A stretch of DNA of 64,000 bases, from assembly GCF_026210795.1 (NCBI RefSeq), contig NC_089445.1, forward strand, positions 3,410,001 to 3,474,000, in the 5' to 3' direction. The stretch comes from Rhizophagus irregularis. Lineage: Eukaryota > Glomeromycota > Glomeromycetes > Glomerales > Glomeraceae. Under the pieces are notes generated by a model that was not told the DNA's origin, ran no database searches, and was given only the letters and a program-made list of their open reading frames with translations. The position numbers and the translations under genes are program-made. Shown one piece after another: positions 1 to 64,000 of this stretch. Every line of letters starts with the position of its first letter. The first letter of the stretch is position 1.

Positions 1-2579
1 CGTTTATGTTACACGTGGTTATACAATCATTACACAATGCATACCTCAAATGAGAGTGATTTGATTGTTAAAAGCCTATATTTAGTCCTATTTAAAATTT
101 TCAATAGAACTCAATATTATTAATTTGCGCTATTGGTTTTTTTCCTGAATATAATTACAAATTATTTACTTCTGTGCTAATGTTTCGGCGAAACTGTTTT
201 GCGGTTGGTCCATTTTTGAGCTATTCTGACGAAACTAGAAATTTCACGTAGCTAAATTTGCTAAATTTAGAATTTTCTCATTTAACCATCTCGCAAGATG
301 TAGATTTGAGATATACAGATATACTCCTTGATTAGACAAACCTAAATATGTATTTTCCTCGATGGGCTGATGGACTAAAGCGTAACACAAAATTATGTAT
401 ACAGTATTTCTTGATACCGTGATGAAAATAGTTTATTATTTTTATCACATCATTATTACCTTAGAAAATTCTCGCACTTTTTTTTCCTTGTATACAGCTG
501 TTAAAATGTTTTATATCAGATAATAAAAATTTTGTAAAAAATATATAATTTAATACTGTATTTAATATTTAAAAATAGTGAAATAAAATTTTATTTTATT
601 GGCAACGTGCATTTCTTTATTGGTAAATATATACTTGTGAATCAAATTGCATAAAAAAAAATACATCATAATTTCAGTTTTCTGGGCACAGTTTTATATG
701 TTATTTCTTGTATCATCTCACTAGCAATGAAAAAGTTAGTTGTATTTCTGCGCCTTTTTTGTTTAGTATTTTATCTTATTAGTTACAATTCTCGTTGAAA
801 AATGGGATATCCAATGATAACAGAAGAACGACCAAATGATCTTAAGAAATGGTTTACGGGACACGTTAAACCATTTCTCGAAGAAAATATGAATGATTCA
901 GGATATGATGAATATGACACCAAAAAAAATCCAAGAACAAATTGTCAATGGTTACTTACACTTTCTTTACAGCCATATCTGATATAAAGTAAGAGTAACA
1001 TGGTCATGTGTTGGTATATTTTTTGGAACATTCTCGTTACCGACAGTAATTTTCATGATGCATTTGGTAACTCTTCGTGTTTGAGTAATCCAAACTACAT
1101 ACCTGAAGGGCATCCCATGTGTATGTTGATTTTGATGAAGTAACTCGAATTAATGAACGTGTAGAAAAAAAGGAAGGACGATAATTTGTTAATTTTACGA
1201 AATCAATACAAAAAAAAAATAAGGATAGCAGATATATAGGTTCCAAGGATTATATAGTTAGTTGTTACAACTACAACGCAGCTGTGATTACGAGTACGTG
1301 ATACATAAGATCATGTACTCATGTACTCACGTGTACTACTCTCTTCATTATTTCAAAAATAAAAAAATTTTACACATTACAATATAATGTATACGACGCG
1401 AAATTTATAAAAATAAACAACTGTTATATATAAAAGAAAAAATTGCAAATTTTCTTTTTATCGAAGAATTAAGTAATCAACAAAAATATAAAGAAAAAAA
1501 GAAAGAATAACAACGCGATTTATTGGATTATTCTTCTAGATTCATGTATACGCATTACAAAAAAAAAAAAGAATATGGATTGGAAAAAAGTAAAAGTGTG
1601 AATTAAATATACTTTTTTTTCTAGTTTTTAGTGGTTGGTAGAAGAAGAAATAAATTGCAGCTTGAGTGTGTAAAATAGTAAGGAAGCGATGTTGTATGAA
1701 TTATAATAAATGTTGTTTACTTAATAAACTAACAAAAACAAATTTTTTTTCTTAATAATTAACGCCACGACTTAGACTTTATTTAGATTTATAAACATTT
1801 GAATTTAGATTTATTCGCCCATAATCACGAAATTTATTAAGACAGGTTAATCTTTCATAAATCTTACAATAATTATACGTTTAATTTTTACAAAAAAATA
1901 AAAGTTATCTAAATTTAACAACTATATAAATTTTATACAATGACTTTTTACTGGGCGTCATTATGCGTGTAAACACTGTGTAAACTGAATTGCGGTCAGT
2001 TGATACATTCGTGTGACCTGGAAAAATAAAAATTTATCATTATAATCGCCATTGCAAAATGATTGTCATCATAGAAGTTCGTATATGCACAAACTGATTA
2101 ACATAAGTATATCATGCGAATTTTTTGTGATGATATGCAGGGATGAGTTTTATACTTGAAAAAAATAGTTACCATCATCTGAATGTTTTTATTGGGTCTC
2201 ATTTATTTAACATATTCATGATGCATGTAGTTACGCCAGCATTTATCATGAGAAAATTAAACATATCTTTTAAACATAATACAAATATAACCATAAGCGA
2301 AATATTAAAGTGAAATTTTCTTTGAAGGCCTAATTTGTATCGGCGTATCGTCCCTATGAAAAAAGAAAAATGCCCAAAACGGGCTCAACATATCAGACGT
2401 TTTTGGTATTTTATATGGCGTACTACTTTACTATATGCTCAAGAAGGGCAATAAAAAGGGGTCAATTTGATTTTTTTCGATTCGAGTTTTTAAGGTCTTA
2501 ACATACAACAAGTTAATTATTTTTTATTTTTTACTATCATATATTTACTTATTCATTAAACTTATCGTTAATGGATAAT
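1..2579. other. AT-rich stretch without a confident gene
   Basis: I see no gene here that I can support. A 61-codon plus-strand ORF at 802-987 begins with a good ATG and has a mixed, protein-like composition, but it has no recognisable domain and no clear continuation through splice sites. Around 1280-1335 there are short overlapping repeats of the type catgtactca. The remainder is low-complexity A/T runs. Confidence 0.5.
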
Positions 2580-2608
2580 TTGATGACCTGTGTAACCCAT
2601 TTTATTAT
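2580..2608 (+). promoter_or_regulatory. Bacterial sigma70-like promoter before the amine oxidase
   Basis: TTGATG at 2580-2585 is followed by a 17-nt spacer and TATTAT at 2603-2608, which fits the bacterial -35/-10 arrangement. It lies 33 nt before the start codon of the amine-oxidase gene. Such boxes arise by chance in AT-rich DNA. The call rests on the combination with the ribosome-binding sequence and the hairpin after the gene. Confidence 0.35.
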
Positions 2609-2630
2609 AAATATACCCTTAAAAGTCTGA

Positions 2631-2635
2631 AAGGA
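2631..2635 (+). promoter_or_regulatory. Shine-Dalgarno-like sequence
   Basis: AAGGA lies 6 nt before the ATG at 2642, which is ideal bacterial spacing. A fungal gene has no use for it. It supports the ATG at 2642 as the ancestral start and the idea that the unit came from a bacterium. Confidence 0.4.
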
Positions 2636-2641
2636 TTTTCA

Positions 2642-4299
2642 ATGTCATCTCACATGTTTTCCGATGTTCCTCCGGGAAAACCCAGCTTAAGAGCCGCGTA
2701 TGAGCAATGGCTTAAATTACAGAATCCGGTTGAGAGAACCGAACCGGGCAATCATCCCAAAATTCCACCCAAGGAACTTAATGTAGGCATTGTAGGTGGC
2801 GGAATGTCCGGCCTGTATGCCGCTTTAATTTTGCAGTCTCATGGAGCAAAGGTATCTATTTTTGAAAAAAACACGCGTCAGCGCTTAGGCGGGCGTGTAT
2901 ATACGCACCGTTTTACACAGGAGCCCAATCAGTATTTTGAAGCAGGCGCCATGCGTTTGCCGGAGACCTCTGAGCAACAACCGGTCTTTGATCTTATTGA
3001 CTATCTTAATGAAAAACTTCCGGGGGAATCCTGCATTAAAACCATTCCTTACGTGCTTTACGATGATAAGGGCAATCTGGTTTTGATAAACAATAAGTTT
3101 GGCCCGGATGGCAAAACAATGAGTGTTTCTTATGCAAATGCCAATCCGGATAAACTGGGCTTTTCTTCTAAGGCTATAGAATGCAACAAGACGGCAAATC
3201 AACTCATATACGAGAAGTTATATGGCCATATTTGGATGCGCTAAAAAAAGATTTTGCCAAGGGGTTTCAGGAAATTATCAAGTTTGACGATTTTTCTTTC
3301 CGTGCATACCTTGTGCAAGTTGCAGAATGGGACGAAGATAGAATCAATTATGTCGAAGTTATGACGTCTCAGACAAACCAATTCCAAAACAGTTTTACTG
3401 AACTGGTTATTGAGAATATGGATTTCTCGCAGGCAAGCTGGAAAACAATAGAAAATGGAATGGAGCGTTTACCGCATGGATGCGCCCAGTTAATTGGTTC
3501 TGAGAATATTTTTACGGGGGCTGAAGTTTATAAAATTGAAGATGTATCTGACGGCGTAAATATTTATCACTCGGAATCATCCGCACCGGTAAAATTCGAT
3601 AAAGTCCTTATGGCGTTGCCTCCCGCAGCATTACGGACCATTGAGACGCCAACATGGTCCCCCGATAAAATGCATGCGATACGCGCCCTTCATTTTGAAC
3701 CGCTATATAAAATTGGTTTAAGATTTAAAACGCGCTTCTGGGAAAAAGTGAGCCCACCGTCCAAAGGAGGCCAAAGCATAACCGATCTGCCGTCACGTTG
3801 GTTTGTATATCCATCCTATGGTATTGGTGATAACGGACCCGGCGTATTGTTATTGTATGCGTGGATGACAGATGCTATCGCTTTTTTACCTAAAAATGAA
3901 AAAGAGCGTATTTGCTTAGGTTTACGTGATTTGAAGAAAGTCTATGGTGATCAGGTCGACATAGACGATCAGTTTATTGAAGGATATTCAATTAACTGGA
4001 CAGATGAAGAATCAACAGGAGACGCTATGTTTTTTCCAGGCCAGTTTCGTAACTTGTTTAATATTGCAAGAGCTCCAGAAGGAAATGTCTATTTTGCCGG
4101 CGAGCATTTGAGCGTTCATCACACTTGGATTTTGGGAGCGTTGGATTCTGCGCTTTTAGCATGTCAGCAAATGTTAGGGGAACCGAACATCATGCCTTTA
4201 AGACCAACAACAAAACAAAATCCGCCGAAGCATGATTATGACTATAGTGATTGCATAAAAGCAAAACCTATGGCTGTTTACCGGGATCAAAGAACGTAA
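2642..4299 (+). pseudogene. FAD-dependent amine oxidase (L-amino-acid/monoamine oxidase family), frameshifted
   Basis: Two overlapping frames make one flavin amine oxidase of about 552 codons. Members oxidise amines or amino acids with FAD, releasing ammonia and hydrogen peroxide. The first frame (2642-3244) holds the dinucleotide-binding GGGMSG at residues 52-57, the ribose-binding Glu at 75 and GGR at 83-85. The second frame (to 4299) holds the C-terminal FAD motif FAGEHLSVHHTW. The frame moves by one base near 3205-3220, consistent with loss of a single nucleotide in a conserved region; no intron fits. The gene is intronless. Sample 60-nt lines have 40-48% G+C, against about 25% outside, and codons such as GGC, CCG and GCG are common. 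I see no signal peptide. The exact substrate cannot be told. A frameshift from sequencing error would make it an intact gene; bacterial contamination in the assembly is also possible. Confidence 0.82.
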
Positions 4300-4310
4300 A
4301 AATCGTGACC

Positions 4311-4343
4311 CCGAAGCATGATAGATATTATGCTTTGGTTTAA
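4311..4343 (+). terminator. Hairpin resembling a bacterial terminator
   Basis: CCGAAGCAT (4311-4319) pairs with ATGCTTTGG (4330-4338) over 9 bp with one G-T pair and a 10-nt loop. TTTAAA follows. It lies 12 nt after the stop codon of the amine oxidase. The T-tract is weak, so this is only a terminator-like structure. Confidence 0.3.
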
Positions 4344-4846
4344 AGATCTCTTACTCGAGGAAAAACCAACTATTATAAATATAAAAAACGTCCGTATTTT
4401 CATATAAAAGTTCGATTATATCTCCGTTTAATCAAATGTGAAGGAAAGATTATAAATGGAAGGATATTATATTGATAACATATATATTGAATATTTTAAC
4501 AATAAAGGAGAATATTTGTAGACATGAGAATTAATTTATTAAATGTGACTTCATAATCCGAATAAAAATGAATCCAACATTATGTAAGTATAAGTTGATA
4601 AAGAATCGCTAAAATCGGCTATAAACTATTTATAACTATCATAAAATGCACAGCAAATGTCCCAAATCCATATTTTGACGCGGATTTTCTATGCTAGTGT
4701 ATATGGATATTATTTTACCAGGCGATTGTAAAACATATAAAAGGATTATTTCTAGAGAAACGCTTTTGTATTTCTTTTCCTCCAACAAGTAAAAAAAAAT
4801 ATCAATTTCACATAAAACTAATAAAACAAAATCTATCAAAAAAAAA

Positions 4847-5056
4847 ATGTTCTCAAACTCGGGTATTTTTTTGATCGCAGTCTTCGGCGTCACAATTGTT
4901 TTTTTCGAGATGCTGACCCATGGTGTCCTAACTATGGAAATGATCCAGAGCATTTTTTCAGGAAATATAAACATTTATATAATCTTTGCCATCGCTATCT
5001 TTTTTTTTCGCAAATATCTAATGGGATCACGAGATAATAATCTCGAAAAACATTAA
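4847..5056 (+). CDS. Small two-helix membrane protein, hypothetical
   Basis: A 69-codon ORF starts with an ATG after an A-rich leader, as other genes here do. Residues about 5-28 and 42-57 are strongly hydrophobic and could form two membrane helices, and the tail is charged (RDNNLEKH). No family is recognised. The opposite strand is also open over part of the region (4639-4974), as happens in AT-rich DNA, so the ORF may be fortuitous. Confidence 0.3.
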   Translation: MFSNSGIFLIAVFGVTIVFFEMLTHGVLTMEMIQSIFSGNINIYIIFAIAIFFFRKYLMGSRDNNLEKH

Positions 5057-5597
5057 GTAATGAGTAAAAAATTATATACGTCATGCATATATACACTTAT
5101 CTGTGTTATGCTGCGCCTTATTCTTTTCTAGCAGGATAAAACTGATTTTCTTTCACAAGTCACGTTTCCACGAGACAATATTTTGAGTAAATATTTAACT
5201 ATCAGCAACTAAAAGCCTGCGCCGGACAAAACATATAAAACCAGGTCTGGGCAAATACTATTAACTTTAATTGTATTTCTTTTTAAAAACATTATACGTT
5301 GAAAAAGTTCAGAGTTCATTCTAGATTTTTTTGCTGAAAGCAAATTTCCTATACAGATGAATACAAAACATATCGGGTATATATTATTTATGAAAAAAAA
5401 TGAATTGCATCAAGTTTATGGCCCTTTTTAATAATATGAGGAAAAGGGAAAGTCATTCTCCAACGCAATTATACAATATTTTATCAATCGAAATTGGTCT
5501 TAGTGCTAGCACATCAGCTAGTTTCTATCGTCATCAAAAATCACCAAGAAGAACTTATGGATAAAATTATCGAATAAGTTGAAAAGGTTTTTCCAAT

Positions 5598-5629
5598 AGT
5601 AGCAGTAGTAGCAGTAGTAGTAGCAGTAT
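5598..5629. repeat. AGT/AGC trinucleotide microsatellite
   Basis: About ten AGT and AGC units lie in tandem, looking like poly-serine codons. The surrounding frame is not open over a useful length, so this is treated as a simple repeat and not as an exon. Confidence 0.7.
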
Positions 5630-5940
5630 AATTCGCAATAGTGATAATAATGTTAATAGTGCGGAGTAGTGAGAAGGAACCATCGTATTATGGTTTAGGG
5701 GGCCGGCGGAAAGCATGATATTATTTCATTTCGTGATTTATTCCTCCCTTTTACTCCAATATCTTTTATTAGTTTCATTTTTTACTTATCCGTCCGGCCC
5801 CTTTCTCATGTATTACTTTACAAAAATATATTAAAGATTTTACTTTGAATTTTTTTAAACGTGTTGTGTATTTTGAAAGTGACATTAATATTTATTAATA
5901 TTTATTAATTTATTCTTTTATTATTAGATTTTTACTTCAA

Positions 5941-6058
5941 ATCACTGGGGGTGATCATCACCGTTGGCCAGAATTATCAATTTTTACCAGCACTATATTT
6001 TTTTAATGCTGGTCGATCATCATAATTTCAGTCACCGGTGATCATCACCTCCGGTGAT
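5941..6058. mobile_element. 118-bp MITE-like element with 22-bp inverted ends
   Basis: The left end (ATCACTGGGGGTGATCATC...) matches the reverse complement of the right end over 22 bp with two mismatches. A nested ACCAGCA/TGCTGGT hairpin sits in the middle. Related fragments with gatgatcatcactggtgat appear at 35625-35655 and 35795-35825. No coding capacity is present. Confidence 0.55.
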
Positions 6059-6503
6059 AGTTGGAAAAATTCTTTTTATTAATTACATTTACTTTCACTG
6101 GTCGCATGCTATACTTTTTTGGTAACTTTTCGTATTACTCATTTTGACCCACTCGTGTAACAGGTAATATATTAGATGATGTGATCAAGTGATAAATATA
6201 AATATAAGCCACGTAAAACTAAGATACGATTCAACTTTTTCTCAACTCTCTCTAACTATATAAAATGTCTCAAAAAAGAACTGTAAAGCGTGAGACTAAA
6301 AAAACTAAGTAATGCAGTTCTAATTTTTTTTTTGAATACCATCTCTTCCCATATATTAACTAATCTTTGTTGTTAGGTTGATTGATACGTCTGAGAAAAT
6401 TTCGGCTAATGAATGTATAAAAAAAACTTTTATGTTTGTAATGCTGAAATAAATCTCGTCCCATTACCAGGTATAATATTATTTTCTGTCTTAATAAGTA
6501 AAG

Positions 6504-6761
6504 TTGAATATTTTTTTTGAACTCGGAATTCCAGGAAAGGAACTTTTAGAGCCAGTCCGTACTCTTAAAAGAAAATCAGTCTCTGACTGGACGGAGCAAG
6601 ATGTCATGCCACTAGCTGAATTACTAGCAGGAAGAATAGGAATTGACGGTATCGGAGAGAACTTTTCGGGCGCGAGTGCCTTTGGTAGTATCAGCGAAGA
6701 CTTGTCAAAATTTGTCTTCGAACATCCAAAATCAGATCAATTATTGATCCGGTCTACGTAA
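6504..6761 (+). CDS. Probable exon of an unrecognised protein
   Basis: About 75 codons of clearly protein-like sequence run from near 6534 to a stop at 6761 (central motif SVSDWTEQDVMPLAELLAGR). No ATG starts the frame; the open frame begins at a TTG, so an upstream exon is likely. A short ATG ORF at 6265 (MSQKRTVKRETKKTK) contains a possible donor gtaaag at 6283 (phase 0), and ag at 6538-6539 would be a phase-matching acceptor. That join is a guess. A donor-like GTAACT also sits at the 3' end, so the gene may continue or be truncated. I do not recognise the family. Confidence 0.4.
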   Translation: MNIFFELGIPGKELLEPVRTLKRKSVSDWTEQDVMPLAELLAGRIGIDGIGENFSGASAFGSISEDLSKFVFEHPKSDQLLIRST

Positions 6762-7702
6762 CTATCGACTTAACAACGTGTGCAAACAATGTGCCTCCAG
6801 CTTGCAAGGAACATATGTAGATCTTCGGGCTATTCTACAAAATTCAACTCTTCCAGCAACTTTGTTTTAATCATTTACGTAGTTGCTTTGCCCTGCTTAT
6901 TATAAATATGTTTTTCTATTATATTTAGCATAATGCAAACCATTATTTTTACCTTTCACTAATATAGAGTTATTTCTTCTATCTGCTTTAAAGTACTTTG
7001 TCTTATGAATTTGTATAACAAAAAAAAAATGTATTATTCAAAATAATTATAACATTTGAAAAAAAATAAAATGTGCTTTTATATATCAGATTAATAAGAG
7101 GATTGTTACTTTGTATGGGATGTTTTTATTTCCAAGTATACACAAGTTAAAAAAATAAAGACCGGTGTGAACTTTATTAATTTATATACGTGATAAATTT
7201 TAATGAAGAATGTTGACTCCGAAGGTTATTGATTGCTTAATTTCAATAATGTTAAGATTTACATCCTCAAGTAGAGTAGTCGAGTACAAAACAATCATAT
7301 ATTGTCATTACATAATACAGAAAAATCGAATGGAAGTTCTAACACATGAAAAAAAATCATGTTAATTTTGAGAGAACCACCCACTTAATTTCCCAGAAAC
7401 ATATTTACCTGGAGAACTTTTCTCCAACTAAACTTCTCTTCCTTCTCTATATTTCTTCGCGGTCTAAAAATAATAGTGTTATTTAGTAATTTTTCATAGA
7501 GACCGATCGCCTTAATAACCAAAGGGTAATACTTACATAAAATGCTTTTGTAAGACTCAATTTCTTAATTCGTTCATTTATTATTCTAGGAATATCATCC
7601 CAATAAAAGCGTTTCTTCTTATTTGGAGTAATATGGTATTCGAAGATTTCTTTGTTTTCGTTCGTTAATGAGAAGACGAGTCTGAGAATCTGCCCACTCG
7701 CC

Positions 7703-7741
<39 letters not shown>

Positions 7742-7883
7742 AAAGAGTGATGTGTTAGACTGATCAAATATAATAATTATAATGGTGGCTTAGCTAAGAT
7801 TAAGGAGGCGGAATCTCATTGGACGATCGTCTCGTGATTTATAGAAACTCGCCTGAAACTATCCTGGAACTGTCGTGGAACTA
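6762..7883. other. Intergenic; possible minus-strand exon and (TA)n microsatellite
   Basis: No firm gene. A minus-strand ORF at 7483-7767 has a protein-like part (motif KRFYWDDIPRIINERIKK), but its start is built from a (TA)n run at 7709-7734. It could be one exon of an unknown gene. The rest is AT-rich. Confidence 0.35.
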
Positions 7884-9596
7884 ATATGGGGGAAAGAAGG
7901 TAAAAAAAAGGTAAAAAAAGGTAAAAAAGAAAACAATAAATAAAATAGAATAAAAAATAAGCAGATCATGGCTTAAATTTAAAATAAATGTAGTCCTCCC
8001 CAAATAATTAGGATCTACTTTTATTTATTTGTTTCAGACTTTTCAGCCAAACGATACGAAAGTGATGTAAATTGTAATTCGTGTAAAATAATATTGTGTT
8101 ACGAAAAAAAAATAGGATTAATATAAAAAATGTGACTCAGAAAACTCATAGAAGGATGAAGATATAGTCCGATCATCATGGAAACATGGTTGACTCAGGA
8201 ACGATCAAGTCGATCAACGATTCACACAATAATAAATCTCACATCACCTGATTAGGCAAAGTTAAAATTTTTTTCTCTAGATATAAAGAGATAAACAAAA
8301 ATTTGTTTGTGGAATATTATTACTCTTTTTATTACCTAATTTTGGGAATGATTTTTGTCATCAAAATTAATTAACGTTTATTATCGTTTATTTCGGAATA
8401 ACAAGAAAAAAAAGTTGTTTGTTTAGGAAAATTTATTTTATTACGAAGGGATTAATTGAAAACTTTAAGATAAGAAAAATTTTTCAATTGAAAAAAATCA
8501 GAATATATATTATATGTTGTTATATGATGTATTTGATGTATTTGCAGTTTGTATTTATGTTGTATGTGTTGTTTAAATGATAAAATAGGAATTTAAAGGA
8601 AAGGATGATTTTTCATTGAAAAAATATATAATAGGATTACAATTATTTAGTACTTAACCAGAAATGATAGGCGTATTTTACTATTTGTACATATTTTTTA
8701 TTAAGATAAGGTCAATTGTTATAACAGCACGTTTAATTGTATATATTTTGTTTTCCATTTACGATTCTATGTTAAAAGTTAATAATTTCTTTCGGTAATT
8801 ACCTCACAATAATTACATGTATATTATTATCAATTAATATCACAGATTTGGCCACGTACCAATCAGAATGCTAGATTTTGTAGATTTTGGTTAACTGATA
8901 AAATTATATTTAACAACGATATTATCATGTGACCCATTGTATGATTTTTACAAAATTATCGGGAAATTATTCTGTATAGGAGTACGGTCATCGACTTTAC
9001 GACTTTACCTCTTATGGTTTAAATAATTTTCTTTATAAAATTTACTTTAATATTTGTATTTGTTTTAAGAAAGAAAAAAAAAAAATTATTATTATTTATA
9101 TTAAAATATTCTTTATTTGTTGCATGCAGTTTTCTGTTTTGACGAAATCGTTCATCAATTGATATAAAAATATTATTTTAACTCGAAAATAAAAACATAT
9201 TATATCTGTTATACATAACTGAATATACAAAAAACTTTTTTTATTGTATACAAAAAAAAAAAAAATTCTTTTTTTTCATTTACGTTTACGTTACATTATA
9301 ATATTTTTTACTTTTAAAAAAAACTTGCGTAAATGAATGAATGAATGAATTAATTAATTAATTAATTTTTTTTTTTTTTAAAGTTGCAAGTTTTTTTTTT
9401 TACTACCAAAAAAAATTATTTTTTTTTTATATATAAAAGTGAAAGATCAAGAAAAAAAAAATAAGAAAAAAAAATAATTCTTTTTTGTATTATAAAATAA
9501 CCCCCTCTTTGGTGTTTAACCCTAATATTTTTTTTAACAACGAAAAAAAAAATTCCTTTACGAATTTTTTATTTCATATTTTTTGTTTTTTTCACA

Positions 9597-9851
9597 TTGA
9601 AAAAAAAAACAATATTCGCAATGAATCAATCTGATTATGCTCATAATTCCAATTTTACTGAAACTAACGAACGTACTCCTTCAAACGTTCCATCTTACGC
9701 TAGTCTTGTTATTCGAAGGCGAAATAATCGTCGAATAAGACATGAAAGACATGGAATTATAATTGATACAATTCGTATTAGGAGATTACCAACTCAAATT
9801 ACAAACAATCCATCCATAAATCAATTTTTTAACGGATTTTCTTTCCCCTAA
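9597..9851 (+). CDS. Small Arg-rich protein, copy A of a three-copy family
   Basis: This is an 84-codon ORF; if the second ATG at 9618 is used it is 77 codons, which matches the start of the other copies. The C-terminal half (RRLPTQITNNPSINQF and then FNGFSFP) is the same in all three copies. Compared with copy B it carries 12 extra codons in frame, one synonymous change and one Gln/Arg change. The protein is basic with an RRRNNRR cluster and has no signal peptide or membrane segment. No known family comes to mind. It follows the leader ttcacattgaaaaaaaa. Preservation of frame inside otherwise decayed repeats suggests that it is, or recently was, translated. Confidence 0.6.
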   Translation: MKKKTIFAMNQSDYAHNSNFTETNERTPSNVPSYASLVIRRRNNRRIRHERHGIIIDTIRIRRLPTQITNNPSINQFFNGFSFP

Positions 9852-10984
9852 AATAAGGGTAAGCATTGATTCATATTGAATATATAATATTATTAACAAA
9901 AAAAGTAACTATCGAAAAATAATTTATCAATAAGTTTAATGTTTTTAGAACAATCAATATTATATATGAAAACTACGCCAATTGAAAATCATCCAGTTTT
10001 CGGAATATTTTAAAGTTACACAGAATTCATTTCGCATAATTCAAGTTTATCAAATTATAGTTTGTTAAAAATAAACTGTACATTTTAGTCATTTGTTAAG
10101 GTAACCACCGAACATCGCCATTTGAGGGCTGGTAATAAAAAATGTGCGCAAGATATAAACAAAAAAACCTAACTCACTCTTTTACAATAAAATTTTTTTT
10201 TTTTTACTGCATCAATGACGAAAAGTTTTTCACAAGTGTTGTTTTATTACAATTATTTATTATAAGTATTGTATTGTTTTTTAAAAAAAAAATTATATAA
10301 AAAAAAAAATTTTTTTGTATAAATTAAAATTTAGTGCCCGGATAAATCCGATAATTATCCGGATAAACGCATCTGGATAATTAACTGATATCCGATAATT
10401 ATCCGAGTAAATAAATAAATTAAAGTAAATAAATAAATAAAATAAATAAATAAATAATAAATTTATATATCAAATTGACCGATTGGCACAACTAAACATT
10501 ATTTAAAATAGCACGTCATTTTTCCAATCGGTCATATATATTTTTTTTTTTTACTATCCCAAAATATTTCGAAATTTTTATTTCATATTTTTTTTTTTTT
10601 TTTTTTGAAAATTTTAGTAAAGTTCTTACTACTTTCTTTCAAATTTTTTTAAAAAACTCCTTTAACAAAATTCCCAATAGTTCCTTATGTGATATATTTT
10701 TATATGTATCAAAAAAAAAAGAAACGCAAAATTTATTTCTCACCTTGAAGAAAAAAACAATTTCGAAACTTTTTTTTAATGAATTTAATAATATTTTGGG
10801 AGAACAAAAATGAGATACTTAAAGGTGTCTTTGATTTTAATAAAAAACAATTTGATTTCGTGAAAAATAATTATTTTTTTTTATAAAAAAAACCTTTTTT
10901 TTTACCTAACGAACACAAAAAAAATAAAAATAAATAAATTTCTTCTACAAAAATATATTATAACCATCAGTCAATTAGTCAATT

Positions 10985-11900
10985 ATACTGCAACTTAAGC
11001 TGTCGATTATCTCGGTCAAGCTCATAAATGGACTGATACTGATATTGTCTCCTCTTATAAAGAGAATATGAGTGAACCATGTTCCGATGCCTGTATCAAC
11101 GACCGAACAAACCTTTGGGAAAATTGAATCGTTCCATTGTGAATTCTGTCCTTCGAACTTAAATGCATTGTTAGTAAGATTCGTACTATTTTCGTCTATA
11201 ATTCAAATTCATTATCTTTCTCTCTCATTTCATTTCACAATTATAAAGGGGTTATCGGTTATCAAGGACCTGCAGAATCATCAATATCCAAAGGTAGTAC
11301 TATGCATGAACTGATGCTCACGCTTCGGGTTCTATCATAAATACCAATACTATCGCCCAGGCCGTAACGAATATTTGTACCATTATAGCTAAAGTAGAAA
11401 TTTTAGAAAGTTGTGAGACAGGATACGCCCGATATAGCGTGTTTTTGTCAGTATGACTCAGAATCAATCATGCATTATTCCCTGGGAAGTTATCCCAAAG
11501 GACAATGTATACAAGCGAAGCGGGAACGAGAAGAACAAATATGAGTTTTTATATAACTCCTTTCGATTTGTTTCGTACAGTCAGCTTCGCCTAATAAAAA
11601 ATATCTTTCCACGCACAATTCAGGCCACCGTGTAAAGTTAAGTGCTTATGATAAAAATGCACTTAATGCACTTTATCCTAACTCGTCATACCTCTCCACG
11701 TTAACGAGGAGTTTAAAAATGAAAGGTAATCATAATTTATAATTCGAGCTTTTATATTTTATGAACTGTATCCGACATTTTACTAACTTTATTCCTTATA
11801 ATTTGAATTATTATTCTTAATTTTTTTCGTATAGCTGAAAGAAGATTTAGAAAAAGAAGAAGTGAAAGCAGGAATTGGAGAAAGAGAATAGGAAGAACAG
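10985..11900 (+). pseudogene. Astacin-type zinc metallopeptidase (family M12A), relic A
   Basis: Fragments in the right order identify a ruined astacin: an LWEN-IVP start of the catalytic domain near 11113 (interrupted by TGA), NYKG/GYQG, the zinc-site start HELM at 11305-11316, the Met-turn SIMHY at 11464-11478, and the C-terminal LSAYDKNALNALYP near 11640. Astacins are zinc endopeptidases using HExxHxxGxxH and a Met-turn. Here the zinc helix is frameshifted after HELM, and several stops interrupt every frame, so no protein can be made. After the domain, GTAATC at 11727 and tatag near 11834 mark a remaining intron, followed by a basic tail. Confidence 0.72.
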
Positions 11901-12146
11901 GAGGAAGAAGAAAACAATTATTCACTAATAATATTGTAAATTTTAGTATTTCGCATTATAATAGGTTCTAATCAAATTTCATGTACATTTAATATTCACT
12001 TGCATTTTTTTAAAATAATAGAATAATTATAATTACTTGTAAAGTTGCTTCTTTTTTGAATTCTTAACCCATGAAAAAATGATTATAATTATTAAAATTT
12101 GAAAATACTTTAAATAATTTGTACTACTACTACAGAAAATTAATTA

Positions 12147-12318
12147 CAGTTCACCTCACTATAGTGAATCCCATGGGCTGGAGATTAAAATTCGTTATAG
12201 TGAGAAATTCACTATACTGAGGGTCATTTTATTATATATTAAAAAAATCCGACCTGAATTTTTCTTCATTATAGCAAGTTATTACTATATAAAATTTCGC
12301 TATAGAGAGGTGAAACTG
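12147..12318. mobile_element. pogo/Tc1-mariner-like MITE with TA duplication
   Basis: Imperfect inverted ends of about 23 bp begin CAGTTCACCTCACTATAG on the left and, reverse complemented, CAGTTTCACCTCTCTATAG on the right. Both ends are flanked by TA, the target duplication of this superfamily. Internal copies of cactatag repeat the motif. The element is 172 bp and has no ORF. Confidence 0.65.
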
Positions 12319-15007
12319 TACTGGTTGAAAATTTTCTTAACCGAAATCAGCAAAAGTTCTATAAAAAAAAGATGATTTTTTTTAATACAACTTTAATTAT
12401 ATTAGTTATTATTCCCTTAAATTCATTGCTGTTTTCTTTTTATAATTATTATTTAAAATTAAATTTTTAATTTCTTTACCTGCTAAAATAAATGATCCAA
12501 TGCATGAAAATGAACCTATTACTAATTCACAATATATAAATTAAAAAATACCAGAAATAAAATAATAGCTAAAATATCCATCAATATTTTATGCAGTTTT
12601 TTTTTAATGATTTCCATAATTTTTCTATTGCACTTGAAAACTTTTCTTGCAAGTTTAAAAATTTAATTTAACCAGCCTAAGGTGACCTAGTACCTCACTT
12701 CAAGAAAAAAATAAAAAAAATATTTTTATATTAGCTTTTAACAAAGAATTTAAAAAATGAGATATATTGTATATCTGATATCTGATATATTAACTTAATT
12801 TAAAAACTCTTTTTTGGTTTCATTTTTATATTGCAAAAAAAAAAAGAATTTTTTTTTTAATTAAAAATCAGTAATATTTTGAAAATAAAATCCTTAAAAA
12901 TTTTTAATAAATTTATAAGGATCCTTAAAGAATCATTTATAAAAATTCTATAGAATTCTTAAGAATCCATAAATTTTTAAAGATTTTTAAAGGATTCTAT
13001 AACCAATTTAAGTATTTTTAAAAATTCTTTTTATCTATAAAGAATCTTTAAAAATTCTAATTTCTAAAACATTACTAATGTAAATAAAAAATTATATTCA
13101 ACAGTTATTATTTCTTTATTTTCAAAATTTGATAGATTAATTTTTTTAAATATAAAACTAGTAATAATTATTTATATAAATAGTATTTTAAAGTATTAAT
13201 GCTAAAATTTATTATTTTAAGTAAATAAAATTACTATAATAGGTTGCCAAAGATAATTTTATCTTATTATATAATTTTTTAATAATATATAATTTGTATA
13301 TTACATCATATTCTTCTTGTTTCATTTTTGCTATATATTTTAAAAACTTAAAATTTTTCAGTGTAAAAAATCTATTTGTTATAGTTATTTAAATCCAATA
13401 ATTTGTTTAATATAATCTTTTTTTAATTTTTGGAAAGTTTTTTCAATATATATAATTTGAAGAAGAAATTTTATAATTAGGCTATATTTTTTAAGTATTT
13501 AATTAATAAATTATAATATCTATTTAAACTAAAATTAACAATAATTCTGGCCATTTTTTTGTTAAAATCCTTATAAATCTTATTATATTAAATAATATAT
13601 TAAATTAAATATGGTTTTATTTGTTACAATTTATAATTTTGACTATATTTTATAATTTTAGTTAGAGCTGGCAATGATCATGATCATAACTGGCCAATGA
13701 CCAGTTAATAAGTTAATAATCATAACTGATATTAATCAGTCAAAGGCTTCTGTTTGACCATTTAACTGACCATTTTGACTAACTGTTTGACCAACCATTT
13801 AACTAACTATTTAATTAACTGTTAATTAACCATTTAACCAACTTTATTCATTTAACATTTTTTTTATAAACTTAAACAATAAAAAAGTTAAATAACATTT
13901 TTGTTAGCAAATTTAATCAAAAAAAATACTTTTTAACTTTTTGTCTATAAGCATATTCAAAATAACTTTTAACAATTAAAAGCTAAGGAGCTAAAGTTGA
14001 ATTTTACTAAAGGCAAAATTCATTCCTTTATATATCTTTTACATTTTATTAAACTACCCTAAAATTAAAGTACTCTAAAAATATTCTTTATAAAAGAAAA
14101 ATCTTTCTATCTATCTTTTTTTTTTGATCTCTATTTATATTCTTATAACTAATAATTACTCCTTATTTATATAATGATAAATTCCCATTTAAATTAATTT
14201 CTTGTTAATACAATTATTTTATTATGTAATATTTTTCTAATAATCAAATCATTGATGCAATATTTATCCTTATTATTGTATTATTTATATAATCTTATTT
14301 GACTATTAATCTAACTTGTTTCTAAATAAACTATAAATAACTAAATAATAATTTATTTATAAATAAACTAATAATAACTAAATAAATTAAAAATATAAAT
14401 ATATTATAAATAACTTATATAATTATAAAAATTACATCATATAAATCATTTATTCTTCCAATTATTTATTTTTTGGTTAACTATTTTTCTGATCATTTAG
14501 TTTTCTAAGATTATACCATTACTATACTATTACTATCATTACTATATCAATTTATAATTTGTAAACTACTAGATAAATGAAAATAGCTGTAGTATATTTT
14601 AATGAATTAATGTATTATATTGTAAAATATTTTAAACATATTTTTGTAACATTAATCAGTGAAATGTTATTGTATTATCTTTCCTATAAAAAATAAATGT
14701 CCAGAAATTGTCTATATAATGTCCAGAAATAGTCCAGAAAATATTTGATATGTCCGGAAATTGTCCAGTTGTTTGACACAATTTAATTTTCAAAATTTTG
14801 TAATGTCCAGTTTCTGTTCAGAATATGTCTAGTATTATAATTCACCGAGCATACAGTATAAAGAATACATGTATAGAACTAAGTTTATTCTATTTTTATT
14901 TATTAACAATAAATGTGTTATGAATGCTTGTGTTTTATATTTTTCCCATTCTCTTTTTTGTTCCATTCTCATTAAGAATTTAACACTATGTATTGTATCT
15001 ACTAGTA

Positions 15008-15193
15008 TTGCCTGCCATAAATAGTTGTAAGTCTAAAAATTAAATAATTATAATGGTTGTAAATCAGAATTATCATCTTTTAGTTAGCCATAATAGCATA
15101 GTATTTACAACCAAATTACAACTTATGTTTATAATATTACAACCTGCTTAGGTTGTAATTCAAAATATAATAATCAATACTTATGGCATGCAA
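15008..15193. mobile_element. 186-bp MITE-like element
   Basis: The ends TTGCCTGCCATAAATA and, reverse complemented, TTGCATGCCATAAGTA match at 14 of 16 positions. Inside are repeated gttgtaa/ttacaac motifs that can pair with each other. I see no clear target duplication. Confidence 0.45.
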
Positions 15194-18145
15194 CCTTAGT
15201 GTCTACATATTTTCGTTCTATGATCAAAAGATTGTACCTTACACAATTAAAGATTTTTCACTTAATAAGATGATGACAATTTTTATTTGTTGATAAAGGC
15301 ACATGATTCCTTATAGTCTTGGTATGATCGTTACCAGGTCAAATCCAAATAGCTGCGCATGTATCACGTAGGACGAAATTTGTTATATTTTTTTCACAAG
15401 CGCAATCTGTGAACTAGAAGAGTGCTTTCTCTAGATTTGTGCAATACGCAGAAATAATTTTAAATAAGTACAGTATATTATAAGACCAGCCGAGTCAGAG
15501 AGTATGGCCTACACATAGCAATATTCGGTTAACTTTTTGCTGCGAGGTATGCAATTAAAAAATATAAATTGATATATTAGCTATAATATCTGGCTTACAT
15601 TATGAAATAATGCCATTCAGGCATTCCTGTTATTTATCTGGTCGCTCAAAGATGGACACTAGTATTCTTACTTGTGTACAAACGGACTTTTCGAAGAAAA
15701 GGCAGCGTCAATGGGGACACTGTAAGGGCCGGTTAATTTCGGACATGTTATAGCAAGAAAGTTATTCACTCTATAACGGGGGCTTGAAAATATACTTTTA
15801 AGTGTGCCAATAAGACTTAAAATGCAATAAAAAGGGGTTATTATAACATTGATTTATATAAAGAAAGAGGCCGTTCCATTTTTTTTTCACATGTAGTTTT
15901 GGACTTTAGAAAAAAAGAGTTACCGCTTTAGTGCTCGACCGCAATAAATATCACAAATTAGGTACGTTTTTTGGTATATTTGCGGAGTTGGAGTTTGGCA
16001 CATCAATTGTTGATTGCTGTTATCAAAATCGGTAGTAACGATTAAATTACAATGTTAACGCTATTATCTTGGATTCATTTGTCGTCAATAGCTAGTTAGT
16101 ATATGATCGTTGAACACCTTGATTATCCATTGTTCGAATTCTTATTCTTGATAATGTAAGTGATTCTGAAACATTATCGCTAGTTGTTATACAAGATTTT
16201 CGCTATCATAGCTAGCTTGCCCGGATATTGTCTTATAACTAAATGTAGCTCTCGTGTATCATCATTACTTCACAATCACAAAAAATCACATTTAGGGATC
16301 TTGTAGAGTAATATAATTGGGAGGGATATATAGGAGAATTATTCATGCACTGTTCTATTATGATCATAATATGGTCAAAAAATATTAGATTGTCTATGGA
16401 CAACAAGAGAGAGCGATTTTGTCTTGTGCGTTGTTCCCTATTATAGTAAAAATGGATCGCCAATGGTCAACGATATAACGCTATGCCGTGTGATATCTAG
16501 GTGTATGGGAATTTTATACAAAGGATAAGGTCTAAAATATGCAATCGGCATTTGCTTTATACTAGGAAAACTTGATCCGTTATTCGATACGAGCAATGAT
16601 TTATTTATTTTGTTAGAATAATGTTATAAGTGGACGATTATAGTTTATTTATACCATATATATGAACGAAATTAGTATTGGCATCGTAACATTCAAAAAT
16701 TAATGCAAGCAACCGAGGTTAATAGTAATTATACAGTATCTTGCATTCTATACTACTTCGTTGACAGATGGATTGTTCTTTCCGCTTATGGGACAATTTA
16801 TGAATAGATACGATAATTTTGTTGTGCAATGAGAGAGGGAAATAAAAAGGGTAAGTTCAACAGACGGTCTTGCAAGAAAGTCAACTTAGAATTTAGATAG
16901 GCCTGATACCAAAAGTACCCCTTAGTCATATACTGGTGAACTCTGTATTTATTCTTGTATGTTATATCACGCTACTAGTGTATTAATAAAAAAAAAATAT
17001 TCGAATATAAACATTTTTTCAAACATTACAAGTTATAGCAATTTAGCAAACGATATATCAAATTTTTTATTTTAGCAATACAACATTTTTGTTATACAAG
17101 CAAGATCATACAGAAAATTACATTAATACATTATTGAATAATTATTTTTTTCTATTCTGTAAAAAACCGTTTAACTTGATTTTAAACTACCATCTTGATA
17201 ACTACGGTAAAATAACACCTAAAACCTCGCAAATTTTCTTTTGCGATCAGCAGGACTACATCTTTCATAAATCTTTAATAAATCATATTGAGCATTGACT
17301 TCATTATTGGGCAAATTTACTAATTCGGAAATTGTCGTAGGAAAATTCATAGGTAGTCCATCGGTGTTAGTTTCGATTTTTTGGGGGTTGTCTACTTTGG
17401 ATAAAATTAATTTGTCATGAAATAGAGCGTAATTCCTCTAAAAGAAATTTTTAGAAATTATTCAGTTCAAATAGCAAAAATAAAAATTAGATCTCCTTTG
17501 AAATAATATACATACGAAACTGTAATGTATTGTTTAATCTCGTGTCAAAGTAGTTACAAAGGTAATTAGCGTATTGTCAATGTTAGATAGTTTTTGGTTG
17601 ATTGAGGCCAATTAAAGATGTTACTCTTGATAAAATGGCATTGTGGAGAACTTTAATGTAAGGGAAGAAAGAGCTTCAGTATAGTTTCGTTTATAAATTT
17701 AAGAAACTTGAGAAGAGTGATGAGCATACTGATGGGTACTGATGAGTGATGAAACTTTTATAGGTTCGGGATTATCAATTACATCATGCGATGTGATTAA
17801 TTGTGAGCTATAACTATTTGAATTCGAGCTCATCACTTCCTGCAGAATCCAAAATATATACAACATATGAACATAATGGGCAAAAGTAATAAAATCGGTT
17901 AATAATTTAATCTCCTTTTTCTACGATAATCAATAGAGATACAGATATCCACAAATATTTATTGTAACAATTGTGTATAATTGGAAATTCGTGTAAGGAT
18001 GCACCTTCTATTACTCCATTTTTATGTTATCAGGAACACATTTGTGAGACTTACATATTTGTACTACTTTCTGAACCTGGTAATCTCTTTTTTTAATATA
18101 GTGTATACCATATAGCGTTTATGCGGTAAACCTTAATTCTCAGAC

Positions 18146-20585
18146 ATGCAATCAATAAAATGCGTTCTCGTTGGTGATGAAAATGCTGAAAAAGTAAGAC
18201 TAAGAGTCTCAAAGCCAATAAAGGACATTGTATTATTTACATTATTTACAAATAACCATTTAATATTTTTTTTTCAATTTCTGGTTATTTGTTATAGACG
18301 ACCCTTCTTATCTCTTATACGACCAATAAATTTCCAAGTGAATTCGTCCCTACTGTAAGTATTTCTCGGTAAAGGAAAAAATTTTTATAATCACTTGGTA
18401 ATTATGTGGCATTGTAGGTTTTTGACAATTATGCCGTTACAATAATGATTGGTGATGAGCCATATACACTAGGATTGTTTGATATGACTGGTACGTTGAT
18501 TGACTTTTATTAATATTAATTTATTTTTGATTATATTTATCTTATTTGTGTTTCTATTGATAAAAAAAAATGGATTAATAGGTCAAGAAGATTACGATCG
18601 TCTCCGACCACTTTCATATGCTCAAACGGACGTTTTCCTTGTTTGTTTTTCTGTAGTCTCACCAGCTTCTTTTGAAAACATTAAAGAGAAGTGGATTCCT
18701 GAAGTTCAACATCATTGCCCTGGAGTTCCACATTTGATTGTAGGCACACAAATAGATTTGCGTGATGACCCTGCTGTAGTTGAAAAATTATCGAGACAAA
18801 AGATGAAACCAGTATCAGTAGAGGAAGGGGAAAGATTGGCTAGAGAAATTGGAGCAGTGAAATATGTCGAGTGTTCAGCACTGACACAAAAGGGTTTAAA
18901 AAATGTTTTTGATGAAGCTATTGTTGCAGCCTTAGAACCACCCGTTGTGCGGCGAGTCAATCGTCCTTTTATTAGTAGGTTAAGGAGGTAAGAATCAAAC
19001 TATATAAAGATTTATCCAGTTTAAAATTTTACAACTAAATTACTATTCAAGATTTTATAAAGGATTAAGAAGAAAGGAAGAATCCATACCCCAGCTTCCC
19101 AGTGTATATCAACCAAAACCATCAGATGGACCTGTTGAACCTGTTGAATTTGTCAAACCTGTTAAACCTGTCAAACCCATTGAACCCGTTGAACCCGTTG
19201 AACCCATTGAGCCTGTTGAATCCATTGAACCCACTGAACCCATTGAATCTGTTGAACAAATTAAACCCGTTGAATTTGTTGAACCCATTGAACCCGTTGA
19301 ATCCATTGACGAGTTTGTTGATAAAAGAGATAAAAAATACTCCACTTGTAAGTCTTGTAAACGATTTAACACGGGAGAAAATTTATGCCATTCATGCGAT
19401 CCTCGAATAGCTAAAAAGTGGAAAAGTAAAAATAAAGAGATTGATGATTTTATCAAGGAATCACAACTTAAGGCCAAACATTACGATGATGTAATTGAAT
19501 GGATAAATTTTGACCAATTAAGGGGTATTGAAGAAATTGGAAAAGGAGGTTTTAGTACTGTATATTCGGCAAATTGGGTAAATCAGAAAAAGGTTGCACT
19601 TAAAAGATTCAAAACTCAAGATAACTCATTGGATTTCTTAAATGAGGTAATATTGAAATTTTAGTTATTTACATAACTTATCATAATGTACTGTACACCT
19701 AACGAGAATCTTATGATCTTTTAGATTAAAGCTCATGTACAATGTCAATTCCAAGCGAGCAGTATAAAAATACATGGGATAACCTTTAAACCATCTACGA
19801 AAGAGTATATGATGGTTTATCAATATGCGAATGAAGGGGATCTTCGACAATATTTATCAAAGAAATTTCCAACTCTTATTTGGGAACAAAAGTTGGACTT
19901 ACTTATTTCAATCGCATTAGATTTGCTAACCATTCATCATGAAGGGTACCTTCACAAAGATCTTCATAGTGGTAACATACTCTTGTTCAGCAATACGGAT
20001 CAACCAGGTATAAAATCCTGTATTTCTGATTTAGGATTATCCAGAAGGATGGATGATACAGATGTTAATGAATATGAAGGAGTGTATGGAGTCTTTCCTT
20101 ACGTGGCACCTGAAGTATTACTGCGTAAGCCGTACACCAAAGAATCAGATATTTATAGTTTGGGTGTAATCATGTCCGAGATGTCAATTGGTAAATTGCC
20201 ATTTGAAAATGTATCACATGATATATGCCTTCTGATAAACATTTGTAAAAATGGATTACGACCGGAATTTGCTCCTGGTACGCCCGATTGTTATATTCAA
20301 TTAGCGAAGCAATGTATGGATGCTGATCCAGAAAAACGACCAACCGCCTATAAAATTTGTGAGGAATGCTGCAATTGGCGTGACCTTCTTGGAGAATTAA
20401 ATGAAAAAGAACTCGATGAAAAAGAAGTTGATATTAGAAGTGCTTTTTTGGAAGCAGATAAAATCATTCCTACCTTATCAACAGTTTCACAAAGACATTC
20501 CAATGCAATATATGTAAGTCGATTTATCGACACACAAAAATTTTTAAACTCAGATACATCAATAAAACCAATACTATATTGGTAA
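18146..20585 (+). CDS. Cdc42-like degenerate GTPase fused to a zinc-ribbon TKL-type protein kinase
   Basis: Six exons (18146-18193, 18298-18354, 18418-18490, 18582-18987, 19070-19646, 19725-20585) join with GT-AG borders and matching phases into 674 codons including the stop. Residues 1-190 align with Cdc42 without a gap: Thr35, DxxG at 57-60, Gln61, TQID and ECSAL are present. However, the P-loop is GDENAEKT, so the invariant Gly15 and Gly12 are both Glu, and residue 59 is Thr, not Ala. There is no CAAX box. Residues 216-275 are 20 triplets of the Pro-Val/Ile-Glu type, then CKSC (288-291) and CHSC (301-304), then a kinase: GKGGF loop 352-356, Lys373, HKD 464-466, DLG 489-491, APE 515-517. 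The kinase keeps its catalytic Lys and both Asp residues, so it is probably active. GTP binding by the first domain is doubtful. An alternative acceptor at 19072 also keeps the frame and drops one residue. Confidence 0.88.
19131..19310 (+). repeat. 9-nt coding minisatellite (Pro-Val-Glu linker)
   Basis: Twenty in-frame nonanucleotides of the type CCC GTT GAA encode triplets that are mostly PVE and PIE, with variants PVK, SIE, SVE, FVE, FVK, PTE and QIK. The array joins the GTPase and kinase parts. Such arrays expand and contract easily, so linker length may vary between strains. Because the repeat is G-poor on this strand, the opposite strand is also open (Ser-Thr-Gly-Ser repeats); that frame is a shadow. 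Confidence 0.85.
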
Positions 20586-21777
20586 ATCATAAATCAAATA
20601 GGTACTATTTAAATTATAACATTCATTTGGAATTTTACGATATCATTAAGTCTTTATATTCATTCGGAATAATTAGATTGTCACGATCATTGATCAGAAT
20701 AATTAAATTTAAGGATAGACCCTAAAAAATAGTTGTAAACATCTATTTTTGTCAATTTTTTATTATCATTTAATGGAAGAACTATGTGTGATAAGATAAT
20801 AAAATTTTAATGAAAAACGTTTGTTTTAAGATGTCATACATATATTTTTTTCAGTCCATCTTATTTAAGTGAGGTACAAATCTTTTTGCAACGGCCCATA
20901 TATATATTGTAAAATTCAATATATTTGAAATTTATCGTAGTATAGAAAACAGCCACTGATTTGGTTTTGTACTTTGTAAAAATGTATTACAGTGTATGAA
21001 TAAAGTTAATTACTATGGAGTAGTGTCTAAATGATCATCGAAACACTTACCCAGTATATTCTTTTTTGATTAGATTTTACTAGACAAATTAAGAAAATAA
21101 AACTTCGAAAAATTTATATTCATTATTTTATTATAGATTTAGATTATATATAAAATTATGATTTTTTTTAGATTTATAAATTTATTCTTAATCTAAATCC
21201 TACTCGATTCGATTATAGATTATAGAGTAGAGCCTTATTCTCTTTTTTATCGAATTCGCACCTTATAAATAAATTTTCCCAAAAAAAAAAAAATAAATAA
21301 AATAATAGATATTGATAAACATTACATCATGAGAAACAATTACCTCATTTTTACTCTTAAAATGTATTAATAAAAGATTATTTATTCGTGAACGTGAAAA
21401 TTTTAATAATAATAATAATAATCGATAATATTTTTCTTCCTATTATCCATTTTATTTACATTCATGTTAATTATTAATAATAAATTAAATAATATCATAT
21501 CGTAATTTATACGAAATTATTAATAGATATTATAAAAATATTTTGTAATTTTTTTGTTTATTTTGTTAAATAAAAATTATAAAAGGAGAAAAAGGAGGAA
21601 CTAAACATATCAATCGTAATTTGTAATAACGAAAAAAAATTGAAAAAAAAAATTAATATGAAAAAAAAAACCCCCCAAATTATTTTAGATTGAGAAAAAA
21701 AATTTATCATGAATGAAATGAATAAAAATTATTTCACATTGAGAAAAAAAAATCAATTTAAATAAACCTTAAAAAAA
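20586..21777. other. AT-rich intergenic stretch
   Basis: No coding series is seen. Runs such as taataataataat (21405-21422) and long A tracts dominate. Just before the next gene, at about 21733, is the leader motif ttcacattgagaaaaaaa that also precedes the Arg-rich small ORFs. Confidence 0.5.
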
Positions 21778-22765
21778 ATGCGGTTTTGTAAAATTTGCAA
21801 AAAAAAAAGAAAAATGCCTGCAAAACTCAATACGATTTGTTATGTACATAATATTGCTGAACGTTTAACACAAGACTTTACTGTGAAAGAAATTACTGGT
21901 ATTACAAGAATTAAAGACGATGATCCAACTAAAGTTATTTATCTAAAGATCAAAGCCCTTATTCCGTCTGATTAAAATATTGAATCCAAAATTGAAGATT
22001 TTGAAAATGGACAAATCGTTATAATTAAAGGAAAATTTATAGGATGTGATAGATGGTATACCGTATGTATTTCATATTTTGTTATGTAAAAAAAAAAAAT
22101 CGTAATAAGCTAAAAAATATATATATTTTTTATATATAAATATATATATGTTTTTTTTCTCAAATAATAATGTAAATGCTACTTCGATCAAGCCATTGCC
22201 AATTCTGGATTTTAATGATATCGGGTTAACGTAACACTAATAGGATTAACTACTAAAGACAGTCAAGAATATTAACGGTTATTTAACCCTCAATTTCTAC
22301 GTAGAAGAAAGCTTAGGAAATCGTAAACTGACTGAATTCTGGGTTGAAGCTAGACATGATCCTAACAATAGATACTATTTGGCCAATAAAACAAATTCAA
22401 TTAACCAAAATATGCGTTCAACAACTGCGATCTTAGTAGGTGTGATATACTGACTATGTTCCGCCGGTTATTAATGAGATTACACAAGAAGAAACCGCTG
22501 AAGGAAACATGTACAGTACTACCGAAATAACAACACCTCTCAACAATTCCCAAATCTTCCTTAGATGAATCAACAAGGATCTAATAATAATAGATCTTAC
22601 CATCCTTCTCGAGGTGCGACGTCAAGGCGAAGAGGACGAACCACCCTCGCTCAAATGGAATCAACTAATACCCAGAATCTATCTGCTGCTTTAGAAGCGA
22701 ACCCTATTCCCACTAATATAAACCAGATTCCTAATAATGAAATTTCGGAAGAAAATGATAATTGA
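21778..22765 (+). pseudogene. Frameshifted gene of an unrecognised, possibly OB-fold-like family
   Basis: The first frame (21778-21975, 65 codons) reads well (motif AERLTQDFTVKEITGITR). It stops at a TAA, after which coding-like sequence continues in the same frame (IVIIKGKFIGCDRWYTV). After an A/T-rich gap of intron type, further fragments appear in shifted frames: LPILDFNDIG, then LNFYVEESLGNRKL and FWVEARHDPNNRYY near 22290-22380, then YVPPVINEITQEETAEGN. It ends in an Arg/Gly- and Asn-rich tail (22565-22765). At least one stop and two frame changes are needed to read through. The beta-rich blocks resemble an RPA-like OB fold, but that is a weak impression. The series looks like a dead member of a multicopy family. 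Confidence 0.5.
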
Positions 22766-23549
22766 ATATTATCAATGTTTTCTTTTTTTTTCTCTTAACC
22801 CTTTTTTTCTTCCCTTTTTCAAATTTCAAATTTCAAACAATACGTCCTTAGTCAATTATTACTAAAATAAAAATAAATCAATCTATTCTGATATTTTCTG
22901 ATATATCAATTTATTCTAAATAAACCATAAACTTTTTTTTCTAGTACAAATTAAAAACAATTCAATAAAATTTCATTTTCAAAAGAAAGAAAAAATACTT
23001 TTCCCATGAATACTAAATAACGTAAAAATACTCTGTGTAACTAAAACTCGTATATATGGATTATCTCATTGTGTAGTACAAAATACCGAAAATGTCCAAA
23101 AGCTAATCACAAACAAAAAAACGGTGGCTAATCTAAAAAATATACTGGCTAGTTGAAATTAAAATTTTGAATTTAGATTGAATTTGGATATGTATAAAAA
23201 CTAAAGTAATAACTATAAATATAATAAATAGAATTTTTGATTATCTGATAAAAATAGCTTTTAGATAAAATGTAGAGAGGTATAATGGTAGAAACAATTT
23301 TAGAAGCAGGGTGAAATAATTAATCCATATTAGTATATATTAATGCTAAGCCTTCACAATAATATTTAATCCAGAAAAATTATAAGAAACTACAGAAGGG
23401 AAATTTTTTTTTAAAAAAAATGATAAAAAAAAAATAAAGAAACAGAAAAAATAAAATAAAATATAACCGATGTATTACATAAAAAATTTGATCATAATAA
23501 TATCAGATATGCAAATAAAAAAAAAACATTTTATAAAGGGTAAAACTTC
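22766..23549. other. Intergenic, low complexity
   Basis: Only A/T-rich sequence and short homopolymers are seen. A 61-codon ORF at 23470-23655 overlaps the left border of the next repeat copy and has a low-complexity composition, so it is not called. Confidence 0.5.
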
Positions 23550-25202
23550 TCGTGCAAATAATAAACATAGTGGTAGAATGATCACAAATCGAACTTTTAC
23601 ATTTTTACAACAATATAAACAAATGAAACTTTTTTTATTTATTCAATACAACTAAATTGGAATAAATTGATAGGATTGACCCCTTTTTTTTCCCAAGATT
23701 TTAGGTTTAGTTTTCCACTTATGAGTTCAACCAGTTAAATTTTCGGATGTACGTACATATTGATTTATTTGTAGCACATTATAATGAAGTAGGATATTTT
23801 TGGATATATACATGTAATTAATATATATATGTTATGCTTACAAAGATAATATTTATTTGTGACATGTGTCAAAGACAACAGTTTATATTTTGACAGTCAA
23901 ATAAAAATTTATTGTAAAACAATAATTATTTTTCTTTCTAGACTATTCGATCAGATTATGTAATATATATTTTTTATATTGGTTTGTAAATCATCCATTC
24001 AATAATGCGGTCCGAAAGGATATAAGGGTAATTATTAATAATGATAATATGGGGGAAAATACTGGGAAAATAGGGTAAAAAGGTAAAAGGGTAATGAATA
24101 AAAAATAAGCAGATCATGGCTTAAATTGTAGTCCTCCCAAAATAATTAGGATCTACTTTTTATTATTATTTTCTTTGTTTCAGGCTTTTCAGCCAAAACG
24201 ATACAAAAGTGATGTAAATTGTAAGTCGCGTAAAAAAAAATAATAACGAGATTTACACAAAAAAGAAAAGTACGCGGTGAATGGTGAATACCAGTTTTAT
24301 GTTGATAATAAATTGTGTTATATAATTATGTTAAATGATTGTTTAAAAAAAGTAAAATTCCTCACGAAAAAAAAATAGGATTAATATAAAAATGTGACTC
24401 AGGTCTCAGGAGTAAACATAATTTACCTGAACCGGCATATACACATCACCTAATTAGGCAAATAATAAAAAGTAAATTAAGGTGATTCAAATGTTTCAAA
24501 TTTTCATACCTTTTTTTCGGATGAAGCTAAACAAGTTTTTTTTGATGGGAGTATGAAATTCTCTCTTTTTCATTGTCAAAAAAAAAATTTGCTTGGCTGA
24601 AGGTGAATATGTTGTATATATGATAAATATGATGCATTTGATGTATTTTAGTTTTTGTTGTTTACAGGTTTTAAATTTGTCCATCCTTCCTAAACAGAAT
24701 ATTTTATGCACGTTCAATCTTATATTTACTGTATTTCATTTCATTTTCATTTTTACTTTATATTTTCCAATTACGTTTCTATGTTAAAATGTTTAGAATG
24801 TTTTAATCGATTTTATCTCTTAAACTATTTATAGTTTAAATAATTCGCTTTATAAAACTTACTTTAAAAAGTGAAAATAATTATTGATTATTTAAAATCC
24901 TTTTTCGAATTTATAAAAAGTGCTCCAAATTTAGAATTCTCTGTCTGTTGCATGCAACAGAAGTTTCAAATCGTTCATTAATTAATATAAAAAAAAGTTA
25001 TACAATTCTTTTTTTAACTTGAAAACAACATATTAGTATATCAGTTATATATATAAATAAATAAACGTTTTTATTGTATACAAAAAAAAAAAAATATTTT
25101 TTTTATATATAGAAGTGAGAAAACACAGAAAATCAAGAAAAAAAACTTCCTTTACGAATTTTTTATTTCATATTTTTTGTTTTTTTTCAAAACAATATTC
25201 GT

Positions 25203-25397
25203 ATGAATCAATCTGAACGTACTCCTTCAAACGTTCCATCTTACGCTAGTCTTGTTATTCGAAGGCGAAATAATCGTCGAATAAGACATGAAAGACATGG
25301 AATTATAATTGATACGATTCGTATTAGGAGATTACCAACTCAAATTACAAACAATCCATCCATAAATCGATTTTTTAACGGATTTTCTTTCCCCTAA
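25203..25397 (+). CDS. Small Arg-rich protein, copy B
   Basis: A 64-codon ORF starts at the ATG in gtatgaatcaatctg. It is nearly identical to copy A outside the 12-codon deletion, with only two base changes in about 180 nt, one of them silent. Against copy C it shows mostly third-position changes plus indels of one and three whole codons. The protein is basic (IRRRNNRRIRHERH) and ends in NGFSFP. The function is unknown. After the stop, ccctaaaataaggg and the following 130 nt are also nearly identical to copy C. Confidence 0.6.
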   Translation: MNQSERTPSNVPSYASLVIRRRNNRRIRHERHGIIIDTIRIRRLPTQITNNPSINRFFNGFSFP

Positions 25398-26214
25398 AAT
25401 AAGGGCAAAGCATGTTGAAATATTGATTCATATTGAATATATTACACTAAGCCATTATGCATTAAATAAGCGTACTTTTATTAATATATGGACAATACAA
25501 TAATATAATTAACAAAAAAAAACCCCATCGAAAAATAATTTATCAATAAGTTTAAAAGTTTTAATGATTTTAATGAAAAATAGATAAAATAGATCAATTA
25601 ATATATCCGGAAATTGAATCATCCAATTTTCGGAATATCTTTGTTACACAAGATTTAATACATCATCAAATTATATATAAGGAAAAAAAAATTTATATAA
25701 AAAAAAAATTTTTTTTATATTTTTTTGTTTAGCTTCAATCCATTAGGATAGATAAATAACGGAAAACGGGATATCCGGATAAATAAAAAAAAATAATTTT
25801 TAATTAAATATTTAAATATTAGATATAAAATATATAAAATGAATAAATAAATAAAATAAATTTATATATACAGTATATATATATATATATATATTTTTGA
25901 AAATTTAGTCCCTCTTTCAAATTTTTTTTTTAAAAAAAAAAATTCCAACAAAATTCCCAATACTTCCTTATGTGATATATTTTTATATGTATCAAAAAAA
26001 GAAACGCAAGATTTATTTCTCACCTTGAAGAAAAAAAAACAATTTTCGAAACTTTTTTTTAATAAATTTAATGGGATACTTTAAAAGGTATCTTTGATTT
26101 AAAAAAAAAACAATTTGATTTCATGAAAAATAATTATTTTTTATAAAAAAATTTTTTTTACCTAACGAACACTAAAAAAAAATAATAAATTTCTTTTACA
26201 AAAATATATTACAA

Positions 26215-27150
26215 CCATCAATAATTATACTGCAACTCAAACTGTTGATTATATTGGTCAAGCTCATAAATGGACCGATACTAATGTTATCTCCTCTTAT
26301 AAAGAGAATATGTGTGAACCATGTTCCGATACCCGTATCAACGACCGAACAAAACTTTTGGAAAATTGAATCGTTTCACTGTGAATTCCGTCCTTTGAAC
26401 TTAAATGCATTGTGACAAGCGATCTCCAAAGTCTGTTTATATTCGTGGTAAGAACATATCAACCAGATATGAACTCTATGTTGGTAAGCAAGGCAGAGAT
26501 CTGATAATTACTATTTTCGTCTATAATTCTCTCATTTCATTTCACAATTATAAAGGAGTTATCGGTTATCAAGGACCTGCAGAATCATTAATATCCAAAA
26601 GGTATGTAGTGCTATGCATGACCTGATACACACGCTTCGGGTTTTATCATGAACACCAATACTATCGTCCGAATATTTGACCGTTATAGCTAAAGTAGAT
26701 GATGACGGGATGTGGTATGTTTGATCTGTATAACCCAGAATTTATCATGCATCATCCCTGAGACGTTTATTACAAGCGAAGCCGGGAACGGAAAGGACAA
26801 GTGCTATGGATTGTTTCATACAGTCAACTTCGCCTAATAACAAATATCTTTTCACAATTCAAAACTAACGTTTATATTTAAGTACTTATGCTATAAAAAA
26901 AATTAATGCACTTTATCTTAGTTCGTCATACCTTCCCACATTAAGGAAGGAATTTAAAGAAAATGAAAGGTAACCATGATTATATAATTCGAGTTTTATA
27001 TTCTATGAACTGTATTTGAATTATACTAACTTTGTTCCTTATATTTTGATTATTATTCTTAATATTTTTCGTATATCTGAAGGAAGATTTAGAAAAAGAA
27101 AAAGAGGAAGGAAGAATTGGAGAAAGAATAAAAGGAAGAAGGGGAAAAAG
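26215..27150 (+). pseudogene. Astacin-type metallopeptidase, relic B
   Basis: This is the same ruined gene as at 10985-11900, with its N-terminal half better preserved. YTATQTVDYIGQAHKWTDT near 26230, a degraded catalytic start near 26355, a VVRTYQPD segment near 26450 and YKGVIGYQGPAES near 26552 can be read in different frames. The zinc helix near 26616 has lost its Glu (His-Asp) and is frameshifted, although the later FYHEHQYYRP part is recognisable. The Met-turn region and the retained intron before a Lys/Arg-rich tail are present. Multiple stops rule out a product. Confidence 0.7.
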
Positions 27151-28850
27151 GTGAACTAAGAAAGTTAAATAGTATTTGGTGAATTAGACTTCTGATTAAA
27201 AATTGATATTTTATTACAATTGTAGCATTACAATAATAGATTTATGAATAATTCCCACGAAGATTACATGTCTGAGTTTATAGAAAAAGTCGCAATTACT
27301 CCGATATTTTCAATTTTAACCGAATTGTCTATTTTTTTTTTAATCCACTCGTAGTCTAATAATATTACTGTCCAGATGGTTCTCGTTTATTAATCTGAGT
27401 TACAAAGAAACGACAACCTTCAACATGCTGCTAATCACGCTAGTTGTGCACTGTATATGAATACAAACAATCTTATTCCCTAAAAGGAATCTAATTGCGA
27501 CTATAGATTACCTCAATTAGAATGTTCTTTGCTTCCTAGTTTTTAATAGTGTGTTTTCATAGCTTATGGTGGTTTGAAAATCTGAATTTTTCATCATTTG
27601 GATTGATGGATATCCTATTTTCATTTATTATAGTCTTTTCATTCCTATTATGTTGAACGTCTCTTATTAGTATAATTTCATTCTATAAAATACACGTTTC
27701 GTCTGCATGCCTTGAACGCTTGGGTATCAAATAATCATCCTCAACAAAATTTCTCCAATTCCTTAGTATCAAGAGAAACGAATGCTCTTGAGTCCAATGG
27801 AATTGTATCAGTGATTATATTTTGAGCGTGATATAAAATATACTATTATATAGAATAAATTTATTCGAATATCAATCAGTACAAGTCCAAAGAAATCTTT
27901 TCAATGATATTACTATTAATTCACTACATTTGTTGAATTATAATGAACACCATGGAATAGTTGCAAGCTCCGCCTATATCTCATCTTTCTTTATGATGAC
28001 GAATTTAGTAAATGTTCATTTTTCTTTATAATATTAAAGACGCTTGAATCACCGTGTATGTGATCACGTAATATATATTTGGTGATTATCAAATATCAAT
28101 TCGTCACATTTGGTTCTTATGTTGGAGAAAAAAATTCGTGAATCGTGAGATTTTTATATATTGTAATATTCAAGCACGTGAAATCATAAGTAAATGCAGT
28201 AAATTATCATCTGCAAAATTTCCTCCTTTAGATTTGAGCTAAATGATGAAGAAACAACGGTATTTTCACTTCTTTGTCAAAAATGTTTGTTTTCTTTATA
28301 ATTCTAACGAAAGTTGGAATTATTCTCTGGTAAAATCTTTACTCGTATTACTTCGTCCTGGTTAATTCTTTAATTGATGTATTAATTGGTAAAAATGCCA
28401 GAGAAAATAGTTTATTTTAAAGATTCTTAGAGCTTTAAAATTGACAATAATTTAGATCTTATTTTTGTTGTAAATGTTTAATAAAGTGAGTTGACTTTAT
28501 TATCAATTATGAATCAGTTTTTTTAATACTTTAATTATTGAAAATAGTATATTTTTATTTAACTAGGCTGCTTATCAAAAAATTCTTTAACTTGCATATA
28601 TTGAAGAAGTTCTTGATAAATTTGTCAGTTTTATCCGAGACTCTAGTGAAATCGTTTTTGATTAGGATTTGACAATATTAAAAAAGAAATGGATTTTAAG
28701 GTTTAAAATATTATTTAATAATGTTAAATTCAAAGCACGACTATTTGATTAAAATTAAAAAAAATTTAAAAAAAACTACAGAAGGGTAAAAAAAAAAGGT
28801 AGTTTATATTCAAAATAGTGTTACATTATCGGTTTATTTTTGAGGAATAA
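27151..28850. other. Intergenic, no gene seen
   Basis: Base composition is mixed but I find no long frame, no spliced coding series and no repeat with recognisable ends. The stretch may hold very old gene or element remains. Confidence 0.4.
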
Positions 28851-28859
28851 TTTTTTATA

Positions 28860-31130
28860 TAAAGTAAATTTTTATTCAGGCGTGAATGATATATCAAAAC
28901 TTCCTACGAATCTGATTATCAGTGAAGATGAAATTAAAGATGTTGTTTTAGTTCTTTTATATTTTTAATTAGTTGGTCGGGGTGTTTTCCAAGGTTGTTG
29001 GTCTTCATTGGAAAGGGCAGGCTCAGTAAAGTCTGTGCTCATAATATTGAAGAACTCCATCTAACATAGTGGAAAGCGAGGACGTGGTGGAAGGAAACAA
29101 TCTGGAAATCTAACGAACCTAATGTTTCATCAGAATAGATACTGTTTATTATATAGTAAAGCGATAAAAAGCAAGTTATAAAGAAAATAATGTGTGTATG
29201 GGATGATAATTGACAAAAGAAGAGATAGAAAGTTTGGATTATAGCGGATATAAAGATGATAGTGATAAATCGTCATCAGTTGATCCAGCTGAGTAAGTTA
29301 TGGGATATGATGACAATCCGAGAACTATTCAGTCCACTAAAGGTGGGGGCATAATGTACCGTGTTATGGGGAGAAAACCATCTTGCAACATCAGATTATA
29401 TTTGGGAGATACCGATTAAAGATTTCTTGGCCGCGTCAGATGAAGTATAACGAAATTGTCTTATGCCTAAGCTAAACCAAGTTATCTTTAAATCGGCGCA
29501 AGGAAAATTTTATCAAAATTGGGCTGCATCATTGGCTTGTCGATACTTGAGTTGGTGTTGGGAGTTGTAAAATTATCCACCATTTATGTCAATGAAATTT
29601 TAAAAGCTATAGAATAATACAACAAAATGTTGAATTGGAAATATATGGAAGAATTACAGTAGATGGATGATTCAGGATGGAAATTTCATTTATGATATTA
29701 AAAAACGGGTTCGCTGGATATTTTAGACACTAAAAAGTGCTACCAGTTATTATGACTGATGAACTCAATCAGGTTATTTTATTTTTATATAATAATATTT
29801 CTTTTAGTTGTTAAAATCGGTTAATTTCATTCAGGAGAAAATTAATTGTGATAATTTTATTTGAATAGGCTCGCTTGCTTCTATTTGCTGGAATTTTAGA
29901 TATTAATGATCATTTACTGAAGAGAACGAAATTATAGATATGTTTACTAGTCTCTTCAGGAACAATCTGTAAAGATATGAGAAAGCCTTCTCACAAATTT
30001 ATCAAAAACTTGTTTTTGGTTATTTCAAAATGGATTAAAGATCCTTATTGCAGCATGTGATACAGGTGCCATAGAACAATTAAGAGTATATGTTGCTTTA
30101 GGTAAAAATTCAATGTTGACGTGGATATGAGAAGATGCTGGGTTAGCAAAGGATTGCTACGGTGGAGACATTTGTTGCTGGCCTATATTTTCCAAAACAA
30201 ACAAAGGCGGGACGACGTATGCAAAACAACGAACCAATAATGCGAGTGTTAGCGAAAGTACGTACCGATCTTAATATATTTATGTGATCTTTTTGGGTTA
30301 ACTAATTGAATTTATACTATTAGTTTATTTACTAGTTAGTTTCAGTGAATATTCTCAACAAAATTGTAATCAATTTACGAAATTTAATTAAGCTTTGAAA
30401 GATTTTTCTAGATTACAAATCCAAGACATATAGTAGGTGGAATGATTTTAACGAAATTTGATACAGTTGATGATAAGGTTTGGCGGGAATGATATTAAAA
30501 GTACTCCAATTAACATATGGTAATTATTTTGGCATTCCAGCTCCACTTGATTAGACTCTGATCAGTCTGTCATATAACTGATTGTTTATAATCTTTTTTT
30601 TTAAAAAAAAAAATGTTGGACTTCTTCTCTATTTGTATTAAATCAATTATCCTTGCTAAACTTAACCTTAAGTATCAACAAAGATAAAGTAGAAACATGT
30701 CTTGGAAAAGATATATGAGATGTTATCGATGATATTTGTCACATAATCAGAATATGGCAGAAAAAAGTCTTGATAGAATATAATTGAAAATTTAAAAATG
30801 AACATAAATATCTATATTGTAAATTCGCACACCTTTTCTACGATGTGAAAGTGAATACTAGTAATGGTGATAATAGGATAAAAGAACGCCTCATAAAATA
30901 ATGAAAGACTTCAGAAATGTCAATTATCATGAATTAAAAACTATGGTACAGTTCAAAGAAACTCAGAATAAGATGACACACAAACAAAAGTGGAAGCCAA
31001 ATATATGAAATAGAAAACAACGCAATAAGGCTCATGAATGTATTAATGTAGCTACAAAAGTTCAGGATGATCTGGAGCATTTGAATTTGTTAATGGAAAA
31101 ATATATCAAGAATGTGTATATATATTTAAG
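28860..31130 (+). pseudogene. Decayed multi-exon gene of unknown type
   Basis: Plus-strand fragments look like protein but are cut by stops. The best run lies near 29390-29580 (DYIWEIPIKDFLAASDEV, then KLNQVIFKSAQGKFYQNWAA and CRYLSWCWEL), with stops between them; another is near 29660 (MIQDGNFIYDIKKRVRW). A/T-rich spacers of about 100 nt separate the blocks, as introns would. I do not recognise the family. Confidence 0.35.
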
Positions 31131-32141
31131 GGTAGGGTTCATCTCTATATTTTTTTTGTCTTAACCTATAATAACAACTTTATTATAATTTTGCAGTTAA
31201 TGAATAATAAGTAAAAAAAAACAAGATAACTCATATAAAGAAACGCAGTAAAAATTCTATCTATGGCAAAATTTACATTGATCATTTATTATGTTCACGT
31301 GATTACAAAATTAAGCAAAAAAAAAAATAATAAATACAAAAAAAAATTTATTATTTCTGGTTGGGTTGTTTGGTATGATTTACAAGTGAAAGTTTGGTTA
31401 TTCTGAATGACAAGCATTATAGATACATATTAGTTCTATTTTATAGCACACTAATTATATTTTATGTACTTTCTGAGCTCAAATAAAATAAAAATTTATT
31501 ATTTCATTTGCTTTACATAAAATAAAATAAATTTTAATTTAAAGTAACTACTGATTTGCAACTTACCCTTGATAATTTGCTAGTTTCTATGCATTTTAAC
31601 ACATTTATTAGGTTATCTTAATACATAAGAATTTACATTAATTATAGTTGTTAATAGAGCTGACTACAATTCATCATATTATTTTATATCTGAACAATTT
31701 TTATCCTCTTCATTAAAAAGATCACACAAAAGCTTTTTGTAATTTAAATTAGGGTCATATTTTGATATAACAGAAGGCAGACAATTATCAATTTTTGCTT
31801 TAATAAAGAATGAAAATATATTAATATAAGCAATGAAATTTTGGCTTTAGCCAGTTTACTAAAACAATTCATAATAAAGCTATATAAAGAAAAATACTAT
31901 TTCAAATATCTCACCAGAATCAGAATTCTTCAGCTCATTTTCATATGTTTCGTTCTTATTAGTTTTCTAGTTTTATAAAGTATAAAAAATTTAATAAAAT
32001 AATTTGACTAAAGTGAATAATAGTATAATCTCTTTCAAATATCTCACCAGAATTATTCAATATTTCTTCATGGTCTTGTAAGGGTTGATAAAGGATAGTG
32101 CATATAATGCAAATAACAATACTATAGCCCTTTTTACTGTC

Positions 32142-32510
32142 TTACCACATAATATAATCATGAATAATATAGACTCCTAAAAACGTCACAATAATCAATG
32201 ATAATTTTTTAGGTTTCAAGAGGTCTCTAATGATATGTTTAATATTTGGAATGATCACAAATGCCAAAATAATAATAATTGGTAATTTTTTAGAATTTAA
32301 GATTTTCCTAATTATACTTTTAGTATTTGGAATATTTGATGAATTTTTTTTATTTATATATTCACCAAAAACTTTCTTCCATGTGCTATTTTTACCAGTA
32401 TTTTTTAGTGTATTTATTTTACTTAATAAATTTTTTTTGTTTATATATTCATTAGAAAGTTTGAATTCTTCCTTTGTATCAATTTTAGTTTTTGGAGTTG
32501 CTTGCCTCAT
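32142..32510 (-). CDS. Small membrane protein with internal duplication, hypothetical
   Basis: A 122-codon ORF opens with ATG and a charged N-terminal half, in which EYINKKN occurs twice (near residues 21 and 51). The C-terminal half is also a duplication: two blocks of the form I-R-x-L-[NK]-x-K-K-L followed by a hydrophobic segment (PIIIILAFVIIPNI and SLIIVTFLGVYII), probably two membrane helices. The opposite strand is open over most of the region, which is a shadow of the low-complexity composition. No family is recognised. Confidence 0.42.
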   Translation of the reverse strand: MRQATPKTKIDTKEEFKLSNEYINKKNLLSKINTLKNTGKNSTWKKVFGEYINKKNSSNIPNTKSIIRKILNSKKLPIIIILAFVIIPNIKHIIRDLLKPKKLSLIIVTFLGVYIIHDYIMW

Positions 32511-32559
32511 TATAAATAAGTAAAAAGTTCAAAACCATATATATCCCTTGCTAAAAATA

Positions 32560-33120
32560 TTAGACCAGTATTAGACCATGTAGTGTTGTCAAATGACACT
32601 GAAATAACATTAAAATGATATCAAATAATATTAAATAACATTAATTTTACTATGAAAAAGTATAAGAAATGATAAATGTTATTTGAAAAATAGGCAAATA
32701 ACATGGCAATTTAACAATACTGAAACTATATGATTATCATTACTTAATTGGCCAATTGGTATAGTTTTGTTAATCATAGTTACAAATTGAATTTGAATAA
32801 GGTGAAATAATTAGCCTTCAGTATTTGGCAAATGACTTGAAATGACCAAATAATTCAAATGACAAATAACATATCATTTCAATGTACAAATGACAAATAA
32901 TCTGGTCATTTGAATATAATTTGTCCAACATTATAATTTTTGCTTACATTACATTCAATATTTTTTAATTATAGTCACATGGTTATTTATGTGATAAATA
33001 TGATTGAAATAATCAAATGACAAATAATTATAAATAATACCAAATCATTTCATAAATCATTTAAATGGTTAAATGACTAAATTATTTTTGAATACTGGTT
33101 AACGGTGTTTAGTAATTAAT
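32560..33120. repeat. Degenerate AAATGAC-type repeat tract
   Basis: Units such as aaatgacaaataa and tcatttgaa recur on both strands through about 550 nt, for example at 32835-32920 and 33010-33080. They are too degenerate to give one period. The tract has no coding frame and could be the inside of a non-autonomous element. Confidence 0.45.
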
Positions 33121-33522
33121 GTTATTCATCTTTATTTTTTTTTCTTCTGATTTATATCATTTTTATTTTATTTCAAATATTTTTGTACTTTATAACAACT
33201 GTTTTTACATAAAAAATATATAAATTTTCTTTACTATTTGTTGATAATAACAATGAGCAAATAGGATGACAATTAATTTTTAGTTATATATCGATGGTTA
33301 TTTAACTAGACAAACGTGGCATAGTAGCCTTTATCTTTATTAAATTCATTCAAATTTTATAATTTACAAAAAAGCAAAAATAAAAATAAAAAATAAAACT
33401 AACTAAAAACAAAGCTATATAGTCTCCTAAAAAAAAATAAAGTAAAAAAAATTAATCTAAAAAAGAAAAATCGTATTACACTAAATTTTTTCAGATTTTC
33501 CCCCTTCAATGGTTATTTAAGG

Positions 33523-33678
33523 TATACATGCCACCCAAATTATTTTGGACTGCCGTAATTATAAGTAAAATCCCAAATTCAATTATGGCATTCCAAATTA
33601 TTTTGGCACTTTACATAGTAAATTATATATAAACCGAATGAATTATGGCATCCCAAAATAATTTGGGCAGCATGTATA
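33523..33678. mobile_element. Palindromic MITE, copy 1
   Basis: The ends are TATACATGCCACCCAAAT on the left and, reverse complemented, TATACATGCTGCCCAAAT on the right. The 14-nt palindrome CCAAATTATTTTGG recurs at both ends and in the middle. The element is 156 bp and lies inverted with respect to the copies at 34625 and 37889. There is no ORF. Confidence 0.75.
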
Positions 33679-34624
33679 ATTTAAGAATTCCAGACATCAT
33701 ATATATAACTTATAATTGATCTACATAAATTTAGCACTTTTTACTTCTGCTAAAATAGATCTAATTTGCTAAAAATCAAATTATTCTTGAATACCTGGTA
33801 TTCTCTAAAATTACTTATGGCAAAAATTAATAAAATTCAAGCTCAAGCTATATTATAAATAAAAATCAAATTATCACATTTTAAATCTATACTAATTTGC
33901 TAAAACTTAAAATATGAATTATAGTAAAATTCTAAATAACATAGGTTTAAATTTGCTTAATAAAATATAATTTCAGTTTATTCAAATTATTTGTAGATTA
34001 GTAAATTTAATTGTCAATTTACCAAAATTAACAATTTTTTTTTTTATTATTAATAAAAAATAAATAATTAATATAAATTAAACTGTTAATTTTTATAATT
34101 TATAATTAAAAATGTGTAAATTATAGATAAAATAATAATTAATAAAAATAATAAATTAAATATAAATAATTATTAAAAAATAAAATGTTGTGAACAGTTT
34201 TTGGTTTGCATTATATTTAATTTTGACCAGAATTATACTTAATTTTGGTCAAATATAACCTGAACCCCGAAACTAATATTTTTAAAAATATTATCAATAA
34301 AAGTTAAAAAAAAAAGGATAAGTTAAATTTAAAAAAAAAAAGTACCAATTTGCTCAAATATAAAATATAACTTTGTAAAATCAACACAATTTGATAAAAC
34401 TCATAATTATAACCATTAATTAATTTTCAATCAATTTGCTCTATCTAAAATTATGAGTTTAACCTAATTTTGATTAAATTTGCTAAAACTCAAATGTGAG
34501 TTATATATGTGATATCTGGGATCCTGTTATTTATAATATATATCATATCAAAATAATAAATTTGAAATCAAAAATAGAAATATAGTTTATGATTGGATTA
34601 AGGTTATTTTTATATTTCAAATAT

Positions 34625-34780
34625 TATACATGCTGCCCAAATTATTTTGGGATGCCATAATTCATTCGGTTTATATATAATTTACTATGTAAAATGCCAA
34701 AATAATTTGGGATGCCATAATTGAATTTGGGATTTTACTTATAATTACGGCAGTCCAAAATAATTTGGATGGCATGTATA
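34625..34780. mobile_element. Palindromic MITE, copy 2
   Basis: This has the same length (156 bp) as the copy at 33523 and is its near-exact reverse complement. The two copies therefore form a 0.95-kb-spaced inverted repeat. Terminal TATACATGC and the palindromic CCAAATTATTTTGG blocks are conserved. Confidence 0.75.
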
Positions 34781-35860
34781 TCAAATATTAACTTCAGATT
34801 TTCTTTTTATCAACCTATCGCTTGATGTGGATTCTAATATGCGAATAATTTTATTATAATATTTTTACAAGAATGGTTATATACAATACATGAATAATAA
34901 ACTTTACCATTCTGAATGTCAATAACTTTTAAAAAGAACTTTATATCTAAATATGATTATGATTTATTATCAAATTGCAATTATCTTTTATTTAAGAGAC
35001 GATATAAGAGAAAATTCTTAGTTTGTTATTTATTTACAGTAAATAAAAACATATAATAAAATAAGCGTAATTAAACATATTCAACATACAATACAAATAA
35101 CTTGACTTTAGCCAGTTTTACTAAAGTTACATTAGATTCCACACATTATTGACAAAATAACACTTAAAGGATATAATAATTATATAAAATTTATATCCAT
35201 TTCTATAGTTGAAATATATATAGAATAAATTTTATTATCAATATAGCATATTCAGCGAGAGAACATGTAAAATATTTTTTGAATTTTCAAAAATTTTTAA
35301 CTGTGACATTATTCTAATTATAATATAAATATCATTATTATATGTAAATTTATGGGTAGAACAAGTTTGCCTTAGATTATAAAAGCTGTTGTTTAGATAG
35401 TTTTTGAGAAAAATAGGAAAGTTTGATTTTATAAGCAAAATACAATTTTTTGTTTTAAAAAAGATTTTTTTTAGTCAAATTTTCAAAATTTTAGTGTGAT
35501 TAGTATCTACTCAGGTTTGTTTTACACATTTATTATTTAAATTGAAATTTTTGAAAAAAAAATTATGATGTGTTTTTTAACTTTGGCCAAAATTATAATT
35601 TGGCCAGAATTAAGTGGTGTGATGATGATCATCACTGGTGATATTTAGCAATACCCAATATTTTATATTAAATATATTATATAAAATATTATTTATGTTA
35701 TATATGAATATAATGTTATATAACCTGTTATATGTCCATTTTTAAATACAGATACACTCGTTTTAACTATTCTAAATATTTTTTTAGGCATCACAATTGG
35801 TGACGATTACCACTGGTGATATTTAGCAATACCTTAAAATATTATATAAGCCAATTTTTC
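34781..35860. other. Intergenic with MITE-related fragments
   Basis: A 66-codon minus-strand ORF at 35238-35438 has no protein-like features. Near 35625-35655 and 35795-35825 lie fragments reading catcactggtgatatttagcaatacc or close to it, related to the ends of the element at 5941-6058. Confidence 0.4.
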
Positions 35861-36408
35861 CCTATGAAAAGTTTTTATACTTAAAATATATTTAAAATTT
35901 TATTAAAATATACTTAAAATAAGTATCAATTTTAATTTGCGATATACTTATAATATATCTAAAATGTGCCTAAAATACTCTTAAAATATACTTTTAATGT
36001 ACTTGTTTTTTGCCCAAGTACTTAAATTATATTTAAAATATACTTAAACTAATATTTTTTACATGTTTAAAATATTCTTAAAATATGTTTAAATTAAAAT
36101 TTAAGTAAAATATAAATGTATTTTTTATATACTTAAAATATACTTAAATTGAATTTTAAGCACATTTTAAGAATATTTTAAACATGCAAAAAATACACTT
36201 ATATTGTACTTAAATTCTAGTTTAAGTATATTTTAAATATAATTTAAGTACTTGGGCAAAAAACAAGTACATCAAAAGTATATTTTAAGAGTATTTTAGG
36301 CACATTTTAGGTATATTATAAGTCTATCGCGAATTAAAATTGATACTTATTTTAAGTATATTTTAATAAAATTTTAAGTATATTTTAAGTATAAAAACTT
36401 TTCATAGG
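35861..36408. repeat. 548-bp foldback (long palindrome)
   Basis: The left arm starts CCTATGAAAAGTTTTTATAC, and the right arm ends with its reverse complement at 36389-36408. Base-by-base reading shows near-perfect pairing over arms of roughly 250 bp around an unpaired centre near 36115-36150. Landmarks pair well, such as gtacttgttttttgcccaag on the left against cttgggcaaaaaacaagtac on the right. Each arm is itself built of tatacttaaaat units. It looks like a foldback transposon or large MITE; I see no clear target duplication. Confidence 0.75.
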
Positions 36409-37888
36409 ATTTGAAAGGCTAATCAATCAACGCACCTAACACACCTTATTTGTCATAGACCGGTCTAGGCCTTTCCTTTTTTGATATAAAGATATATATA
36501 GATCATCAACTAAATATGTGTCGCATCTGCAGATCTGCTACCCTGGGTTGATTGATTAAAATTCCAAAAATTGGCTGATATGTAACATTTGTATAACATT
36601 TATAACAAAAGTTGATCCGAGTTAATTTAAGTAGCTAGAATTAAGTGACCATGTGATTTTTAATTTCAGCTAAATAGTCAAATGTATCACATGATATTAT
36701 ACAAATTTCTAAAAAAGAAAATTTTTCTGTAAAATAAAAATTGAGAAAATATTGTATAATATTACACAAATATCCAAAAATGAAAGCTTACCATTAATCA
36801 TAGTTGAAAAATTTTAAAATTTTTTTTTTATAAATTTGGCTAAAATTATAATAATTTTGGCTAGCATTAAAATTATTATATATATTATATGATCGTTACA
36901 TATATTATATATATAATATATCATATCTCTACTTGTATTATATTTAAAAAGTACCATTAAGAGCACATGCTGTGTTGTCATAATCATTATCACTTACCTA
37001 AAATAAATATACAATTATGTTCTAATAATCTTCTATATTCATACATATCTACCAATTTGCAGAATTTGCCAATCATCAATTATGTGGTGCAGTACTGAAA
37101 TCGATCAAAACCTGTTCTTATATAAGAAAAAATGTTAAAAATATATAAAAAAAAAACTTTTAAGACCTCTTCCAAAATATTTACCTCTTTAACCTGAAAC
37201 CAGTAGAAGGAATTTCTAAAAAAAAAGGGGGGAAATATTATAAAGTTAGTTTATTAAAAAAAAAAGAAAAACTTTACAAAAATCCAGAATATTTAATGAT
37301 TTAACGAAAAAAATTAACTGAAAAATAATTAATAATAAATATCAAATAGATTATAATTAAACAACTAATTAATACATAATTCAATTTTGCTAAATCATCA
37401 TTATTAATATTTAGAGTTATTTCTTTATTAAAAGAGTTTTTTGAATAATTTTGCTTTCTAAATAAATTTTTTTTATAAACTATAAAAAAAAAAATAAAAA
37501 AACAGTTTCAAGTTATGTCTAATGTAAAATAATTACTAATATACTTGCAAAAATTTCCAATTTACTTGATGTAAAAACTGGTTGAAAAGTTGATGGAGGA
37601 GTTGATGGAGAGTTTAATAGGAAGTTTACGAAAGAAAAAATTTTTTTAACGTAACTTTTTGTTGAAGTAATTTCTTAATATCTGCCATATGATCATGTAG
37701 TACAAGTGTGATCATTTTTGCAAAATTTAATTTACCTAATTTTTATTAAATTATTGTCAAATTCCTTAATTTGGACGAATTTTGTTAATTCTGCAGATCA
37801 GTGAATATGAATAGCAAGTAATTTGTTATATAAGATATTTAATTTTAACATCAAAACACATATTTTTTCATTTCTAAATTACTTATAC
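36409..37888. other. AT-rich intergenic stretch
   Basis: No gene is seen. The sequence has long A/T runs and short tandem atatat tracts near 36875-36930. Confidence 0.45.
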
Positions 37889-38065
37889 TATACATGCTGC
37901 CCAAATTATTTTGGGATGCCATAATTATAATTTGGGATGTCGTAATTCATTTAATTTATATATAATTTACTATGTAAAGTGCCAAAATAATTTGGGATGT
38001 CATAATTGAATTTAGGATTTTACTTATAATTACAGCAGCCCAAAATAATTTGGGTGGCATGTATA
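37889..38065. mobile_element. Palindromic MITE, copy 3
   Basis: This has the same ends and orientation as the copy at 34625, but it is 177 bp long because of an extra ataattataatttgggatg-like internal segment. The terminal TATACATGC and CCAAATTATTTTGG blocks are conserved. Confidence 0.72.
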
Positions 38066-38093
38066 ACTTATACCTATTCACTGCTTCTCTGAT

Positions 38094-40027
38094 GTAGAGG
38101 TATGCTCCGAATCTGGTCAATCCAGATATCCAGTCATCCATCTGAAATTTGACCAGATTCAGATTGATCCGGATGATTCATCAGATTGACCAGATAGATC
38201 ATCAGATATCTGGTCAATACTTGCTCACCAATTTGACTGAATGGTTGACCAGATATCTGAATAATCTGGTCAATCTGGTGAATCTGATGAATCTGAATTC
38301 AATTTTTTCTACTTAATACTTTTTATTAATATTAATTGACAATTAGAAATTTTTTAATAATAAACATAGTATTTATTTTTACGTTATTACAAATGATTTT
38401 TAACAAATTATTTGACACAATATTTATAAAAAGTTTAAGATTTGGATTGAACCAGTTTGAAGACCCCTAAAGAAAAAAAAAGAAGAGAACATTAAAGACT
38501 ATTCAAAGACTAAAAAAACAAAAAAATCTCCTTCCCAACTTATCTTTATATCCCAACCAAAATCCAGGTCTGGGAAGGCATCCCCTAAAGAAAAGAAGCA
38601 AAAGGAACATTAGTTACGTTCCTAAAGACAAAAAAAACAAAATTACCCTTCCCCAACTTACTTTTATAACCCACGCCAAAATTCAAGTACAGGAAGGCGT
38701 CCCCTAAAAAAAGAAATAAAAGGAATGTTAATTACGTTCCTAAAGACAAGAAAAAACTAAAAATACTCTTCTCCCAACTTACCTTTATAACCCATGCTGA
38801 AATCTGAGTCCAAGAAGGTGTCTCCCTAAAAAAAGAAGCAAAAGGAACGTTAATTACGTTCCTAAAAACAAAAAAACAAAAATACCTTTCCCCCAATTTA
38901 CCTTTATAACCCATGCCAAAATCCAGGTCCAAGAGGCATCCTCCTAAAGAAAAGAAGCAAAAGGAATGTTAATTACGTTTCTAAAGACAAAAAAAAAACA
39001 AAAATGCCTTCCTCTCAATTTACCTTTATAACCCAAATTGAAATCCAAGTCCAAGAAGGTGTCTCCCAAAAAAAGAAGCAAAAGGAACGTCAATTACGTT
39101 CTTAAAGACAAAAAAAAAAAAATACACTTCCCTATTTTACCTTTATAACTCAAGCCGAAATCCAGGTCCAAGAATACGTTTCCCTAAAGAAAAGAAGCAA
39201 AAATGAACGTTAATTACGTTTCTAAAGACAAAAATAAAAAAATACACTTTCCATCTTACCTTTATAATCCAAGCCTGAGATCCAAGTCTGGGAAGGCATC
39301 CTTTTAAAGAAAAGAAGCAAAAGGAACGTTAATGACGTTTCTAAAGACAAAAAAACAAAATACCCTTTCCCAACTTATCTTTATAACCCAAGCCAAAATT
39401 AAAGTTCAAGAAGGCGTTCTCCTAAAAAAAAAGAAGTAAAAGAAACGTTAATTACGTTCCTAAAGACAAGAAAAAATAAAAAAACTCTTCCTCCAACTTA
39501 CCTTTATAACCCAAGCCAAAAAACAAGTTCAGGAAGGCATTCCTCTAAAGAAAAGAAGCAAAAGGAACGTTAATGACGTTTCTAATGACAAAAAAAAATG
39601 AAAATCTCTATTATTAACTTACCTTCATAGCCCAAGTCGAAACCTGAGTTCAGGAAGGCGTTCTCTAAAGAAAAGAAGCAAAAGGAATGTTAATGACATT
39701 CCCAAGATAAAAGAAAAAAGAAATTTATGCTTACCTTTCGAAATTCAAGCCATCCAAGTCATTCTAAAGTCCAAGTCCAAGTTCAAAGTGTTTTTTTTTT
39801 TAGAAAAAAAAAATAATGAAAAAAAATAGTATAAATTTGACCAGATTGGACCAGATTATCTGATCAATCCGGTCAATCTGGTCATCTGTATAACATCCGA
39901 TCAATCTGATATCATCCAACAGATCCATCCAGATTATCCGCAATTCGTTTATTTTTAATCTGAATAATCCATTTTTTGATTGGATCAGATGACGGATTGA
40001 ACGGATTTCACCGGAGCACACCTCTAC
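38094..40027. mobile_element. hAT-like non-autonomous element carrying a minisatellite
   Basis: The ends GTAGAGGTATGCTCCG and, reverse complemented, GTAGAGGTGTGCTCCG match at 15 of 16 positions. Both subterminal regions (38110-38290 and 39835-40000) are packed with atctggtcaat-type motifs, as expected for transposase-binding arrays of hAT elements. No transposase ORF is present, and I could not find an intact 8-bp target duplication. The interior is filled by a 120-bp tandem array. Confidence 0.6.
38465..39790. repeat. About 11 tandem copies of a 120-bp minisatellite
   Basis: The landmark (c)ttccccaacttacctttata recurs near 38531, 38648, 38768, 38888, 39008, 39127, 39246, 39363, 39486 and 39605, giving a period of 117-123 nt. 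Each unit also has the near-palindrome ggaacgttaattacgttcc and agaagcaaaagg. Units differ by several substitutions and by A-tract length. Short minus-strand ORFs in the array are by-products. Confidence 0.85.
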
Positions 40028-40959
40028 TTTATATAACTAAAATTTACCTGAAAACTACATTCAGTCTTTTGAAAGTTGGATTTCGTTAATTTTCAATAAT
40101 TGCCATTTTCTTAGGTTTATATTTTCCTGAATATTCACAGTCAAACTTGTATTTCCTTATTTGTCCATCTCTATTTTTTTCAATGCAAACCTTTTTATTT
40201 TCAAAACTTGTTGTTCACTAGATATATCCACAAATCTTTCAAACTCCTTTCAATTTTCAAACATCAAGTTAGTATCCAAAGAGAGTTTAACATTGCTCAA
40301 AAGTAACTGCACAATAGGTAAATCAAGTGGCTAATTTTAGTTTTTATAAATATCAATATTTGCATCAATACTTTTATGAGAATTATTATTATTATTTATT
40401 TAACTGTTCAAACCTATCTTATTCATATTCTTCAATTAGTTCAATAGATTCTAGAAGGAAAAATCGTTTAGTATTTATTATATTTGATAATTAATACTAT
40501 TAAGTTTGGTCATTTCTTACTAGGATTATTAAAGAAAAAAAGTTTTTTTGATAGATCAAATTCTTCAGAAATATTAATATTATTAATATTGAAAGATGAT
40601 GATGAAAATAGTTCGTTCATGTTAAAAATATTGAAAGAAAAAGGAATTTAATATGATTTTTATTAAAGGAGTGAAATGGATGAGAAAGAAAGCAGTAAAA
40701 AAGATCTAATAGATAAACTATTTGATCAATAATATTTAATTATTTATTGCGCTTTTCAAAATTGTACTACCCCTTGCAGGTCATCTAATAAAAAAGAATA
40801 TGAGATTATGATTACAGGATGATTACTAAACAAAAACTGGACAATTTTGTCTGGTAATTATCCTATAATTGTCCTATAATCATCCTATAATCATCCTATA
40901 ATTATAATCATTCAGTAATTGTCCAGTAATTGTTTAGTAATTGTCCAATAATTGTTCTG
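40028..40959. other. Intergenic with an 11-12-nt degenerate tandem
   Basis: No gene is seen. At 40855-40958 units such as tcctataattg and tccagtaattg are repeated in tandem; the next element inserted at the end of this array. Confidence 0.5.
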
Positions 40960-41716
40960 TAAAGCTCTAAATGGTCTGGATTGATTGATCTGAGTTGAAA
41001 AATTAGTTTATTTTGATTCAATCTGGTTTACATTAAAAAGAGAATCTGGGACCAGACTGGACTGGACCAGTTATTTTGGTCCAGTTCAGTCTAGTCTTAT
41101 AATAAAAAAATGTTGCGCATTTTTTTTATAATAATATATTAAAAAAACATTTTCACAACATTTTTTCATTAAATTAATTAAAAAAATGTTGCAAAAACAT
41201 TTTTCTAATTAAAATTACTTTGAAAAAATGTTTCGCAACATTTTTCATTAAATTATTGTAGAAACATTGTGAAAATGTTTTTCTATAATAATATATTAAA
41301 AAAAAATGTTTTCGCAATATTTTTTCATTAAATTATTATAGAAACGTTGCGAAAACATTTTTTCTATAATAATATATTAAAAAAAAATGTTTTCGCAATG
41401 TTTTTTCATTAAATTAATTTAAAAAAATGTTGCATAAATGTTTTTTCTATAATAATATATTAAAAAAAATGTTTCACACCGTTTTTTTATTTAATAATTA
41501 CAATCGCAACAGGTTTAATATAAATCCATTGCGAAAACGTTTATTTAGTCCAGTCCAGTCCAATCCGTAAAATTTGGTCTGAATTAGATTTATAATCTGA
41601 AATCAGACCAGACTGAACCGAATATTTTGGTTCAGGTTGAAACATCAACCCAGATTTGACCAATCTGAATTTTCAGTCTGGATTGCCAGATTAGGACTGG
41701 ACCGATTAGAGCTTTA
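40960..41716. mobile_element. 757-bp hAT-like non-autonomous element with perfect 8-bp target duplication
   Basis: The ends TAAAGCTCTAAATGGTCTGG and, reverse complemented, TAAAGCTCTAATCGGTCCAG agree over the first 11 bp and beyond. The flanks on both sides read TTGTTCTG (40952-40959 and 41717-41724), an exact 8-bp target duplication typical of hAT elements. Subterminal tggtccagt/actggacca motifs are dense. The core (41105-41540) is a tandem of about 80-nt units, each a hairpin of the type aaaatgttttcgcaacattt. Confidence 0.75.
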
Positions 41717-44700
41717 TTGTTCTGTAATCATAATCATCAAGTAATTATAACGTATACAGAATTCTGAAAACTGTGATAATCAATGTAACACATGGATAAG
41801 TAGCTAGTACAAGCCACCCATGTAATCAAATATTTATCAACCCATTTATAACAACAATTTTTCTTTAATAATAATGAAAATTGAATATTAAAATTTTAAT
41901 CAGCAAATGTTAGTAAATCAAATTATAAATCTAATTTGTAGATTATCTGAAATATCAGTGATATGGTTGCAAATAATAAACATAATGATAAAAATAATGA
42001 TTACAAACTAAATTTCATTTTTTTATATTTACAATAATATAAATAAATGAACTTTTTTTTTTCTATTTAATATAATTAAATTATAAAACAAAAATGATAA
42101 ATTACAAAAAAATCTAGATTTTTTTAATAGATTTTGGATTTAAATTACACCAATTGACCCTTTTTTTTAAAGATTTAGGTTTAATTTTTCTATTAAATTT
42201 TTTTTATGAATACAACCAGTTGTAAAATTGATTAATTAATTAATTTGTCAAATATATAATAATAAAAAGAATCTTTTTTATTGATTTTATTTGTAGTACA
42301 TTATTATAATGGAGTAGAATATTTTTGGATATATATATAATATATGTTATATAAATTTTATGTCTTATAAAGATTGGGATTAACAAACCATTTTAATATG
42401 CAGTTTGGCTGGAAATAATTATTATATGTGAGAAAGATCAAAAGGAATAACTTTTTTTTGTGACAGTTAAAAATAACAATCAAGAAAGATTCACAATTCA
42501 CAGTTTATAATCAAATTATTCCTCCATCAATGATTTCTAATTGAATTATTAATTCGTGATTTACAAGTTAATTGCAAAGGATTTGCCCATACTTGGTTGA
42601 CAGATTATGTAATAAATATTTTTTATATTGGTAACATAATAATGGTAATATGAAAACTTAAATTATCAAATGAACATTCATCCATTCAATATGCTCCAAA
42701 AGGTTCTAATGATAAAATAATATTTAAATTATTAAACAAGCAAAACCAAACAAAATAATATTTAATAAGAGTAATATCATTTTGGTCAGCAAAATTTTAC
42801 TAACTCTTTTATAGGTAAACTGTGTAACATTTATGAACAACTAATACCAAAACCGTTCATCAGGTTATTAGAAACAATTTAATAAGCTTTAAACGCTAAG
42901 CACTTGAGCCAGTTTAAAAGGATCTTGCTACGAAGGTCGTCTATTATATGTATATTTTATATATGTACGAAACTTAGTGTTGTTTAAAACTCTTTTTTTT
43001 TTCGACACTTTTTAGCCTTTTTAACCACACATTTTACACGTTCTATTTATTTACAAAAACATTTTAGAAAACTATTATAATTTATAATAAATTATTATTT
43101 TACTATCCATTTATCTACTACATCAACTGCTTATGGTTTAAATGAAAAATCATGAAAATTAACTAAAATACAAATGTTCTACCCAGAAATACTTAAATTT
43201 TCTATAATGAATAAAAATTAATTATAAAATGTAAAAATTTTAACAATTCAAGAATAACTACAAATCTGCTTGGATAATCGATTAATAAAAGTTGTTTTCT
43301 TGTTAAATTATATCTAAAAATAAAGTCTCTCTAAACTTTTATTGAAATCAAAAAAAAAAAAAAATTTATTAAAAAAATAACCTTAGAAATTCTTTTTCTT
43401 CTCATAAAATTACATATATCTTTGTCGCTAAAACCATATATTCGTCACTTTAAAAGGATCTCAAAGCTTGTTTGTTATGTATGTTAAATAATTGTAAAAA
43501 AGGGAAAGCTACTATCAAATTACTTAATTGGGATAGACGTAAAAAATGAAGTTACGTAAACATAGTTACACAATTCTATTTTTAATGGAATGTGTTTAAA
43601 AAAATAAAATTGCTCGTGAAAAAAAAATAGGATTAATATAAAATGTGACTCAGAAACTCAGGGTTGACTCAGGACTCAGGAACGATCATTTAAAAAGGAA
43701 ACGAATAAACATATAAATCACCCACATCACCTGATTAGGCAAAGTTAACAAAGGTCATTAAAGGTGGTTCAATGTTTCAAATTTTCTCACCTTTTTTTTC
43801 TTAATTTGTAAAGTTCGGATCAATAAATATGTTTAATGATAATCCTAGCAGCCTTACAATAAAATACTCAGCTGTGCGTGTTGCGTGTTCCAATCAGAGT
43901 TGATGAGATGATGTTAATAATAAATAATAATAATAATAATAACAATTCCTCTTAGGAAACGTTTCGCCTTTCAAAAAAAAATGGGTCCAATTTTGGATAA
44001 TTATTCTCTTTAACGCGGGCTTATTATTGTGTTTATTATGGTCATTATGGTCATTATTGAGGTTATTATTAGGTTGTTATTAAGTAGGTTGTTTTATTAT
44101 TCGCGATAAATTTCACAACTTTACTTCAAAACCTTTCAAAACGCATTTTTTTTTTACAAAGACATGAAAAAAGCAGTAACATCCATTGCTAAAAATTTTT
44201 TTGAAAACTAAATTTCATCAATTATTCATATTTTTTATTTTAGTTAAAATATATATAATATATAAAAAATAAATAAAAATAAAAAATATATATCCATTAT
44301 ATTCTTATTCTATTCTATTTTATTAATGTTTATTTATTTATTTATTTTTGATGGCGGTATGAAATTCTCTCATTGTAAAAAAGAAATAAACAAAAAATTT
44401 GCTTGGCTGAAGGTGAATATTATTTTTTTTTTACTCTTTTTGTTTTATAGCTAATAAATAAAAAAGAGGGTTAAAAAAAAACTATCGTCATTATAAAGAA
44501 AAAACCTTTTGTTATTTATTTATGGTTCAGCTGCTCATTTATTTATTCTTGAATTTTACTATATTTGGTAATGTTTGGTTATCAGAATTTTTTTATACTC
44601 ATTTATTATCAAAAAGAAAAAAAAAAATAGTTATGGCGTCTCATTTAAATGATGCCAATTTACCAAATTAAAATTGTATTAATTGAAAAAATCGGAATTT

Positions 44701-44762
44701 TAAAATAACTTAATATATATTAATATGTACATATATATGTTATGTGATATATATATACGATA

Positions 44763-44764
<2 letters not shown>

Positions 44765-44794
<30 letters not shown>
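44765..44794. repeat. (TA)n microsatellite
   Basis: About fifteen TA units lie in tandem. Two overlapping ORFs, one on each strand, start with Tyr-Ile repeats from this run. They are not called as genes. Confidence 0.85.
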
Positions 44795-44797
<3 letters not shown>

Positions 44798-46031
44798 TGT
44801 TGTTTATATAATAATAATAATATACCGGAGTTGCCGAAATTTTTGATTGGCGAAATTTTGTATATAAAATTGTTCGAAAAAAGCAAATCGTTCTTTATCT
44901 GGAATAAAAAGAATCTCTTAAATAGGATGTTTATATTTATTTCATTGATTAAGGAAATTAACCGAAAGATGCTGATGTTATAAAAAAAAAAATGATATAT
45001 TCGTAGAATTTCGTTAAAAAAAAAAAAAAAAGAATAAATATTACTAAAAAAAGTTTTCCAAAATGTTGTTGTCACTTTCAAAAATAACTTTAAATAAATT
45101 ATATAATAGGTTAAATACAGGTAATATTACCTGTAAAATAATTATGTATTTAGGGCGTAACAAGAAATTTTTCTTGTTTATAAAAGTTTATATGCAGAGT
45201 TGCAGATTAACCTCATATTTTTGTTTATAATTAATTCAACATGCTGAATTAATCTCAAAATGGATTGATAGATTAGAAATTACAGATAAGGCAAAAAAAT
45301 TATATGAATTTAAATTAATTTTTCGTAAGTAAATATGTACAGTAAGTAATACATACGCTCATATATAAATGTGTAGATATTTTATTTATATAATATACAT
45401 GTATATACTGTATATTACATATTAGTATAAATAATAGTAACAATAATATTATTATTATTGTCATATATATATAACATATATAACATTTTTTTTTTTAACT
45501 TGTCGGAATTGCAAAATTTTTTTTTTAAAAAAAGCTGTCTCACATTTCACATCGAATAGAATTTTTTTTGACAGATACTTTTTTTGGTTTAGTAATTAAA
45601 ATTTGAAAGGTTTTGAAAGAAAGGTTTCACCAATTTCACCAAATATATTATTTGAACTTATTAATTTAATAAATATTGTTATATTATAATAATAATTTGT
45701 ACAATATATAATATTGGTATTTGAATCACATCGTGACATTACCTTGTGACTTCCTCTTAATTATCAATCTAAAATTTTTTTTTTCTTTTTTGTGCATTTC
45801 AAGTTAAAACTGTATACATTAAAAAAAAAAAAACTGTATAATTCGGTAGTATTATTAATTATTAAACCGGAAAAAAGATTTCTTTTTTTTTTTAGCGCGT
45901 CAAAAATAAATTTTACGACACGCACATTGTTAGATCTAGATTTTGATGAACTCGTGGTGAATGTTATTTTTTTAAATTTTTTTTTCCTTTATGTGAAATA
46001 TTAAACAATTGACAATTTTCGTTGTTCTATA

Positions 46032-46298
46032 ATGGAAACAAGAAAACAAGGAAAAAGGAAAAGGAAAGAATTAAAGAGTTATTTAAAAGTGTCAATAATG
46101 ATTGATAATTCTGCAAAGCATTCATCAGGAAAATATTGCAGTTATAATTATAATGGCTTATTAACCTACAGAGGGTTACAGTATTTCGCACAAGATAAAA
46201 ATGATGAATATCGCAATGTAATCGAAAGAAAACAGGTTTTAAAACAGGTTAACAAATACCGCAGTTTTTTTAAATGTCGATCTAATCTTCTTTTCTAA
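46032..46298 (+). CDS. Hypothetical 88-residue protein, weak
   Basis: The ATG-started ORF has a Lys/Arg-rich N-terminus (RKQGKRKRKELK) and a mixed, protein-like remainder (NGLLTYRGLQYFAQDKNDEY). It lies in a part of copy C absent from copies A and B. The family is unrecognised and it could be an exon or a fragment. Confidence 0.3.
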   Translation: METRKQGKRKRKELKSYLKVSIMIDNSAKHSSGKYCSYNYNGLLTYRGLQYFAQDKNDEYRNVIERKQVLKQVNKYRSFFKCRSNLLF

Positions 46299-46984
46299 TC
46301 CCCCAAAAAAGTGTTTGAAAAAAAATTTTAGCAATGAATGGTCAGATCCTATAAAAGTAGGTTGGCGCATTTAATTCATCATCATCAAATTTATTAAACT
46401 GCATGCAATCTTGCAATCTCAAAGCACCCGGTACAGAAATTATACATTGCATTTTTTAGTGTTCCCAATTAAAGAAATTGTTTTGACTCAGAACTGACCT
46501 AGAATAAAATAATTACCAATTAAAAACTGCTCTAATCGACTTTACCTTGTATAAAAAAAAAATTTTTTTTTTCTTTTTCATTTATATTAAACAACTTAAG
46601 AAAAAAAAATTACTTTAAAAAGAAAAAAAAGTTTTTTTTTTAAAGTTGTTTAATATAATGTAACTTAAATGAAAAAAAAAAATTTAATTTTAATTAAGAT
46701 TGGTGAATAAATAAATAATAAAAAAAAATATTTTATATTATTTTTACTACTTTAGTTAAAAAAAGTGAGAAAACACAAGATCAGAGGGGAAAAAAAAAAA
46801 ATTTTTAATATAAAATGACCCTCTTTGACGTTTAACCCAAATATTTTTTAACAACGAAAAAAAAAATTTTTTTTTAATATAAAAAAACCCTTTAACCCAA
46901 ATACTTTTTAACAACGAAAAAAAAAATTCCTTTTTTTCCTGCTTTGACGAATTTTTTCACCTTGAAAAAAAAAACAAATTTGCA

Positions 46985-47173
46985 ATGAATCAATCTGAAC
47001 GTACTCCATCAAACGTTCCATCTTACGCTAGTCTTACTATTCGAAGACGACGGAATAATCGACGTGTAAGACATGGAATTAGAATTGATACGATCCGTGT
47101 TAGGAGATTACCAACACAAATTACAAACAATCCATCCATAAATCAATTTTTTAACGGATTTTCTTTCCCCTAA
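46985..47173 (+). CDS. Small Arg-rich protein, copy C
   Basis: A 62-codon ORF follows the leader ttcaccttgaaaaaaaaaa. Relative to copies A and B it has one extra Arg codon and lacks three codons (Glu-Arg-His), both in frame. Against copy A I count seven silent codon changes and four amino-acid changes (Val/Thr, Ile/Val, Ile/Arg, Ile/Val). The C-terminal 22 residues are unchanged. This pattern is expected of a protein under constraint. The function is unknown. Confidence 0.6.
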   Translation: MNQSERTPSNVPSYASLTIRRRRNNRRVRHGIRIDTIRVRRLPTQITNNPSINQFFNGFSFP

Positions 47174-47854
47174 AATAAGGGCAAGCATGTTGAAATATTG
47201 ATTCATATTGAATATATTACACTAAGCCATTATGCATTAAATAAGCGTAATTTTATTAATATATGGACAATACAATAATATAATTAACAAAAAAAAAACC
47301 ATCGAAAAATAATTTATCAATAAGTTTAATAAGTTCTTTAAGTTACGCAAGATTTAATAACTATATAAAAAAAAAATTTTTTTAAATTAAATTTAGTGTT
47401 CCGTTTATCTGATCCGGATAAATAAAAATTTCTTGGAATAAATAAATAAATATAATATATATATATAATTTTTTTTTTTTTGAAAATTAAATTAGTAAAA
47501 TTCTTTCTTTCAAATTTTTTTTTAAAAAAAAGACTATTTTTTTTTTACTATGTATCCCAAATATTTCGTTTTTTTTTTTGAAAATTTAATAAAGTTCTTT
47601 CTTTTAAATTTTTTTTTTAAAAAAACTCCTTTAACAAAATTCCCAATAATTCCATTTTTATATAAACGCAAGATTTATTTCTCACCTTGAAGAAAAAAAA
47701 ACAATTTTCGAAACTTCTTTTTTAATGAATTTAATAATATTTTGGGAGAACAAAAATGAGATACTTTAAAAGGCTTTGATTTAAAAAAAACAATTTGATT
47801 TCGTGAAAAATAATTATTTTTTATAAAAAAAATTTTTTTACCTAACGAACACTA

Positions 47855-48032
47855 AATCATCAATATCCAAAAGGTAGTGCTGATGCACACGCTTCGGGTT
47901 CATCATGAATACAAAACTATCGTCCAGGCCGTAACGAATATTTGTATCGTATATGATACAATTTTAGAAAGTTGTGAGACGGGATGTAGTGTGTTTAGTT
48001 CATATGACCCAGAATCTATCATGCATTATCCC
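47855..48032 (+). pseudogene. Astacin relic C, truncated
   Basis: Only the second half of the catalytic domain remains: remnants of the zinc helix (frameshifted, with LRVHHEYKT) and the Met-turn segment SSYDPESIMHYP at 47997-48032. The N-terminal half is deleted, and the sequence after the Met-turn is replaced by helicase sequence in the same open frame. Confidence 0.7.
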
Positions 48033-48334
48033 ATTACACCAATTCGACGTTCCTGGGAAACCAAGACGGTAGCTTGTTCACGTTTGCAAATTCCTCTCAC
48101 ACTCGCATGGGCTATTACTATACATAAAAGCCAAGGACTGACGCTACCAAAAGCTGTTATAGATAGGAATATAATGCTGGTCTCTCATTTGTTGCAATAT
48201 CACGGGTTAGTGCTCTGAAAAACATTTTTTTTAAGCCGTTTTCATTTGAAAGGCTTCACCGAATCGGAAATCATGAGAGAGTAAAAGAAAGAAAGAAAGA
48301 AGAAAAACGACTGCTGGATTATATGATATTGTAA
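48033..48334 (+). pseudogene. C-terminal remnant of a PIF1-type DNA helicase
   Basis: LTLAWAITIHKSQGLTL at about 48098-48148 is the hallmark motif of PIF1/RecD-like superfamily 1 helicases, including those of Helitron transposons. After a frame change near 48160-48187 the C-terminal end follows (FVAISRVSALKNIFF, then FERLHRIGNHERVKER), with a TAA at 48332-48334. The ATPase part is absent, so no active helicase is made. It may be the end of a Helitron or of a cellular PIF1-like multicopy gene. Confidence 0.75.
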
Positions 48335-48727
48335 TTTAACGTTGGACAACTTTTTTGCGTCAATTGTATTAAATTCTCTGGGGGAAAATTTTTTTATCGA
48401 AATAAATCGAAATTTGCAACGTAACATAAATCGGAAATTTGTAACGTTTCACAATGTATTTTAATTGTACGATTTTAACTATATATATTTATTTAGTATT
48501 TTATTGACGATCATGTGATTATTATGCTTCGGACGCTCCAACGGTTCCCGTTTCCTAGAAATAAAAAAATTCACGTGAAGAGTGGGGGCTATTATTTAGA
48601 CGTAAGACTATCGCTATAGGTTAAGATGAAATTTTAAAAAATAGAAAAAAGGAATTAATGAACCAATAAAATATTAATACCTAAATGGTTGGTAAATTTA
48701 TACAGTTACTTACGTTACATTACAATT

Positions 48728-49074
48728 TTACAATTTTGATAATGTAATCGCGGTTTCAAGCTCCCTAACCTTCAGTTCAGCTTGGCTGAGTCTCTGATTG
48801 TAATCGACTTGATTATTTTCAACTAATTTGATACGTTGATCAAAATTATTAATATACAGGTTAATACTTTTCAAATGTTTGAGAGTATCGCGTTGGATCG
48901 TTTCGATTTGAGTGAGTCGAAAGCACTAAATCGTGAGTTAATTGTTGATTGAGGCGCTGCTCGAACGTATTGAAGGTTGAATCAAGAGCCTTTGATAATT
49001 CCTTCAAGTCCTAGAAAAGAACTATATACATTTTTCTAACAAACGACTGTATAACAAGAATCTATATTTACCAT
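48728..49074 (-). pseudogene. Short coiled-coil protein with one-codon first exon, frameshifted
   Basis: On the minus strand ATG at 49074-49072 is followed directly by a donor gtaaat and a 61-nt intron ending ttctag. Exon 2 then reads MDLKELSKALDSTFNTFEQR onward. The frame shifts by one base near 48920-48930, and the second frame continues as a heptad-rich helix (LKSINLYINNFDQRIKLVEN, then NQRLSQAELKVRELETAI) to a TAA. The whole looks like one coiled-coil protein of about 95 residues broken by a single indel. No family is recognised. Confidence 0.45.
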
Positions 49075-49076
49075 TT

Positions 49077-49680
49077 TGACTAAATAGAAGTTTTTTTAAA
49101 AAAAGTCCAACTGATTTTTCGTAAAAGTTATTTTATTTTAAAAAAGAATAAAAAAGATCAATTTATTTTTAAAAATTCATTTTTTTGGTTAAACAAACAA
49201 TTAAAATGGAGTAAAAGTAAATAAATTGATTAGTCTTTGGCTATTTTTAGATTACTTGTTCGTCAAAATAGGAAACTTTCTTAAAAACTTTCTATTCTTT
49301 GACCAAATCAGATCTCATCAATTGAGATGTTTAAGAACGCCTTAAGATTATTTAAACAATTATCAATTAACAAATTAACAATAACGTTTTTATTTTATTT
49401 AAGACATCCCTTCGAAATCATTTGATATCATTTAAATAATAGTCGGTCACTCCTTTGCGACACGAGAAAAAAAATGATTTGTTTAACGGAAATCATTGTT
49501 ATGCCAATTTTTCATATTTAATGTGTTCATTTTATTGCGATACTCATGGCAATTTGTGTATCACGTTATCAGGTAATCAATGACGTATTGTCACGGGTAG
49601 GTAAAAAGATTGAAAAAATTTTTTTTCTGTAATTAGAATTTTTTTTTTTTTAACGAGTTACTCATTCCTAAAAAGCCACA
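49077..49680. other. Intergenic between divergent genes
   Basis: This stretch separates a minus-strand and a plus-strand coding series and probably holds both promoters. I see nothing more specific than A/T runs. Confidence 0.4.
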
Positions 49681-49682
49681 AA

Positions 49683-52615
49683 TGTCTATCATCGAAATGA
49701 AAAAGGTGAGCTTTCAACAGATAGTATGAAGTTTAAACGTTTGTTTGTTTCCGAGTTTCACCTTGAAAAAATGTGAAATTATAATTATAGTTTGAAGGTT
49801 GGGAGGAATTTCCGTAAAACAAAATTAGACTTCACTGATCGTCGCAGAGTGTGCACTGATACATTCATATTCGCGTATGATATTGCCGCGAAAAAAAAGA
49901 ATGGATCAAGTTGCTCAATTGGCAAAAAATTAGTCTTTTTTTGCTCTTGAGCTCGGATAATGTGGAACAAGAGTTAATAATTAAGTTTCACTTGTAATAA
50001 GCGAGTCGAGCACTCAATGATATTTAAATTTGTGATTTGGATCGCAGAGGGTACAACGGACAAAAAGTGGAAAAAGGCTACCTCCGTTCTCAACGAAGGA
50101 GTACTAAAGGTGAGTATCTATTTTATTTAAGTTTTATATTTGGATGCAAAGGATAGGAAGGAGTTGGGTTACTATGCCAGAACAACCACCTAAAATGCTT
50201 GCCTACGCACCAAGCTAATAATGGAGTACTATCTCTGGTGGGCTTCATTCCAAGTCTACGTGAAGGCCAGTGCCTACTATGCCACAGTGCCGAGAATTAC
50301 TATGTTCATTCGTAGTCCTGCTGATTCCTGCTCTGTCTTCAGGATGGTTTAGCCCTTTTTTTTAATCATTCTCTTACTGTTTCTATTTCTGTAGCTACAA
50401 GCACAAGGGGAAGATGTAAAATCGTTTTGGAGGAGTGTTGAAACCGAAAAAATCGAGGCAGAAAAAAGGTTATTAGAGATGGAAGTGGAGTTAGCTGAGG
50501 TATATGTCCAGCATTGATATTGTATCTTAAGTATCAAGTTAGTACAATACCAACTTTTATGTTTTTTATGGTTTTGCAGACTCAGTTTTCGGTCGATCGT
50601 ACTTTAACGGGGAACGAGGCTCATCGAATCTTTGACCGGAAAAAATTAAATTATGCCTTAAACTCAAATATTACTGAGAAAAATATCGGAAAGCGTTTAG
50701 CAGATGACGATGGTACGGAAGATACAAGTATCAACGTGGACAAGGGTATAAAGAGCCGAGTACACCGGAAGATAATGTAGATATTTTCCGTCGTGCTTCC
50801 AACGTACAAAACATCATGCGCAGTAAATTCACTTTTTCTTCTCAACATCTAGATCCCAGCTCACGATGATGAAAGTGATGAAAGTGACAATGAGAGTATT
50901 ATAAGACCAAGAAGCAATTCGCCACTTCACGACGAATTTTTAAGGGTATGGAATCTGTTGTTGATGATGATGATGATGATGATGACTACGTTTATAGTTC
51001 GGAATCTTCGTCCTGTGACAGTTCCGATAATGATGATACTGTTGTAGATGATAGTAAGTTGAAGACAAAGATAGAGTTGACTGAATTCGATAAGACATAC
51101 TTAAAAATGAATGACTCGGACAAATGGATTCTTTCTACGGGAAAAATAGTAGAAGATGCTCTATACAATTTTGGTATTAAATGCAGGCACGAACAGTAAG
51201 TATCCTTTATGTATTGGACAAAGCTCAGGTTCTATTACTTGACATCTAACATTTTGCGACTTTCCAAAACCTATGTCATTCATTTGTGATAGATCCAAAT
51301 GATAAAATTTATACCAATGAAGAAGTTTTTACTGAGATAGAACTTGATGAAATTCGAAAATATAAACTTAAGCCAATACCACAGATGCCCCAAGACTTAT
51401 TAACGTATCTTAACAGTTTTCGGGTGGTAGGTAGTTTTATATATCTTGTTGATAATACTATTATGATCATTTACTTACTTGTACATCTGAATTAGTCCGA
51501 CATCTCAGGCCTCAGAGATGCTATATTTAAATCTCAGCAGTGGGATTCTCCATACAATCGACAAACACATTTTGATCATGATTGGATTTGAAATACCGCG
51601 TACAACTTGTAGGTTCTGCCCGATAGTAAATTATTTTTTTATTCCTGGATTATTAATTCTATCTTGATCTACAGGTTACATGATTAACATGAATATGAAG
51701 CGGGAAGTTTAGAGAAGGATCATCTGGAATTGTGGCTCTTAGTTCATGTTTGGAATTTTATAGACAGAGGATTTGGGAATGTTGATGGATTGGAAACCGC
51801 AAGGTAGGGAAGATAACACTATAACCATTCTTCTATGATAAGTGGTTCACATCTTTTTTGCATCAGGTCAGAGTAATCGAACTGGATCTGCAATTGTCAA
51901 AATGAAGAGAAAGATTATGGGAAGGTGTGGAGATCTAATCATTTGAAAGGTTTCTACTGAGTACGGATGTTCAGAGGCTGGTAAATCTTTCGAAGGTAAC
52001 AATGGGACAAAACTTTTGCATGAAAGAGGTATAAAAGCTCCGAAGATGATGAAGGATATGTTTTATTCTTTGTGTGAAGCTGTTGGGATGGAGGAGAAAA
52101 AGATAAGGAAACTGCAATCGATCGGGTTTATACACTCGGGTAGGTTTGATGATGGAATTTCTCAAGTTGTATATTGTTCAGACTAGTGACTTATTTTATC
52201 ATTTCTTTATGAACGAAATTTAGGTCTGATGATGTTATTACTTAGATTGGATTCCCCTGCTAGCTATACATGTCGAATAACTCGAACACAAATGTTGGAA
52301 ATCCCCTCTCAAATAATTCAATTCGGCTCAAAGGTACTTCCTATAATTGTGTTGGCATGGAAAGCGAAGGTATGTACTTGTATAAGCACTTGTATTTTGC
52401 AATCGCTTACATCTAATAATTTTTGTTATTTCACAGATGATTGTTAAGGGTACAATTGAATTTGGCATATTTGGAGGATGAAAAAAATATAGACGATCAG
52501 CTTCAAAATTTACAAAATAGTTGTGAATTTTCTCCTCCACAGATAAAATTAAATCAAGCGATTGCTTTCGATTCCCTGAGTTCAAAGAACAAGACTAGAA
52601 AAAGGATTACTTAGA
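49683..52615 (+). pseudogene. Multi-exon gene of an unrecognised family, with nonsense codons
   Basis: A series of exons with good splice sites runs left to right. It includes EGTTDKKWKKATSVLNEGVL before gtgagt (50109); LQAQGEDVKSFWRSVE at 50397; a Glu-rich helix; TQFSVDRTLTGNEAHRIFDR at 50580; an Asp/Ser acidic block (50948-51080, eight Asp codons in a row); DPNDKIYTNEEVFTEIELDE at 51290; SQQWDSPYNRQTHFDHDW near 51530; EYGCSEAGKSFEGNNG near 51960; and LMMLLLRLDSPASYTCRITR at 52229. In-frame TGA codons near 51588 and 51947 and a few frame changes mean that no full protein can be made. The layout (basic start, acidic middle, long conserved C-terminal part) suggests a multicopy, perhaps transposon-derived, fungal family; that is an impression, not a match. 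Confidence 0.55.
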
Positions 52616-53207
52616 ACTCTAATAACAAGTCTAAAAGAAATTCTAAGAGATAGTCTCTTACTTTAATCACTAGGCTATTGCATAAATTTCAATATAGTAT
52701 TGGTTAATGGGCCTCATAATCATATACTGCTACTCCGAAGCACTTTGATCTTTTTACATTACAGTTAATTCGTTTCTTATCAAATTCTTCATTACAAGAT
52801 TTACCCTAATAATGTATTAGTTTAGCAACAATTTAAGCATTAATAAAATATTTGTTACAATTTGCAACATGCACTACGTGGTAATGATAAGTCTCGTAGT
52901 TCTTAGGCTGAACGTGTAGATGTAGATTGGCCGATCATTTATCCGAGCCTAGCCATAATTATAGTGATCCTAACGCATCGGAAAATTTATATATACTGTA
53001 TCTTAGGATTTATGCCTTGAAAATTTGGTGTAACTCTTATCGTTCCCGATTTTCATATTTTCTTAAATTTTTTTTTTTATTAAATAATACTGGATCACAG
53101 TAATTAGAGATGGCAATAATTTAATAAACATTTTTATTTACAATATTGTTATATTTAGTACAGTCTTGTAATTTTATAAATAATAAAAGTTTTGAAATTT
53201 AGTAAAG
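52616..53207. other. Intergenic, no gene seen
   Basis: AT-rich sequence lies between the 3' ends of two convergent genes. Nothing recognisable is present. Confidence 0.5.
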
Positions 53208-55478
53208 TTATTTTCTTTTTTGAAGTTTTTCTAACTTATTTTGTGCATTTTTGTTTCTTTGTTTAGCTGATTTTTCATACCAATAAATTGCTTTATTTAT
53301 ATCTTTTGTAACTCCTTTTCCATATTGATACATTAAAGCAATATTATATTGTGCCATTTCATCTCCTAAGTTTGCTGCAATTTGATATAATTTAAATGCT
53401 TTTTGTTTATCAATTTTATTTCCAATACCTTTATCATAACAATATCCTAATGAAGCTATTCCCTTTGAATATTTTCCTTCAGCTGATTGCTTATATAATT
53501 CAAAAGCTTTATTACAATCTTTTATAACACCAATTCCATTTTTATAACAATTACCAAGATTATGCATTGCTATTATATTCCCATTATTTGCAGCTTTTTC
53601 ATACCAATAAAATGCTTTTTTTAAATCTTTTCTAATTCCTATTCCTTTTTCAAAACTATAACCAATTTCTAATTGTCCTACTGCATCATTTTCATTAGCT
53701 ACTTTTTTATAATATTCAAAAGACAAATTTTCATTTTTCAAAGTTCCATATCCATAAAAATAACAATCACCAACGAAAAGTTGTGCTAATACATGATTTT
53801 TTTTTGATGCATTAATAAACAAATTAAATGCTTTCTTATTATTTTGATTTGTTACAAATCCATAATAGTTAAAATATCCAAGTAAATAAATAGAATTTGA
53901 ACTAATTTGATTATTCAATAACCAATTGTAAATTTCTTGTAAACTTGCATTATAATTATTAAAATGCTTTTCTAATTCTGAAATATTATAATTTCCCTTA
54001 TTTTTTAATTTATAAATATAATCGTTTATTTCTCCAACTATCATATTAAAATCTTTTTCGGTTGAAAGATTTTCTGAGATCTCAAAAGAATCAATTTTTT
54101 TTGTATCTATTTTCATTTTTTCAAAATTTTGCATAAGTTGAGATAATTCACCTCGTGGTTCTGAGTTATTAGCACTTAAAGAAATCGCTTCATTAAGTTC
54201 TTGTTTGTTTTTCACCTGATGATTTTCGATTATTACGTCTGTTTTGATAATTAGTGCATTTAGCCAAGTAACTACTTGATTTATGGTTGGGCGATTATCA
54301 GGTTCTCCATCCCAGCATTCTAAATAATAAATATAATCAATGATTTGATAAGAAATAATACTTAAGTAATTAAATTTGTCTTACCAGTATAAATTTTTGC
54401 ATAATTTTCAGGTGTTCCAGGAACAACAGTTTCTCTGAGACCTTGTAAAATTTCTAAAGCTAAACCAACATCATATTGTTCATCTTCAACATAAAAAGGA
54501 GGTTGTCCATTAGATATTTCCCATAATAATACGCCAATACTGTAAATATCACTTTTTTCATTTAATGAGTAAATTTGTGTTGCTTGGTCAGAACTACTTC
54601 TTCGTCTGTTGAAAATTTTTGGATCAACATAAGGAATCACTCCAAATAATTGGGATTGCAAATTTGATGACATCCCGATTCTTTTTGATAATCCAAAATC
54701 TGCCAATTTGATCGTTTTATGATGAACTAATATATTACCGGAATGCTATTAAAAAAAATGTATATATTAAACAAATGATGCAGATATGATATTATTCAAT
54801 TATTGAAAGAATAATGAATAAATTACCAAGTCACGATGGACAATTCCTTCATTATGTAAACATGATATAGCACAAGATAACTGGTATGCCATAATAGATT
54901 TGTCGTCCCAAGTAAGGTTAATAAAGTTTTCCTTCAGATAATTTCGCAGACTACCGCCATCGGCATATTCCATTACTAAAATATAATTATTATTACCATG
55001 ATATTCTAAAGAAAAAAAGAAACGGTCATTAAAATGCATTGTGAATAAATTCATAATATTATTAATATTAATTAAGGTATCATTATAATACCTGCTGATT
55101 CAAATTTTGTTATTCCATGGCAACGGATAATATTATCATGATAATCTACTTCACGCTGAATTTTTAACTAAATAATTTAAATTTTTAAATAAATACTATT
55201 TGATAATAATAAAGAAATAATATTATTTATTAAATTACCTCACAAACAATTTCTTTTAAGGTGACTTTGTTAAGATTAAAAAAAGATTTTAATGCAAAAC
55301 ATTTCAAATTTTTCCAATTTGCCCTGTAAACCTTTCCGAAACCTCCGCTACCAATTTCTTTAAAGTCACTAAATTCACTATATTCATAATATTTTATATG
55401 TTCTTTATTAATGGCTTCTTTAATCCATTCATCGGTATCATGCATTATGATATTATCAGACATATTGAATAATGACAA
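53208..55478 (-). CDS. TKL-type protein kinase with C-terminal Sel1 repeats
   Basis: Five exons (55239-55478, 55092-55167, 54827-55005, 54385-54745, 53208-54319) join with GT-AG borders and matching phases into 656 codons including the stop. The kinase domain has the loop GSGGFG at 43-48, Lys64, HRD at 162-164, DFG at 181-183 and VDPK in place of APE; all catalytic residues are present. Residues about 425-650 hold six Sel1-like repeats of about 36 residues (pattern A-x2-LGxCYxxGxG-x6-KAFxxYxxAA), a helical solenoid used for protein binding. A signalling kinase that recruits partners through the solenoid is the likely role. This architecture is expanded in Rhizophagus-like fungi. The ATG lies in cagacatattg context, with no upstream exon seen. 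Confidence 0.92.
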
Positions 55479-58400
55479 TTTAACAGAGAAGTATTAAACA
55501 ATAGGATTGAACAGTCAAAGTTTTAAAAAAAAACTTTTTTTTTTTCTGTGAATGAAGAAAAATTAAGTATTTATGCAATTTATTTTCCGAATACTGTAGT
55601 CACACAGATAATCTCAGCCGCAGCACCGCAGTAATGAAGAAATTAATCCTTATTTTATGACGGTAGAAAAGTATTGTAAGTTCAGATACAATAGATGAGA
55701 ATTCATTCAGTATTACATGCAGAAATATAAAAATACATTGATGAAATTTATCAAAGTAATCCATTGGGTTATCACTTAAAAAGCAAATAAAAAAATTTCA
55801 TATTGAATTGTAAACAATATTAACTACTAAGGTATCTAATATTAATTGAGAAAATGACAACTAAAGTGTTAAATTGCGAGAATTCCAGTAAAAAAAAAGG
55901 TATTTTAGCAAATTTATAATTAGTCAAATGTTTTATTGTAGATCTTATATGTGGAAGTTTGTAATATTTCCATCATTTAGATTATCAAATGTATCAATTT
56001 ACCGGTATGTTTTAAATAAACTACTATACTTATCTAAAAATATATTAGCGTTTAAAATTAGTATTGTGACATGACATTTAATACTGCTTTATATGGCTAA
56101 AATTATAAATAAAGTTGAGTTTCAAGTAAAAAAAACTTACTGGCTGAACGGTAATGTATAATAAATTTTCTTTCTGATAATATAAAAAACGCAGCCAACT
56201 GAGCCAAGTAATATGTCTTCATCTGAAACGATGCAGAAATTTATCTTACAAAACATTTGACTGTCAAAACCATTATTGATTATTCATTCCTTAATTCCTA
56301 TGGAATATCCACTTACAAGTATGGATGGCGTTCAGTAATTTATTATATTGAGGGATGGGGAAATAAAGAAGCAGCATTTGCAGATGTAAATAAAAAATAA
56401 TATTATAGAATGTGAAGCTAAAATTCGTGTAATGGAGTCATCTAATCTTGTCTTGAATATAAACAAATTTTTTTGAAAATAATTTATGTGAAAAAGCTAA
56501 TCAAATAAAGTTAGTTTATTTTATCAGTCGTGAGGGCAGAACAATAAAGCTCCAGTGATTTGTTGACTACTTCCCCTATCCAATAACTGAACTATTTATT
56601 ATGAATATTTAATAAACTACAGTCTAACCTCGATATACCGATATTCGATATACCGATATACTATTAAAAACTTGTTATACCGATAAAATTTTATTTTCCC
56701 ACTATATGTGAGGACATATAAATATCGGTATAACTTTGATATAACGATATTTTCTAAAAATTTCATATATGTCCCGACATATCGTTATATAAATATGTAA
56801 TAGATTTTAACTATCATATTAAATAAACATCATTCATAAAATATCAATAAGGAAAATCACGGACGACTATTAGGAAACGTGGTATAAAATTTAATTATTT
56901 AACGATTTTAAAATATTATCATTATTAATTTTTATTTTCTTATAAAACACTTAATTGGAAAAAAGAAACTCGATTGTCAGTTTTTCAAAGTCAAGATGTT
57001 TATAAAACACGAAATGACAATAACTTTTCATCCATTATTCTACCTAAAAATTGACGTGACCTATAGCATATATTCTTTTTCTTTGGTCAAAAATCATACA
57101 AATTTTTTTGTAATAAAACTTCGTGAATACACGAAATTGCCCATCCAGATCTATAAGATGATTCATGACATTAAGTCTCATTATACAAATGTTTCTTTTT
57201 AATTTTCCTAAATAAAGGAAGGGGCTTTGAATTTTCAGGGATCTTCTCTTCTTACACAATTTGTATTAAAGCCTGAAAAAATCTATAATTAAGATTCTTC
57301 TATCACGTTTTGTTTCGATTATGTATTACCTTTCTGTTTATCATTTAAATCCATCCCATTGTCGTTTCTAACTGTTTTGTTAATTTCCTATCTTCTCGTT
57401 TCTTCTTATGACTAATACTTGGTCACCTTTTTTTAGATATTTTCTCTGTTCTTATACTGCGCCACTTTCCATTATTGAGAAATTTTCTTATTATTGACGT
57501 GTGTTTTTTAACAAAGTATAGGCGACGACTTCATTAAATTTCTATTATTTCAGCTTCTATTATTACACTTGTATCGACGAACAATTTTGTCAGCAAATTT
57601 GTCCTTAATAAAATACAAGTAATACAGTACATTGATATATACTTTGTTGTTGAGGAATTATTTAATAAAATTTTAACGTTTTGTTTGACATGGCAAATTT
57701 ATTAAATGAATAGTATAAAATGCATTTCAATAAATTTACATAGTTCTGCGTGTTAGTTACATACTGTGCATCGTGAATTGCAATTTTGAATTCATGTTTC
57801 CCAATAACAAAATTTTTGCTCGTGACTACCAACGACCGCTTTTGAACCAATCGTATCTGAGCGTTAGAAATAGTTCTGATTAAATTTCCAAAGAGGACGT
57901 GACATTTTATTTTACGACATACTTAAGTCAGTTTTGGATCAAGAAATATCAAAAGAGAAAGAAGAGGATTTTATAATTGAGACAGCTAAAAGATACAATA
58001 TAAATTAATCAAGATTCATAAGAAACAGATATTTGGATGAAGATAGTATGATGAAAGCTATTAGCCTATTACAAAATCAATTAAAGAAAACGGTATAGAA
58101 AGAGATGGATAGTTTATAGTTAAACCTTATTGTGTGACTAACAAGCATCCCCAAAATACTAAACATTTTAAAACAAAAGAAATTATTAAAGCCGATCAAA
58201 CACCTTAATTATCACTGATGACGCAAAATCTGGATGATGAAATCGAAGGCAGCGCAAACAGACTGTTAGGGTAGTTTAGATTAACTACGATGTTAGTAAA
58301 GATCATCACGGAATTGGCGGATAGAACTTTAATTTATTATTATTATTATAACATTCATAAATAATAAAGAAACACGTATATTCCATAAAAAAAAAGAATC

Positions 58401-58676
58401 AAAAAATGACCTCCCTCGGTTACTTCTACGGTTGAAGAGTAATAAGAAAGATGTAAGGAAAAAAAGGAGTAAAGGAGTAAAGGACTAATAATATTAACAT
58501 ATCTACAACAATATTATTTTTTTACAATATGTACAAAGAAAATTAATGTGAACGAAAAAGTTTATAAATTTTTAAAATGTTCCAAGAGATTTATTAACTG
58601 GCAATAATTGATCTAAAAAAGATATTAAATTTCGAGAGAATTAAAAATCTAATATCACATATTCTTCTCGCATGCT
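55479..58676. other. 3.2-kb intergenic stretch
   Basis: No convincing gene. Small ORFs near 57000-57260 and 57662-57850 overlap on both strands and have no protein-like features. A plus-strand region at 57930-58260 has coding-like words with many stops and may be an old gene fragment. A pogo-like transposon end lies at 56620. Confidence 0.45.
56620..56800 (+). mobile_element. Truncated pogo/Tigger-like transposon end
   Basis: After a TA dinucleotide the sequence CAGTCTAACCTCGATATACC begins, which has the typical CAGT-x-AACCTCGATAT form of pogo-like inverted ends. Several cgatatacc/ggtataac sub-repeats follow. No matching opposite end is found, so the element is truncated or degraded. Confidence 0.5.
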
Positions 58677-61600
58677 CTAATGTTTCTTCATATCTGATAT
58701 CCTTTGGTGAGACATTGGCGGCACTAGCGGTACTACCATGTTCACCTTTGTTGAACTTGATCGTGTTTGATTCTTTGATAAACGATCAAAAACATTATCT
58801 CTTGTCGATGTTTCTGATCTTGTGTGTGTATGATGTGACATTAATGCACGTTTTTCACATTCACTAGTAGTACTTATTACGCTTATTGTATCATCACTAT
58901 CGGGTGAACTATGTTCGTATGAACTTTGTCGCGTATGATATGCTGATGTTATATCTTTGGAACCTCGTCGTGCCATACTGCTTTGTGATCTTCGCTTATC
59001 AACAATTGCCAAAATGTCCGCTATCGCGTGAAACATTCCCACCTGATTCTAAGTAAAGACTTGTTAAACTACTTTGTCGACTATGTGCAAGAATTGTTGA
59101 CCCAACGTGAAGCGAACTTGAAAATTGAACACTAGGTTTTCTTCGTTCTAAATGTTGATCACTGGATCTGGAACGTTCTAAAGGTTGACTGCAGGACCTT
59201 GTGCGTTTAAAAAATTGACTATTGAGAGAACTTGTGCGTTCTAAATGTAAATTTCCAAGCTCTATTGAAGGAGAAATATTCTCATCATTTGGTGTTGATG
59301 GACCATTCTTTAATCTTCGACCATTTAAACTCCTCTTTACATCATTGTAACCAATGCTTCCACTGCTATAATCACTATTACCAGAATCTTTTCTCTTTGA
59401 ATTTGTTGGAACGTCCGGCGTTGATGATTGAATTTCATTAGTTCGTTCAGATACCTTTTCGCGTAATTGAAGATTTAACAAGTATAAATTGCGTCTTGAT
59501 GATAATCCCATTTGACAAGGAGTTCCAAGAGTTCCTGCAGATACTGCAGCCTCGAAGGAAATGGCATTGGAAGTACTATTTTCAATATCGTCCATCTGTA
59601 ATTCTCTCTTTTCTGGAGTTGATGGACTTAATGATCTTCCATCAAGACGTAAAGCTTCTTCGAGAAATCTGCTTTTCTTCTCGTATTTACTTGTCAATAA
59701 TGATTTTCTTAAATCCATAATTGTCCTTTCTCGTTGTTCTAGAATCATTTGAAGAGACCGATATCCAGTCCGAAGTTTAATAATATCCTTAAAGAAGGAT
59801 TCCAATATTGTATAAGATTCGAATTGATCCAAATTTTGTAGAACTCGAAAAACATAGTCATATAAGGCTTCATGTGATGCAACCTCTGGTAAGATGAAGG
59901 GAAGTTTCTTTTCAGCTTTATCAGTCTTAATATAATTCTCTTCTTGGTCCGCAGCAATACTTGATTGTAAAGAATGAATCTCAGCATTAATGCAAGCAAT
60001 TTCCGAGGTAATTATCTCAATCTTATCATCTAATGCTTGAGCATATCCTCTTAATTCATTTCCAATTTCACAAGTACTATTTATTCTTTCTTGTTCTTCA
60101 AGTAATTCATTCTTCTCCTCTTGTAAATTGTTTCTTCTAACGATCCATTCATCCATCACTGCTAGTGTTTGACGACCACTAATATATTTACAGATTGCTT
60201 CATAAAGAAGTTTTTTCTTATCATAACCACTGGCAAATACTTCATCATAGATAGGACTTAAATCATCAGAGGATCGTCTTGGTTCCTTTCCGTCTTCACA
60301 ATTATTAGGTGCTGAATGATCACGGAAAGCCTTGGCTATTAACTTAGGAGTAGTGGTCCGTTTCAGTAATGCCATAACCGATTTAAGTTTTTCATTTGTT
60401 TGTAAAACTTTCTTCCGTCTCTTTTCAAGCATGATTTTTTGCATTTCACTAGTTCTTTCAAGACGGTTCATTCGTTCTTGAGCAGCTTTTTTTTTACGAC
60501 GAAGATTTTGAATTTCACGTTGATTACGTTCAGTCATTTCACGAACATCATTCATGCGCTTTATCATTCGCGATTTTTCACTTTTTAGTTGTTCAATTTG
60601 AGCACGCATATTCTTGAGCATTGTTTCATTTTGATTCTTTGATGTAGCATTTTGGGTAGCTTCTTGAATTAAACGGTTCATCTTGTGTTCGTAACGGGCT
60701 TTAAGTTCGACCGCAAGGATCGAATTCTTATCACGAGTACTAGCATTTTGAGCGCGTTTAACAGCAGCGTCCCTTTCTTGTTGTAAGGCTTCTTGCATAT
60801 CATCCAACCGTTGTTCATATTGATTTCTCATATTAGTATATTGTTTTACAGCAAATTCTAATTGTGAAATGAGATGTTCTTTAACAATAATATCAGCATG
60901 AATTTGACGTAGCTCGTGGGCAAGCGCAAGAGCATTTCGGGATGAGCAACTAGTGCAATATTGAGAAGAATCAGATTTAGTTGAATAAGGAGAAATTGGC
61001 TCATCGTCAGAATTAGATTCTTCAACAGCTGGAATTTCACTGGGAGATACACTACTTAATCTTTTTTCCCATTCGGGTACTTCAATGGTTTGATTTTCAC
61101 CGAAATATTCACTGCTTGATCTTCTTTTTTCCTTTGAATAATTGGGTATAATTTGATCAATATAACTTTCACTATTAGTTGATGAAGGTTGTTGAATTAC
61201 AAGTGGGTCATCATATAAAGGATCTCCATTATTTATTATCATGTAACTTTGTCTGAGTTGTTCATTGGCCTTTTCGAACTTTTCTCTGGTATTACTGCGT
61301 CTTTTTAATTTTTGAGTTATTTTGAATGATTCACCTTCGCTAACAATATGTTCATCAAGTTGACAAGATGAAGAAGGATCAACAAGTGAGATTTTATTAG
61401 AAGTCTCATCAGAAACTGGAAAGTGGTCATTGGCTCTTGTCTTACTTTTCTTTGAAGAACGTTTCTTCTTCTTTTTACCTTTCTTCTCTCCACTCTCTTT
61501 ATTACTATTTCTATCATTATTTTGATGATAAATATCCTCATCAGATGAAAAGATATGAGGATCAGGGAACTTGATATGATCTTTCTCAGCCAAGGAAGCT

Positions 61601-64000
61601 TTATATGGATGTTGAGCAGCTTGAGCAGTTAAAAGTTCGGCAATTTGATCTTTAGGATTTTTAATTTCTGTTTCATATCCTTGAATGATATGATGAGTTT
61701 TTATCCTATGTTCACGATCATTATCTGAAAGGCCCTCATCATTAAAACTAATTTCCATTAAGAAAGTATTCTTTTCTGCATTTACAGTTTTTTTAAGTTC
61801 TTGTTCGACATTTTGAAGTTTCATTTTTGTCATTCCTAATTCTTCTTTAAGACTCTTAATTTCTTCTTCATATTTACGACTTGTTTCTTCATTACAACCA
61901 CCAGCTCGTAAATTTTGAATTTCCACCTTTAATCTACTTATTTGACCACAAAGTTGATTTATCTCAACAGAGTTACCATTATAACTTTCATTAACACTAA
62001 CTTTATTCTTAATATTTCGAGCACGATTAGCGTATTTTAGTGTATTTAAGGTTTCCATAAAATTAGAATCAGCTGGTGAAACGCAAGCTAACATGAGAGT
62101 TTGACTATTACCACCAAGTGAATCTTGCAATAAACGTGTTAATTTTGAATCTCTGTAAGGGATATGTGTAACATTTCTTGATTCATCACCAAGCGCGCTA
62201 ATTACATTACCAAGAGCCAGTAAACTCCCATTAATTGCAATTCCTTCTTTTTCTCTATCACCTATGGAGTTAGTTCTCTTTAACTATTAAATTTTTTTGT
62301 AAAAAAAGATAAAACCACATAAATAATTCCGACTATATAAAGAATACAATAAAATATTAATAATTACCCTTTCTGAACCAGCTAAATCTACAAAATGAAA
62401 TTTTGAAGTTACTTTTGATGTCAATGATTTTTGTGCTGGTGGATCATCATTTTCTTTATTTTCTTCTAAATTTTCTATTCCTGTTTGTTTAAGTATTACG
62501 GAAAATATAGCGTGTGATCTTGAAGATACTATATTCATATCTGTTGAAGCGACAGTTCGACACAATGAACCCTTTTGTAATTGTCTAATAACAAAATGAA
62601 ATTGCGTGTTAAAAAAATATCATACGTATATCTTAACGTCATATAAAAAAAAAGAGCATACCCTAAAAGTTCATCTGGGCCTGAAACTTGAACTTCTCTT
62701 ACACCAGCCCAATGTATTTGACCGTTAGTATCTTCTCTTATCATTAAATCACTCCTTCCTTTTTTATTATTTTCTCTACTTTGTGGGTTTAATAAGTCTA
62801 TAAGAACTTCATTATATAATTCTAAGAATGATACATAAACTTCAAATTGATAAGAAGGATTTTTTTCTTTTCGTTCGTGAAGGTCAGCAAATAATTTTCT
62901 TATGGCACGTTGAATTATTCCTAAAAAAAATGACGTCGCGTCATAATCTAAGTTTGATGATCATTTTAAATGAATAATAGAACAATGGAATGAATGCATC
63001 ATATTTTACCCTGATGTTCGGGTAGAATATTTGAACCGTCTAAAGCTGTACCCATACTATATGTTTTACCACTGCCAGTTTGACTAAAAAAAAAATAAGG
63101 GTTGAAAATTTTTTAATAACAATTAATTTTTATAAATAATAAAATATACAAAATATTTACTTACCCATAAGCTAACATTGTGACATTATAACTAAAAATA
63201 TATATATATTAAAATAAATAATATAATATAATAAACAATAATAAATTATATATATATATATATTTGTTATTTATATTTGATTCTTCTGAATGACGTGATA
63301 TTTTTTATCCTGTACTCACCCTTTCACCAATTTTTCTACTAGCGGACTTGCGCATTCTTGAAATACTTCTTCTTGTTCAGTATCCGATGGGAATACATGA
63401 TCGAATGTAAAGGATTTATCGTTTCCAATGAGTATTTGTGGTGCGTCAGATATTGTTGTTAAACTTTTATTACAATTTTGTTGTGTTTCTTTTTTATTAA
63501 GTGGTCTCACTCTTAAAGCAACTCTATTTATTATAAGGAGAGGACAGAAAGGAAGATGAGTGAAAGGAGGAAAAAGATAAAGGTGGAAGAAAATAAATAA
63601 GAAAAAGACTTATTAAGATTAAAGAGTGCTAGGTATGTGGCACAAAATTATCTGTGACGTATTGCCGATCATTTTAGTACCCTAGCCATGGCGAAAAAAA
63701 AGTGACTGACACGTGACTTTTGGCCCGCATTACGGCGTTATGCACTAACACGTGAAAATAACCGGTGAAGAATAAGGGGTGACGAATAAGTTTTTACCTA
63801 CTCAAAAAAAACAAGTCCCTCAGATAAATATAAAAAGTGGAAACGCGGTGGGGCGTGACGGTTGTGATGAATAAAATGCAGTCACGTGTCAGTCACTTTT
63901 TTTTCGCCATGGCTAGGGTTGTAGATCATTTCATTGATCAATGAACAATATAATTGGCGTAAACTACACATGATTTTTTGATTTATACTTACCGCACGGA
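58677..64000 (-). CDS. Kinesin-4-like motor protein (N-terminal exon beyond the window)
   Basis: Exons are 63993-64000 (partial), 63320-63523, 63165-63191, 63010-63083, 62662-62920, 62368-62584 and 62283 downward; all phases match. The motor shows VALRVRPL, the P-loop GQTGSGKT, switch I SSRSHAIF and switch II DLAGSER, followed by [19 protein letters not shown], which suits the kinesin-4 (KIF4/KIF21) group. A neck and long coiled coils (61.9-60.4 kb and 60.2-59.7 kb) and a Ser/Arg-rich tail follow. In-frame reading stops at 58999 after 1357 residues within the window. A second frame (59042-58677) continues with the same tail style, so one indel may hide about 105 more residues. The motor should walk along microtubules and organise spindle or transport microtubules. 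All ATPase motifs are intact. Confidence 0.93.
63680..63918. mobile_element. 239-bp MITE with perfect 38-bp inverted ends, inside a kinesin intron
   Basis: 63680-63717 and 63881-63918 are exact reverse complements over 38 bp, starting CCCTAGCCATGGCG and including an 8-A run and CACGTG. The element lies wholly in the first visible kinesin intron (63524-63992). The interior is more GC-rich than its surroundings and has no ORF. Gatcattt occurs close to both sides but not directly at the ends, so the target duplication is unclear. Confidence 0.8.

Follow-up and report, generated by a model that had tools for sequence, protein, structure and literature searches.

Rho GTPases usually reach kinases in trans, whereas one locus of Rhizophagus irregularis appears to hold a Cdc42-like GTPase and a kinase in a single reading frame. 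Are the two halves really made as one protein, and if so, what would a GTPase domain do when it is joined to a kinase? The gene lies on contig C17 of an assembly of 146.7 Mb in 32 contigs, within a stretch of 64,000 nucleotides (3410001-3474000) that was analysed as a whole and is called the window here; positions below are those of the window unless a contig is named, and the gene is read on its forward strand.

Six exons of 48, 57, 73, 406, 577 and 861 nt, proposed in an earlier note on this DNA as a model of 674 codons including the stop (673 aa), were reproduced exactly, with GT-AG borders and phases 0, 0, 1, 2 and 0. Exon 1 (18146..18193) encodes the P-loop with G12E, A13N, V14A and G15E, exon 2 (18298..18354) keeps T35 of switch I, and exon 3 (18418..18490) reads VFDNYAV...LFDMT, that is, the effector loop and the start of G3 with T58M and A59T. 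Exon 4 (18582..18987) supplies the remainder of the Cdc42-like domain and the first half of a basic tail, without a CAAX. The same note had placed a phase-2 intron at the junction and a fusion across it; both are borne out, but its acceptor at 19069 is not, and CAAG/A at 19051 is favoured because three database proteins (P0004, P0005 and P0006) have a common junction peptide and because a Cdc42 paralogue on contig C29 has a phase-2 intron followed by FYK. Exon 5 thus very probably starts at 19052 rather than 19070, which gives a junction intron of 64 nt (18988..19051, phase 2, GTAAGA...TTCAAG) and a protein of 679 aa. The start at 19070 was set aside on the agreement of these four sequences with 19052, and the acceptor at 19069 is kept as a less supported in-frame alternative; since the two starts differ by 18 nt and both are in frame, the fusion itself is unaffected by the choice. 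Exon 5 (19052..19646, 595 nt) begins with FYKGLRRK and runs through a linker, a CxxC ribbon and the kinase N-lobe as far as glutamate 393, and exon 6 (19725..20585) carries the kinase remainder, in which D472, N477 and D495 are present, and a C-terminal tail. The linker is a P-[VI]-E repeat encoded by 20 copies of a 9-bp unit (19130..19309; residues 222-283 of the 679-aa protein). A Pfam scan of the 673-aa protein matched Ras at 5-174 (E 9.4e-43) and PK_Tyr_Ser-Thr at 348-600 (E 2.2e-38), and the full set of domains matched in the fused protein was Ras, PK_Tyr_Ser-Thr, Pkinase, Roc and Arf.

The coding parts of the GTPase and the kinase are only 64 nt apart, and the unspliced frame stops at the junction donor (AGG TAA). 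The locus could on this account yield two products, namely a GTPase alone that ends in ISRLRR through retention of the junction intron, and kinase exons that are dead or reached by rare read-through; one database protein, P0240 (195 aa, 8 members), is annotated in exactly this way and ends ISRLRR at the unspliced donor. However, three other database proteins splice past that donor, the C29 paralogue keeps the same intron, and the GTPase-alone product would have neither a CAAX nor the full basic tail. Furthermore, exon 5 has no methionine codon among the 198 codons of the kinase frame, and the first ATG in that frame is residue 29 of exon 6, within the kinase domain, which leaves these exons without a separate start codon for the kinase. 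Two separate products are therefore an unlikely reading of the locus.

The best-matching named proteins in the database are from R. irregularis itself (P0004, P0005 and P0240). P0004, P0005 and P0006 each read across the GTPase-kinase junction with the peptide that the 19052 acceptor gives, and in P0006 a single ORF of 440 aa spans the GTPase, the linker, the ribbon and the kinase N-lobe; its 2116-nt contig has the source tag lgn, which we take to denote the Logan assemblies, and may be a spliced transcript. P0006 is identical to the window protein at 413 of 440 aligned residues, gaps left out, has a linker shorter by 15 residues, and departs from the kinase reading frame at about 19870, so that it would represent either a version without a working kinase or an assembly error. 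Among the matches listed (120 of 493, 120 of 1681 and 120 of 1456), P0006 alone carries both Ras and kinase Pfam tags, and the complete 679-residue protein was not found among these best 120 of 493, 1681 and 1456 matches in the protein database. As a separate observation, the 9-bp repeat of the linker (19130-19309) varies in length between versions and is a possible strain marker.

Most of the kinase is missing from P0004 (386 aa) and P0005, whose models remove it by splicing, and the question is whether their form is the main product. Removing a 957-nt intron (19348..20304) from the window gives a kinase-less protein that matches P0004 at 385 of 386 residues, with a difference at residue 59, and the acceptor of P0005, read by eye, is the same as that of P0004; this intron is either a real isoform or an annotation artefact. 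If it were real and dominant, the gene would chiefly make a pseudo-GTPase, a linker and a kinase tail. Yet introns in the full model, five in all, measure 63-104 nt, so that this one exceeds them 9- to 15-fold; P0006 keeps the N-lobe, and the catalytic residues of the window kinase are intact. Moreover, the kinase genes of R. irregularis are described as inherently repetitive in the available part of one source (PMC8647823), and repeat masking of such genes may explain why predictors skip the kinase. We regard the kinase-less form as an improbable main product. The earlier view of the locus as a single fused coding unit, and not two genes read together, is supported by the phase-matched exons, P0004, P0005 and P0006, the C29 paralogue and the ATG-less exon 5, against the disagreement of the database models P0240, P0004 and P0005, and it is highly likely from the sequence that a single fused protein is made.

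The GTPase half descends from Cdc42, a switch of cell polarity. It is identical to the canonical Cdc42 of the same genome (C9:1839092) at 157 of 181 residues, and the two genes have in common the exon lengths 48, 57 and 73 and three intron positions with their phases; G12E, G15E, T58M and A59T are among the 24 differences, and the fusion is further set apart from this copy by its lost CAAX and its joined kinase. Over residues 1-187, the solved structures that rank highest by sequence (best 60 of 3219 matches) are chains of Cdc42. Over 181 codons Ka/Ks between the two is 0.103 (Ka 0.087, Ks 0.845), with 0.34 in codons 1-20 and 0.078 in codons 21-181. The three shared introns, together with these Ks and Ka/Ks values, point to an old DNA-level duplicate of Cdc42 under long purifying selection, not to a retrocopy or fresh debris. 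A decaying fusion without function would be in keeping with the departure of P0006 from the kinase frame and with the variable linker (15 residues fewer in P0006), but it sits poorly with a Ka/Ks of 0.10 at a Ks of 0.84, a value for the GTPase half only, with a window copy that is open for 679 codons, and with P0004, which agrees with the kinase-less reading at 385 of 386 residues; decay thus seems a poor bet.

What distinguishes this domain from Cdc42 is clustered in the P-loop (G12E, A13N, V14A, G15E and C18T), with T58M and A59T in G3. The G1 motif GxxxxGK[ST] is replaced by GDENAEKT, in which glycine 15 is gone, and an acidic residue, E or D, stands at position 15 in each of the five GTPase versions (window, P0004, P0005, P0006 and P0240); G12E occurs in the window and P0004 only, and A59T in the window only. 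Switch I T35, Q61, the G4 motif TQxD and the G5 motif SAL are kept. At the C terminus, where the canonical copy ends KCLVL, the CAAX is absent and the fusion reads on. The departures were set against conservation in 141 Cdc42-like proteins, kept out of 224 matched proteins for full length and at least 70% identity and chosen without a P-loop criterion, eight fusion-related proteins having been left out beforehand. Conservation reaches 95% or more in 96 columns; the fusion departs at 10 of these, seven of them in what we took as nucleotide-pocket positions (Fisher p 0.001). Position 15 is glycine in 137 of the 141; at 12, 15 or 61, nine of the 141 lack a residue or have an unusual one, and several of these proteins look mis-modelled. 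One member of the comparison set, P0287, has D at position 15 in a stretch that looks mis-modelled, and one other, the fish Rho-like protein P0249 of Siganus canaliculatus, also has E at this position (VGDAEVEKT), apparently an independent case.

Engineered Rac1 G15A is described, in the available part of a Rac1 source (PMC3253119), as incapable of binding either GDP or GTP and hence of high affinity for GEFs. In a partly available treatment of pseudoGTPases, these are GTPase folds without one or more G motifs, and class (i) comprises those without nucleotide binding (PMC5593906); a degraded G motif of this kind, the altered G1, is what the fusion has. Nucleotide binding by the GTPase half is probably weak or absent; some residual binding is possible since T35, Q61, TQxD and SAL are intact, and we are fairly confident that the domain does not cycle. 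Class (i) members such as pG1 and pG2 of p190RhoGAP and CENP-M, so far as that source covers them (PMC5593906), resemble the fusion in having a degraded G1 within a larger signalling protein; the fusion, placed beside them by sequence alone, differs in being changed only in G1 and part of G3, in remaining identical to Cdc42 at 157 of 181 residues and in its attached kinase. The atypical Rho proteins RhoBTB, as described in the available portion of another source (PMC7600811), likewise have a Rho domain, a long C-terminal extension and no CAAX, but the extension of the fusion is a kinase, and the Pfam scan found no BTB domain in it.

The earlier note had offered an intramolecular regulator as one role for the GTPase, and Roco proteins give that idea a precedent. 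In Roco and LRRK proteins a Ras-like domain precedes a kinase in one chain, as it does here, and the GTP state of the Cdc42 domain could by analogy regulate the attached kinase. T35, Q61, G4 and G5 are kept, and Pfam gives a Roc match at 5-118 (50.8 bits). This match is weaker than that to Ras (146 bits), however, and other Cdc42-like proteins match Roc too. Compared with LRRK2 and the Dictyostelium Roco kinases (PMC1420674, in its available part), the fusion has a Cdc42-type domain with an altered nucleotide site, and neither a COR domain nor leucine-rich repeats were found by the Pfam scan. With an acidic residue at position 15 in five of five versions and no COR by Pfam, the GTP-switch proposal is weakened, and we give it little credence.

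The kinase half, by comparison, looks complete. K379, E393, D472, N477 and D495 are all present, which we take to be the catalytic lysine, the alpha-C glutamate, the HxD aspartate, the catalytic asparagine and the DxG aspartate, so that on sequence the window kinase has the full set of active-kinase residues. The CxxC...CxxC ribbon in front of it is real (C294-C297 and C307-C310), but the idea that it is part of what is new in the protein is not supported: a ribbon followed by the kinase glycine loop is found in 36 of 351 proteins compared, including P0006 and P0238, with a median ribbon start of 76.5, and it belongs to the kinase family as such. All three segments, the ribbon, the kinase and the C-terminal tail, align with an expanded glomeromycotan kinase family, presumably TKL-type; the kinase has at least 139 matches in its own genome (88 scored of 7381 candidates) and matched 1681 database proteins, of which the best 120 were examined. 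Family members in this comparison have short N-termini or long ones, some with tags that we presume to denote Sel1 or TPR, whereas the window member has a GTPase there. A ribbon near the N terminus and the Sel1 or TPR tags on some members suggest that the N terminus is where the family seems to swap partners. Relative to the ribbon-bearing kinases of Glomeromycotina, therefore, the fusion has in common the ribbon before the kinase and the C-terminal tail and differs in its GTPase N-terminus.

Between the two domains, in place of the CAAX, stands the basic tail (about 183-204), which is cationic and possibly amphipathic. Its hydrophobic moment is 0.60, a mildly unusual value that 173 of 10,000 shuffles equal or exceed, and two windows in the ribbon region exceed every window of the tail. 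A helix is predicted at 188-204 with low confidence; the two structure models are of low quality (mean pLDDT 62 and 56, with residues 1-76 and 10-76, respectively, without confident placement, and no ordinary Cdc42 as a control) and were used solely as a weak hint of this helix. From such features one may weakly infer that the tail contacts the membrane.

Is the join confined to this gene? P0238 (247 aa, on a 1403-nt contig; sources ncbi, jgi and ena) has the C-terminal portion of a Ras-type GTPase, which continues by way of a short VEPVES linker into a ribbon and an N-lobe; 50 of 67 residues in its ribbon region are identical to the window, its best place in the R. irregularis genome is the window gene (71%), and Pfam confirms its Ras part and gives no kinase match. 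Two gene models of Gigaspora margarita, P0239 and P0241, pass from Cdc42 to a kinase N-lobe without a ribbon; Pfam matches their Ras part only, and the kinase part rests on alignment. The model of P0243 from Dentiscutata erythropus (Gigasporaceae) has a pair of Cdc42 domains and a comparable tail motif and lacks a kinase. Among these relatives, G12S occurs in a kinase-joined protein of Gigaspora, and G12Y with Q61L in the tandem protein of Dentiscutata. The joins in the Gigaspora models and in P0238 suggest a lineage habit, not one accident. In the tree, the Rhizophagus fusion group adjoins its own canonical Cdc42 with weak support (81/80), and holding the Rhizophagus and Gigaspora fusions together gave a p-AU of 0.222, or 0.368 with Dentiscutata and the C29 paralogue added; a single origin is neither established nor rejected by these tests. 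When the kinase N-lobe of Gigaspora was searched against the R. irregularis genome, the window kinase came seventh among the 150 matches listed (150 of 3007 candidates were scored), a rank that does not support orthology between the two kinase halves. The C29 paralogue (locus L030, about 5730-6900, minus strand; near C29 2744600) is itself naturally altered, with G12N, A13N and Q61L and without a CAAX, and its basic tail is reached through the same phase-2 intron as in the fusion, then FYK; no kinase match was found in about 6 kb downstream of it.

We come then to what the fused protein would do. On balance we favour a single gene product of 679 residues, whose former Cdc42 (residues 1-180) is followed by a cationic tail, the PVE linker and a ribbon-bearing kinase, and whose Cdc42 domain would be a pseudo-GTPase that holds a Cdc42 partner and does not cycle. 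That the domain is a docking or bait module rather than an enzyme is the probable part of this proposal. Through the bound partner the kinase would be brought to sites of polarity or to the partner itself, and the basic tail may stand in for the lipid anchor as the membrane contact. Nucleotide-free Rho proteins hold GEFs, and for this reason the simplest partner would be a DH-type GEF such as Cdc24, an identification that we offer tentatively. The suggestion in the earlier note that the domain is a decoy for GTPase-targeting factors fits better than the switch, and it becomes specific through Rac1 G15A, which the available part of its source presents as unable to hold nucleotide and of high affinity for GEFs (PMC3253119); here such binding is predicted only. 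What makes the locus unusual is that a Rho GTPase is covalent to a kinase and bears a natural change at G15, a position that, according to the same portion of that source, laboratories mutate to trap Rho GEFs (PMC3253119). If the proposal is right, the locus would encode a naturally occurring GEF trap, or bait, coupled to a kinase, and it would give a member of the expanded kinase family of arbuscular mycorrhizal (AM) fungi a testable function.

A bait could also face outward. In an integrated decoy, the Cdc42 domain would attract host, bacterial or endosymbiont attackers of fungal Rho GTPases and the kinase would report the attack. Most of the domain is kept while its nucleotide site is altered, and related kinases carry differing GTPases (Ras in P0238, Cdc42 in P0239), as such a design would have it; we know of no attacker, however, and ordinary GEF docking accounts for the same facts, which leaves the outward-facing decoy with a small chance. 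Returning to docking, a generalisation that we regard as speculative is that AM fungi repeatedly fuse non-cycling Ras or Rho domains to kinases of their expanded family as fixed baits, nucleotide-free-like in Rhizophagus (G15E/D) and possibly GTP-locked in the Gigasporaceae relatives. If true, this would be a class of bait-kinase sensors comparable to the integrated decoys of plants. A Cdc42 with a natural acidic residue 15, no CAAX and a ribbon kinase fits, as a whole, no known family with which its sequence was compared, and no Rho-kinase fusion in fungi is announced in the titles or abstract openings of the literature searched, in which broad topics were sampled in small part and subscription papers were mostly outside the scope.

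Other GTPase-kinase fusions were sought in the genome by grouping 55 Ras matches into 30 gene places, including that of the window, and checking 2-6 kb downstream of the 29 others by tblastn with the window kinase, a query that a distant kinase could escape. Within 5 kb downstream of the 29, this query matched no kinase on the same strand. One place, L037, has weak kinase matches (E about 1e-5), one of them on the same strand about 5.2 kb downstream, which was taken as a separate gene. At L022 (5941-7816, minus strand; C9 about 4899708-4901583), an ORF for a kinase can be joined in phase, through an open exon of 78 nt, to one for a Rho-like GTPase with a GNGAVGKT P-loop and a KCIIL CAAX; every border is GT-AG in phase 1, and the only stop is the terminal one. 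By its sequence this is a possible kinase-then-Rho fusion in the opposite order; across the loci examined, about 17% of 78-nt stretches are free of stops in a given frame. L023 (C19:1131000-1140189) holds two adjacent Ras-type genes with basic tails and without a CAAX at their apparent stops. As for the neighbours of the fusion gene, ORF reading of the window indicates what are presumably a FAD amine-oxidase-like gene (2579-4299, forward strand), a Sel1-repeat protein with a kinase end (53208-54380, reverse strand) and a kinesin (58999-62960, reverse strand).
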